Shown here: in pieces, positions 1-40,043 of the stretch
Layout: every line of letters starts with the position of its first letter
How positions within the stretch are numbered: the first letter of the stretch is position 1
DNA from: Bacillota bacterium
GTDB lineage: Bacteria > Bacillota > UBA994
NCBI GenBank assembly: GCA_018333655.1
Contig: JAGXTJ010000024.1
Location: 1 to 40,043 of the forward strand
DNA length: 40,043 nt
Reading direction: 5' to 3'
Made by a program: the position numbers and the translations under genes
The notes under the pieces: model-generated
Database searches by the model: none
Told to the model about the DNA's origin: nothing
The model's input: the letters and a program-made list of their open reading frames with translations, nothing else

Positions 1-307
1 GGAGCTTACGTACTCTTCTCATCCGAGGGATCCTGTTCTTGTCCCAGTCCTTGCCTAGCACGTGTATGAAGAAAAACCTAATTGAAGAAATGTAGGTGTT
101 GATAGTTCCGGCGGATAGCCCTTTCTTTTGCCTGAGGTACAAGATGTATTCTTGAACATCTCTTGTCACGGCTTCGTCCGGGCTCTTGTCCCTTGCCCGC
201 AAGAACTCGTTGAATGCGATTATCCGGCGAGCATACGACTCTCGCGAGGACGCTGGCGTTCCCTTTAACTCAAAGTATAACTCGAGCTCCTTACTGATGT
301 TAAACAT
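1..307 (-). CDS. Tyrosine recombinase / phage-type integrase, N-terminal part (cut by window edge)
   Basis: The minus strand encodes about 102 residues starting MFNISKELELYFELKG and running off the left edge. The ATG (complement of 305-307) has an excellent ribosome site, AGGAGGG at 314-320. The helical pattern, with 'TPASSRESYARRIIAFNEFL', 'VTRDVQEYILYLRQKKGLS' and 'AGTINTYISSIRFFF', is that of the SAM-like, core-binding N-terminal domain of phage integrases and XerC/D-type recombinases. The catalytic domain (R-H-R-Y) would lie outside the window. Such genes often sit at the end of a transposon or beside an IS91-type transposase, but no transposase is visible here. The family call is fairly sure; the type of element is inference. 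Confidence 0.75.
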   Translation of the reverse strand, partial: MFNISKELELYFELKGTPASSRESYARRIIAFNEFLRARDKSPDEAVTRDVQEYILYLRQKKGLSAGTINTYISSIRFFFIHVLGKDWDKNRIPRMRRVRKL

Positions 308-324
308 ACAAAACCCTCCTAAAA

Positions 325-348
325 CGTAATGCCACCCCGGTCATTACG
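325..348. repeat. Small inverted repeat upstream of the integrase
   Basis: CGTAATG (325-331) and CATTACG (342-348) form a 7-bp stem with a 10-base loop just upstream of the integrase ribosome site. It could be part of the element end or an operator for the integrase; the sequence does not decide. Confidence 0.5.
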
Positions 349-425
349 CTTAGGAGGATCTCTCGGCTTACAGTTGACGTGGCAGAAGGGCGACAGTTGT
401 GGTATGATCATCATGCGAAAAGACT

Positions 426-473
426 CCCCTTTGTATTGTTTTGTTTGGCGATTAAACAATACCACAAAAGGGG
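426..473. repeat. Imperfect inverted repeat (possible element end or hairpin)
   Basis: CCCCTTTG-TATTGTTT on the left is mirrored by AAACAATACCACAAAAGGGG on the right. The arms pair apart from a few bulged bases, with a loop of about 12 bases. It lies between the integrase and the REP-like palindrome and contains no gene. It may mark the end of the mobile element carrying the integrase. Confidence 0.45.
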
Positions 474-509
474 TTGCCTTTTCGTTTTATTCTTTTAAGT
501 TAAGCTATC

Positions 510-575
510 GCGACAGCGATTTCGTTCTTCTTTTTGTCGCAAAATACCGACAAAAAGAACCGTCCCCGCTGTCGC
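510..575. repeat. REP-like two-tier palindrome containing AAGAACCGTCCCC
   Basis: Outer arms GCGACAGCG (510-518) and CGCTGTCGC (567-575) pair perfectly. Inner arms GTTCTTCTTTTTGTCG (524-539) and CGACAAAAAGAAC (548-560) pair with one bulge around an 8-base loop. The phrase AAAGAACCGTCCCC resembles dispersed palindromes of Bacillota genomes that I associate with REP/RAYT-type transposases; that link is from memory. No transposase is present here. Confidence 0.6.
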
Positions 576-587
576 TGACTGCGCAAC

Positions 588-636
588 TAAACTCCTTGTT
601 TCTCTCTTTATTACTCTGTGTCCTCTGTGGTTAATA
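588..636. repeat. Partial copy of the dispersed 'CACAGAG' palindrome (right half)
   Basis: The stretch AACTCCTTGTTTCTCT, then TTACTCTGTGTCCTCTGTGG, matches the right half of the fuller copy at 6114-6262 and of the copies at 39791-40043. The left arm is missing, so this is a truncated copy. It abuts the heptamer array that follows. Confidence 0.6.
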
Positions 637-643
637 AACGTTA

Positions 644-734
644 CTTGCCTCTTGCGTCTTACATCTTGCTTCTTGTCTCTTGCCTCTTGTCTCTTGCCTC
701 TTGCCTCTTGCCTCTTGCTTCTTGTCTCTTGCCT
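644..734. repeat. Degenerate 7-bp tandem array (CTTGYCT), 13 units
   Basis: Thirteen consecutive 7-base units run in phase: CTTGCCT, CTTGCGT, CTTACAT, CTTGCTT, CTTGTCT, CTTGCCT, CTTGTCT, three of CTTGCCT, CTTGCTT, CTTGTCT, CTTGCCT. The reverse complement (AGRCAAG) matches the array at 16201-16270. The translations through it are low-complexity and I do not treat them as genes. Confidence 0.8.
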
Positions 735-764
735 CCCTGTTTCTTAGCAAACGAAAATATTGCC

Positions 765-793
765 TTGTCACCTGTCTTTCTCCATGGTATAAT
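765..793 (+). promoter_or_regulatory. SigA-type promoter for rpmE
   Basis: TTGTCA (765-770), a 17-base spacer, then a perfect TATAAT (788-793), about 33 bases upstream of the rpmE start. It begins 30 bases after the heptamer array ends. Confidence 0.75.
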
Positions 794-826
794 TTCCGAG
801 TAGTCTCCGAAAAGAGGTGAATCAGC

Positions 827-1033
827 GTGAAAGAGAAAATTCATCCCATTTACCATAAAGCCCTAGTAACCTGCGCCTGCGGTGCAACGTTTGAGTCGGG
901 TTCTGTGAAGAAACAGTTGCGCGTTGAGCTCTGCTCTAAGTGTCACCCCTTCTTCACTGGCAAGCAAAAGTTTGCCGATGCCGGCGGTCGTGTCGATCGT
1001 TTCAAGAAGAAGTACGGGTTAACGGAACAGTAA
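827..1033 (+). CDS. rpmE: 50S ribosomal protein L31 (zinc-binding form)
   Basis: This 68-residue protein reads [19 protein letters not shown] and has the four-cysteine zinc site of 'C+' L31: C16, C18, C36 and C39 in CAC...CSKC, followed by [10 protein letters not shown] and the FKKKYG tail. L31 bridges the two ribosomal subunits, and the cysteine-containing form is linked to zinc-replete growth. It starts with GTG behind AAAGAGGTG (812-820) and has its own strong promoter. It is followed by DUF1385, prfA and prmC on the same strand, a common order in clostridial genomes. Length and motifs make the call secure. Confidence 0.96.
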
Positions 1034-1041
1034 GACACCGT

Positions 1042-1070
1042 GAAGCAGAGCGATGCGCTCTGCTTCTTGT
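1042..1070 (+). terminator. Hairpin after rpmE (weak terminator or attenuator)
   Basis: GAAGCAGAGCG (1042-1052) pairs perfectly with CGCTCTGCTTC (1056-1066) around an ATG loop. The 3' tail TTGTACC is poor in U, so partial read-through into the DUF1385-prfA-prmC genes is likely. Confidence 0.6.
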
Positions 1071-1092
1071 ACCTTAGCGAGGAGGTATGGGC

Positions 1093-1953
1093 GTGGCAGG
1101 CAAAACCGTGGGCGGCCAAGCCGTCATGGAAGGCGTCTTGATGCGCGCACCCGAGGGTTTGGCTATTGCGGTCAGGCGCAGCGACCAGACTATTAGCGTC
1201 ACCAGGCGCAAAACGGCCTCCTCTGTATCGCGCAGCCGCTTTTTTAGGCTGCCTATTGTGCGTGGGGCGGTAGCGTTAGTCGATACCCTAGTCATCGGCC
1301 TTGACGCCCTGATGTATTCGGCAGCGGAGTCAGGCGATGAGGATCTGCAATTATCTAAGGGCACACTTGGTCTTACGGTGCTAGCGGGGGTAGCGCTCGC
1401 GGTGGGGCTATTCTTTCTCTTACCAACAGTGCTCGTTCGTCTTCTAGGCTACAACGTGTTGCACCCTGTAGCGGCTAATTTGACCGAGGGGGCCATTCGC
1501 TTACTTATTTTCGTCGGCTATATTTCGGCCATCTCCGCTTGGTCTGAACTGCGGCGCTTTTACCAGTACCATGGTGCCGAACACAAGGTCATTGCCTGTT
1601 ACGAAGCCGGGGAAGAATTAACCGTGGCCAATGTCAAGAAGCACTCTGCCCTGCACCTTAGGTGTGGAACAGCTTTTTTGCTCATAGTCATGGTTCTTAG
1701 CATGCTATTTTTCTCTCTCTTTGGCTGGCCCAGCCTCATAGTGCGTGTAGTGCTGCGCATATTATTTTTGCCGCTAGTTGCCGGCTTAGCCTATGAAGTA
1801 ATAAAATTTTCTGCGCGTAGTACTAGTCGCGTTTGGCGTCTAGTGATGTGGCCGGGGCTACTGCTACAGCGCTTAACCACGCGCGAGCCGGATGATGCCC
1901 AAGTAGAGGTCGCTATCGCCGCCCTTAAAGCCGCGCTAGAGCCCGCCAACTAA
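1093..1953 (+). CDS. DUF1385 family membrane protein (YqhQ-like)
   Basis: The N-terminus, [19 protein letters not shown], carries the family's GGQAVxEGVxMR signature. The middle, [15 protein letters not shown] (around residues 160-174), is the second conserved block. Four hydrophobic segments (roughly residues 94-115, 135-150, 195-215 and 225-245) make it an integral membrane protein. Its biochemical role is unknown. It sits between rpmE and prfA, 29 bases before prfA, so it is probably co-transcribed with the release-factor genes. Start choice: the ribosome site GAGGAGG (1079-1085) lies one base from the ATG at 1087 but 7 bases from the in-frame GTG at 1093, so I take the GTG (286 residues). 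The family call is sure; the start is likely. Confidence 0.88.
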
Positions 1954-1982
1954 CTGACAAACCACAGACCAGAGGTGTAAGA

Positions 1983-3047
1983 ATGATTGAAAAACTAAGA
2001 GCAATTAAAGAGCGCTACGATGAGTTGACCGCTCTTGTCAGTGACCCTAGCGTTATCGGCCGCCAAAATGAGTGGCGTGCCTTAATTAAAGAACGCGCTT
2101 CTCTCACCGACTTAGTCACCGCCTTCGAGGAGCTAGACAAAGCCATGAATGAGGTGGCGGAGCTTAAACGGGCCTTAGAGGGCCAAAACGACCCCGAGTT
2201 TCGCGACATGCTCGAAGCCGAGGTGAGGGTGCAGCAAGAGGCTTCTCTGCGTTTGCAGGCCGAGATAAAAGTCTTGCTCCTGCCTAAGGACCCGAATGAC
2301 GACAAGAACGTCATCGTGGAGGTGCGCGCCGGGGCGGGTGGCAATGAGGCGGCACTTTTTGCCGGCAATTTGTACCGCATGTACACGCGTTTTGCCGAGC
2401 GCCAAGGTTGGAAGACAGAGCTCATGTCAGCGTCCCTAAGTGACCTCGGCGGCTTCAAAGAAGCCATCTTTATGATCGAAGGCAAGGGCGCTTACAGCAA
2501 ACTTAAATTTGAGAGCGGTGTGCACCGCGTGCAGAGGGTGCCAGACACCGAGGCGAGTGGGCGCATCCATACTTCTACCGCGACGGTGGCCGTGCTGCCC
2601 GAGGCCGAAGAAGTAGATATCATGATTGACCAAAACGATTTGCGCATCGACACCTTTTGTTCGAGCGGCCCCGGTGGGCAGTCCGTAAATACTACTTATT
2701 CCGCAGTGCGTATCACCCACTTGCCGACTGGCATTGCCGTCAATATGCAGGACGAAAAATCGCAAACCAAGAACCGCGACAAGGCCATGAAGGTCTTGCG
2801 CGCGCGTCTTTTAGAGGCAGAGCAAAGCAAGCGCGACGCCGAGCTGACTGAAGCAAGGCGCGGCCAAGTAGGTAGCGGCGACCGCAGTGAGCGCATTCGC
2901 ACCTATAATTTCTCGCAGAGCCGTGTCTCTGACCACCGCATCAACCTCACCACCCATCGCCTCGACGCCATTCTCGATGGCGACATCCATGAGTTAATTG
3001 ACGCCCTGACCACGCACGATCAGCTCGAGAAATTGCAGCGGTCATAA
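1983..3047 (+). CDS. prfA: Peptide chain release factor 1
   Basis: RF1 recognises UAA and UAG in the ribosomal A site and triggers peptide release. The 354-residue length is typical. The catalytic GGQ is at residues 231-233 in [10 protein letters not shown]. The stop-codon recognition tripeptide is P187-D188-T189 in [18 protein letters not shown], the P-x-T of RF1 rather than the SPF of RF2; the family example I know best has PAT. The N-terminal helical domain is followed by [13 protein letters not shown]. The start ATG follows AGAGGTG. Its stop codon overlaps the start of prmC by one base (taATG), so the factor and the enzyme that methylates its GGQ glutamine are translationally coupled. Confidence 0.97.
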
Positions 3048-3922
3048 TGGGCGCTAAGTCATCCTTAACCTGGCAAAGTATCTTTCGCTGGGGCAGCGCA
3101 GAGCTTTCGTCGGCGGGGGTAGCAGACGCCGCCTGGCAGGCCGAAGTAGCCCTGCGCGCTGTGCTTGGCATAACGCGGGCCGAGTTTTTTGCCGCGCCGG
3201 AGAAGCTCATAGCGCATGATTATGTGCAGTGCTACCAGACCGATATTGCGCGTCTTGCCGCGGGGGTTCCCCTGCAATACCTCCTCGGTCGCACCGAATT
3301 TTACGGGCGGGAGTTTATACTAACTCCCGCTGTGCTTATTCCCCGCCCCGACACCGAAATATTGGTCGAGGTGGCGCTCGCAAAATTAGCTCATCTCGCG
3401 AGTCTCTATAGCGAAGAGCTCGAGGTGCTCGATATGTGCACCGGCTCTGGCTGCGTGGGCCTCTCCCTCGCCGCTTCGGGTTACAAGGCGCGCCTCACCC
3501 TGACCGATGTGTCTCCTGCCGCACTAGAGGTCGCCGCCACAAATACCCGCCACTTAGGTCTAGCCGACAGGGTTTTGCTGCGCGAGGGTAGTCTGTGGCA
3601 GCCCGTACAGGGCCGCAAGTTTCACCTGGTAGTAAGTAACCCGCCCTATATTCCGAGCAGAGAGATCGCTACTCTCGACCCTGCAGTACAAGAGGAGCCG
3701 CGTCTCGCCCTAGATGGGGGGCCAGATGGGCTAGAATTTTACCGCCACATAGTTGCACAAGCCCCTGCCTTCCTGCATCCCGCAGGGTGCCTCGCGGTAG
3801 AAATCGGTGCTACGCAGGGGGCCGACGTAGCGGCAATGTTCAGTGCGGCGGGTTTTGGCGAAATTACCCTCTCCCAAGACTTGGCCGGCCGTGACAGGGT
3901 CTGCGCTGGCAGGCGGTGTTGA
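3047..3922 (+). CDS. prmC: Release factor glutamine N5-methyltransferase
   Basis: PrmC uses S-adenosylmethionine to methylate the glutamine of the GGQ motif of release factors. An N-terminal helical domain contains LQYLLGRTEFYGREF (around residues 76-90). The SAM-binding loop is at residues 129-138 (DMCTGSGCVG) and the catalytic NPPY is at N198-Y201, followed by IPSREI and EPRLALDGGPDGLEFYR. The 291-residue length is normal. The ATG overlaps the prfA stop by one base, so translation is coupled. A SigA-like promoter begins inside the last codons of this gene and a terminator follows. Confidence 0.96.
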   Translation: MGAKSSLTWQSIFRWGSAELSSAGVADAAWQAEVALRAVLGITRAEFFAAPEKLIAHDYVQCYQTDIARLAAGVPLQYLLGRTEFYGREFILTPAVLIPRPDTEILVEVALAKLAHLASLYSEELEVLDMCTGSGCVGLSLAASGYKARLTLTDVSPAALEVAATNTRHLGLADRVLLREGSLWQPVQGRKFHLVVSNPPYIPSREIATLDPAVQEEPRLALDGGPDGLEFYRHIVAQAPAFLHPAGCLAVEIGATQGADVAAMFSAAGFGEITLSQDLAGRDRVCAGRRC

Positions 3923-3947
3923 CAAAGCCACCTACTAGGCGTAGAAT
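3919..3947 (+). promoter_or_regulatory. Consensus SigA promoter for the iscR-like operon, overlapping the prmC end
   Basis: TTGACA (3919-3924), 17-base spacer, TAGAAT (3942-3947). The -35 box covers the last bases of prmC. Transcription would begin around 3954, inside the left arm of the prmC terminator. A transcript from this promoter would therefore lack part of the stem and escape termination, while read-through from prmC would be stopped. Confidence 0.7.
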
Positions 3948-3948
3948 T

Positions 3949-3976
3949 AAACCCGAGGGAATGCCTCGGGTTTTTT
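3949..3976 (+). terminator. Rho-independent terminator of the prfA-prmC operon
   Basis: AAACCCGAGG and CCTCGGGTTT pair around a 5-base loop, followed by a T run (3971-3976). The Rrf2 gene starts 44 bases further on. Confidence 0.85.
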
Positions 3977-3982
3977 AGTATC

Positions 3983-3998
3983 TAAGAAGGCTATCTTA
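3983..3998. promoter_or_regulatory. Short dyad upstream of the Rrf2 gene, possible operator
   Basis: TAAGA (3983-3987), six bases, TCTTA (3994-3998), between the terminator and the Rrf2 ribosome site. The position suits autoregulation of an Rrf2/IscR-type gene, but the dyad is short and the assignment is a guess. Confidence 0.25.
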
Positions 3999-4019
3999 AT
4001 CAGAATAAGGAGTGGGGTC

Positions 4020-4448
4020 ATGCGCCTATCTACCAAGGGGCAGTATGCCGTAAGGGCCCTAGTTGTCGTGGCCTTGCACGGAGACAGCGGCCCCGTGTCA
4101 CTGCGATTTATTGCCGAGAGAGAAGATATTTCGGAGCAATATCTCGAGCAGATTTTTATGGATCTTAGAAGAGCAGCCTTGGTGACAGGCATTAGAGGCG
4201 CGGGCGGTGGCTACATACTGGCCAAAAGCCCGGCGGAGATAACCTCGGGCGACATCGTGCGCGCGGTCGAAGGCCCCATTCGTCTTGTTGATTGCGACCA
4301 CAATGGCCCTTGTGAAAGAGTGCATGTCTGTGTCACGCGTGAGCTTTGGTCTCGCGTGTCGGCCAGCATGAGCCAAGTTCTCGACGACACAACTCTAGCC
4401 CACTTAGCCGCTTGCGCGACAGAAAAAATTAGTCAGGAGGTGCGCTAA
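4020..4448 (+). CDS. iscR: Rrf2 family transcriptional regulator, IscR-like
   Basis: This is a DNA-binding regulator that probably senses Fe-S cluster status and controls the desulfurase operon. The 142 residues open with MRLSTKGQYAVRAL, and a winged helix-turn-helix covers residues 25-65 (SEQYLEQIFMDLRRAALV...RGAGGGY). The three cluster-ligating cysteines, C92, C98 and C104, fall at the same positions as in E. coli IscR. It starts with ATG after AAGGAG and its stop overlaps the next start by one base (taATG). The strong upstream promoter and its place before nifS/nifU-type genes support autoregulation. Rrf2 proteins beside cysteine desulfurases can instead be CymR-like, but the three cysteines favour IscR. 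Confidence 0.85.
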   Translation: MRLSTKGQYAVRALVVVALHGDSGPVSLRFIAEREDISEQYLEQIFMDLRRAALVTGIRGAGGGYILAKSPAEITSGDIVRAVEGPIRLVDCDHNGPCERVHVCVTRELWSRVSASMSQVLDDTTLAHLAACATEKISQEVR

Positions 4449-5608
4449 TGCAAAGAGTGTATTTTGACCACGCCGCAACAACCCCTGTTCACCCCGAAGT
4501 TATCGCCGCCATGCTGCCCTACTTTCATAACAGCTTTGGCAATCCGTCTAGCATTCATAGCTTCGGCCGCGAGTCACGCCAAGCAGTTGACAGCGCCCGC
4601 GAAAGGGTGGCCAAGGTGCTAGGCGCCTCACCTAGAGAAATCTACTTTACCTCTGGCGGCACCGAAGCGGATAATATCGCTATACAAGGCGTAGCTCTCG
4701 CCAAAAAGGGCCAGGGGCGCCACATCATAACTTCCCAAATCGAGCATCATGCCGTACTAGATGCCTGTAAGTACTTGGAGACCCAAGGTTTTGCCGTAAC
4801 TTACCTGCCGGTCGACGAGTATGGCCGTGTGCGCGTAGAGGACGTTTTGGCGGCGCTTCGCCCCGACACTATTCTTATCACTATAATGCATGCCAACAAC
4901 GAAGTCGGCACCATACAGCCGATCCGCGAGATTAGCGCCATAGCGCGAGAGCACAAAGTAACTTTTCACACCGATGCCGTGCAGACTGTAGGCAGCATTC
5001 CTGTTAATGTCGACGACCTCGGCGTCGATTTGCTCACCTTGTCCGCCCATAAGTTCTACGGGCCTAAGGGCATAGGCGTGCTCTACATTCGCAAAGGCAC
5101 GAAGTTAAAGCCCCTCTACCATGGCGGCGGGCAAGAGCGCAAGTTCCGGCCCGGCACCGAAAATCATGTGGGCATTATCGGCCTAGCCAAGGCTTTAGAA
5201 ATAGCCGCTGCCGATATGACCAGTAAGCAGGCCGAAGTAGCGGCCCTGCGCGACAAACTCATGGCGGGGCTCTTAGAAATACCCGAGGTCAAGCCAAATG
5301 GCCACCCCACAGAGCGTCTGCCCGGCAATGTCAATATCAGCATTCGCTATGTCGAAGGTGAGTCGCTCATCCTAAGCCTTGACATGCAGGGCGTAGCCGT
5401 CTCTAGCGGCTCAGCCTGCACCTCTGGCAGTCTCGACCCTTCGCATGTCTTGCTGGCCATGGGCTTAAGTCATGGCGAGGCGCATGGCTCGTTGCGCCTG
5501 ACCTTAGGGCGCGACACTACCCCGGCGGAAGTGGACTATGTGCTCTCTATACTGCCACCCATCGTCCTGCGTCTGCGCCAGATGTCACCCCTTTTCCACA
5601 AGAGATAA
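4448..5608 (+). CDS. iscS: Cysteine desulfurase (NifS/IscS type)
   Basis: This PLP enzyme takes sulfur from cysteine and passes it, as a persulfide, to the scaffold protein encoded next. The 386 residues start YFDHAATTPVHPEV. The PLP lysine is K202 in LSAHKFYGPKG, and the persulfide cysteine is C324 in SSGSACTSGSLDPSHVL on a flexible loop. The N-terminal IEHHAV and HTDAVQTVG motifs are in place. Translation is coupled to the Rrf2 gene by a one-base overlap, and the NifU-like scaffold begins 44 bases downstream. The symbol could equally be nifS; clostridial operons use both names. Confidence 0.95.
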   Translation: MQRVYFDHAATTPVHPEVIAAMLPYFHNSFGNPSSIHSFGRESRQAVDSARERVAKVLGASPREIYFTSGGTEADNIAIQGVALAKKGQGRHIITSQIEHHAVLDACKYLETQGFAVTYLPVDEYGRVRVEDVLAALRPDTILITIMHANNEVGTIQPIREISAIAREHKVTFHTDAVQTVGSIPVNVDDLGVDLLTLSAHKFYGPKGIGVLYIRKGTKLKPLYHGGGQERKFRPGTENHVGIIGLAKALEIAAADMTSKQAEVAALRDKLMAGLLEIPEVKPNGHPTERLPGNVNISIRYVEGESLILSLDMQGVAVSSGSACTSGSLDPSHVLLAMGLSHGEAHGSLRLTLGRDTTPAEVDYVLSILPPIVLRLRQMSPLFHKR

Positions 5609-5652
5609 CAGTAAGAAACAGGGTTGTGCTTTGCACCCCGAGGAGGATAATT

Positions 5653-6033
5653 ATGAGTAGTTACAACGAAAAGGTCATGGACCACTTTAAGAATCCGCGC
5701 AATGTTGGGTCGCTTGACGACGCCGATGGCATAGGCGAGGTCGGCAACATCAGCTGCGGCGACATCATGCGCATCTACATTAAAGTCGACCAAGACGAGC
5801 GCATCAGTGACATTAAATTTCAGACCTTTGGCTGTGGGGCCGCCGTCGCCACCAGCAGTATGGTCACGGAGCTAGCCAAAGGCAAGACCTTAGACGAGGC
5901 GCTAAATATGAGCAACAAAGATGTGGCCTCTTCGCTCGACGGCCTGCCGCCGGTGAAAATGCACTGTTCAAACCTAGCCGCCGACGCCCTGCATGGCGCT
6001 ATTAAGAATTATCGCGAACGCAAGCACGCCTAA
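5653..6033 (+). CDS. iscU: Fe-S cluster assembly scaffold, NifU N-terminal/IscU family
   Basis: This 126-residue protein assembles [2Fe-2S] and [4Fe-4S] clusters with sulfur from the desulfurase upstream. The cluster and sulfur-acceptor residues C35 (NISCGD), D37, C61 (FGCGAA) and C105 (MHCSNLA) are all present. The start is the ATG at 5653, because AGGAGG at 5641-5646 is spaced 6 bases from it; an in-frame ATG at 5626 has no such site. A terminator follows. The mnmA or alaS genes that often follow this set are not here. Confidence 0.94.
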   Translation: MSSYNEKVMDHFKNPRNVGSLDDADGIGEVGNISCGDIMRIYIKVDQDERISDIKFQTFGCGAAVATSSMVTELAKGKTLDEALNMSNKDVASSLDGLPPVKMHCSNLAADALHGAIKNYRERKHA

Positions 6034-6044
6034 GTCCCGCACTG

Positions 6045-6076
6045 ATCCCCTCCGCCTTGTTGCGGATGGGGATTTT
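6045..6076 (+). terminator. Terminator of the isc-type operon
   Basis: ATCCCC-TCCGC pairs with GCGGA-(T)-GGGGAT around CTTGTT, with one bulged base, then TTTTA. Confidence 0.8.
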
Positions 6077-6113
6077 ACTTTGTGGTCAGAAAAAGATCCC
6101 TCTCCGTGGTGAA

Positions 6114-6262
6114 GGGTAGGAGCCGATTTCAACCACAGAGTACACAGAGGCGTGGAAAAGAGAGGAACAAGGAACGAGCACATCTAACTTAACTCAAATG
6201 TACTTAACTCCTTGTTTCTCTGTGACCTCTGTGTACTCTGTGGTAAAAAACGCGCCTTCCCC
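6114..6262. repeat. Dispersed 'CACAGAG' palindromic element, full copy
   Basis: The 19-bp arms ACCACAGAGTACACAGAGG (6132-6150) and CCTCTGTGTACTCTGTGGT (6226-6244) are perfect reverse complements. The left flank (GAGCCGATTTCA) and right flank (AAAAAACGCGCCTTCCCC) recur in the copies at 39791-40043. The centre, between GAACAAGGAA and CTCCTTGTTTCTCT, is variable. Copies in several intergenic gaps suggest a non-coding, MITE- or REP-like element. I see no gene in it. Confidence 0.8.
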
Positions 6263-6263
6263 T

Positions 6264-6361
6264 CTCTAACCTCTAATTTCCAATCTCTAACCTCTAGTTA
6301 TGTACTCTGTGGTAAAAAACGTGCTTTCCCTGCTCCTGCTTCTTATCTCTTGCTTCTTGCC
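6264..6361. repeat. Heptamer arrays and a partial right-end copy of the palindrome
   Basis: Three pieces lie in a row. 6264-6298 holds five in-phase 7-mers (CTCTAAC, CTCTAAT, TTCCAAT, CTCTAAC, CTCTAGT). 6301-6330 repeats the palindrome's right end (TGTACTCTGTGGTAAAAAAC). 6341-6361 holds three units TCTTATC, TCTTGCT, TCTTGCC, like the array at 644-734. Open frames through here are low-complexity and not credible genes. Confidence 0.65.
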
Positions 6362-6384
6362 TCTGGTACTCTTCTGTCTGGCAA

Positions 6385-6436
6385 TGTGCGCTCTTGTGCT
6401 TTATACTGAACAAGAGACAAGTTAGTGAACCGGTAG
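6385..6436. repeat. 52-bp direct repeat, left copy
   Basis: From TGTGCGCTCTTGTGC to GTTAGTGAACCGGTAG this is identical to 8254-8305 except for one base (C6431 versus A8300). It contains an inverted repeat, CTCTTGT (6391-6397) and ACAAGAG (6410-6416). The two copies bracket two AT-rich genes. Confidence 0.85.
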
Positions 6437-6809
6437 TTCGTTAGTTTGATGCGTCGTGGCTAATGGCAGATTAGCGAACCCGTGGCTGCAAGGCCCATAT
6501 ATTTCACCGGATTGCCAACACTATCCTTGTGTTGGTGCTATTTCCGTGATAGTATAGTTATCACAGTGTCAAACTGTCCCATCTATTCCTGCTAGTCCTT
6601 TAATAAGGAAGGGGGGTCTCGAATGTTACCCTAAGGTGCAACTTCAGCGGCTAGTCAGGGTCTTTTAGGGTAGTCGGAAAACGTCCCCATTAAAAAGTGC
6701 GATGTCCCCTCCTCGAGAATCTTACTCAAAACGACTAGCGCATAGCCTAGAGACGTACATATAACGACTGTAACGCATTTTCTACGAACATGAGAGGGAG
6801 GACTAATCC
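6437..6809. other. Intergenic leader of the AT-rich gene pair, hairpins only
   Basis: I see no gene in these 373 bases. Visible structures are the hairpin CCAACAC/GTGTTGG near 6508-6528 and a perfect dyad GTGATA (6546-6551) / TATCAC (6559-6564) with a 7-base loop. A longer-range pair ACCCTAA/TTAGGGT lies around 6629-6676. The dyad could be an operator. No convincing SigA promoter was found. Confidence 0.4.
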
Positions 6810-7775
6810 ATGAGGAAAATCATTTTTGTGGTTGTACTCTGTTCTTTGCTACTGCCAAATGTCGCGCTAGCCCAAGCGCATGAAGCCAGTCCAACCGACT
6901 CTTTAATGTCTCCAATTAGTCTGATAACAAATAGCGCCAACTATGATGTAAGAGAATTGTCTTTTATAGCGATAGATAATCTTATTGCTATAAAAAAGAA
7001 TACAGAGATGAGCGCGGAGCAAGTTGTCCAAAGTGAGAATATCAAGAATCTAACTGAAATAAGACAGTTCATTAAGAATTTGAACCTTAAGGACTTAGGA
7101 CAGGGTCACCTTGAGCTAATCTTACTAGAGGAACTAAAGGATCTTGAAACAAAAAGCGGGTATATCGAGCGCTATAGGTTTTACTCTCCCAAAACAAACA
7201 TGGAGTTAACGGTAAGCTCTGTGAGTAGTCCGACATACTATGGCACATATAGCAATCATGAGTTTAGAAATTTCTTTTCTGTATACACTGATGCCTACCA
7301 AAGGCATTCTTATGACTCTAATAAGCATCAGCAATGGGCCCAAGGAATTATTGATTTCGCATTAATCTTTGCCCCCGTGCAAATCAGTATTCCATATTGG
7401 GCCTTGTCTCTAGCAAACAGGAATGACATAATCACATTTAGAACTGAGAGTATTAGGCATGATGGATCAGACGAAGTGACAAGACATTACATTACCATTC
7501 AAGACATATATAACATAATGAGAGCCGGGAGCAATCAATACTATGTAACAATAGTCGATGAAGCACGGGTGAATACAACTGATGCAGTGATCGACTTTGC
7601 ATCTCCAACTAAACAAACTGCTGTGGATAATATTTCCTTTATGACGGGAGTCTACTGCTCTACCTGGTCAAATTCAACAATTTCACAGATAGTTAGAGGA
7701 TACAATCAGTTTTACTACGATCCCGGCGCTCCAACATACAATCTGGTAGGTAGATTCTCTATACCTTGGCAATAG
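6810..7775 (+). CDS. Secreted protein of unknown function (AT-rich insert, gene 1)
   Basis: I do not recognise this 321-residue protein. It has a clear signal peptide (MRKIIFVVVLCSLLLPNVALAQA, cleavage near residue 22), then a helical, charged region to about residue 125 (EELKDLETKSGYIERYRFY). A Tyr/Ser/Asn-rich, probably beta-rich domain follows, with VSSPTYYGTYSNHEF and FALIFAPVQISIPYWAL. The ATG at 6810 follows GGGAGG (6796-6801). Codon use is much richer in A/T (AAT, ATA, AGA, TTA) than in neighbouring genes, and the gene lies between two 52-bp direct repeats. Both suggest acquisition. Gene 2 starts two bases after its stop. Export from the cell is likely; function unknown. Confidence 0.8.
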   Translation: MRKIIFVVVLCSLLLPNVALAQAHEASPTDSLMSPISLITNSANYDVRELSFIAIDNLIAIKKNTEMSAEQVVQSENIKNLTEIRQFIKNLNLKDLGQGHLELILLEELKDLETKSGYIERYRFYSPKTNMELTVSSVSSPTYYGTYSNHEFRNFFSVYTDAYQRHSYDSNKHQQWAQGIIDFALIFAPVQISIPYWALSLANRNDIITFRTESIRHDGSDEVTRHYITIQDIYNIMRAGSNQYYVTIVDEARVNTTDAVIDFASPTKQTAVDNISFMTGVYCSTWSNSTISQIVRGYNQFYYDPGAPTYNLVGRFSIPWQ

Positions 7776-7777
7776 CT

Positions 7778-8212
7778 ATGAAGTATGCAAAACTAGTAAT
7801 TATGCTGGGCATCATTTTATGCACTTGTGCTTTGTATCTCCTAATGCAAAGCACAAGTGTTAATCATGCGTTAAAACTAGCAGCCTACACTGATATCATC
7901 AAACTAGAGATCTCAGTGCTTAACCCTCCATATAATTCGCCAACATACGGAGTTAAAGAGCCCTATGATATCTATCGCATTATGCGCATTCTCGATGAGG
8001 CCATTTTGATACCTGCATTTGGCAATAATCGCAGTTGGAGAACTCGCCCATTTGAGTCTTATGAGATACTGATTTATACCTCAGATGATTGGTATAGTTA
8101 TGTGAGAATTTATGGCAATAAGTACATCGGTATTGAGGGACGTGTTTATAGAATTATACGCAAGAGTGATGTTTCCAAGATATATGGGATTATTACTGCG
8201 GGCGGCAACTAG
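7778..8212 (+). CDS. Small membrane-anchored protein of unknown function (AT-rich insert, gene 2)
   Basis: These 145 residues start MKYAKLVIMLGIILCTCALYLLM, a signal anchor. A soluble domain follows with NPPYNSPTYGVKEPYDIYRIMRI, then a beta-rich tail (YEILIYTSDDWYSYVRIYGNKYIGI and EGRVYRIIR). The tail pattern reminds me of small exported DUF5301-like proteins, but that is only a resemblance. The ATG at 7778 comes two bases after the previous stop with no clear ribosome site, so translation is probably coupled. It shares the AT-rich composition of gene 1. The pair may act together at the cell surface; no function can be assigned. Confidence 0.7.
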   Translation: MKYAKLVIMLGIILCTCALYLLMQSTSVNHALKLAAYTDIIKLEISVLNPPYNSPTYGVKEPYDIYRIMRILDEAILIPAFGNNRSWRTRPFESYEILIYTSDDWYSYVRIYGNKYIGIEGRVYRIIRKSDVSKIYGIITAGGN

Positions 8213-8253
8213 GAACTTCAGTCTGACAGCGCGCCCCGCCATGTCGCTAGCGT

Positions 8254-8305
8254 TGTGCGCTCTTGTGCTTTATACTGAACAAGAGACAAGTTAGTGAACA
8301 GGTAG
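8254..8305. repeat. 52-bp direct repeat, right copy
   Basis: This is the mate of 6385-6436, including the CTCTTGT (8260-8266) / ACAAGAG (8279-8285) inverted repeat. It ends in the ribosome-site region of the amidohydrolase gene, so this copy lies in that gene's native leader. Confidence 0.85.
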
Positions 8306-8316
8306 GAGGGAATACG

Positions 8317-9855
8317 CTGAAGTTTAAGTTTGTGCTGCTACTTGCCCTCCTGGTTCTTTTGCCGGCCGCCTTTCTCTACGATGCCACTTTGACGCCGCCA
8401 CAAATTTTATACGACGTAGTAATTCGCGGGGCAACCATAGTCGATGGCTCGGGGGGGCCAGCTTTTCGCGCCGATGTCGCCCTCAAGGGTGAGCACATCG
8501 CCATAGTTGGCTCCGTGCCGATTCGCTCCGGCAAGAAAGAAATAAGAGGCGCGGGCTACATACTGACCCCCGGCTTTGTCGACATACACTCCCATGTCGA
8601 CTCTACCATCCGTGCTCACCCCGAGGCCTTAGCCGCCTTGCGGCAAGGCGTGACCACCGTCTTAGTCGGTCAGGACGGACGCTCGCGCCAGAACATCGGC
8701 CAGTACCTAGCCGAAATCGAGGCCCTGCCTAATTTAGGCGTTAACTTTGCTACCTTGCTTGGACATGGTCTTATGCGCCACAGCGTAGTAGAGCTAAGAA
8801 GCAATATCACCCCAGCTGAGCTCGCCACCCTGAGCGCGATGGTCACGCGTGCCATGGAGGAAGGCTCTTTTGGGTTGTCTTCAGCGCTTGAATACTGGTA
8901 CAATGCCCCAGCCACGATTCCGGAGCTAGTTGCGCTAAATAAAATTGTGGCGGCACACGGCGGCGTATATATTACCCATGTACGCGACGAGGCCGCGCAA
9001 ATACTGCCCGCTATAGAAGAGGCCCTAGCAGTCGCCAGAGCGAGCGGAGTCGGTACCAGCATCACCCATTTCAAGGTGCGCTGGCGCGAAAACTGGCCTC
9101 TGCAAGACTTAGCCATCAACCTCATCACCGAGGCGCGGCGCGCGGGCCTTAATGTCATTGCCGATGCCTACCCCTACCTAGCGCCCGACTTCGCCACCTC
9201 TTGGCCGCTCCGCCTACACGCCCACCGCGACCCGCGCGACCTGCTCTTAAAGCGCACCACTCACCCCTACGGCACCAAGTATCTAGACACCACCTTGAGC
9301 GATATCGCCGCACAAGAAGGCCTTACTCCAGCGCAAGTTATAGACAACCTCTTGCGGCATGACGCCGCGCTTGGTGTTAACCCTCGCACTGAAACCCTCG
9401 TGACGGGGCTACTTATGTCCGAAGAAAACCTGCGCAAAGTCTTAAGTGCCCCTTTCACAGCCATTGCGTCAGATAATAATGCGCCCCCCATTACGGGCAG
9501 CATTGCCACTCACCCGCGAGGCTTTGGTACTTTCCCGCGTTTCTTGGCCAAGTATGTGCGCGACGCTAGGCTACTCACCCTCGAAGAGGGTGTGCGGCGC
9601 ATGACAGGTTTGCCCGCCACCTTTATTGGGCTCACTGACCGCGGCTTGGTCAAAGAGGGCTACCGAGCAGACCTAGTTATGTTTCGCCTCTCCGAGGTAG
9701 AAGATTTGGCCACATTTTCGCGGCCGGAGCAGTTTCCCACTGGTATCGACTACGTCTTTGTTAATGGCGTGCCTTCGGTAGTGGGTAGTGAGTTTACCGG
9801 CAACACCGGTGGGCAGGTTTTGCGGCGCAACAGGCAGCAAGCGCCGCTGCCCTAA
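8317..9855 (+). CDS. N-acyl-D-amino-acid deacylase family amidohydrolase, membrane-anchored or secreted
   Basis: This is a metal-dependent amidohydrolase (D-aminoacylase / dihydroorotase-like) that would release D-amino acids from N-acyl forms. The N-terminus KFKFVLLLALLVLLPAAFLY is a signal anchor, so it likely acts outside the membrane. Motifs are VDGSGGPAFRADVALKG, the metal-binding GFVDIHSHVD, QGVTTVLVGQDG (some relatives have Cys in place of this Asp), ITHVRDEA, SITHFKV, the catalytic-type IASDN, and the C-terminal GLVKEGYRADLVMF. Start choice: AGGAGGG (8304-8310) points to an in-frame CTG at 8317. No ATG, GTG or TTG sits at a proper distance; a TTG at 8263 lies inside the repeat. The CTG start is unusual. 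A terminator follows. Substrate is not proven. Confidence 0.85.
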   Translation: MKFKFVLLLALLVLLPAAFLYDATLTPPQILYDVVIRGATIVDGSGGPAFRADVALKGEHIAIVGSVPIRSGKKEIRGAGYILTPGFVDIHSHVDSTIRAHPEALAALRQGVTTVLVGQDGRSRQNIGQYLAEIEALPNLGVNFATLLGHGLMRHSVVELRSNITPAELATLSAMVTRAMEEGSFGLSSALEYWYNAPATIPELVALNKIVAAHGGVYITHVRDEAAQILPAIEEALAVARASGVGTSITHFKVRWRENWPLQDLAINLITEARRAGLNVIADAYPYLAPDFATSWPLRLHAHRDPRDLLLKRTTHPYGTKYLDTTLSDIAAQEGLTPAQVIDNLLRHDAALGVNPRTETLVTGLLMSEENLRKVLSAPFTAIASDNNAPPITGSIATHPRGFGTFPRFLAKYVRDARLLTLEEGVRRMTGLPATFIGLTDRGLVKEGYRADLVMFRLSEVEDLATFSRPEQFPTGIDYVFVNGVPSVVGSEFTGNTGGQVLRRNRQQAPLP

Positions 9856-9888
9856 AAGCGCAACTGCCACGATACCCCTTGCAACATA

Positions 9889-9935
9889 AAGCCCCCGCAG
9901 CCCAGGTGAACTGAGCTACGGGGGTTGTTTTAACT
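9889..9935. terminator. Terminator between the convergent amidohydrolase gene and murC
   Basis: CCCCCG (9892-9897) pairs with CGGGGG (9919-9924), with further pairing inside (AGC/GCT, CAG/CTG), then TTGTTTT. It lies between convergent genes and could serve both strands, though the T run is better on the plus strand. Confidence 0.75.
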
Positions 9936-9938
9936 TTA

Positions 9939-9966
9939 CTGGCCACTCTATTCTGGCCACTCTATT
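9939..9966. repeat. 14-bp tandem duplication at the murC stop codon
   Basis: CTGGCCACTCTATT occurs twice head to tail (9939-9952 and 9953-9966). The murC stop (complement of CTA at 9962-9964) lies in the second copy. Confidence 0.7.
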
Positions 9967-11338
9967 TCGGGGCATCGCCCTCGCCTAGCAGCATTTCGCC
10001 CACCATATGCACATCGCCCGCCCCCATGGTTATCAGCATTTCATCCGGCTGTAGGTGGGTCGCTAAGTAACTAGCGGCTGCGGCGAGAGAACCACAGTAG
10101 CGCACATTAGCGTGCACGAGCGAAATTTGCGCCACCAAGTCTAGCGAACTCACCCCGTAAATGTCTTTTTCGCGCGCGGCGTAAATAGGGACGATGATTA
10201 CTTCGTCGGCCTCGGCGAAAGACTTGGCAAAGTCGCTGAGCAGAGACTTAGTGCGGGTATAAGTGTGCGGCTGAAATACGGTAATAATGCGCCCCTTGGC
10301 AATATCTCGCGCCGCCGAAAGGGTCGCGATAATTTCTGTCGGATGATGGGCATAGTCGTCAATTACCGTCGCACCGTTAAAACACGCCTTTAACTCAAAG
10401 CGGCGGTGCGTGCCGACAAAAGTGCGCAGGGTCTCGCTCATGCTAGCCCAAGGTAGCCCCAAGTAATCTCCTACCGCTAGGCAGGCCAAGGAGTTTAAGA
10501 TGTTATGGCGGCCATTGACTTTAAGGCACACCCTGCCTCTGTACGTGCCCCTCGCATAGACATCAAAGGAGCTACCCCCTTCGGCTTGTAGTGCAATATT
10601 AGTCGCGAAGTAGTCGCCACCCTGCATCAGACCATAGGTAACAGCTTGGCAAGGGGTAAACTTAAGAATCTCCCGTACATTGGCATCGTCATGGCAGGCC
10701 ACGAGTAGGCCATCTGGCGGCAGCACCCCCACAAAGCGCCGAAAGGCGGCGACCACATGGCTGAGGTCACCGAAGTAGTCAAGATGGTCCGCATCTATGT
10801 TTAGGATGATGCCCACGTGCGGCTTTAAGGCCAAGAATGTTTCTACATACTCGCAGGCCTCCGCGACAAAAAACTCGCCCCCGCCCACTTTAACATTGCC
10901 GCCTAGGGCGTCAAGCTCGCCCCCGATCAGTACCGTAGGGTTCTTATCCGCCTGCTCGAGCATTAGCCCAAGCAGCGCCGTGGTCGTCGTCTTGCCGTGT
11001 GAGCCGCTTACCGCAATGCCTACCTTAGCCTCGCCCATAAGCGCACCTAAAAACTCCGCACGGCTTAAAACGGGCACGCCCATGGCGCGCGCCCTTACTA
11101 GCTCAGGGTTATCTGGCTTAATGGCGGCTGTGTAGACGACCATGTCTGCCCCCTCCACATAGGCGCTCGCATGCCCTTGGTAGAGGCAGGCGCCCCTCTC
11201 GCCCAGCCGCGCCGTGAGCGGCGAGTGCTTAAGGTCAGAGCCGGAGACCTTGTGGCCGCGTTTTTGCATAATGAGTGCCAGCGCGCTCATCGAAATGCCG
11301 TCTATGCCAATAAAGTGAATGTGCTTAGGCTTAAACAA
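9962..11338 (-). CDS. murC: UDP-N-acetylmuramate--L-alanine ligase
   Basis: MurC adds L-alanine to UDP-MurNAc using ATP, the first peptide step of peptidoglycan synthesis in the cytoplasm. The 458 residues include the N-terminal Rossmann motif HFIGIDGISMSALA, the ATP loop GSHGKT at 112-117, LNIDADHLDYFG, GRHNILNSLA, the Mur-ligase DDYAHHPTEI and FQPHTYTRT. The start is TTG (complement of 11336-11338) behind AGGGGG on the minus strand. It stands alone on the minus strand, divergent from the peptidase gene, while murB is 3.5 kb away on the other strand. A minus-strand TATAAT (complement of 11390-11395) may be its -10 box, but no good -35 is seen. Confidence 0.95.
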   Translation of the reverse strand: MFKPKHIHFIGIDGISMSALALIMQKRGHKVSGSDLKHSPLTARLGERGACLYQGHASAYVEGADMVVYTAAIKPDNPELVRARAMGVPVLSRAEFLGALMGEAKVGIAVSGSHGKTTTTALLGLMLEQADKNPTVLIGGELDALGGNVKVGGGEFFVAEACEYVETFLALKPHVGIILNIDADHLDYFGDLSHVVAAFRRFVGVLPPDGLLVACHDDANVREILKFTPCQAVTYGLMQGGDYFATNIALQAEGGSSFDVYARGTYRGRVCLKVNGRHNILNSLACLAVGDYLGLPWASMSETLRTFVGTHRRFELKACFNGATVIDDYAHHPTEIIATLSAARDIAKGRIITVFQPHTYTRTKSLLSDFAKSFAEADEVIIVPIYAAREKDIYGVSSLDLVAQISLVHANVRYCGSLAAAASYLATHLQPDEMLITMGAGDVHMVGEMLLGEGDAPK

Positions 11339-11425
11339 AGGACTAACCCCCTAAGGTTGTGCATTCTAGCTTGTCGTGACCGAGCGTGTATTATACTTCG
11401 CGGCAAAAAGTTAGCCGCAGGTAAA

Positions 11426-11453
11426 TTGCGTATTCGAGAATCTAGAGTATACT
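11426..11453 (+). promoter_or_regulatory. SigA-type promoter for the M20 peptidase gene
   Basis: TTGCGT (11426-11431), 16-base spacer, TATACT (11448-11453), 35 bases before the start codon. It lies back to back with the murC promoter region. Confidence 0.6.
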
Positions 11454-11488
11454 ATTAACGTAATGGCTGTAGTTTTAGGAGGTAGCGC

Positions 11489-12604
11489 ATGTCACCAATT
11501 AACAACAAGAGGCTTTTAAATAACTTTCTCGCCTTAGTGCAAATTGATGCCGAAACGACCAAGGAAGGGCGCATCGCCAGCGAAATCACCCGACAGTTTA
11601 AGGAGCTAGGTTTTTTAGTATACGAAGACCAAGCCGGAGAAAAAATAGGCGGCGACGCGGGCAATCTAATTATTAAGCTCCCCGGCACCCTACAGAAACC
11701 CGCCATCATGCTCTCGGCCCATATGGACCGCGTCTCGCCCGGCTTAGGCATAAAGCCTGTGGTACGCGACGGGGTAATCTATAGCGATGGCACTACTATT
11801 CTCGCCGCAGACGATTTGGCAGGGGTAGCGGGCATTATCGAGGCCGTGCAAACCCTGCTAGAGAGTAAGTTGCCGCATGGCCCAGTCGAAATCGTCCTCA
11901 CCGTCGCCGAGGAAGGCGGGCTCAGGGGTGCTAAGAACCTCGACTACGCGGCTGTGTCTGCCAAGATGGGCTTTGTACTAGACGGCGGTGGCCCGGTGGG
12001 GTCGATTGTGATCGAGGGGCCGGCGCAAGACAGAATCAAGGCTACGGTTAGGGGCAAAGCCGCCCATGCCGGTGTTAACCCCGAAGACGGCGTAAACGCC
12101 ATCGTGGCTGCGGCGGCGGGCTTGTCGCGCATGCAGCTTGGTCGTATCGACTACGAGACGACGGCCAATATCGGCGTTATCAGCGGTGGAGCCGCAACAA
12201 ACATTATACCAGACATGGTCGAGTTAAGGGGAGAAGCCCGTAGCTTAAACATGCAGAAGTTAAAACAGCAGTCAGAGCATATGCGGCAGGCCTTAGAAGA
12301 AGGCGCCACCGAGCGGGGAGCCGTAGCCGAAGTTGCTATCAGCCGCATGTACAACGCTTTTTCTCTTGCACCCGAGGCAGAAGTGGTGCAAATTGCCAAA
12401 AGAGCGGCCGAGAGCATTGGGCTTACACCATCCTTAGTCTCGTCGGGGGGCGGCTGTGACGCCAATATCTTTGCCCAGTTTGGCATTTCTTGCGTCAACC
12501 TAGGCATGGGCTACATGAAGGTGCACACCACCGAAGAATATATCTCGGTCGAAAACCTAGAAAAGATAGCCGAGTTGACCCTAGCTATTATCGCGCAGCC
12601 CTAA
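11489..12604 (+). CDS. M20 family metallopeptidase, peptidase T-like
   Basis: A cytoplasmic zinc exopeptidase, probably a tripeptidase or dipeptidase. The 371 residues carry all M20 metal ligands in order: H in LSAHMDRV, D in LAADDLAG, the catalytic and ligand glutamates in VAEEGGLRG, D in FVLDGGGPVG, and H in MKVHTTEE. The dimerisation ('lid') domain between them contains KAAHAGVNPEDGVNAI. Bacillota relatives are annotated PepT-like or YqjE. The ATG follows TTAGGAGGT and a SigA promoter. argS follows 40 bases later with its own ribosome site, so co-transcription is possible. Substrate is unproven. Confidence 0.88.
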   Translation: MSPINNKRLLNNFLALVQIDAETTKEGRIASEITRQFKELGFLVYEDQAGEKIGGDAGNLIIKLPGTLQKPAIMLSAHMDRVSPGLGIKPVVRDGVIYSDGTTILAADDLAGVAGIIEAVQTLLESKLPHGPVEIVLTVAEEGGLRGAKNLDYAAVSAKMGFVLDGGGPVGSIVIEGPAQDRIKATVRGKAAHAGVNPEDGVNAIVAAAAGLSRMQLGRIDYETTANIGVISGGAATNIIPDMVELRGEARSLNMQKLKQQSEHMRQALEEGATERGAVAEVAISRMYNAFSLAPEAEVVQIAKRAAESIGLTPSLVSSGGGCDANIFAQFGISCVNLGMGYMKVHTTEEYISVENLEKIAELTLAIIAQP

Positions 12605-12644
12605 CTGATACTTATTCGCTAAAACAAGGGAGGCCCATCACCAC

Positions 12645-14342
12645 ATGGAGAAGTTTCGTCAGATTGTAGCTTTAAAATTAGCGCCACACTTAGATTTACC
12701 TGTCCACACTGTGCGCGCCATGATGGAGTCCCCCCCAAATTCCAACTGGGGCGATGTCGCTATACCCTGTTTCGCCTTAGCGAAGCAAAGGCGGCAGTCC
12801 CCCGCCAGCATCGCAGCTAAACTCGCCAGCGAGGTCGATTTGTCGGCACTGGCCAGCAAAGTAGAAGCCATGGGGGGGTACTTAAACATCACCTTCTTGA
12901 GCCACCGTGTGGCTGAAGAAATTATGGCCGGCTTGCAAAATGAGGGCTTCTTGTATGGCAATACGCAGCCCGGCCAAGGCAAAAACATAGTCATAGACTT
13001 TTCGTCGCCCAATATTGCTAAGCCTTTTGGCATAGGGCATCTTCGCACCACCGTTATCGGGCACAGCCTCTCGCGCATTTTTACAGAGCTAGGCTACAGC
13101 GTGGTGCGCGTTAATCATCTTGGCGACTGGGGCACCCAGTTTGGCAAACTAATTGTCGCCTACGAACTGTATGGCGAGGGCGACCCCCTAGAAGAAAACG
13201 CCGTCGACAAGCTCTTTCGCCTTTATGTCAAATTCCACCAAGAGGCCGCGCAGAACCCGGAGCTAGAGAGCCAAGCGCGCGAGTATTTTCGGCGCCTCGA
13301 AGCAGGCGACCCCGCCATACGCAAGTACTGGGAGCTCTTTAAAACAGTCAGCCTAGTCGAATTTAAACGTGTTTACGAACTCTTGGACATCACCTTTGAC
13401 CACTTGCTAGGCGAAAGTTTCTACGAGCCCTTGCTCGCCCCCACCGTAGCGCAAATAGAGGCACAGGGGCTAGCCACGCTCTCTGACGGCGCGCTCATTG
13501 TCGACTTAGAGGCACAGGGCTTGCCGCCCATGCTCCTTAAAAAGTCAGACGGGGCAACGCTTTACGCCACCCGCGACCTCGCCGCCGCCCTCTACCGCCA
13601 GCGCACCCACGAGCCGCATCTTTTGCTCTACGTGGTGGGGCAAGAGCAGACCTTAGTCTTTAAGCAGCTCGCCGCCGTACTTAAACTCATGGGTGAGGCT
13701 GCCGGCGACAAGGTGGTGCATGTCAGCTTTGGGCTGTTTAAGTTCCCCGAAGGGCGCATGTCGACCCGCCGCGGCAACATCGTTTTTCTGGAAGACGTCT
13801 TAAATAAGAGCATTGAGCTAGCCTTAGCGGTTATAGAGCACAAGAACCCCACCTTAGAAGGTAAAGAAGAGATAGCCGAGAAGGTCGGCGTGGGGGCCAT
13901 TATCTTTAGCGACCTCAAGCATGGGCGCATTAAAGATGTGACCTTTGACTGGGAGGAAATGCTCAATTTTGACGGCGAAACAGGGCCCTACCTGCAGTAC
14001 ACCCATGCCCGCGCCTGTGCCGTGCTGCGTAAAGCCGCGGAGGTGCCGGGCGTAGAGGCCGATATAGCTGCCCTCACGGACGAATATGCGCTGCCCCTCA
14101 TCAAGCTTTTGGGCGAGTTTGCCCCCATAGTTGCCAAGGCCGCCCTAGAGTTCGAGCCCTCTGTAGTGGCGCGCTACGTGCTCGACCTAGCGCAGGCTTT
14201 TAATCGCTTCTACCATCATTGCCGCATTATCGGTAGCGATGACGGCGTGCAAAACGCGCGCCTAGCCCTAGTTCGCGCCACTAAGGTGGTGCTCGCGCGT
14301 GGGCTCTACCTCTTAGGGCTCTCTGCGGTAGAGAGAATGTAG
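12645..14342 (+). CDS. argS: Arginyl-tRNA synthetase
   Basis: This class I synthetase charges tRNA-Arg. The 565 residues have the HIGH-type motif GIGH at 129-132 in FGIGHLRTTVIG, NHLGDWGTQFGKL, a KMSK-type loop RMSTRRGN from R371, and an all-helical anticodon-binding domain ending in RFYHHCRI. The N-terminal Add-1-like tRNA-binding domain (residues 1-110) and PPNSNWGDVAIPCF are present. The ATG follows GGGAGG (12628-12633). The NUDIX and murB genes follow closely on the same strand. Confidence 0.97.
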   Translation: MEKFRQIVALKLAPHLDLPVHTVRAMMESPPNSNWGDVAIPCFALAKQRRQSPASIAAKLASEVDLSALASKVEAMGGYLNITFLSHRVAEEIMAGLQNEGFLYGNTQPGQGKNIVIDFSSPNIAKPFGIGHLRTTVIGHSLSRIFTELGYSVVRVNHLGDWGTQFGKLIVAYELYGEGDPLEENAVDKLFRLYVKFHQEAAQNPELESQAREYFRRLEAGDPAIRKYWELFKTVSLVEFKRVYELLDITFDHLLGESFYEPLLAPTVAQIEAQGLATLSDGALIVDLEAQGLPPMLLKKSDGATLYATRDLAAALYRQRTHEPHLLLYVVGQEQTLVFKQLAAVLKLMGEAAGDKVVHVSFGLFKFPEGRMSTRRGNIVFLEDVLNKSIELALAVIEHKNPTLEGKEEIAEKVGVGAIIFSDLKHGRIKDVTFDWEEMLNFDGETGPYLQYTHARACAVLRKAAEVPGVEADIAALTDEYALPLIKLLGEFAPIVAKAALEFEPSVVARYVLDLAQAFNRFYHHCRIIGSDDGVQNARLALVRATKVVLARGLYLLGLSAVERM

Positions 14343-14379
14343 TAAGGGCAGAAAGCTTTAAGAAAAGGAGGCGCGAGCG

Positions 14380-14823
14380 GTGGAGGAAAGAACGACCGTC
14401 AAGGAGTGGAGCGCCGGGGGCATAGTCTTTTGCGGCGACGAAGTGCTGGTACTGACTAATTTTCGCCAAGATGTGGTCTTTCCGAAAGGCCACTTAGAAG
14501 AAGGGGAGACCCCCCGCCAGGCGGCTCTCCGCGAGGTGGCCGAAGAGGCCGGTGTCGAACCAGAAGTGCTCGCTGGCCTTGGCTCTACCGACTACAGCTT
14601 CTATGTTCACCACCACAAAGCAAGGCATGACAAGACCGTCTACTGGTTCTTGATGCGGGCCAAAGACAAAAACATTCGCTGCGACGGCCGCGAGATTAAA
14701 CGCGGGCAGTACATGAGTGTGCCCGAGGCCTTGTCGCTTTTAACATATGCCCCCGACCGGCAAAAGTTAGCCGAGGCTTATGCAGTGCTGCACAGTTTTG
14801 ACAAAGGAGCTCTGCCATGTTAG
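14380..14823 (+). CDS. NUDIX hydrolase
   Basis: A small (147-residue) hydrolase of nucleoside-diphosphate-linked compounds. The full Nudix box G37-x5-E43-x7-R51-E52-x2-E55-E56-x-G58 lies in GHLEEGETPRQAALREVAEE. The start KEWSAGGIVF and FPKGHLEEGE resemble the MutT/Ap4A-hydrolase-like branch. It starts with GTG, 8 bases after AAGGAGG (14365-14371). Its stop overlaps the murB start by 7 bases, so the two are translated together. The substrate cannot be read from sequence; diadenosine polyphosphates or oxidised nucleotides are possible. Confidence 0.92.
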   Translation: MEERTTVKEWSAGGIVFCGDEVLVLTNFRQDVVFPKGHLEEGETPRQAALREVAEEAGVEPEVLAGLGSTDYSFYVHHHKARHDKTVYWFLMRAKDKNIRCDGREIKRGQYMSVPEALSLLTYAPDRQKLAEAYAVLHSFDKGALPC

Positions 14824-15713
14824 AGCAATTACAGGCGTACTTGACGGGTGATTTGCGTTTCAACGAACCCATGAGCGAGCATTCTAGCTTCCGCATTGGG
14901 GGTGTGGCAGACGCGCTCTATGTGCCCTCTAGCGTCGCCGAGCTTAAAAAAGCCTTTGCTTTGGCGCTTTCACTAGGCATCCCTGTCACCATACTGGGGC
15001 AGGGCAGTAACCTCTTGGTGCTAGACGGCGGTATTCGTGGCTTAGTTATTAAGCTTGCCAGCACCCTCGACTGGGTAGAAGTACGGGGCACAGAGGTTGT
15101 GGCTGGTTGCGGGGTGCTCTTGTCCACCTTAGCGCACCAGGCGGCCGAGGCTTCCCTTACGGGCTTAGAGTTTGCCGCGGGCATACCCGGCACACTTGGC
15201 GGCGCCCTCACCATGAACGCCGGCGCCTACGACGGCGAGATGAAAGATGTCGTAACATCCGTACTCGTCTTAACGGCAGAGGGCCATGAGCAACTACTGA
15301 CTCTAGACGAGCTTAGCTTTGGCTACCGCCAGAGCCTGCTGCAAAAGAAGAAACTTATCGCCCTCGAGGCGACGCTGGCACTGAAGAGCGGTAGTCGCGA
15401 GCAAATCTACGCCAAGATAGAGGACTTAAACCGCAGGCGGCGCGAAAAGCAACCTCTTACCCTGCCGAGCGCGGGCAGCGTCTTTAAGCGCCCCCCGGGG
15501 CACTTCGCCGGCACGCTTATCGAGCAGGCAGGGCTCAAGGGGCATCGCATCGGCGGAGCCGAAGTATCCACCCTGCACGCCGGCTTTATCGTCAATGTCG
15601 GCCAGGCTACGGCTAAAGACGTCAGGGCCCTCATCTGCCATATCCAAGCAGTGGTTAAAGATAAATTCAATGTCTGGCTCGAGCCAGAAATCCGCATCAT
15701 CGGCGAAGAATAA
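14817..15713 (+). CDS. murB: UDP-N-acetylenolpyruvoylglucosamine reductase
   Basis: MurB reduces UDP-GlcNAc-enolpyruvate to UDP-MurNAc with NADPH and FAD. The 298 residues have the FAD-binding parts HSSFRIGG, LGQGSNLLVLDGGIRG and GIPGTLGGALTMNAGAY, the catalytic serine region LPSAGSVFKRP, and the C-terminal catalytic glutamate in VWLEPEIRIIG. Length and layout match the shorter type II MurB. It overlaps the NUDIX gene by 7 bases. Confidence 0.96.
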   Translation: MLEQLQAYLTGDLRFNEPMSEHSSFRIGGVADALYVPSSVAELKKAFALALSLGIPVTILGQGSNLLVLDGGIRGLVIKLASTLDWVEVRGTEVVAGCGVLLSTLAHQAAEASLTGLEFAAGIPGTLGGALTMNAGAYDGEMKDVVTSVLVLTAEGHEQLLTLDELSFGYRQSLLQKKKLIALEATLALKSGSREQIYAKIEDLNRRRREKQPLTLPSAGSVFKRPPGHFAGTLIEQAGLKGHRIGGAEVSTLHAGFIVNVGQATAKDVRALICHIQAVVKDKFNVWLEPEIRIIGEE

Positions 15714-15745
15714 ATGGGTGACGAAAGTTAAAGGGAGGGTGACTA

Positions 15746-16171
15746 ATGAAAAAAACAGCTACGGAATTAGCGCGCGAGCACTACCAAAACGGGTACAACT
15801 GCGCCGAGGCGATTTGGCTTGGTCTAAATGACGACTTGCCAGTAGAACAAAAAGCGCTGGGGTTAAAACTGGCCTCCGGCTTTGGCGGCGGCATGGGCTG
15901 TGGTGGGCTCTGCGGCGGGGCAGCGGGGGCCGTTATGGCCATCGGCCGCTTTTACGGGCGCGAGCTAGGCGGCCCGCGCAAAGAAGACGCCAAGCTTCTA
16001 GCCAAAGAACTAATCTCCGCCATCGAGAGCAAGTATGGCTCCGCCGCCTGCTCCGACCTTAAGCCCGAGACAGACGACTACCGTAAGCGCTGCGTAGAGT
16101 ACGTCGCCTTCTGCGCCGACAAAGCCATCGAGCTCATGGATAGAGGAGTAGTAGACGAAGGCTGTGGCTGA
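15746..16171 (+). CDS. C_GCAxxG_C_C family (cysteine-rich) protein
   Basis: The 141 residues carry the family pattern of spaced cysteines: C19 in GYNCAEA, the glycine-rich GMGCGGLCGGAAG with C52 and C56, then C102, C116, C123 and C140. The family is widespread in anaerobes, often near redox genes, and presumably binds a metal or cofactor, but its function is not established. The ATG follows AAAGGGAGGGTG. It is 32 bases downstream of murB. Confidence 0.85.
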   Translation: MKKTATELAREHYQNGYNCAEAIWLGLNDDLPVEQKALGLKLASGFGGGMGCGGLCGGAAGAVMAIGRFYGRELGGPRKEDAKLLAKELISAIESKYGSAACSDLKPETDDYRKRCVEYVAFCADKAIELMDRGVVDEGCG

Positions 16172-16177
16172 GAGTAG

Positions 16178-16206
16178 CTCTTGTGCGCGGAGCGCAAGGA
16201 CAAGAG
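16178..16206 (+). terminator. Hairpin after the cysteine-rich protein gene
   Basis: CTCTTG-TGCGC pairs with GCGCA-(AGGA)-CAAGAG. There is no T run, and the right arm merges into the heptamer array. Its CTCTTGT...ACAAGAG ends match those of the 52-bp repeats at 6385 and 8254. Confidence 0.4.
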
Positions 16207-16270
16207 GCAAGAGGCAGGAAATAGGAAGCAAGAAATCAGAAGCAGGAAATAGGAGGCAAGAGGCAGGAAG
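16201..16270. repeat. Degenerate 7-bp tandem array (CAAGAGG), 10 units
   Basis: Ten in-phase units: CAAGAGG twice, CAGGAAA, TAGGAAG, CAAGAAA, TCAGAAG, CAGGAAA, TAGGAGG, CAAGAGG, CAGGAAG. This is the reverse-complement orientation of the array at 644-734. Confidence 0.8.
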
Positions 16271-16283
16271 GTCATTAACGAGA

Positions 16284-16306
16284 AAGCTGCCCCGATGGGG
16301 CAGCTT
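16284..16306 (-). terminator. Terminator for tRNA-Pro (minus strand)
   Basis: AAGCTGCCCC (16284-16293) and GGGGCAGCTT (16297-16306) form a perfect 10-bp stem with a 3-base loop. On the minus strand it is followed by TCTCG. It lies 11 bases beyond the tRNA 3' end. Confidence 0.75.
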
Positions 16307-16316
16307 GCAAAAAGCA

Positions 16317-16393
16317 TGGTCGGGGCGACACGATTTGAACGTGCGGCCTCACGGTCCCGAACCGTGCGCTCTACCAAACTGAGCCACGCCCCG
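16317..16393 (-). tRNA. tRNA-Pro (anticodon CGG)
   Basis: The 77-nt gene folds as a standard cloverleaf. The acceptor arms CGGGGCG / CGCCCCG are followed by discriminator A and an encoded CCA. The D arm starts TGGCTCAG, the anticodon stem CACGG/CCGTG holds loop TTCGGGA (anticodon CGG), and the T arm contains GTTCAAATC. C1-G72 is typical of tRNA-Pro. It has its own promoter and terminator on the minus strand. Confidence 0.95.
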
Positions 16394-16409
16394 CTACAAT
16401 TACTGCTTG

Positions 16410-16437
16410 ATTATAGCATACCGCAAAAAAAAGGCAA
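16410..16437 (-). promoter_or_regulatory. Promoter for tRNA-Pro
   Basis: On the minus strand TTGCCT (complement of 16432-16437), a 16-base spacer and a perfect TATAAT (complement of 16410-16415) lie 16 bases before the tRNA 5' end. Confidence 0.7.
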
Positions 16438-16514
16438 ACTTGTGCCCTGCGCAGGCAGGATTTAGTCCTGCCACCCGCCAATTTACTACCAACATCTTTT
16501 GGGAGGCGAAGGCG

Positions 16515-16679
16515 TTGTTCCACAAGCGGTGTGCGCATTGTAATGGTTTGTCTTTTTCGGCCTCGTCGCAAGGCATGTGGCTGTGCCCCTACTGCGGGGA
16601 AGATATAACGGAGACCGCGGCGGTGCTCGGGCAACCCTTGTGCATGACTGCCAAGCGGGAGGACAAGCAAGGCGAGTAG
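16515..16679 (+). CDS. Small zinc-ribbon protein
   Basis: A 54-residue product, MFHKRCAHCNGLSFSASSQG then MWLCPYCGED, has two CxxC knuckles (C6/C9 and C24/C27) that would bind one zinc. The start is TTG at 16515, 8 bases after GGGAGG (16501-16506); the frame is open further upstream but without a ribosome site. No function is known. It sits alone between the divergent tRNA and a terminator before dus. The motif is clear, so I believe it is real, but the gene is small. Confidence 0.6.
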   Translation: MFHKRCAHCNGLSFSASSQGMWLCPYCGEDITETAAVLGQPLCMTAKREDKQGE

Positions 16680-16697
16680 TGGCACGCTAAACTCTGG

Positions 16698-16717
16698 GGG
16701 GCGGTAGCCCCTTTTTT
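16698..16717 (+). terminator. Terminator between the zinc-ribbon gene and dus
   Basis: GGGGC (16698-16702), GGTA loop, GCCCC (16707-16711), then six Ts. A second small hairpin CTTTTTT/AAAAAAG follows and overlaps the dus ribosome site. Confidence 0.75.
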
Positions 16718-16737
16718 GTGCAAAAAAGGAGAGAACC

Positions 16738-17697
16738 ATGCAAATTAAAGAAATCACCCTCGCACCACCCCTTATCGCCGCGCCTCTGGCGGGCATTACC
16801 GACCTACCCTGCCGCCTCATCGCCCGCGAGTACGGCGCCGCCTATGTCGTGAGCGAAATGGTGAGCAGCAAGGGCCTTATCTACGACCAAGCCAAAACGT
16901 GGGAGCTTCTCGCCCTTGACCCTCGCGAGCAACCCGTGGCGGTGCAGCTCTTTGGCAATGACCCCGGCGAAATGGCGCGCGCCGCCTACCTCGTAGCCGA
17001 GAAAACAGCCGCCTGCGCTATCGACATCAACATGGGCTGCCCCACCCCTAAAATAACAAAAAACGGGGCGGGTGCCGCCCTTATGCTAGAGCAAGCACTC
17101 GCCGCCGAAATAGTGCGGCAAATGGTCGCCGCCGTTTCTCTACCCATTACCGTCAAGACCCGCAAGGGATGGGACGACGAGCAGGTCAACGCCGTAGACT
17201 TTGCCCGCGCTATCGAGCAGGCAGGGGCTGCCGCCATCACCATACATGGGCGCACGCGCGAGCAGTTTTACAGTGGCAAGGCCGACTGGGGCATTATCGC
17301 CGCCGTAAAAAAAGCGGTGCGCATCCCCGTCATTGGCAATGGCGACATTGCCTCCCCCGCGGACGCGCACCGTATGATGGAGCAAACTCATTGCGACGGC
17401 GTCATGGTCGGGCGCGCCGCCCTAGGCAACCCCTACCTCTACCGCGATATCGCTCGCTCCTTCGCCGGCCTTGTGCCACTCCCTGCGCCAAGCAGCAGCG
17501 AAAGAGTAGCTCTCGCTCTGCGTCACCTAGAGCTAGCTGTCGCCCACAAAGGCGAGTATAGGGCGCTACGCGAAATGCGGCCCCACTTGGCGTGGTACTG
17601 CCGCGGGCTGCCAAGCGCCGCGCGCCTCAGGCAGCAAATCAATGTGGCAGAGAGCTTGGCTACTGTTAGGCAACTACTCCTCGCCTTTACCACCTAG
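16738..17697 (+). CDS. dusB: tRNA-dihydrouridine synthase
   Basis: A FMN enzyme that reduces specific uridines in tRNA D-loops. The 319-residue TIM barrel contains APLAGITDLPCR, AVQLFGNDP, the catalytic cysteine C101 in DINMGCPTPK, VKTRKGWDD, ITIHGRTREQFYSGKADW, IGNGDI and GVMVGRAALGNPYLY. DusB is the usual single paralogue in Bacillota; which positions it modifies cannot be told from sequence. It converges with the S41 protease gene, with only three bases between their stop codons and no terminator between them. Confidence 0.94.
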   Translation: MQIKEITLAPPLIAAPLAGITDLPCRLIAREYGAAYVVSEMVSSKGLIYDQAKTWELLALDPREQPVAVQLFGNDPGEMARAAYLVAEKTAACAIDINMGCPTPKITKNGAGAALMLEQALAAEIVRQMVAAVSLPITVKTRKGWDDEQVNAVDFARAIEQAGAAAITIHGRTREQFYSGKADWGIIAAVKKAVRIPVIGNGDIASPADAHRMMEQTHCDGVMVGRAALGNPYLYRDIARSFAGLVPLPAPSSSERVALALRHLELAVAHKGEYRALREMRPHLAWYCRGLPSAARLRQQINVAESLATVRQLLLAFTT

Positions 17698-17700
17698 CCA

Positions 17701-19074
17701 TTACCGCATGCGCCCCCGTAAGTTCGTAAGCCCCGCCTCAAGCTGGGCATCGCGCCACACCGGCGGCTGTACGAGGCGCAAGTTTACCTGTTCTAGTAGC
17801 TCTCTACTGGCCAAGCCGTCGCGGTAGAGGCCAAAGTGCTGCTGAAAACGCATTACAGCCTGCCTAGTGGCGGCAGTATAGAGGTCATTTTGTGGCCCCT
17901 CGTAAAAGCCCAGTGCGGCAAGCGCACGGTGTAGCTTAGTAACCTCCGCATGCCTTTGCCCTAGCACCAGTTCGCGCTCCGCCGTCAGTAGCTCCGCCTT
18001 GGGGGCAGCAATTTCGGGCGCTGCTGGGGCAACCACAATACTCGGGGTAATGCCGTTATTATTTATCTCGTGGCCACTAGGCGTCAGGTAGCCCACTACG
18101 GTAAGCCTAACAGCGCCGACTCGCGCCCCTAGGTCGTAAATGCTCTGCGCCACACCCTTGCCAAAGGTCTTTGTCCCCACCAGCACTCCGCTTTTGCTAT
18201 CTTGTATCGCCCCCGCCAGTATCTCTGCCGCCGAGGCGGTGCGCTCATCGACTAAGACTACGAGCGGCACTCTTGGCCCTGGCCCGGGCGACTGTACCGT
18301 TTCGCGCTGCCCGCCGCGGTAGACGATTACCGCCATGGGGCCAGCCCGCACAAAGTGCGGTGCCACTTGCATCATGCTCTGCAGCAGGCCGCCGCGGTTG
18401 CCGCGCAAATCTAGCACTAGCCCCCGTGCCCCACTAAGATCCGCCATCGCTTCGCGTATGTCCGCATCTAAGGCCGACCCGAAGCTATCCATGCGTATGT
18501 AGCCAATTTGCCCCTCGAGCATGCGCCACTCGGCAGATGGCGCCACCACATGGCCACGCTTTATGCTCACCGTCTGCAGGGTGTTGACATGGTTGCGGTA
18601 AAACGAAATAGACACGTCAGTGCCCACCTCGCCGCGTATCTGTGCCGACAGCTGCTCTAGAGTCAAGTGTCGCACATCGACCGCGCCGACAAAGAGAATA
18701 ATATCACCAGCGCGTAGCCCTGCTCCGGCCGCCGGGCTGCCGCGAAACACTTGGGTAATGCGCGCGCCATCAGGCGTAATCTCTAGGCGCACCCCTATAC
18801 CGGCGAATGACCCAGTCACCTGCTGCATAAACTGCGTATGCTCGGCCGGCGGTAAAAAGTTAGAATAGGGGTCATCTAAAGCGGCCATAATGCCGTCAAT
18901 GGCGCCACGAATTAACACCTGGGGCGACACCTCGCGCCAGAAGTTCTGCTGCACTAGCCTTAGTACCTCAATCACCACCTGGTAGGCGTCGTCGGCGCGT
19001 GCCACGGGGGTAACCCAAGCGAGCGTCAACATGGCGGTCAGTAGAACCGCCGCAAGTACCTTTTTCACCTTCAT
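17701..19074 (-). CDS. S41 family C-terminal processing peptidase with PDZ and peptidoglycan-binding domains
   Basis: A secreted serine protease of the CtpA/CtpB type. The 457 residues have a signal peptide (MKVKKVLAAVLLTAML, cleavage near ARA-DD), an N-terminal helical region with DDPYSNFLPP, a PDZ domain at about 90-170, and the S41 core. The Ser-Lys dyad is S281 (ERTASAAEI) and K306 (TKTFGKG). A peptidoglycan-binding domain 1 follows at about 370-430 (VTKLHRALAALGFYEG, TRQAVMRFQQHFG). It starts at ATG behind GGGAGGA. CtpB-type proteases cut cell-surface or sporulation proteins; the substrate is unknown here. Its plus-strand neighbour dus ends three bases away. Confidence 0.94.
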   Translation of the reverse strand: MKVKKVLAAVLLTAMLTLAWVTPVARADDAYQVVIEVLRLVQQNFWREVSPQVLIRGAIDGIMAALDDPYSNFLPPAEHTQFMQQVTGSFAGIGVRLEITPDGARITQVFRGSPAAGAGLRAGDIILFVGAVDVRHLTLEQLSAQIRGEVGTDVSISFYRNHVNTLQTVSIKRGHVVAPSAEWRMLEGQIGYIRMDSFGSALDADIREAMADLSGARGLVLDLRGNRGGLLQSMMQVAPHFVRAGPMAVIVYRGGQRETVQSPGPGPRVPLVVLVDERTASAAEILAGAIQDSKSGVLVGTKTFGKGVAQSIYDLGARVGAVRLTVVGYLTPSGHEINNNGITPSIVVAPAAPEIAAPKAELLTAERELVLGQRHAEVTKLHRALAALGFYEGPQNDLYTAATRQAVMRFQQHFGLYRDGLASRELLEQVNLRLVQPPVWRDAQLEAGLTNLRGRMR

Positions 19075-19231
19075 TAAAATTCCTCCCGGCCAGTAGACTT
19101 CATATCTGTAACTACTTCGCCCCCGCGACGCAAACTCCTTGTCGCACTTGGTAGGGTAGGCCCTATCCCTGCGTCCCTAAGTGAACAAAAAAATAGAGCC
19201 ACATCGTAATTTCTCACAATGCCGCTCCGCA

Positions 19232-19256
19232 AAAGTGGAGAACCCACTTTTTTTAC
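19232..19256. terminator. Terminator downstream of rloAB
   Basis: AAAGTGG (19232-19238) and CCACTTT (19244-19250) form a 7-bp stem with T/A runs on both sides, so it could stop transcription either way. It most likely ends the minus-strand rloAB transcript. Nearer the rloB stop is another inverted repeat, CTAGCAG (19314-19320) / CTGCTAG (19336-19342). The rest of 19075-19342 shows no gene. Confidence 0.65.
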
Positions 19257-19342
19257 GTACCCTAATTTTAAGTTACAGAAAACCAGTTGTCAATAAACCA
19301 CAGCCCGATTCGACTAGCAGCAGTCTACGTCCCTACTGCTAG

Positions 19343-19942
19343 TTAACTTCTGTTAGTCCATTTAAGCAGTTCCTCGACTAGTTTAAAAACAGTAGTATAG
19401 GACTCACACTTTGACGGTGCCAAGTTTTTTCTCTTGTGGCATTCGTAGCCAATACGTGCATTCTTAATGGCAGTTGTTGTTTTGGGTTTCAGTGTCTTGT
19501 ATAGCTTTGGGTCAGTCTTGACGTATGTGCGGCCAAGCAGATTGTTGAGTTCCCGTGCATAGTTATTGCGATGGAGCGCTCCATCCTGACGCCGAAAGTG
19601 CAAAATGAACCACAGTTCGAAGGCTTGGTTTGAGGACGCTACGCGCACGTCTTCTTTTTGCGCGAGTTTTATTGCTTCGTCAAAATTATGGAATTCGTCC
19701 CTGTCAAACACACACCAAACCTGAATGTATTGCCCTAGTGACTTCTCTTGCAGTGCCCGGTGCACGATATTGATGGGACTTCGGTTGTCCACTACAGTGC
19801 GTACCTTCACAGTACCGAGGTCAATCTTGAATTTGCTGAAGTAGGTGCTTTCAGTTTCCCCCGCGCAGACAACCAATATAACATTGTTTTGCTGTCTAGG
19901 CGGTCGAGCTCCCCTTCGATAATTCGTCGCTCGTCTACTCAT
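19343..19942 (-). CDS. rloB: RloB-like protein (TOPRIM-like fold; AbiL/RloAB defence pair)
   Basis: The 199 residues show the RloB domain: VVCAGETESTYF (E29, E31), the acidic triad in VFDRDEF (D80, D82, E83), and SNQAFELWFILHF. The E / DxDE arrangement is that of TOPRIM-like nucleases. RloB forms a two-gene unit with the ATPase RloA; such pairs are known from type I restriction loci and, as I recall, from lactococcal AbiL (AbiLi/AbiLii). The start overlaps the end of rloA by 8 bases (ATGAGTAG), so expression is coupled. All motifs are intact. Function as an anti-phage effector is inference from family. Confidence 0.88.
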   Translation of the reverse strand: MSRRATNYRRGARPPRQQNNVILVVCAGETESTYFSKFKIDLGTVKVRTVVDNRSPINIVHRALQEKSLGQYIQVWCVFDRDEFHNFDEAIKLAQKEDVRVASSNQAFELWFILHFRRQDGALHRNNYARELNNLLGRTYVKTDPKLYKTLKPKTTTAIKNARIGYECHKRKNLAPSKCESYTTVFKLVEELLKWTNRS

Positions 19943-21182
19943 ACGCTGCGTTACGTTCTAGCCTAGGAATGGCTCCAAAGACGCCTAGTAGATATTTCTT
20001 TCTAAAGAGGTCATCCTTCCGGATGTCGGCGAAGTCATGTAGGGAGTAGAGTTCGCTTTCTCCGCGCTGATTCTTCTGCACAAACCATACTTGGTCGCGT
20101 CTGATGTCCTCATCTAGCAAAAGGACATCATGCGTGTTGCAGATGAGCTGGGCGGTTGATAGGTTAATGTCAAGGGAATGGAAGAGGTTGAGAATGAATC
20201 GTGTCAGGCTTGGGTGCAGCCTAGCGCCGAGTTCATCGATGATTACTAGCCTGCCTTCTTGCAGGCCTCTCAGAACAGGCCCGAGCATTTCGAAGAGGGC
20301 GAGTGTGCCTGCTGACTGGTACTCATCGAAGGGGAGGTCAACCGAGGCAACTCTTTCATTTTTGGCGCTGTACAAAGCGTGCCTTGTCTTAAGGTCAACT
20401 TCTCGGGTTTTCCTAATTCGTGTGAGACTAAAATCATCCCCAAGGTGGACAGTTTCTTCTTGAGAGTCAGTGTCAGTTATGCGAAATAGCACATTCTCTA
20501 TGCCCGTGTCTGCCTGTTGAAGATGCTTTAGGACAGCGCGCATGTTTTGTTCGCTATCTCCCATATATTTGAATGTTTCCACCGGAGAAGATTGAGGGGT
20601 CAAGATCTGCACCGACTCAAGCCACTGCATAACATCCTTGGCGACCTTGTTGTTGAAGAGAGCCGCTACCGTAACAAAAAGCGCGTCTTCTCGCGTGTGA
20701 TCTTTGATGGTTTCAAGTGCCTTGAGCGGTCCTCTAAGTTCTATTGTCGACCATGATGGCCCGCTGCGTTCAAAGAGCAAGCTTTCACGCTTCTCCTTTC
20801 TGTAGAGCCATTCTCCGTCCACCCGACCGCCAAGCAACTGAAAACCATACCTGTACAGTGTTGTTCCAGTGATGAAAGATATCTCAAACACGATGGGACT
20901 TTTTTCACTGTCTTGTGTAAATTTAAAGCCCTCCGCCTGCGCGGCCAGGCCCTTAACAGAAACCGAGTGCAATACCATCTGGCGCATGAACCACATAACC
21001 TTCAAAAGGTTGCTCTTTCCCGCTGCATTTGCTCCGTATACTAAAGAGCTTTTCAGGAGTCTCCCGTGGGGGTTATCTATGGTGTGTGTCTCCGCATGCT
21101 CCCCTATGGCAGAAGCCTGCATACTTAGCACGCAACTGCTCCGAAAAGATGCATAATTCTCGCAGGTAAATCCAACTAACAT
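19935..21182 (-). CDS. rloA: RloA-like AAA/ABC-type ATPase (AbiL/RloAB defence pair)
   Basis: The 415-residue ATPase has Walker A GANAAGKS at 50-57, a SAGTLALFEML signature near 290, Walker B LVIIDE at 312-317 and the H-loop NTHD at 349-352. The N-terminus MLVGFTCENYASFR is typical of the overcoming-lysogenisation-defect/AAA_15-21 group. It is the first gene of the minus-strand pair with rloB, with AAGGAG ahead of its ATG and a well-formed promoter. It likely senses or powers the response carried out by RloB. Family call secure; defence role inferred. Confidence 0.9.
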   Translation of the reverse strand: MLVGFTCENYASFRSSCVLSMQASAIGEHAETHTIDNPHGRLLKSSLVYGANAAGKSNLLKVMWFMRQMVLHSVSVKGLAAQAEGFKFTQDSEKSPIVFEISFITGTTLYRYGFQLLGGRVDGEWLYRKEKRESLLFERSGPSWSTIELRGPLKALETIKDHTREDALFVTVAALFNNKVAKDVMQWLESVQILTPQSSPVETFKYMGDSEQNMRAVLKHLQQADTGIENVLFRITDTDSQEETVHLGDDFSLTRIRKTREVDLKTRHALYSAKNERVASVDLPFDEYQSAGTLALFEMLGPVLRGLQEGRLVIIDELGARLHPSLTRFILNLFHSLDINLSTAQLICNTHDVLLLDEDIRRDQVWFVQKNQRGESELYSLHDFADIRKDDLFRKKYLLGVFGAIPRLERNAAYE

Positions 21183-21216
21183 ATTGACAGCTCCTTCAAT
21201 CAGCGATTATGCTTCG

Positions 21217-21245
21217 AATATAGCATTAGTATGCCCAATTATCAA
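21217..21245 (-). promoter_or_regulatory. Promoter of rloAB
   Basis: On the minus strand TTGATA (complement of 21240-21245), exactly 17 bases, then TATATT (complement of 21217-21222), about 35 bases before the rloA start. Confidence 0.7.
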
Positions 21246-21375
21246 CACTTAATGCCTAAATTCGCGAAATTTCTGCGAATATGCCCCGTAAGAATGCTCG
21301 TCCGCTAGGGCTGGAGCCTAACGCTTTTGCCAAGCCAGCAAGACGCTCGGGGAGGGCAGTAAATGCATGGAGTAT

Positions 21376-21702
21376 TTAGGTGGCGAGGCTGTGTAAAAAG
21401 GCCTGTACATCCCTGGCGTACAACGTACGGAGTTTGACCGCATCTTCCCAGACAATTCGTACCTTTCGCTCATCTAGGTCATAGGAGTAGGCGCGCTGGA
21501 AAAAATGCCTGAAAGAGCGCAGATTGTCCAGTAAGGTGAAGCTATCCTGAGACAAGAGGGCGGGTCTTACGCCTTCTATCGTGTAGGTCATCCTTTTGAG
21601 CAGTTCGGCGTGATAACGCGTCTTGTGGTCGATATTGTTTTCAAAGGAGACAGCTACCGTCTTAAAGAGTCGTTGAACTCCTTTTCCACGGTATCCCTTC
21701 CT
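21376..21702 (-). pseudogene. HepT-like HEPN toxin, truncated or reached only by frameshift
   Basis: The frame reads VQRLFKTVAVSFENNIDHKT, then RYHAELLKRM, LRSFRHFFQRAYSYDLDERK and FLHSLAT. This matches the C-terminal two thirds of HepT-like HEPN ribonuclease toxins. About 40 N-terminal residues are missing. No ATG, GTG or TTG occurs before 21591, well inside the domain. The RHxxRH motif I expect reads RHFFQR, losing the catalytic-type His. The frame overlaps the end of the antitoxin-like gene by 41 bases in the +1 frame, and the upstream gene ends CTT-TAA-G. Either this is a deletion remnant or the two are joined by a +1 shift. Confidence 0.6.
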
Positions 21703-22021
21703 TTACTATTGTACTAGCTAGGCGATGTCCCTCTAGCTGCACGACGTCGACTTCATCTTTGCCGACTTCTCGTGAGAGAAAAGCCGCAGCTGCAAAAAAG
21801 TCTTTGTCCTGCAGCCCTGCGAAGGCTATATCTAAATCCGAAAGTTCGTCAAAGCCCTCCGGCCTGGCGACAGAGCCAAATACATAGGCTTGCTCAAACT
21901 GAATTAACCGGGACAGTTTATCGAGGGCTTTCATGGCATCGTCTAGCAATTGCGTGCGAAGTTGCTCCCGCTCTTGCTTTTTCTTAGCACGTGCGCTGTC
22001 TAGAATATGGGTTGACCACAT
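21662..22021 (-). CDS. MNT-type nucleotidyltransferase (antitoxin of a MNT-HepT pair)
   Basis: The 119 residues contain the minimal nucleotidyltransferase core: FGSVARPEGFDELSDLDIAF (G-S and D-x-D) and the third acidic residue in DEVDVVQLEG. MNT proteins neutralise HEPN-type HepT toxins by AMPylation. An N-terminal coiled helix (ARAKKKQEREQLRTQLLDDA) precedes it. The ATG at 22021 follows GGGGAGG at 9 bases; a longer reading from 22054 lacks a ribosome site. The C-terminus, EGIPWKRSSTTL, is encoded by DNA that also reads into the HepT-like frame. The enzyme looks intact while its partner does not. Confidence 0.8.
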   Translation of the reverse strand: MWSTHILDSARAKKKQEREQLRTQLLDDAMKALDKLSRLIQFEQAYVFGSVARPEGFDELSDLDIAFAGLQDKDFFAAAAFLSREVGKDEVDVVQLEGHRLASTIVKEGIPWKRSSTTL

Positions 22022-22089
22022 AGCAACTCGCCTCCCCGATGCTCTCACTAACAATTATGACGCGAAAACTCTTGCGGGGCAAGCATCCT

Positions 22090-22154
22090 AGCGCTGCTGC
22101 TTGTAGCGCTCTTCTGCCCTAAGTGTATCCAATCGGCCGCGCATTGGCTATAAT
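22090..22154 (+). promoter_or_regulatory. Hairpin and isolated TATAAT upstream of the HicB-like remnant
   Basis: An AGCGCT/AGCGCT inverted repeat (22090-22110) is followed by a perfect TATAAT at 22149-22154. The -35 region at 17 bases (TATCCA) is poor, so promoter activity is uncertain. Confidence 0.3.
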
Positions 22155-22230
22155 ATTGGCAAGAGGATTGTCGTGGCATCAGCAAAGCTAGATTAATGCA
22201 CGGGCCGGCCAGTCATTAGGGGTTTACGCC

Positions 22231-22371
22231 TTGCACAAAAAGGACAGAGTAAACACAGAAGGTGAGAGTGTGGAGGAGATAAGGGTTGCTGTCCGGGACG
22301 CGGTATACTGTCATTTTGAAGACAGAGATAGGCCACGAAAGATTAGCTTGCAGTTTGTGAAACAAGTATAA
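22231..22371 (+). pseudogene. Remnant of a HicB-like antitoxin (C-terminal part)
   Basis: The frame reads NTEGESVEEIRVAVRDAVYC, then HFEDRDRPRKISLQFVKQV and a stop. This resembles the middle of HicB-family proteins (TLEEL...VRDAVRCHF followed by a short basic beta strand). The N-terminal beta strands expected upstream are not recognisable, and no HicA toxin is adjacent. It sits between the MNT gene and murJ. I treat it as a decayed fragment; the identification rests on pattern memory. Confidence 0.4.
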
Positions 22372-22426
22372 ATTTCTAAAGACGTATTGATAAGGGAACT
22401 GTTTTCGTAGCACTAGCTATGGAGCG

Positions 22427-22452
22427 CGGCCACTATAAATGTGGCCGTTTTT
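22427..22452 (+). terminator. Terminator before murJ
   Basis: CGGCCAC (22427-22433) and GTGGCCG (22441-22447) form a perfect 7-bp stem, then five Ts. It separates the toxin-antitoxin patch from murJ. Confidence 0.75.
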
Positions 22453-22491
22453 GTGAGTAGAGGCAGGGTTTTGCTAGAAAGGAGGCAACCT

Positions 22492-24015
22492 ATGGCAGTT
22501 AAGCGCAATGTGTTCAAGGCGGCTCTCGGTTTAAGTTTGGTTTCGCTTGTAAGCAAATTACTGGGTTTTGCCAGAGAGCAGGCCATTGCTTGGCGTTTTG
22601 GTGCCGGTGCCGCGGTGGACACCTATGTCGCCGCCCTGGCCATACCCACCCTTATTTCTGGCGTGGTGGGCGGCGCCCTGTCGACCGCCTTCTTGCCGGT
22701 TTACAGCGAAGCCAGAAATACTAAAGAGGGAGAGCAGCTCTCAGGCACTGTTTCGGTGGTAAATGCTCTGTTCGGCGTGCTAGGCTCTGTCGCCGCGCTC
22801 TACTTTGCCCCGTTTCTCGTGCGGGTCTTAGTCGGCAACTTCCCCGCGGCGCAGCAAGCGCAGACCGTGCTCTTACTCCGCATCCTGTCTTTTGGCACCC
22901 TGCTCATGCATATATCCTTCTTCTTGACCATGCTCTTTAACAGCCATCGGCAATTTCTCTTGCCCGCGCTTAACCCCGTACTACAGAACGGCATTATTGT
23001 GGCGGGCGTACTTGGTTTTGGCGCGGGGGGCATGGGCTATGTGGCGTGGGCCGCCCTTATCGCCATGGCGCTGCCCGTCTTGTTACTTCTTGGCTGGGCG
23101 CTTTTTCGGCACTACCCCATTTGGGCGTGGCCAAGCTACCGCGACCCTAAGTTTGCCAAGGTACTTAAACTATCTGCCCCCATATTTGTGGCGGGGGTTT
23201 TTGGGCAGCTCTACATGATCGTCGACCGCCGCCTCGCCAGCGGTCTTGACCCTGGCAGCATCGCCTCGCTTAATTTTGCCAACCGCCTTGTGCAGCTACC
23301 CTTTGGCATCTTCGTCATGGCGCTCTCTACGGTGGTCTTCCCCGCACTAGCCGACCTCGCCGCGCAGGGCAACAAAAAAGGCTTTGCCGAGGCTCTCGCG
23401 GCGGGGCTTCGCGCCTTGTTCATCTTGCTCGTTCCCGCCACGGTGGGGCTGTGGGTCTTACGCTACCCCATCGTGCGTCTTGCCTTTGAGCGTGGCTCCT
23501 TCGACGCCACCGATACCGCCAAGACCGCCTTCGCCCTAGGCTTCTACGCCCTAGGGCTGCTCGGCCTTTCGGCCGGCACAGTGCTCACACGCGCCTTTTA
23601 CTCCCTGCACGACACTACTACGCCCGTCAAAGTCGGTATCCTTACCGCCGTGCTGCAGGCACTGCTCGCCCTGCTCTTGGTGCACCCCCTAGCGCATGGC
23701 GGCCTAGCCCTCGCTAACTCCATCGGCGTCTCGCTTGGCGCTGTGGCCATGTTCTACCTACTGCGTAAATCGAAAGTCCACTTAAACATGGGGGCGACCA
23801 CCCTCCTCTCTAAAGTTGTCATTGCCGCGCTAGGCATGGGCGTCGTGAGCCACTTGCTCTTGACCGTCCTCAGCCCCCTCGGCGAGGTCGTCGCCCTTAG
23901 CGCGGCGGTTACCGGCGGGCTAGCTGTCTACGCCCTTGGCCTACTGCTCCTGCGGGTGGCGGAGGTCACCTCTGCCCTAAAAAAAGCCTCACTTTGGTGG
24001 CGGAGTAAACGCTAA
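22492..24015 (+). CDS. murJ: Lipid II flippase MurJ (MviN family)
   Basis: An integral membrane protein of the MOP superfamily that flips lipid-linked peptidoglycan precursor to the outer face. The 507 residues hold about 14 hydrophobic segments. Family landmarks are SKLLGFAREQAIAWRFGAG, AFLPVYSE, LASGLDPGSIASLNFANRLV, FPALADLA and RAFYSLHDTTTPVKVG. The start is the ATG at 22492, because AAAGGAGG (22478-22485) is 6 bases away; the frame is open further upstream through the terminator. It heads the cell-surface block but has its own terminator, so it is probably a single-gene unit. Confidence 0.94.
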   Translation: MAVKRNVFKAALGLSLVSLVSKLLGFAREQAIAWRFGAGAAVDTYVAALAIPTLISGVVGGALSTAFLPVYSEARNTKEGEQLSGTVSVVNALFGVLGSVAALYFAPFLVRVLVGNFPAAQQAQTVLLLRILSFGTLLMHISFFLTMLFNSHRQFLLPALNPVLQNGIIVAGVLGFGAGGMGYVAWAALIAMALPVLLLLGWALFRHYPIWAWPSYRDPKFAKVLKLSAPIFVAGVFGQLYMIVDRRLASGLDPGSIASLNFANRLVQLPFGIFVMALSTVVFPALADLAAQGNKKGFAEALAAGLRALFILLVPATVGLWVLRYPIVRLAFERGSFDATDTAKTAFALGFYALGLLGLSAGTVLTRAFYSLHDTTTPVKVGILTAVLQALLALLLVHPLAHGGLALANSIGVSLGAVAMFYLLRKSKVHLNMGATTLLSKVVIAALGMGVVSHLLLTVLSPLGEVVALSAAVTGGLAVYALGLLLLRVAEVTSALKKASLWWRSKR

Positions 24016-24018
24016 GGG

Positions 24019-24047
24019 AAAAAGGCCGCAAGGCGTTTTTATTTTCG
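24019..24047 (+). terminator. Probable terminator of murJ
   Basis: AAAAA-G-GCC and GGC-G-TTTTT pair with one mismatch around GCAA, then ATTTTC. Confidence 0.55.
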
Positions 24048-24116
24048 ACAAATTTCTTGTTTTTTCGCAATATACAGGCTGTAGCATCACCTTATGGCAA
24101 GGTTGGAGGGAAGCTT

Positions 24117-24256
24117 ATGCGGGCACTTCATCGGCTGCTCGTAGCCCTGTTCCTTTTATGGTATCGGGGGTCTGCGTAAACGCCCTAGCTATCTGTCTAG
24201 GGCCTGTAATCCTTGGCCAGGCGAATGAAGCCTTGGTCGGACTAATTCAGTTATGA
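24117..24256 (+). pseudogene. Short broken reading frame (possible secreted-protein remnant)
   Basis: After GGAGGG, an ATG at 24117 opens MRALHRLLVALFLLWYRGSA and stops. The next frame takes over from 24158 with MVSGVCVNALAICLGPVILG and QANEALVGLIQL, ending in TGA at 24254. Together they look like a signal sequence plus hydrophobic tail split by a frameshift. An inverted repeat GCCCTAG/CTAGGGC lies in the middle. It could also be chance; no family recognised. Confidence 0.25.
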
Positions 24257-24268
24257 GGAGATGATGTA

Positions 24269-25228
24269 TTGCGTAAGTTGGTAGCCTTGGCAGTGATTAC
24301 TGCCTTATTTTTTACCTTGCTGCCCTCTGTCGAAGCCAGGACCCCTACCTATATATTAGTCGTAGGCGAGACTGAGACTGGTGGGCACCTAGGTGTCGTT
24401 CGTGTGCTCGGACGTGAATACACTCTTGAGGTGTTGCCTAAAGCCGCGCAATTCGCCTTGCTTGGTCACGGCGTGCAAACAGAAAACCTCTACAGCCACC
24501 TCGCCATGTCTGAGTTAGTTAGCCGCACGGAGACAGCGCTCGGCATAAAGATTGCGCGCCATGTGCGCTTTAATGAACGACTCATTCCTGAAATCGTGCA
24601 GCGCCTAGGTGGAGTAGCGATAGGGGGACGCAGGCATTCTGGAGCAGAGGTGCGCGCTTTGCTCGACCCGCCTGCTAACGGTCTCTACACACGCTCCATA
24701 AATCAAATCGAAATAGTGCAAGCCATGGTGGCAGAAGCCCTGCGGCCCGCCAATTGGCTCAAGCTGCCTGGCATTGTGCGTGCCTTCTTCGCCGGGGTGC
24801 AGACAAACTACACCCTCACCGCGGCCCTAGGCTTACTGGTGCAGCGACCAACCAAGATAGATGTGGTGTACCTTAACCGCCCTGCCATCTACTTCGAGGG
24901 TCGCTACTATCCACAAAATTTGCCCTTACCGGTTGTAGTTGACGGGCGCACCCTAGTGCCCCTACGTGTTATCGAGCAAATTAGCGGGGCCACTATCAGT
25001 TGGCATGAGGGGCAACAAAGGGCAACAATTGCGCAGAGGGGTCGTACTATCGCCATGACGATAGGTCAAACGGTCGCTTGGGTTGACGATCAGGCTCACT
25101 CGCTAGGTAGCCCCCCCCGGCTCGTTGGTGGCAGAACGATGGTGCCCTTTCGGTTTATCTTTGAGCAGTTAGGGTATAATGTCCAATGGGTGGAGAGCGA
25201 TTTTGTGATTTTAGTTAGTATCGATTAA
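24269..25228 (+). CDS. Secreted protein with divergent LCP-like domain and C-terminal copper-amine-oxidase-N-like domain
   Basis: The 319 residues begin with a signal peptide (LRKLVALAVITALFFTLLPSVEA). Residues about 30-200 follow the layout of LytR-CpsA-Psr (LCP) proteins: FNERLIPEIVQRLGGVAIGG, HSGAEVRALLD, an 'RSINQIEIVQAMV' segment and 'LPGIVRAFFAGVQTNYT'. The arginines that bind the lipid pyrophosphate in LCP enzymes are only partly kept, so catalysis is doubtful. Residues about 205-319 are a CuAO-N-like domain, VVDGRTLVPLRVIEQISGA and VGGRTMVPFRFIFEQLGYNV, a wall- or S-layer-associated module in Bacillota. The start is TTG, 8 bases after AGGAG. A damaged copy of its 3' end follows at 26029. 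Confidence 0.7.
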   Translation: MRKLVALAVITALFFTLLPSVEARTPTYILVVGETETGGHLGVVRVLGREYTLEVLPKAAQFALLGHGVQTENLYSHLAMSELVSRTETALGIKIARHVRFNERLIPEIVQRLGGVAIGGRRHSGAEVRALLDPPANGLYTRSINQIEIVQAMVAEALRPANWLKLPGIVRAFFAGVQTNYTLTAALGLLVQRPTKIDVVYLNRPAIYFEGRYYPQNLPLPVVVDGRTLVPLRVIEQISGATISWHEGQQRATIAQRGRTIAMTIGQTVAWVDDQAHSLGSPPRLVGGRTMVPFRFIFEQLGYNVQWVESDFVILVSID

Positions 25229-25263
25229 CAGGACTAATTCATTTAAGCGGGAGATGGTACAAG

Positions 25264-25536
25264 ATGAGTACGGAGCTACTCGGGGCGGTTCTCCTAGCTG
25301 TTGTTTCAGGGATCATTTGGCTAGTTACCCGTAGAGCAGCTGTCTTGCACAAGGCTAATCGGCGCAAGGTCAGTTCATGGCGGCAATCTGAACACTACAA
25401 ACCTTTCCTAGCAGGGCTAGAAGCTACCGACAGGGCACAATTTTTCGCGCACACGGAGCAAGAGCAGTATAAATTATACATGGATTGGACGCTTCGCGAA
25501 GGCCTCCGGGCGAGCGAACGACAGTTCACATTGTAG
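25264..25536 (+). CDS. Small single-span membrane protein, unknown
   Basis: Ninety residues, with one transmembrane helix near the N-terminus (LLGAVLLAVVSGIIWLVT) followed by RR and a charged, probably cytoplasmic tail (HYKPFLAGLEATDRAQFF, HTEQEQYKLYMDWTLREG). I do not recognise it. The ATG at 25264 follows GGGAG at about 10 bases, 35 bases after the LCP-like gene, so it may be co-transcribed. A terminator hairpin follows. Confidence 0.55.
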   Translation: MSTELLGAVLLAVVSGIIWLVTRRAAVLHKANRRKVSSWRQSEHYKPFLAGLEATDRAQFFAHTEQEQYKLYMDWTLREGLRASERQFTL

Positions 25537-25570
25537 GCATAGCGCGTCATGCCCCCTTAGTCGTATTCCA

Positions 25571-25602
25571 CCCGCCAGACATATTGTTTGGCGGGCGTTT
25601 GT
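25571..25602 (+). terminator. Terminator after the small membrane protein gene
   Basis: CCCGCCA (25571-25577) and TGGCGGG (25589-25595) pair around an 11-base loop, then CGTTTGTG. Confidence 0.6.
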
Positions 25603-25656
25603 GTTCACAAGGCCATCTGCTCGAAATCCAAATGCGAGAATATGCCTAGCTAGACC

Positions 25657-26240
25657 ATGGAATGTAGAGGGGGTATTTTGCCTTGCCTGTCCGGAGCTTG
25701 CTGGCCCTTGTCGTTATATTTCTCTCGTGGTGGCCACGGCGCAGGGAGGGGGCTTATTCTAGCAAGTGTCATGCTACTGCTCGGTGTGGCAGCGCTCTAC
25801 GGATGGTTGGTTTACAGTCCTGACCACTATCGCTTATCTACCATTTCGGACCCTGGCACAGCGATGCTCACATTTGACCTCGCGCGATTACAGGCTACCG
25901 AGCAGTACACTATACTGGGGCGGGCAAATATGACCGGCAGCGCTGAGCCGCAGGTGCGGGTAGTAGTCTGGAGCCTGCGTGAGGGAGAAATAACGGCGAC
26001 TCTAGCGCAGCACAGCCTAAGGCAGAGCGGCAACAAAGGGCAACAATTGCACAGGGGGGTCGGACTATCACCATGACTATAGGTCAAACGGTGGCTTGGG
26101 TTGATGATCAGGCTCACTCACTAGGTAGCCCCCCGGCTCGTTGGTGGCAGAACGGTGGTGCCTTTCGGTTTATCTTTGAAAAGCTCGGCTACAATGTCGA
26201 GTGGGTGGAGAGCGACCATGTGATAAAGGTTGGTAAGTAA
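25657..26240 (+). pseudogene. Chimeric remnant: membrane-anchored fragment joined out of frame to a degraded CuAO-domain tail
   Basis: The first part (to about 26020) encodes a hydrophobic anchor (GLILASVMLLLGVAALYGW) and an unrecognised domain (TAMLTFDLARLQATEQYTIL, VRVVVWSLREGEITATLAQH). From 26029 the DNA copies 25011 onward, the 3' end of the LCP-like gene, but in another frame, so the leading frame soon hits a stop at 26074. In the copied part a C-run of 8 has become 6 and a CCC has become CC. These losses sum to three bases, so the CuAO frame is scrambled for about ten residues, recovers at FRFIFEKLGYNVEWVESD and ends at TAA (26238). It is probably a product of recombination and decay. 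Confidence 0.6.
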
Positions 26241-26577
26241 CCTAGAACTCATGCAGTCCTAGCCGTAACGCCATATGACCCGGCTAATACCTAATGCTCC
26301 ATTGCGCATGGTAGGCATCAGGAGAAGAAAGCTGTGTTGCCCCGAGGCAGTCACATCGGACAAGACGCGGAGCTAGATTTGTCGCTGAGACAGCATCTGG
26401 TTCCATTAGTTTGTTCTCAACAAAATTCCTGCTGAGCATAGTGCGGCAAAGCCCTTTAGTCTGCACCTAACCGCTATTTCAAATTTGTAATTGCAGAACC
26501 AGCGCATTTCACATAAGATTAATGGGCACCTGTAGTCTACATGCGCGCAGAGGACAACCAAGGGAGGTACAGCCTAC
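26241..26577. other. Intergenic region with a promoter for the Wzy/WaaL-type gene
   Basis: These 337 bases hold no credible gene on either strand. The only useful signal is TTGCAG (26491-26496), a 17-base spacer and TAAGAT (26514-26519), a reasonable SigA-type promoter 58 bases before the start of the next gene. Confidence 0.5.
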
Positions 26578-28848
26578 ATGCCCAAAACCGCCAAAGTCAC
26601 AACGCAGCACACCCAGAGGCAGGCACACAAGCAAACTGCACCAAACATGTTCGCTTACAAATACTTTGTCGCCGTTTTTTCGCTCGCCCTACTGGGGGTG
26701 GGGGCCTTTTTGCGAGGCCTTTACTGGCCGATCGAATACTGGGCAGCGATCTTTCTGTGCACAGTTGTCGGTCTGCTGGCCTTTCTGCTGTGGCCTGACC
26801 TGCGCACCCGGGGGCTCACGCTCTCGTGGCCAAAATTTGCCGCACTCATTTTCTTAGGAGTTTTGCTTCTTGGGCTTATTCGGCCTGTATCGACTTATCA
26901 TGCACTGCAGTCAGTTCTATTTTGGGCTAGCGTGTTGTTGGTTTACTTGCTGTGGAGTGCGATGCCTCTAGACAAGGCACAACTGGAAAGAATTATTACA
27001 GGGCTAGTGTTGGCGGGCGCAGCCCTTGCCACAGCTGGTCTTGCCGTATACACCGGCGTTTATAGCTATGAACGTTGGCTAGTGGGCGGGCGCCTTTCTG
27101 CTGGCTTCGAGTACCCGAACGTGGCTGCAAGTTGGTTTTTGGTCACTTTACTGTTGGCGCTGCACCGTCTAATACACAGCGAGAAGCAACCCTTCACCAG
27201 TGTGTTCTATGCCATAGCGGCGCAACATAGTTTAGCGGCACTGTTCTTTACCTATTCACGAGGTGGTTGGCTCGCGGCAGGGGCCTGTGTGGCTCTGTTG
27301 ATAGTAGTCAGTCTGCGTCAACGAGCTCTGTCGACAGTGCTCTCTTTGGTGTGGGTGGGAGCCTTGGGGCTACTTAGTATATACGTGCTACTGAGGTTGC
27401 AGTCCCTGCAGGGGTTTGCGCTTTTTTGGGCGCTCTCGCTCTTGGTGGGCTTGGGTACCTTAGCGCTGGGACGTCTGCGTGACCGCACTGTTTCGCGTCA
27501 GGCCTATTTGGGTGTGGGGCTACTTGTGTTTGCCGCGACGGGGGCCATAGCCTATCGCTCGTTGCCCTTTTTGACAGAAAGACTGCAGGCAGTGGTGGCG
27601 CGTTTTTCTTTAGAGGTAATGCTGCAGGATGGCCGGCTCGTGTTCTTTCGTGACGCTTGGCGCATTTTTTTGCAAAGCCCGGTATTTGGCCACGGTGGCG
27701 GAGCGTGGCGTTCGCTTTACCACCGCGTGCAGAGCTTCTTGTATGGTTCGGCGCGTTTGCACTCTGATCCGTTTGAGATATTGCTAGAGGTGGGCTTCGT
27801 TGGGTTTGCCGCTTATCTCGTGTTTGTCGGCTGGCACCTCATCAAAGGCGTGCGCAGCTCTAACCGTCAACACCAAGCACTGGCGCTAGCATCATTCGCG
27901 CTACTCTTGCACTCCACCATAGAAGCCCTCTTGGGCTTTCCGGTGCTATACTACTTGCTGGCAGTCATGCTTGGTATTTTGGGTGCTGACCTACCTGCGG
28001 CCAAGATTGCCTTGCCGCACCTTGCCCGTTTACAGCTACGCCGCCTGTTTGTTCCCGCGCTCCTAGTTATGTTAGTTGTATCCGGAATCTTCTGGCTAGC
28101 CGAGGCAGAGGACATGTGGAACATTCGCGCGGCAAACCTACGAGGTGATGCCGCCGCAGTTCGCGCGGGGTTAGAGCGAGCCCTCAAAGTGAACCCATAT
28201 GCTTTTGACAGGCGCATGGCCTATATTGGCTTGCTATGGCGGGAGAGCCCCCAAGAGCAAGCATTGCCAAGCGCCTTGGCTGCGGCTCTCCGCTTTTGGC
28301 CGCACGACCCCCGCATAACTAATCTGTTTGGGCACTACTACCTAGGTCGGCAAGACTTCGCACGTGCGGTTGACTATTTTACGCAGGCACTAGAGCAACA
28401 ACCCATGAACATTCAAAACCACGAAGCGTTGGCACTAGCGCATCTTTTCGCGGCGGTAGACGCCGCTGCTGAAGAAGCCGATGCCAGGGCGCATTTGTCA
28501 AACTTAGAGAGCGTGCACACAAATGTATCAGACATCATCACGCGAACAGACCCTGCTTGGCTCGTGCAAAGTACTATTCCCTTTGTAAAAACCCCAGTAC
28601 TCACTACCACGCAAGGCGCACTCTTAGTTATGCGTGGGCACGTTGCCCAAGCCGTCGATGTGCTTAGTAACCCGGCCCTTGCAAAAAATGCGGACAGCCG
28701 TGAGACAGCACTAGTCTGGCTGATAAGGGCGCTTGAGCTTAGCGGTCGACACGATGAAGCGCAGGCAATCCTCGCTCTAGAGGAGGGCAATGCAGGGTTT
28801 AGAGCACATTTGGCTCATGTTTCTGCAGCAACGGATCGTAGTGACTAA
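26578..28848 (+). CDS. O-antigen ligase/polymerase (Wzy_C/WaaL-type) membrane protein with C-terminal TPR region
   Basis: The 756 residues have 12 or more membrane segments in the first 500. The family loop is between late helices: FGHGGGAWRSLYHRVQSF, then RLHSDPFEILLEVGFVG, with AHNxxL-like features replaced by LHSDPFE; TYSRGGWLA is the conserved earlier motif. After a last helix (VPALLVMLVVSGIFWLAEAE) comes a soluble helical domain with TPR-like repeats (LRGDAAAVRAGLERALKVNP, YLGRQDFARAVDYFTQALEQ). Such proteins transfer or polymerise lipid-linked glycans outside the membrane. In a monoderm the acceptor could be a wall glycan or a surface protein. The ATG follows GGGAGGT. Family sure; substrate unknown. 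Confidence 0.85.
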   Translation: MPKTAKVTTQHTQRQAHKQTAPNMFAYKYFVAVFSLALLGVGAFLRGLYWPIEYWAAIFLCTVVGLLAFLLWPDLRTRGLTLSWPKFAALIFLGVLLLGLIRPVSTYHALQSVLFWASVLLVYLLWSAMPLDKAQLERIITGLVLAGAALATAGLAVYTGVYSYERWLVGGRLSAGFEYPNVAASWFLVTLLLALHRLIHSEKQPFTSVFYAIAAQHSLAALFFTYSRGGWLAAGACVALLIVVSLRQRALSTVLSLVWVGALGLLSIYVLLRLQSLQGFALFWALSLLVGLGTLALGRLRDRTVSRQAYLGVGLLVFAATGAIAYRSLPFLTERLQAVVARFSLEVMLQDGRLVFFRDAWRIFLQSPVFGHGGGAWRSLYHRVQSFLYGSARLHSDPFEILLEVGFVGFAAYLVFVGWHLIKGVRSSNRQHQALALASFALLLHSTIEALLGFPVLYYLLAVMLGILGADLPAAKIALPHLARLQLRRLFVPALLVMLVVSGIFWLAEAEDMWNIRAANLRGDAAAVRAGLERALKVNPYAFDRRMAYIGLLWRESPQEQALPSALAAALRFWPHDPRITNLFGHYYLGRQDFARAVDYFTQALEQQPMNIQNHEALALAHLFAAVDAAAEEADARAHLSNLESVHTNVSDIITRTDPAWLVQSTIPFVKTPVLTTTQGALLVMRGHVAQAVDVLSNPALAKNADSRETALVWLIRALELSGRHDEAQAILALEEGNAGFRAHLAHVSAATDRSD

Positions 28849-28874
28849 CGCTATATTACGGAATGCTTACAATT

Positions 28875-29024
28875 GCTAGGCACAGATAGGCATGCGAAAG
28901 CCTATGAAGTATATTAGTGGCAGAGCCTAGCGCGTAAAGCGCATGGCGCATTAACGCCTCCTATCGTCTTGTGGCCCTACGGGGGTAGCATGGTCGACGC
29001 AAGCTAGGGAGTGCGAGTTTCCCT
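28875..29024 (+). ncRNA. Structured 5' leader of the large surface-protein gene (class unknown)
   Basis: Several stems follow one another. An outer GCTAGGC (28875-28881) / GCCTAGC (28925-28931) encloses ATAGGC/GCCTAT (28886-28891, 28900-28905) with a GCGAAA loop. Then come GCGC/GCGC, GGCG/CGCC (28945-28948, 28955-28958), CTAC/GTAG (28977-28980, 28985-28988) and AGGGA/TCCCT (29006-29010, 29020-29024). It does not fit the riboswitch consensuses I know (c-di-GMP-I or -II, c-di-AMP, SAM, TPP, FMN). It could stabilise the message of an abundant protein or be an unrecognised regulator. Confidence 0.4.
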
Positions 29025-29053
29025 TTCAGTATCTAAAGGAGGTCTAGAACGCA

Positions 29054-32000
29054 ATGAAAAGAATAACTGCTTTACTGCTAAGTCTGGTAATGATGTCGAG
29101 CCTTTTCGCCGGCGTAGCCTTTGCCAGCACAACCCCCCTTGTAGCGCTGCAGGCGTCGGTAAGCGGTGTGGTTGCCCGCGACAGCGCGATCATAGTCAGC
29201 GGAGCCCTGTTGCCGATTGGCACACCTGGCACAACTGCGCTCAATACCAATTTGTACAGTGTGGCTGTCCAGCATAGGGCGCCAGGTGGGAGTTGGCTCG
29301 GCACGACTTTCAACCTTTACCAACCGATCACCGCTACAGCCGGATCGTTTTCGTTCGCTTTCGTTCCGGACAGAGCTGGTGACTATCGCCTAGCTGTAGT
29401 CGCCACAGCCGCTTTGGATACCGCACTTAACAGTGCCCTCGGCACAGCAACTCCGCTTCTCACTCACACGATCGGGACCGTTGCCCCCAACTCCCTCTCC
29501 GTCTCCACAACGACTCCTTCTGTAACGTGGGGACTCTATCAAACGGGCATCGGCCAGCAGGTCACCATTCCGCTCAGTATCACGCGAGTAATCGGCGGTG
29601 TGCTCAACAATTTCTACGATACCGCTCTTCTCTCGAGCGTAACGTACAATGGTGCCACGCTTGCTAGTGGTGCTGCTGCCTTAGAAGCAGTTACTTCAGC
29701 TGACATTGCTGCACAAGTGCGGCGTGTGACTATCACTCAGCCCACTGGCGCATTAGCTGCTGGTCCTCTAGTGATTACAGTTACTGCTGAAAATGGAGAG
29801 TCCATCGGCCCGGTTACGGTTAACGTGGCTGCGCGCGACGCTTTCAACATCATTGCAACGCCCAGCGCGACCCCTACAGTAGGCACAGCTTTTGACCTTA
29901 CCGTTACAGCTTTTGATGCCGCTGGCCTTCTACCAAGGGAAGCAGGCGTCGCTCAGAGGCTTGATTACACCGTATCAAGGGTCAGTGGTCCGTTCGCTGC
30001 CCAACCTACACGTCGTGTTGCGGGTAACGGAGCCATTGCGTGGACCGGTCTCATTCCTCGCCAAGGCGGCGACATCGTGGTCACGACTGAGTTCTACTCG
30101 GACACGCATGTTCTGCTCGCCACTGTATCTCGGACCATTACCGTAGCAGGCCTCAGGCTTGAGCGCCCTGTAACTACCGTACGCCGCCTCGACGAGACTA
30201 CACTGCGCGTAATCGTAACCGATGCCGCTGGTAATCGCGTCAATAACGCGCTTGTGACGTTTGAGGGCACTGCTGGCCAGTTTGCCGTTCGTGACATCAA
30301 CACCGGCGAGTTTGTCAACACAGCCTCACCTACACTCCAAGTGAATGGGTTGTTGCCTACTCAGCCACGTGGTTCGTCAGTCGTTAACGGCGAGTATTCC
30401 ATCGATGCAAGACTGCGTACAGTCGGCGACATTAGTGTCAGGGTGCAATTGCCCAGAGTGATTGGGGCTACACTTGAGTGGAATCCTGCTCCTCAAATCA
30501 ATTGGACATCTGCCATTGCCGTGAATCCGACTCTTGGGTACACCCTATCTCTTGAACACACGCTCCTAGCTGGTTCTGCCGACGAGGCGGTTCTTGTCAC
30601 TGTGCGCGATGTAGCCGGTGCGCTAGTGAACGATGCGACCTTGGCGTTCACACTCACCGACCCGACCGCTGCTATTACCCCGACACTGACATCCGCTGTT
30701 TTTAGCGGCAATGGTGTTTATAGCTTGCGCATGAATGTAACTGCAGCAGGTTCTTACACCATCACTGCGAACAATACAGCAGGCACCCTGACAGGTACTG
30801 CTACCATTTCCGCAGTTGCTCCGGTAGTGGCAGTAACCCCTGAAGGTGGTCGTCTAACCCAAAACTTCTACGACACCATCACTGTACGTGTGACCGATCC
30901 ACGCACCAATGTCGCTTTAAACCGCGATATTACGGTCGCTGTACGTCCGGCCTTGACGCCCCTTCGTGTTACTACCGTCCCCACTGCCATCAACTTCGAG
31001 GCGCAAAATAGAGCGCTTACGACAACCGGTACGACATGGGATGAGGCTGACGGTATCGCTTCTGCCGTGTCGGAGCGTCAGTTCAGAATTCTTGCCACAC
31101 CCAATACCACAGCTCTGCGTACCATCGCAGGCGTTGTGCATGAGCCTCAGGTAAGTGTTGTTGTCGCTGGAGCAGCCACTACTCACTTAACTCTCTCTCC
31201 TGCGACGCTACAGGTAACACCAGCGGAGCTCTTCTACAACCGCCAGAACGACGTGACTGTACAGTTGCTCAACGCTCACGGCGTCGGCATGGCTAGCAGT
31301 GTTGCCATCTCTGGAGCAGTTACGCTCGCCTCCACTACCCTGCCTGCCGCCGGGCTCACCCTGCGCGTCAATCCTGTCCCAGGGGTTGTGTTCGCACCTG
31401 AAGCAACATTCACAGTCACCCCTGTGCACGGCACAGCACTGACCGTCAATCGTCCGGTCGTTCTTCCTCCCGCTGACGCAGTAGCGCCTGTTATCACCAC
31501 TAACGCTCCTGCTACAACTACCGCTGCCACCCTGCCCGTTACCGTAACAATTACAGACGATGTAAACGTTACCGGTATCATCTTTGAGGGTGCTGCAGTC
31601 ACCATCTTCCCTGCGCGCACTCAAACCTTCGTGCGCAACGTTACCCTCGCTGTCGGCGCTAACACCTTCGTGGTAGTAGCTACCGATGCCGCAGGCAACG
31701 TCACCACCCATAGCGTCACCATCACCCGCACCGCTCCTGCTGCTGCCGACACCGCGGCACCTATCATCGAAGTGACTGTTCCTGCCGTAACGACCGAGGC
31801 TACTGCTGTAGTCACCGTTACTGTAAGAGATGCAGTGAATATTGCCGCTAACGGCATTATCTTCGACGGCGTGGTTATCCCCGGTTTCGTAAGTAGAGAG
31901 CAAGTCTTTACCCGCACCGTCAACCTGCGCGAAGGCATGAACATCTTCACCGTCGCCGCACAAGACGCTGCTGGTAACGTAACTACCCGCACTATCGCTG

Positions 32001-32392
32001 TAGAGCGTCGTACCCCGCCAGCACCAGTTAGCCATGTTATCACCATCGGCAGAGCTAACCCCGCCATCGGCCTCGACGTACCTGCTAACGTGCGCAATGG
32101 TCGCCTCATGGTTCCTTTCCGTTGGTTCGGTGAGAGAATCCTCGAAGCAACTGTTGACTACAGAGTACAAGGCACTGCCGAGATCGTCACCCTAGTAAAG
32201 GGCAACATCTCTGTAGAGCTCACACTCAACAGCACCATCGCTAAAGTTAACGGCACCCCAGTTGCTCTCGATGTAGCAGCCTTCGCCACCGGCGGCCGTA
32301 CCTTGGTACCTGCCCGCTTCTTGGCTGAGACCTTCGGCTACACCGTCAACTGGAACCCCGCTGACGACAGCGTGACCATCAGCAAGAGATAG
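29054..32392 (+). CDS. Large secreted surface protein: Ig-like domains plus C-terminal CuAO-N-like domain (candidate S-layer-type protein)
   Basis: The 1112 residues start with a signal peptide (MKRITALLLSLVMMSSLFAGVAFA). Invasin-like Ig modules are visible around 365-465 and 505-595. Two Ig-like repeats lie at about 807-895 and 899-985, both ending in DAAGNVTT. A CuAO-N-like domain fills 995-1112 (RLMVPFRWFGERIL, GGRTLVPARFLAETFGYTVN). The protein is rich in Thr, Val and Ala with almost no Cys, as in S-layer proteins. Codons are more uniform than in neighbours (frequent CGT, GCT, GGT), suggesting high expression. It follows a structured leader, AAAGGAGG precedes the ATG, and a strong terminator follows. 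CuAO-like modules here are not enzymes. Role as coat protein is inference. Confidence 0.8.
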   Translation: MKRITALLLSLVMMSSLFAGVAFASTTPLVALQASVSGVVARDSAIIVSGALLPIGTPGTTALNTNLYSVAVQHRAPGGSWLGTTFNLYQPITATAGSFSFAFVPDRAGDYRLAVVATAALDTALNSALGTATPLLTHTIGTVAPNSLSVSTTTPSVTWGLYQTGIGQQVTIPLSITRVIGGVLNNFYDTALLSSVTYNGATLASGAAALEAVTSADIAAQVRRVTITQPTGALAAGPLVITVTAENGESIGPVTVNVAARDAFNIIATPSATPTVGTAFDLTVTAFDAAGLLPREAGVAQRLDYTVSRVSGPFAAQPTRRVAGNGAIAWTGLIPRQGGDIVVTTEFYSDTHVLLATVSRTITVAGLRLERPVTTVRRLDETTLRVIVTDAAGNRVNNALVTFEGTAGQFAVRDINTGEFVNTASPTLQVNGLLPTQPRGSSVVNGEYSIDARLRTVGDISVRVQLPRVIGATLEWNPAPQINWTSAIAVNPTLGYTLSLEHTLLAGSADEAVLVTVRDVAGALVNDATLAFTLTDPTAAITPTLTSAVFSGNGVYSLRMNVTAAGSYTITANNTAGTLTGTATISAVAPVVAVTPEGGRLTQNFYDTITVRVTDPRTNVALNRDITVAVRPALTPLRVTTVPTAINFEAQNRALTTTGTTWDEADGIASAVSERQFRILATPNTTALRTIAGVVHEPQVSVVVAGAATTHLTLSPATLQVTPAELFYNRQNDVTVQLLNAHGVGMASSVAISGAVTLASTTLPAAGLTLRVNPVPGVVFAPEATFTVTPVHGTALTVNRPVVLPPADAVAPVITTNAPATTTAATLPVTVTITDDVNVTGIIFEGAAVTIFPARTQTFVRNVTLAVGANTFVVVATDAAGNVTTHSVTITRTAPAAADTAAPIIEVTVPAVTTEATAVVTVTVRDAVNIAANGIIFDGVVIPGFVSREQVFTRTVNLREGMNIFTVAAQDAAGNVTTRTIAVERRTPPAPVSHVITIGRANPAIGLDVPANVRNGRLMVPFRWFGERILEATVDYRVQGTAEIVTLVKGNISVELTLNSTIAKVNGTPVALDVAAFATGGRTLVPARFLAETFGYTVNWNPADDSVTISKR

Positions 32393-32425
32393 TCACTCTA
32401 AGCGAAAAAGAGAGGCCTTGTGGGG

Positions 32426-32450
32426 GAGACCCTACAGGGTCTCTTTTTTT
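32426..32450 (+). terminator. Strong terminator after the large surface-protein gene
   Basis: GAGACCC (32426-32432) and GGGTCTC (32437-32443), 4-base loop, then seven Ts. Confidence 0.9.
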
Positions 32451-32491
32451 CGTCTTTGCAGGGCAGTCGACAGAGTGCTGCTGGCTATAGA

Positions 32492-32521
32492 TTGACAGCC
32501 TTCTGGCGCGAACGATAAACT
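32492..32521 (+). promoter_or_regulatory. Promoter of the BIG2-SLH protein gene
   Basis: A perfect TTGACA (32492-32497), 18-base spacer, TAAACT (32516-32521), 33 bases before the start. Confidence 0.6.
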
Positions 32522-32554
32522 AAGGTGGTAATGGTACCGAGAGGAGAGCTTAAA

Positions 32555-35500
32555 ATGCCTCACCCCCGACATAGGAGCAGTAAAGTGCTGTGTGCCCTGC
32601 TCGTAACCCTGCTAGTGTTCGCTACCGCTGCCCACCCCCTGCGGGTGGAGGCCGCTGCCGTGACCCATGTTACAGCGACTCCTACTACTCTTAGTTTGCT
32701 TGTTGGGGGCACAGCTACTGTGGTGGCGACAGTGCACCCCGCGCACGCCGTTGACCGATTGGTTAATTGGGGGAGCAACAACGTCGGCGTGGCCACTGTG
32801 AATAGTACGGGGGTAGTCACGGGGCAAGCGCCCGGCTTGGCTATCATTACTGCTACGACTAGGGACGGCGCGCACACGGCGAGTGTAGCTGTTTCTGTTG
32901 CGACGCAGCCAGTACGCGTGACCGGCGTAACTTTGAACGCAGCAAACCTAAACTTGGTCGTTGGGGCGACCTGGTCTATAGGTGCTACCGTCAGCCCGGC
33001 TAACGCCAGTAACCCAGCCGTAGTATGGTCGAGCAGTAATGCGGCAGTGGCGTCGGTTAATGTGCATGGCCTAGTGACAGCGGTGGCGCCTGGCCTTGCT
33101 ATCATTACCGTGCGCACGCAGGACGGCAACTTTACCGCGCAGGTGGTTGTCGAGGTGGCTGCCCTTTTTATCCCCCCGACGGGCGTTAATATAACCCCCG
33201 CCACCCTAAACTTAGCTATTGGGGCGAGTGGGACTTTGTCGGCCTTAGTTTTGCCCCATAACGCCACCAACCGCTCTGTGGTCTGGGCCAGCCTGACCCC
33301 CTTGGTGGCGCAGGTTAGTGCTACAGGCGTAGTTACCGCGATTGCTCCCGGTGTGGCTTCTATTGTGGCGAGAACGCAGGATGGCACGCAAGAGGATACT
33401 GCCACAGTCACCGTGCCCGTGCCGGCTATTCCGGTCACTGGGATTACTACGCCGCCGGGCGTGGTCGCCATGACGACAGGCACGACGCGCACGATTACGG
33501 CAACTATACTGCCGGCTAATGCCACTATACGCCTGGTTAGGTGGGCCAGTAACAACCCCTTCGTGGCTACCGTTAACGCGACTGGCGTGGTTACCCCCGT
33601 CGCCCCAGGTACAGCACATATATCGGTCACCACTTTGGACGGGGGCTTTGTGGCCTGGGTAGAGGTGCAAGTTAGCATGCCCGTAGTGCCTGTTACTGGC
33701 GTGACCATGGCGCCCACCACGCTGAGCCTGGTAGCTGGGCATACGGGTGGTTTAGCGGCTACTGTCGCCCCGGCCAATGCCACTAACCGCCTAGTAACTT
33801 GGGCGAGTAGCAACACCCAGGTGGCGTTGGTGGACGCCAATGGGGTAGTCTTCGCCATCGCCCCGGGCACTGCGACCATAACGGCGCGCACCACAGATGG
33901 TGGGCGCACGGCGACGGCGGCGGTTACTGTTACAGCGCCCGTGGTTTTAGTAACCGGCGTGACCATTGCGCCTGCGACACTTAGCCTGGTAACTGGGCAG
34001 ACCGGCACTTTAGCGGCTACTGTCGCCCCGGCTAACGCCACTAACCGCCTAGTAACTTGGGCGAGCAGTAATACGCAGGTGGCCACGGTTAACGACAGCG
34101 GGGTAGTGACGGCACGCGCCCCGGGCACTGCGACCATAACGGCGCGCACCACAGATGGCGGGCGCACGGCGACGGCGGCGGTTACTGTGGCGTCGCCTGT
34201 TGTCGTAGTCACTGGCGTGACTATTGCGCCCACAACTCTAAGTCTAGTGGCTGGGCAGACCGGCACTTTAGTCGCCACTGTCGCCCCGGCGAACGCCACT
34301 AACCGCACGGTGACCTGGGCGAGTGGCAACACACAGGTGGCGACAGTAAATGCCAGCGGCGTAGTGACCGCGGTGGCCCCGGGGCTGACCACCATAACCG
34401 TAACGACGAGCGATGGTGGGCGTAGCGCGAGTACCGCTGTCTCGGTAGCCCCGCGCCCCATTTTGGCCACGGGTGTCGCCCTCTTGCCGGCTAACCTGCA
34501 GCTTGCCCGCGGGCAGGTGGGCCACTTGGTGGCCACCGTGCTGCCAGAGAACGCTGCCAACAGGGCCGTGTCTTTTGCCAGCAGCAATGCGAGCGTGGCT
34601 ACGGTAGACGAGCGCGGCGCGGTGACGGCGCTAGCGCTAGGCACAGCGACGATTACCGTCACCACCGCCGAGGGCGGGCACACCGCCGAGAGCCGAGTGG
34701 TAGTGGGGCCGCCGCGAGTGGAGACGAACATAGCTGTTGACACCGTAACTGCCTTAAGTTTGCCTGATTATGCCGATGTACTGGTGCCGGCGGGCGCGAT
34801 TAGCGGCGTAAATGCCCGGCTGATAGCCGAAGTGGTGCCCCCGCTGGAGGCGGCGCCCTTGCTTGCCGCTGCCAGCCGTGCCAACTTGGTGCCGGCCAGT
34901 GAAATAGTGCAGCTCACTTTAAGCGGGGGCACTGTCAACAGGGCGGTGCACCTGGCGCAGCGCTTTACGGCTGCAGCGATGGCCGCAGGGCAGCTGCCGG
35001 CTATTCATGTCTACAATCCCCGCACGGCAAGATGGGTTTACCTAGGCGGTACTGTGACCGACCGGGTAGTGACTGTGCCGCTAGATGCCTTTGGGCAGTT
35101 CGCCGTCTTTGCCACCCGAGGGGCACCAGCCCTGCCAGACATGGCTGGGCACTGGGCCGAGGTGCCTGTAAGGACACTAGCCGGCATGCACATTGTGGGT
35201 GGGCATAGAGACGGCAATTTTAGGCCCGATGCTGTTATTAGCCGGGCAGAATTTGTGGCTATGCTTACGCGCGCGCTAGGCCTGCCCGAGAACGCGCGGG
35301 CTGCAGAGCGCTTTCGCGATGCCGCTACCTTTAGTTGGGCGGCGGGCGCCATTGGCGCGGCGGCAGAGGCCGGCCTGGTGGGGGGTAATGCTGATGGCAC
35401 CTTTTCACCCGAACGTCGCATAACCCGGGCCGAGCTCGCGGTCATTATGTCGCGCGTGGTGCAGCAGGGGCTAGTGACAGTGCCGCGCGTGCCTAGCGTA

Positions 35501-35668
35501 AATTTTGCCGACCAGCAGAGCATACCAGCCTGGGCGCAAGGCGGTGTGCGCATAGCGGCTGAGGCGGGCCTTGTGCAGGGCTCGGGCGATGGTAGGTTTA
35601 ACCCGCATAATTTAGCCACGCGGGCGGAGGTAGCCACCATGCTCTACCGCCTGGTGGCAGCGAAATAG
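32555..35668 (+). CDS. Cell-wall-anchored protein: eight BIG2 Ig-like repeats and three SLH domains
   Basis: The 1037 residues start with a signal peptide (cleavage near RVEAAA, residue 35). Eight BIG2 repeats of 82-86 residues follow (about 36-710), each with the pattern VTGVTxxPxTLxLxxGxTxT, then ATVNxxGVVTAxAPG. A unique domain (about 710-850) precedes three SLH domains (855 to end): DMAGHWAE...GHRDGNFRPD, FSWAAGAI...GNADGTFSPE and IPAWAQGG...GSGDGRFNPH, each with an (I/T)RAE motif. SLH domains bind pyruvylated wall polymers, so the protein stands on the cell surface with the Ig repeats as a stalk. The start ATG at 32555 follows GAGGAG by 8 bases; a longer GTG reading at 32525 is less likely. 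A long open frame on the opposite strand is a composition artefact. Confidence 0.93.
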   Translation: MPHPRHRSSKVLCALLVTLLVFATAAHPLRVEAAAVTHVTATPTTLSLLVGGTATVVATVHPAHAVDRLVNWGSNNVGVATVNSTGVVTGQAPGLAIITATTRDGAHTASVAVSVATQPVRVTGVTLNAANLNLVVGATWSIGATVSPANASNPAVVWSSSNAAVASVNVHGLVTAVAPGLAIITVRTQDGNFTAQVVVEVAALFIPPTGVNITPATLNLAIGASGTLSALVLPHNATNRSVVWASLTPLVAQVSATGVVTAIAPGVASIVARTQDGTQEDTATVTVPVPAIPVTGITTPPGVVAMTTGTTRTITATILPANATIRLVRWASNNPFVATVNATGVVTPVAPGTAHISVTTLDGGFVAWVEVQVSMPVVPVTGVTMAPTTLSLVAGHTGGLAATVAPANATNRLVTWASSNTQVALVDANGVVFAIAPGTATITARTTDGGRTATAAVTVTAPVVLVTGVTIAPATLSLVTGQTGTLAATVAPANATNRLVTWASSNTQVATVNDSGVVTARAPGTATITARTTDGGRTATAAVTVASPVVVVTGVTIAPTTLSLVAGQTGTLVATVAPANATNRTVTWASGNTQVATVNASGVVTAVAPGLTTITVTTSDGGRSASTAVSVAPRPILATGVALLPANLQLARGQVGHLVATVLPENAANRAVSFASSNASVATVDERGAVTALALGTATITVTTAEGGHTAESRVVVGPPRVETNIAVDTVTALSLPDYADVLVPAGAISGVNARLIAEVVPPLEAAPLLAAASRANLVPASEIVQLTLSGGTVNRAVHLAQRFTAAAMAAGQLPAIHVYNPRTARWVYLGGTVTDRVVTVPLDAFGQFAVFATRGAPALPDMAGHWAEVPVRTLAGMHIVGGHRDGNFRPDAVISRAEFVAMLTRALGLPENARAAERFRDAATFSWAAGAIGAAAEAGLVGGNADGTFSPERRITRAELAVIMSRVVQQGLVTVPRVPSVNFADQQSIPAWAQGGVRIAAEAGLVQGSGDGRFNPHNLATRAEVATMLYRLVAAK
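33692..34465. repeat. 258-bp tandem DNA repeats inside the BIG2 region (repeats 5-7)
   Basis: Three units start at 33692, 33950 and 34208, an exact 258-bp period, and share long nucleotide stretches such as ACTGTCGCCCCGGC and ACTTGGGCGAG. Repeats 1-4 and 8 keep the protein pattern but are diverged in DNA. This points to recent duplication or gene conversion. Confidence 0.8.
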
Positions 35669-35693
35669 CCATCATGATCTATCGCATGATGGC
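35668..35693 (+). terminator. Hairpin at the SLH gene stop, made from a second SLH tail
   Basis: GCCATCATG (35668-35676) and CATGATGGC (35685-35693) form a perfect 9-bp stem without a T run. The same stretch, 35669-35706, reads IMIYRMMAAIQ-stop, a typical end of an SLH domain, echoing the real end ATMLYRLVAAK just before. Confidence 0.45.
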
Positions 35694-35711
35694 AGCGATA
35701 CAATAGGGGGC

Positions 35712-37124
35712 ATGACTTTGCCGTGCAAAATGACATTTCGCGAAGTGCTTAATGTGCTGGGCGTACTGCTCGGCCTAGGCGTGGCACGGCTCGCGCCTCT
35801 GCCTGGCCTTGAAGTCGAGGCGATGTGGGCGCTCGGCCTCTTGGTCTGGGCCATTTGCGCCTGGGTGGGGCAGGTGCTTGACGACTATGTGGTGGCGCTA
35901 CTGATGGCCGTGGGGTGGATAGCCCTCGGCATAGTGCCGCTAGAAGTGGCCTTTGCCACCTTCCACAGCCGCACTTGGTGGCTCTTGGTGGGGGCGTTAG
36001 GGCTTGGTGCGGCAGTGGCTAAGAGTGGGCTCTTAAAACGCACCACCCTCCTTATGCTCTCCGTCATGCCGGCCAGTTACTTAGGGCAGGCGCTGGCCCT
36101 TTTTGCTACGGGGGTGCTGGTCTGCCCTGCCATACCAAGCGTCACCGCCAAGGTAGCCATCACCGGCAAATTTATACCTGCGCTGGCCGAAGGCCTAGGC
36201 TGCGACGAAAAAAGCCGCGGCAGCGCGGGGCTTTTCTTGGCCATGTACCTAGGCTTTGTGCTGGCGGCACCCATGTACATGACGGCCACTAGCACTAATC
36301 TATTCTTGGTGGAGCTACTGCCGGCCCACGAGGCGAGCCGCATGACCTGGCTCTTTTGGCTGCGTGCGGCGACGCCCCCTGTGCTCTTGGCGGCCGTACT
36401 GGGCCTTGGGGCCATTATGCTGCTCTTTAAGCCGCAAGGCGGCAGAGCCGCCGATAAGGCGCGCGTGGTAGCAGACCTGAGGGCGCTCGGCCCCCTTAGC
36501 CGCTCTGAGAAAATAACTCTCGTTCTTTTGCTTAGCGCCCTGCTGGCATGGATTACCGAGAGCTGGCATGGCCAGCACCCTGCCACGGTGGCCCTAGCGG
36601 CCCTAGCCCTACTTTTGGCGAGCAAGGCCATGGATAAAAAGACCTTTCATGCCGATGTAGGCTGGTCGTCGCTTATCTTTCTCGGGGTCATCCTTAATGT
36701 GGCACAGGTCTTTCAGCGCCTGCGCATTGACGCCTTTTTGGGCGAGCAGCTACTGCCCTTACTTACTCCCCTCATGGGGCAAGTCTACCTTTTTGCGGCC
36801 CTGCTCATGCTGCTTACCATGCTGCTGCGCTTTGTCATGGTTTCTATAAATGCTCTTTTGGCACTGCTGATGCTTATACTGCTGCCGGCAGCGCAAGCGG
36901 CGGGCATGAGCGCCTGGGCGCTCGGCATGATTATTCACTTGGCGGCGCATGCGGTCTTTGTTATGCTCTACCAAAACATCGTCTATGCCGTGGGCTACGA
37001 GGCGGCAGAGGGCAAGGCCATAACCGAGGCCGATGGCGCGCTGTTTTCGCTCGTCTTTGCGGGCATTTCTTTTGTGTCGGTACTGCTCTTTTTGCCCTAC
37101 TGGCGTTACCTCGGCCTGCTGTAG
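35712..37124 (+). CDS. SLC13/DASS family anion transporter
   Basis: The 470-residue membrane protein has about 11-12 hydrophobic segments and the features of sodium-coupled dicarboxylate/sulfate symporters (ArsB/NhaD-like fold). TFHSRTWWLLVGALGLGAAV and TATSTNLFLVELL are visible; the second resembles the SNT-type substrate motif. The substrate is unknown; dicarboxylates or sulfate are typical. Start choice is unsure: AGGGGG (35705-35710) is one base from the ATG at 35712 but 7 bases from an in-frame TTG at 35718, and another ATG lies at 35730. It is followed by a terminator and seems to be a single-gene unit. Confidence 0.8.
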   Translation: MTLPCKMTFREVLNVLGVLLGLGVARLAPLPGLEVEAMWALGLLVWAICAWVGQVLDDYVVALLMAVGWIALGIVPLEVAFATFHSRTWWLLVGALGLGAAVAKSGLLKRTTLLMLSVMPASYLGQALALFATGVLVCPAIPSVTAKVAITGKFIPALAEGLGCDEKSRGSAGLFLAMYLGFVLAAPMYMTATSTNLFLVELLPAHEASRMTWLFWLRAATPPVLLAAVLGLGAIMLLFKPQGGRAADKARVVADLRALGPLSRSEKITLVLLLSALLAWITESWHGQHPATVALAALALLLASKAMDKKTFHADVGWSSLIFLGVILNVAQVFQRLRIDAFLGEQLLPLLTPLMGQVYLFAALLMLLTMLLRFVMVSINALLALLMLILLPAAQAAGMSAWALGMIIHLAAHAVFVMLYQNIVYAVGYEAAEGKAITEADGALFSLVFAGISFVSVLLFLPYWRYLGLL

Positions 37125-37147
37125 CCCGCCTTTAATAGTTTACAAAT

Positions 37148-37171
37148 AGGGCGCCCTCTGGGCGCTCTTTT
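37148..37171 (+). terminator. Terminator after the SLC13 gene
   Basis: AGGGCGCCC (37148-37156), TCT, GGGCGCTCT (37160-37168), then TTTC. It has a 9-bp stem with one G-T pair. Confidence 0.8.
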
Positions 37172-37172
37172 C

Positions 37173-37214
37173 TTGCATCTTGGGCTTTCTGTGTTAAAAT
37201 GTACTTGTATACAA
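37173..37214 (+). promoter_or_regulatory. Promoter and palindromic operator for the regulator / acyl-reductase operon
   Basis: TTGCAT (37173-37178), 16-base spacer, TAAAAT (37195-37200). Four bases after the -10 box is a perfect 10-bp palindrome, TTGTATACAA (37205-37214), over the likely transcription start. A repressor there would block initiation. The first gene of the operon encodes an HTH protein, so autoregulation is the simple reading. Confidence 0.6.
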
Positions 37215-37240
37215 AACAGTGCACAAGGGGAGTCGGCAGT

Positions 37241-37765
37241 ATGGGCTATATCAGAATTGGCGACAAACTAGTCAGCCGCGAGAAAATTATGCGCATGGTC
37301 GACAAGGTGCTAGAGCGTCGCGCCTCTGGCCTGTCGCAGCAAGAGGTGGCGGGCGACTTAGGGCTTGACCGCAGCTTTATTTCGCGCTTAGAGACTTTGG
37401 GCGAGCTACGCAAGGGCGGCAAAATTTCGCTCATTGGCTTTCCGGTGGGCAACAAAGACGAGCTCACCCTAGTGGCGGAGGAGTATGGCGTAGACCATGT
37501 CTACTTGCTGACCGAGGCCGAGCGCTGGGCGCTTATTCGCGAGCGCAGCGGGGCGGAGCTACTGAACGAAATAATGGGGCTCCTTGGGGCACTGCGCGCC
37601 TTTGACACGGTTATTTTAATCGGTTCAGATATGCGCATAAAGCTGGCGGAGGCGCTGGTAGACAAACAGATTATACCGATATACATTGGCGCCTCGCCCA
37701 TCCGTGAAGACAAGTATGTAGACCCGAGCGAGCTACGCGCGGTGCTTGCGGGGCTGCGCTACTAG
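37241..37765 (+). CDS. Helix-turn-helix transcriptional regulator (first gene of the reductase operon)
   Basis: The 174 residues have an HTH at about 30-55 (LSQQEVAGDLGLDRSFISRL), of the lambda-repressor/XRE-like kind. A C-terminal alpha/beta domain follows, with KISLIGFPVGN, VDHVYLLTEAERW, FDTVILIGSDMRI and QIIPIYIGASPI, whose alternating strands suggest a ligand- or nucleotide-binding sensor. The ATG at 37241 follows AAGGGGAG by about 8 bases; the frame is open further upstream across the operator. The next gene starts 11 bases after its stop. I know this type of protein only as an uncharacterised neighbour of 'quinate dehydrogenase' genes. Confidence 0.7.
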   Translation: MGYIRIGDKLVSREKIMRMVDKVLERRASGLSQQEVAGDLGLDRSFISRLETLGELRKGGKISLIGFPVGNKDELTLVAEEYGVDHVYLLTEAERWALIRERSGAELLNEIMGLLGALRAFDTVILIGSDMRIKLAEALVDKQIIPIYIGASPIREDKYVDPSELRAVLAGLRY

Positions 37766-37776
37766 GGGGTAAGGCT

Positions 37777-38682
37777 ATGAAGACAATTATTAGCGTGAGT
37801 CTAGGTTCAAGCAAGCGCGACCACCGCGTCGAGGTGGAGCTTTTGGGCGAGCATTGCGTTATTGAGCGCATCGGCACCGACGGCGACTTAGGGCGTGCCG
37901 TTGCGCTTATTAGGCAGCTAGACGGCAAGGTAGATGCTTTTGGCATGGGCGGCATCGATCTCTACGTGCAGGCTGGCGGCAAGAGGTACATCTTGCGCGA
38001 GGCCAGGCAACTAGCAGCAGCAGCCCAAATTACGCCCATTGTCGACGGTACCGGCCTTAAAAACACCCTGGAGCGTAAGGCCGTGCGCTATCTAAACGAT
38101 GTTTGCGGCGTCGCCATCAAGGGCACCCCGGTGCTTATAGTCTCGGCGGCGGACCGCTTTGGCATGGCCGAGACCTTAGCCGGGCTTGGCGCCAAGCTCA
38201 CCCTAGGTGACCTTATCTTCACGGTCGGCCTGCCCGTGCCGCTCTACAGCCTGCGCGCACTAGGGGCGGCGGCTAAAGTTCTAGCGCCCCTACTGACACA
38301 GCTACCCATAAGGTACCTCTATCCCTCGGGTGCGGACCAAGAAAGGTCTGTTTCTCGCGGCGCAAAGTATTTCTATGAAAATAAAATTATTGCGGGTGAC
38401 TTTCACTTTATACGACGCTACATGCCGGATGGCTGTCAGGGCAAAATTGTCATTACCAATACGGTCACCAAGCAAGACCTCGAGTGGCTCAAGCAAAAAG
38501 GCGTGCGCCTCTTAGTCACTACCACGCCCGAGCTTGACGGACGTTCCTTTGGTACTAATGTCATGGAGGCGCTGTTGGTGGCATTGTCGGGCCAGAAGGA
38601 CGCCAATTTAAGTGCCGGGGAGTACGAAGTTCTCTTAGACAGGCTAGATTTCAAGCCTCGCGTCGTCGAGCTAGGCTCGTAG
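37777..38682 (+). CDS. Protein of the type annotated 'quinate 5-dehydrogenase' (function unproven)
   Basis: The 301 residues start MKTIISVSLGSSKRDHRVEV and contain FGMGGIDLYVQAGGKRYILR, TPIVDGTGLKNTLERKAVRY and ADRFGMAETLAGLGAKLTLGD. Further on are KYFYENKIIAGDFHFIRRYM and LVTTTPELDGRSFGTNVMEA. There is no clear GxGxxG nucleotide-binding loop, so the dehydrogenase label that databases give such proteins is doubtful. The ATG follows AGGGGGT that overlaps the previous stop. The next gene's ribosome site starts 6 bases after this stop, so all three genes form one tight operon. It may prepare or deliver a substrate for the reductase; that is a guess. Confidence 0.6.
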   Translation: MKTIISVSLGSSKRDHRVEVELLGEHCVIERIGTDGDLGRAVALIRQLDGKVDAFGMGGIDLYVQAGGKRYILREARQLAAAAQITPIVDGTGLKNTLERKAVRYLNDVCGVAIKGTPVLIVSAADRFGMAETLAGLGAKLTLGDLIFTVGLPVPLYSLRALGAAAKVLAPLLTQLPIRYLYPSGADQERSVSRGAKYFYENKIIAGDFHFIRRYMPDGCQGKIVITNTVTKQDLEWLKQKGVRLLVTTTPELDGRSFGTNVMEALLVALSGQKDANLSAGEYEVLLDRLDFKPRVVELGS

Positions 38683-38705
38683 TGGTTAGAGAGGTGGAAA
38701 AGAAA

Positions 38706-39782
38706 ATGCGCAAATTTGCCTTTATACTGCACCCCATCGTAGCAGACGACATCGCTCGCAAGTTTAAGTTTACCGCCAAATGGTCTGACGTGTGGAAAGA
38801 GAGGCTAGTCAGGCTGCTGCCGCCTCTTAAGGTTTCGCACATTACCGGCATTAAGTCTGACCACGCCGAGGTTGAGGGGTACTTTGTGGCCTGCCCGCTT
38901 ACCTCGCGGCAGCTCTTAGGCGCTGTTTCCGCCGCAGAAGCGACCAAGAAGATTGTGCAGGCGGGGCGCATTGCAGAGAACTTGGGTGCTGAGATAGTAG
39001 GCTTAGGTGCGCTTACCTCTGTGGTGGGGGATGCCGGCATTACCGTGGCCGACAAGCTTAAAATTGGCGTAACTACCGGCAATAGCTACACCGTGGCCAC
39101 AGCCCTGATGGCCTCGCGCTTGGCGGCGGCTAAAATGGGCGTTGACGTCAAGCAGGCTCATGTGGCGGTTGTCGGCGCGACGGGCAGCATCGGGCAGGTT
39201 TGTGCCAGGCTTATGGCCAAAGAGGCCGGTCGCATAACGCTACTGGCACGCAACTTAGAGAGGCTTGAAGTAGTTAAAGAAAAAATCGCCGCAGAAAGCG
39301 GCGTCAATGCTACAGTCTCGCGCGATATTGACGAGAGCCTTAAAACGGCCGATATCGTTATCGCCGTTACCAGCGCCCTAGACTTTGTGGTCGACCCGCG
39401 CGTGCTCAAGCCCGGCGCTATCGTCTGCGACGTAGCGCGCCCGCGCGATGTTTCAGAAGAAGTGGCAAAACTGCGTGACGATGTGCTCATAGTAGACGGC
39501 GGCGTGGTTGCCGTGCCGGGGCCGGTCGATTTTCGCTTTAACTTTGGTTTTCCCCCCCGCACGGCCTATGCCTGCATGGCAGAGACGATGCTCTTGGCGC
39601 TTGAGGGCAAAATGGGCGACTATTCTTTAGGTAGAGATATTAAACTAGAACAAGTAGAAGAAATTACTCGCTTGGCCGAAAAGCATGGCTTCAAACTAGC
39701 CGGGTTCCGCAGCTTCGAACGCGCCGTGAGCGACGAAACGATCGCTGCCATCCGCGCACGCGCCGCAGCCAAGAATAAATAG
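38706..39782 (+). CDS. Acyl-ACP reductase-like NAD(P)H-dependent reductase
   Basis: The 358 residues closely follow cyanobacterial long-chain acyl-[ACP] reductase (AAR), which makes fatty aldehydes. Shared features are the N-terminal half ending GLGALTSVVGD...TTGNSYTVATAL, the Rossmann loop VAVVGATGSIGQVCARLM, LLARNLERL and IVDGGVVAVPG. The block YACMAETMLLALEG carries C290, matching the acyl-thioester cysteine of AAR (C294 in Synechococcus, in a CFAESMLLEFE context, from memory). The start is the ATG at 38706, 8 bases after AGAGAGGTGG; a GTG at 38682 is possible but overlaps the preceding stop. No aldehyde deformylating oxygenase is nearby. Reaction inferred from family; not proven in this group. 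Confidence 0.72.
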   Translation: MRKFAFILHPIVADDIARKFKFTAKWSDVWKERLVRLLPPLKVSHITGIKSDHAEVEGYFVACPLTSRQLLGAVSAAEATKKIVQAGRIAENLGAEIVGLGALTSVVGDAGITVADKLKIGVTTGNSYTVATALMASRLAAAKMGVDVKQAHVAVVGATGSIGQVCARLMAKEAGRITLLARNLERLEVVKEKIAAESGVNATVSRDIDESLKTADIVIAVTSALDFVVDPRVLKPGAIVCDVARPRDVSEEVAKLRDDVLIVDGGVVAVPGPVDFRFNFGFPPRTAYACMAETMLLALEGKMGDYSLGRDIKLEQVEEITRLAEKHGFKLAGFRSFERAVSDETIAAIRARAAAKNK

Positions 39783-39790
39783 AGGAAAAT

Positions 39791-39936
39791 TGGGAGACGA
39801 TTTCAACCACAGAGGCACAGAGGCGTGGAAAAGAGAGGAAGATGGAACGAGCGTAATTGCTTAATTACACTCTTTCTTTCTCTGTGAACTCTGTGCACTC
39901 TGTGGTAAAAAACGTGCCTTCCCCATGCTACAAGGG
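39791..39936. repeat. Dispersed 'CACAGAG' palindromic element, tandem copy 1
   Basis: This 146-bp unit starts TGGGAGACGATTTCAACCAC and holds left arm ACCACAGAGGCACAGAG and right arm CTCTGTGCACTCTGTGGT, which pair with one bulged base. It shares both ends with the copy at 6114-6262 but has a different centre (TAATTGCTTAATTA, itself palindromic). Confidence 0.85.
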
Positions 39937-40043
39937 TGGGAGACGATTTCAACCACAGAGGCACAGAGGCGTGGAAAAGAGAGGAAGATGGAACGAGCGT
40001 AATTGCTTAATTACACTCTTTCTTTCTCTGTGAACTCTGTGCA
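39937..40043. repeat. Dispersed 'CACAGAG' palindromic element, tandem copy 2 (cut by window edge)
   Basis: Identical base for base to the first 107 bases of the preceding unit, giving an exact 146-bp period. The array may continue beyond the window. No gene is present from 39783 to the end. Confidence 0.85.

Follow-up and report, generated by a model that had tools for sequence, protein, structure and literature searches.

We propose that genes A, B and C, three consecutive and tightly spaced open reading frames on the plus strand of the window (the whole stretch of 40,043 nucleotides that was analysed), are probably the regulatory hub of a long-chain-amine pathway together with its reductase gene, with the aminotransferase predicted at another locus of the genome and controlled by the same operator. 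This reading draws on sequence comparisons across the phylum. The three frames agree with the operon that the initial annotation of this DNA had claimed. B and C are widespread at a conserved housekeeping site, yet the literature and family libraries searched name no function for them. If the proposal holds, a whole group of anaerobes would make long-chain amines as part of their basic physiology, the orphan family B, now under a misleading dehydrogenase label, would gain a function, and there would be an added source of acyl-ACP-to-amine enzymes. The regulator and its operator would then be testable in culturable species such as Thermoanaerobacter wiegelii.

The operon and its neighbourhood

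The positions of the features are given in Table 1. The usual gene order, whole or partial in most genomes, is panC-panD-birA-bioY-coaX-dusB-[A-B-C]-greA-lysS, and across the phylum A-B-C are kept with 45-60% identity, usually flanked by dusB and greA-lysS. Constant linkage of the three genes among relatives had been suggested as something to look for, and this conserved neighbourhood provides it. The carriers are a large group of mostly anaerobic bacteria; those with names are T. wiegelii, Halonatronum, Alkaliphilus, Syntrophomonas and Sporomusaceae, and the nearest are MAGs labelled Bacillota.

The window ends 261 bases after C, which is also the end of its contig (C24). The dispersed repeat found there, with a 107-nt unit recurring at 146-nt spacing, has 29 matches in the window's genome (G000), one of them at window positions 6119-6330. 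greA was not found in this genome (assembly 97% complete). Because relatives have greA-lysS after C and greA is missing from the assembly, the operon very likely runs on past the contig break.

Table 1. Positions of the features discussed, in the window (first six rows) and at related loci.
Feature	Position	Strand	Description
Probable promoter of A	37173..37200	+	TTGCAT (37173-37178), 16 nt, TAAAAT (37195-37200); read from sequence
Operator	37206..37225	+	TGTATACA-aaac-AGTGCACA; two 8-bp palindromic half-sites, 12 bp apart start to start; phylogenetic footprint, about 80/85 loci
Gene A	37241..37765	+	Predicted regulator, N-terminal HTH and C-terminal alpha/beta domain, 174 aa
Gene B	37777..38682	+	301-aa orphan, labelled quinate dehydrogenase-like, strongly conserved
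Gene C	38706..39782	+	Predicted acyl-thioester reductase, PigE/AAR type, 358 aa; predicted catalytic Cys, residue 290
Dispersed repeat	39791..40043	.	Contains the contig break; greA-lysS expected there by synteny
C-slot proteins	L089:4389-5519; L124:2816-3715; L148:6887-7810; L069:10439-11347; L105:6979-7962; L094:7052-8113; L127:6940-7857; L135:1700-2602; L096:6958-7746; L112:3654-4391		Between B and greA
SRPBCC-like gene	L247:6317-6754		After the aminotransferase; relatives at L248-L252, L265, L266

The consensus promoter scan called none in the interval of the probable promoter, which is weak by that scan. An ATG at 37199, upstream of A, precedes the operator and is not conserved, and the start of A was taken as 37241. 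The frame of C is open from 38682; its 358-aa form starts at 38706.

Ahead of A, the window's genus has a DASS-family anion symporter (35712-37124) instead of dusB, and ahead of the symporter a Big_2/SLH surface protein (32525-35668); the usual coaX-dusB neighbours are displaced in this genus. A genome of the same genus (G001) has two operon copies, on C225 and C144, with B 79% and 69% identical; a duplicate or a mixed MAG is possible.

Gene C resembles the reductase half of PigE

C carries GATGSIG at residues 157-163 and YACMAETMLL at 288-297, two motifs already read in the initial annotation, with C290 inside the latter. ACMAETM and C290 are invariant in 21 of 21 aligned orthologues, and the GATGSIG loop varies slightly. 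The NCBIfam PigE model NF053554 matched residues 37-353 (218.6 bits, 1.7e-64) and its full-model cut-off of 850 was not reached, as expected where one half of PigE is present. The match to the AAR model TIGR04058 (125.5 bits, 2.9e-36) was below the curated cut-off of 449.7. The best PDB relatives, with near full-length alignments, were PigE (4ppm, 2.7e-38, residues 28-346) and Synechococcus AAR (6jzq, 6.5e-29). An alignment with AAR structures had been proposed as a check on the assignment: phmmer placed C290 on the catalytic cysteine of SeAAR, as well as on that of PigE (4ppm), and GATGSIG on the nucleotide loop. Entry 6jzz has Ser at the position of C290, in the same alignment column. The active-site residue of AAR is C294 (PMC9743570), and the equivalent cysteine of PigE is C296 (PMC8341465).

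C is therefore acyl-ACP-reductase-like, as first described, in its loop, its cysteine and its full-length alignment, and the PigE reductase half is nearer than AAR. Cyanobacterial AAR (TIGR04058) shares with C the NADPH loop and the catalytic Cys (SeAAR C294) over a full-length alignment, whereas the score of C is far under the AAR cut-off and its genomic partner is an aminotransferase. By sequence, the nearest relative of C is the thioester-reductase domain of PigE, ahead of cyanobacterial AAR.

The sole Pfam match of C was the Rossmann model PF01488 (53 bits, above cut-off), and the shikimate substrate domain was not matched. This shikimate-dehydrogenase-type Rossmann domain explains the dehydrogenase-like labels, and it is the one point in favour of B and C being ordinary shikimate/quinate dehydrogenases. 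We give that reading next to no credence, as C has no shikimate substrate domain and aligns along its whole length with PigE and AAR, its nucleophile at the expected position, and B matches nothing.

A conserved operator covers the presumed start site of gene A

The perfect palindrome noticed earlier at the first promoter is real: TTGTATACAA (37205-37214) forms the left half of TGTATACAaaacAGTGCACA, a longer element whose conservation extends to about 80 of 85 related loci. Its 20-bp consensus, TGTRYACA-N4-TGTGCACA, covers the start site of A in these loci. The count is made up of 71 loci with TGTNNACA-N4-TGTGCACA at 12 or more of the 14 scored positions, and 9 more with other spacing. A TAAAAT-like hexamer stands ahead of the operator in most related loci, and the operator, directly after it, hence covers the start site. 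Since the operator overlaps the start region, A probably represses rather than activates.

The site in the window has one mismatch to TGTRYACANNNNTGTGCACA and is the sole strong site within the window; the chance of a match with at most one mismatch in 150 bp is about 1e-5. A strict-pattern search of the window's genome found only the operator at A. The exact pattern TGTNNACANNNNNGTGCACA was found 28 times among the matches listed in 61 genomes (reversed control, 1) and is nearly single-copy per genome. The operator was found in 109 of 199 genomes, and the reversed control pattern in about 13.

A itself matched HTH_3/HTH_31 weakly in Pfam, and AlphaFold2 predicts a second, C-terminal alpha/beta domain that is without known family. 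The earlier description of A as an HTH protein with a possible sensor domain is thus kept for the HTH on this weak match, and for the second domain as a structure prediction, with sensing as its predicted role. Among 58 members of the A family, HTH_3 was found in 55, HTH_31 in 50 and a weak MarR_2 match in 4, with no hot-dog match among the 25 families listed. No Foldseek match of the A model had an E-value under 0.001. The Bacillota regulators of fatty-acid synthesis, FabT and FapR, are MarR-type and hot-dog-type, respectively. A is like them a local repressor-like protein, with its operator on FAS-II genes in some lineages and not at fabH in the window's genome, and unlike them has an HTH_3/XRE-like domain with an alpha/beta domain.

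The operator recurs at amine- and lipid-related genes

Away from the operon, operator sites immediately precede one of three kinds of gene: a class III aminotransferase, which either stands alone or is fused to a C-like reductase; an alpha-oxoamine synthase; or fabH-fabK. At 35 of the 40 sites that were inspected, A, B, the aminotransferase, the alpha-oxoamine synthase or fabH was no more than about 120 nt away; this sample is not random, as it was picked by eye from the listed sites and includes some operon sites. Matches at L217, L218, L238 and L239, with no regulon gene nearby, were set aside as chance-like.

The best NCBIfam match of the aminotransferase is the PigE aminotransferase domain (4.9e-151). 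The window's genome has its own copy (G000:C44:143042-144304) with TGTGCACGTAGTCGTATACA, two mismatches from the operator, 56 bp upstream. Operator-like sites with two to three mismatches stand at the same gene in family genomes G001, G002, G004, G005 and G007, and the chance per promoter at two or fewer mismatches is 3e-4. Many lineages have a separate aminotransferase with no recognisable operator, which counts against the amine reading. In the window's family, and in two further lineages, a Polyketide_cyc/lipid-transport (SRPBCC-like) gene lies directly 3' of the aminotransferase and is a candidate for a lipid-binding role in the pathway.

In four genomes (G004, G011, G013, G014) the operator is at fabH, followed by fabK; in G004, fabD-, fabG- and acpP-like genes, as read from the sequence, come after them. 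The fabH of the window's own genome has no operator, which counts against our preferred explanation. On this ground we gave up the idea that A is the principal regulator of fatty acids in the window's organism. The autoregulated, lipid-linked operon suggested in the initial annotation agrees with the predicted operator over the start of A and with its presence on fabH-fabK in some relatives.

At five loci (L208, L209, L212, L213, L241) the operator precedes an alpha-oxoamine synthase that has a zinc-dehydrogenase-like gene (MKAVQF...) beside it; the product in these lineages is possibly sphingoid-like or an aminoketone. This synthase subfamily (65% identity) occurs in 2 of 61 genomes, neither of which has a C orthologue or a strong aminotransferase, and is absent from the window's genome (best own match 38%). 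Alpha-oxoamine synthases of the serine palmitoyltransferase/BioF type are not homologous to C and have a different chemistry; in lineages lacking C or a PigE-type aminotransferase they stand under the same operator and would also yield a long-chain amine.

Co-occurrence with the aminotransferase favours an amine product

C orthologues were found in 137 of 299 phylum genomes (nearly half), and B was present in all 137. A separate strong aminotransferase occurred in 118 of the 137 genomes with C and in 17 of the 132 without it (both, 118; C alone, 19; aminotransferase alone, 17; neither, 115). For this table fusion genomes were set aside, the lists were compiled by hand and the counts ignore relatedness; for most of the 17 aminotransferase-only genomes frame lengths are unlisted, and these may be fusions. 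An aminotransferase-reductase fusion was found in 31 of 299 genomes, and a C orthologue accompanies it in only 1 of them. G210 and G291 have the fusion immediately 3' of B, in the C slot. As in TamH, the aminotransferase part comes first in the fused forms of other Bacillota. Counting against an amine product are the 19 genomes with C and no strong aminotransferase match, and 43 genomes with B and neither C nor a strong aminotransferase.

The same data bear on the alternative that C makes fatty aldehyde for ether/vinyl-ether lipids (plasmalogens) or for fatty alcohols, that no amine arises from C, and that the shared operator reflects general lipid regulation by A. Taken alone, C resembles AAR, whose product is an aldehyde, and the operator on fabH-fabK in some lineages suggests that A may be a broad lipid regulator. 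The strong co-occurrence of C with the aminotransferase, the near-constant absence or degeneration of C where the fusion is found, and the operator directly on the aminotransferase gene argue against it, and we regard it as unlikely.

The proposed long-chain-amine pathway

C would accept the acyl chain of acyl-ACP at Cys290 and reduce the bound acyl group with NAD(P)H to the fatty aldehyde, which a PigE/TamH-type class III aminotransferase, encoded elsewhere under the same operator, would convert to the primary long-chain amine. We infer both reactions from homology: PtTamH reduces C12-ACP and aminates the aldehyde to a C12 amine (PMC9594044), and by this homology C and the aminotransferase should make a long-chain amine. 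As the genomic partner of C is an aminotransferase, the likely product is the amine and the aldehyde an intermediate. The suggestion in the initial annotation of a pathway that makes or detects fatty aldehydes is accordingly retained for the likely intermediate and given up for the end point.

A would be the dedicated repressor, with putative binding to the operator over its own start site and, depending on the lineage, at the promoters of the aminotransferase, the alpha-oxoamine synthase or fabH-fabK. Through its C-terminal domain it presumably senses acyl-ACP, lipid or a pathway intermediate. B would be an uncharacterised enzyme or complex partner acting at or after amine formation, present whichever amine-forming enzyme a lineage uses. 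As the oxoamine synthases would also yield long-chain amines, the feature shared by the alternatives would be an amine head on an acyl chain.

More tentatively, an undescribed class of long-chain amines, as free amines, amine-containing membrane lipids or a signal, may be widespread in anaerobic Bacillota, with two routes (acyl-ACP reductase and aminotransferase, or alpha-oxoamine synthase), one dedicated regulator, and B as a new family of enzymes that finishes the product or makes use of it. The literature searched reports no long-chain amine from these organisms; for Firmicutes it yielded nothing of relevance on fatty amines or on relatives of AAR or TamH. The reactions themselves belong to a known type of enzyme chemistry; what we did not find described, in a literature that leaves out most subscription journals, are a regulon spanning the phylum, its operator, the orphan B and the housekeeping location of the genes.

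PigE (prodigiosin) and PtTamH (tambjamine) join a thioester reductase and a class III aminotransferase in one chain. Both halves are present here, with GxxGxxG and the Cys of the reductase half conserved in C, but in the window's genome they are separate genes under one operator. Also unlike PigE/TamH are the housekeeping location, the phylum-wide distribution, the dedicated regulator A, the orphan B and the absence of a pigment cluster. The homologues given in PMC9594044 are only from Pseudoalteromonas, Chitinimonas, Paucibacter and Streptomyces. With PigE and TamH as the nearest characterised relatives of both enzymes (PMC8341465, PMC9594044), a tailoring step in secondary metabolism, as in prodigiosin or tambjamine biosynthesis, could be considered. 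We judge this very unlikely given the phylum-wide presence and chromosomal synteny: the operon sits at a housekeeping site (panC-panD-birA-coaX-dusB / greA-lysS) in most genomes of the phylum, and no pigment gene cluster was seen adjoining A-B-C.

Degenerate proteins in the C slot

In some genomes the interval between B and greA holds proteins of 245-376 aa (Table 1) that look like degraded C, with no nucleophile block and a broken loop, or are too diverged to match C. The degenerate proteins have lost the Cys, and the reductase domains fused to the aminotransferase keep it. It is possible that the former are pseudoenzymes retained as partners of B. Since some lineages keep B without C or a strong aminotransferase, and some keep Cys-less C-slot proteins, catalysis by C is not always needed at the locus.

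One could therefore see the locus as mainly regulatory, B and C (or degenerate C) forming a complex that senses the state of acyl-ACP and signals it to A, with catalysis secondary. This would fit the persistence of Cys-less proteins between B and greA in several lineages, the retention of A and B even where C is absent, and the constant linkage to translation and CoA genes. On the other hand, C is a strongly conserved orthologue in the genomes that carry it, with its catalytic motifs in every aligned sequence, and in at least one case that was checked (G120) the loss of Cys goes together with the transfer of the reductase domain into an aminotransferase fusion. We consider a mainly regulatory locus rather improbable.

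Gene B is a conserved orphan

B had no match in Pfam, NCBIfam or the PDB by single-sequence or profile search. As this includes the nucleotide-binding models of Pfam and NCBIfam, its quinate-dehydrogenase label is unsupported, which justifies the doubt first cast on it. The AlphaFold2 model of B is confident (pLDDT 89, pTM 0.87). Foldseek with this model returned only partial matches (TM <=0.43) to glutamate dehydrogenases, malic enzymes and sugar-binding proteins, and we therefore give B no family. B was found in 224 of 299 phylum genomes (about three quarters), with orthologues 46-79% identical across the phylum. The invariant charged and polar residues, which include K95, E99, D126, R127, D145, D208, R256, N261 and E264, are many, as would be expected of an enzyme.

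Profile comparison rejected B as a paralogue of C, and the viral contigs searched held no relative of B. The Deinococcus family deino9.00587, annotated quinate 5-dehydrogenase, is conserved, of low variability and functionally uncharacterised (PMC9425974); it bears the same label as B, a likeness of name only. Diverged second paralogues of B occur in other gene contexts at L047:8334-9218 (33% identity) and L048:1188-2093 (43%).
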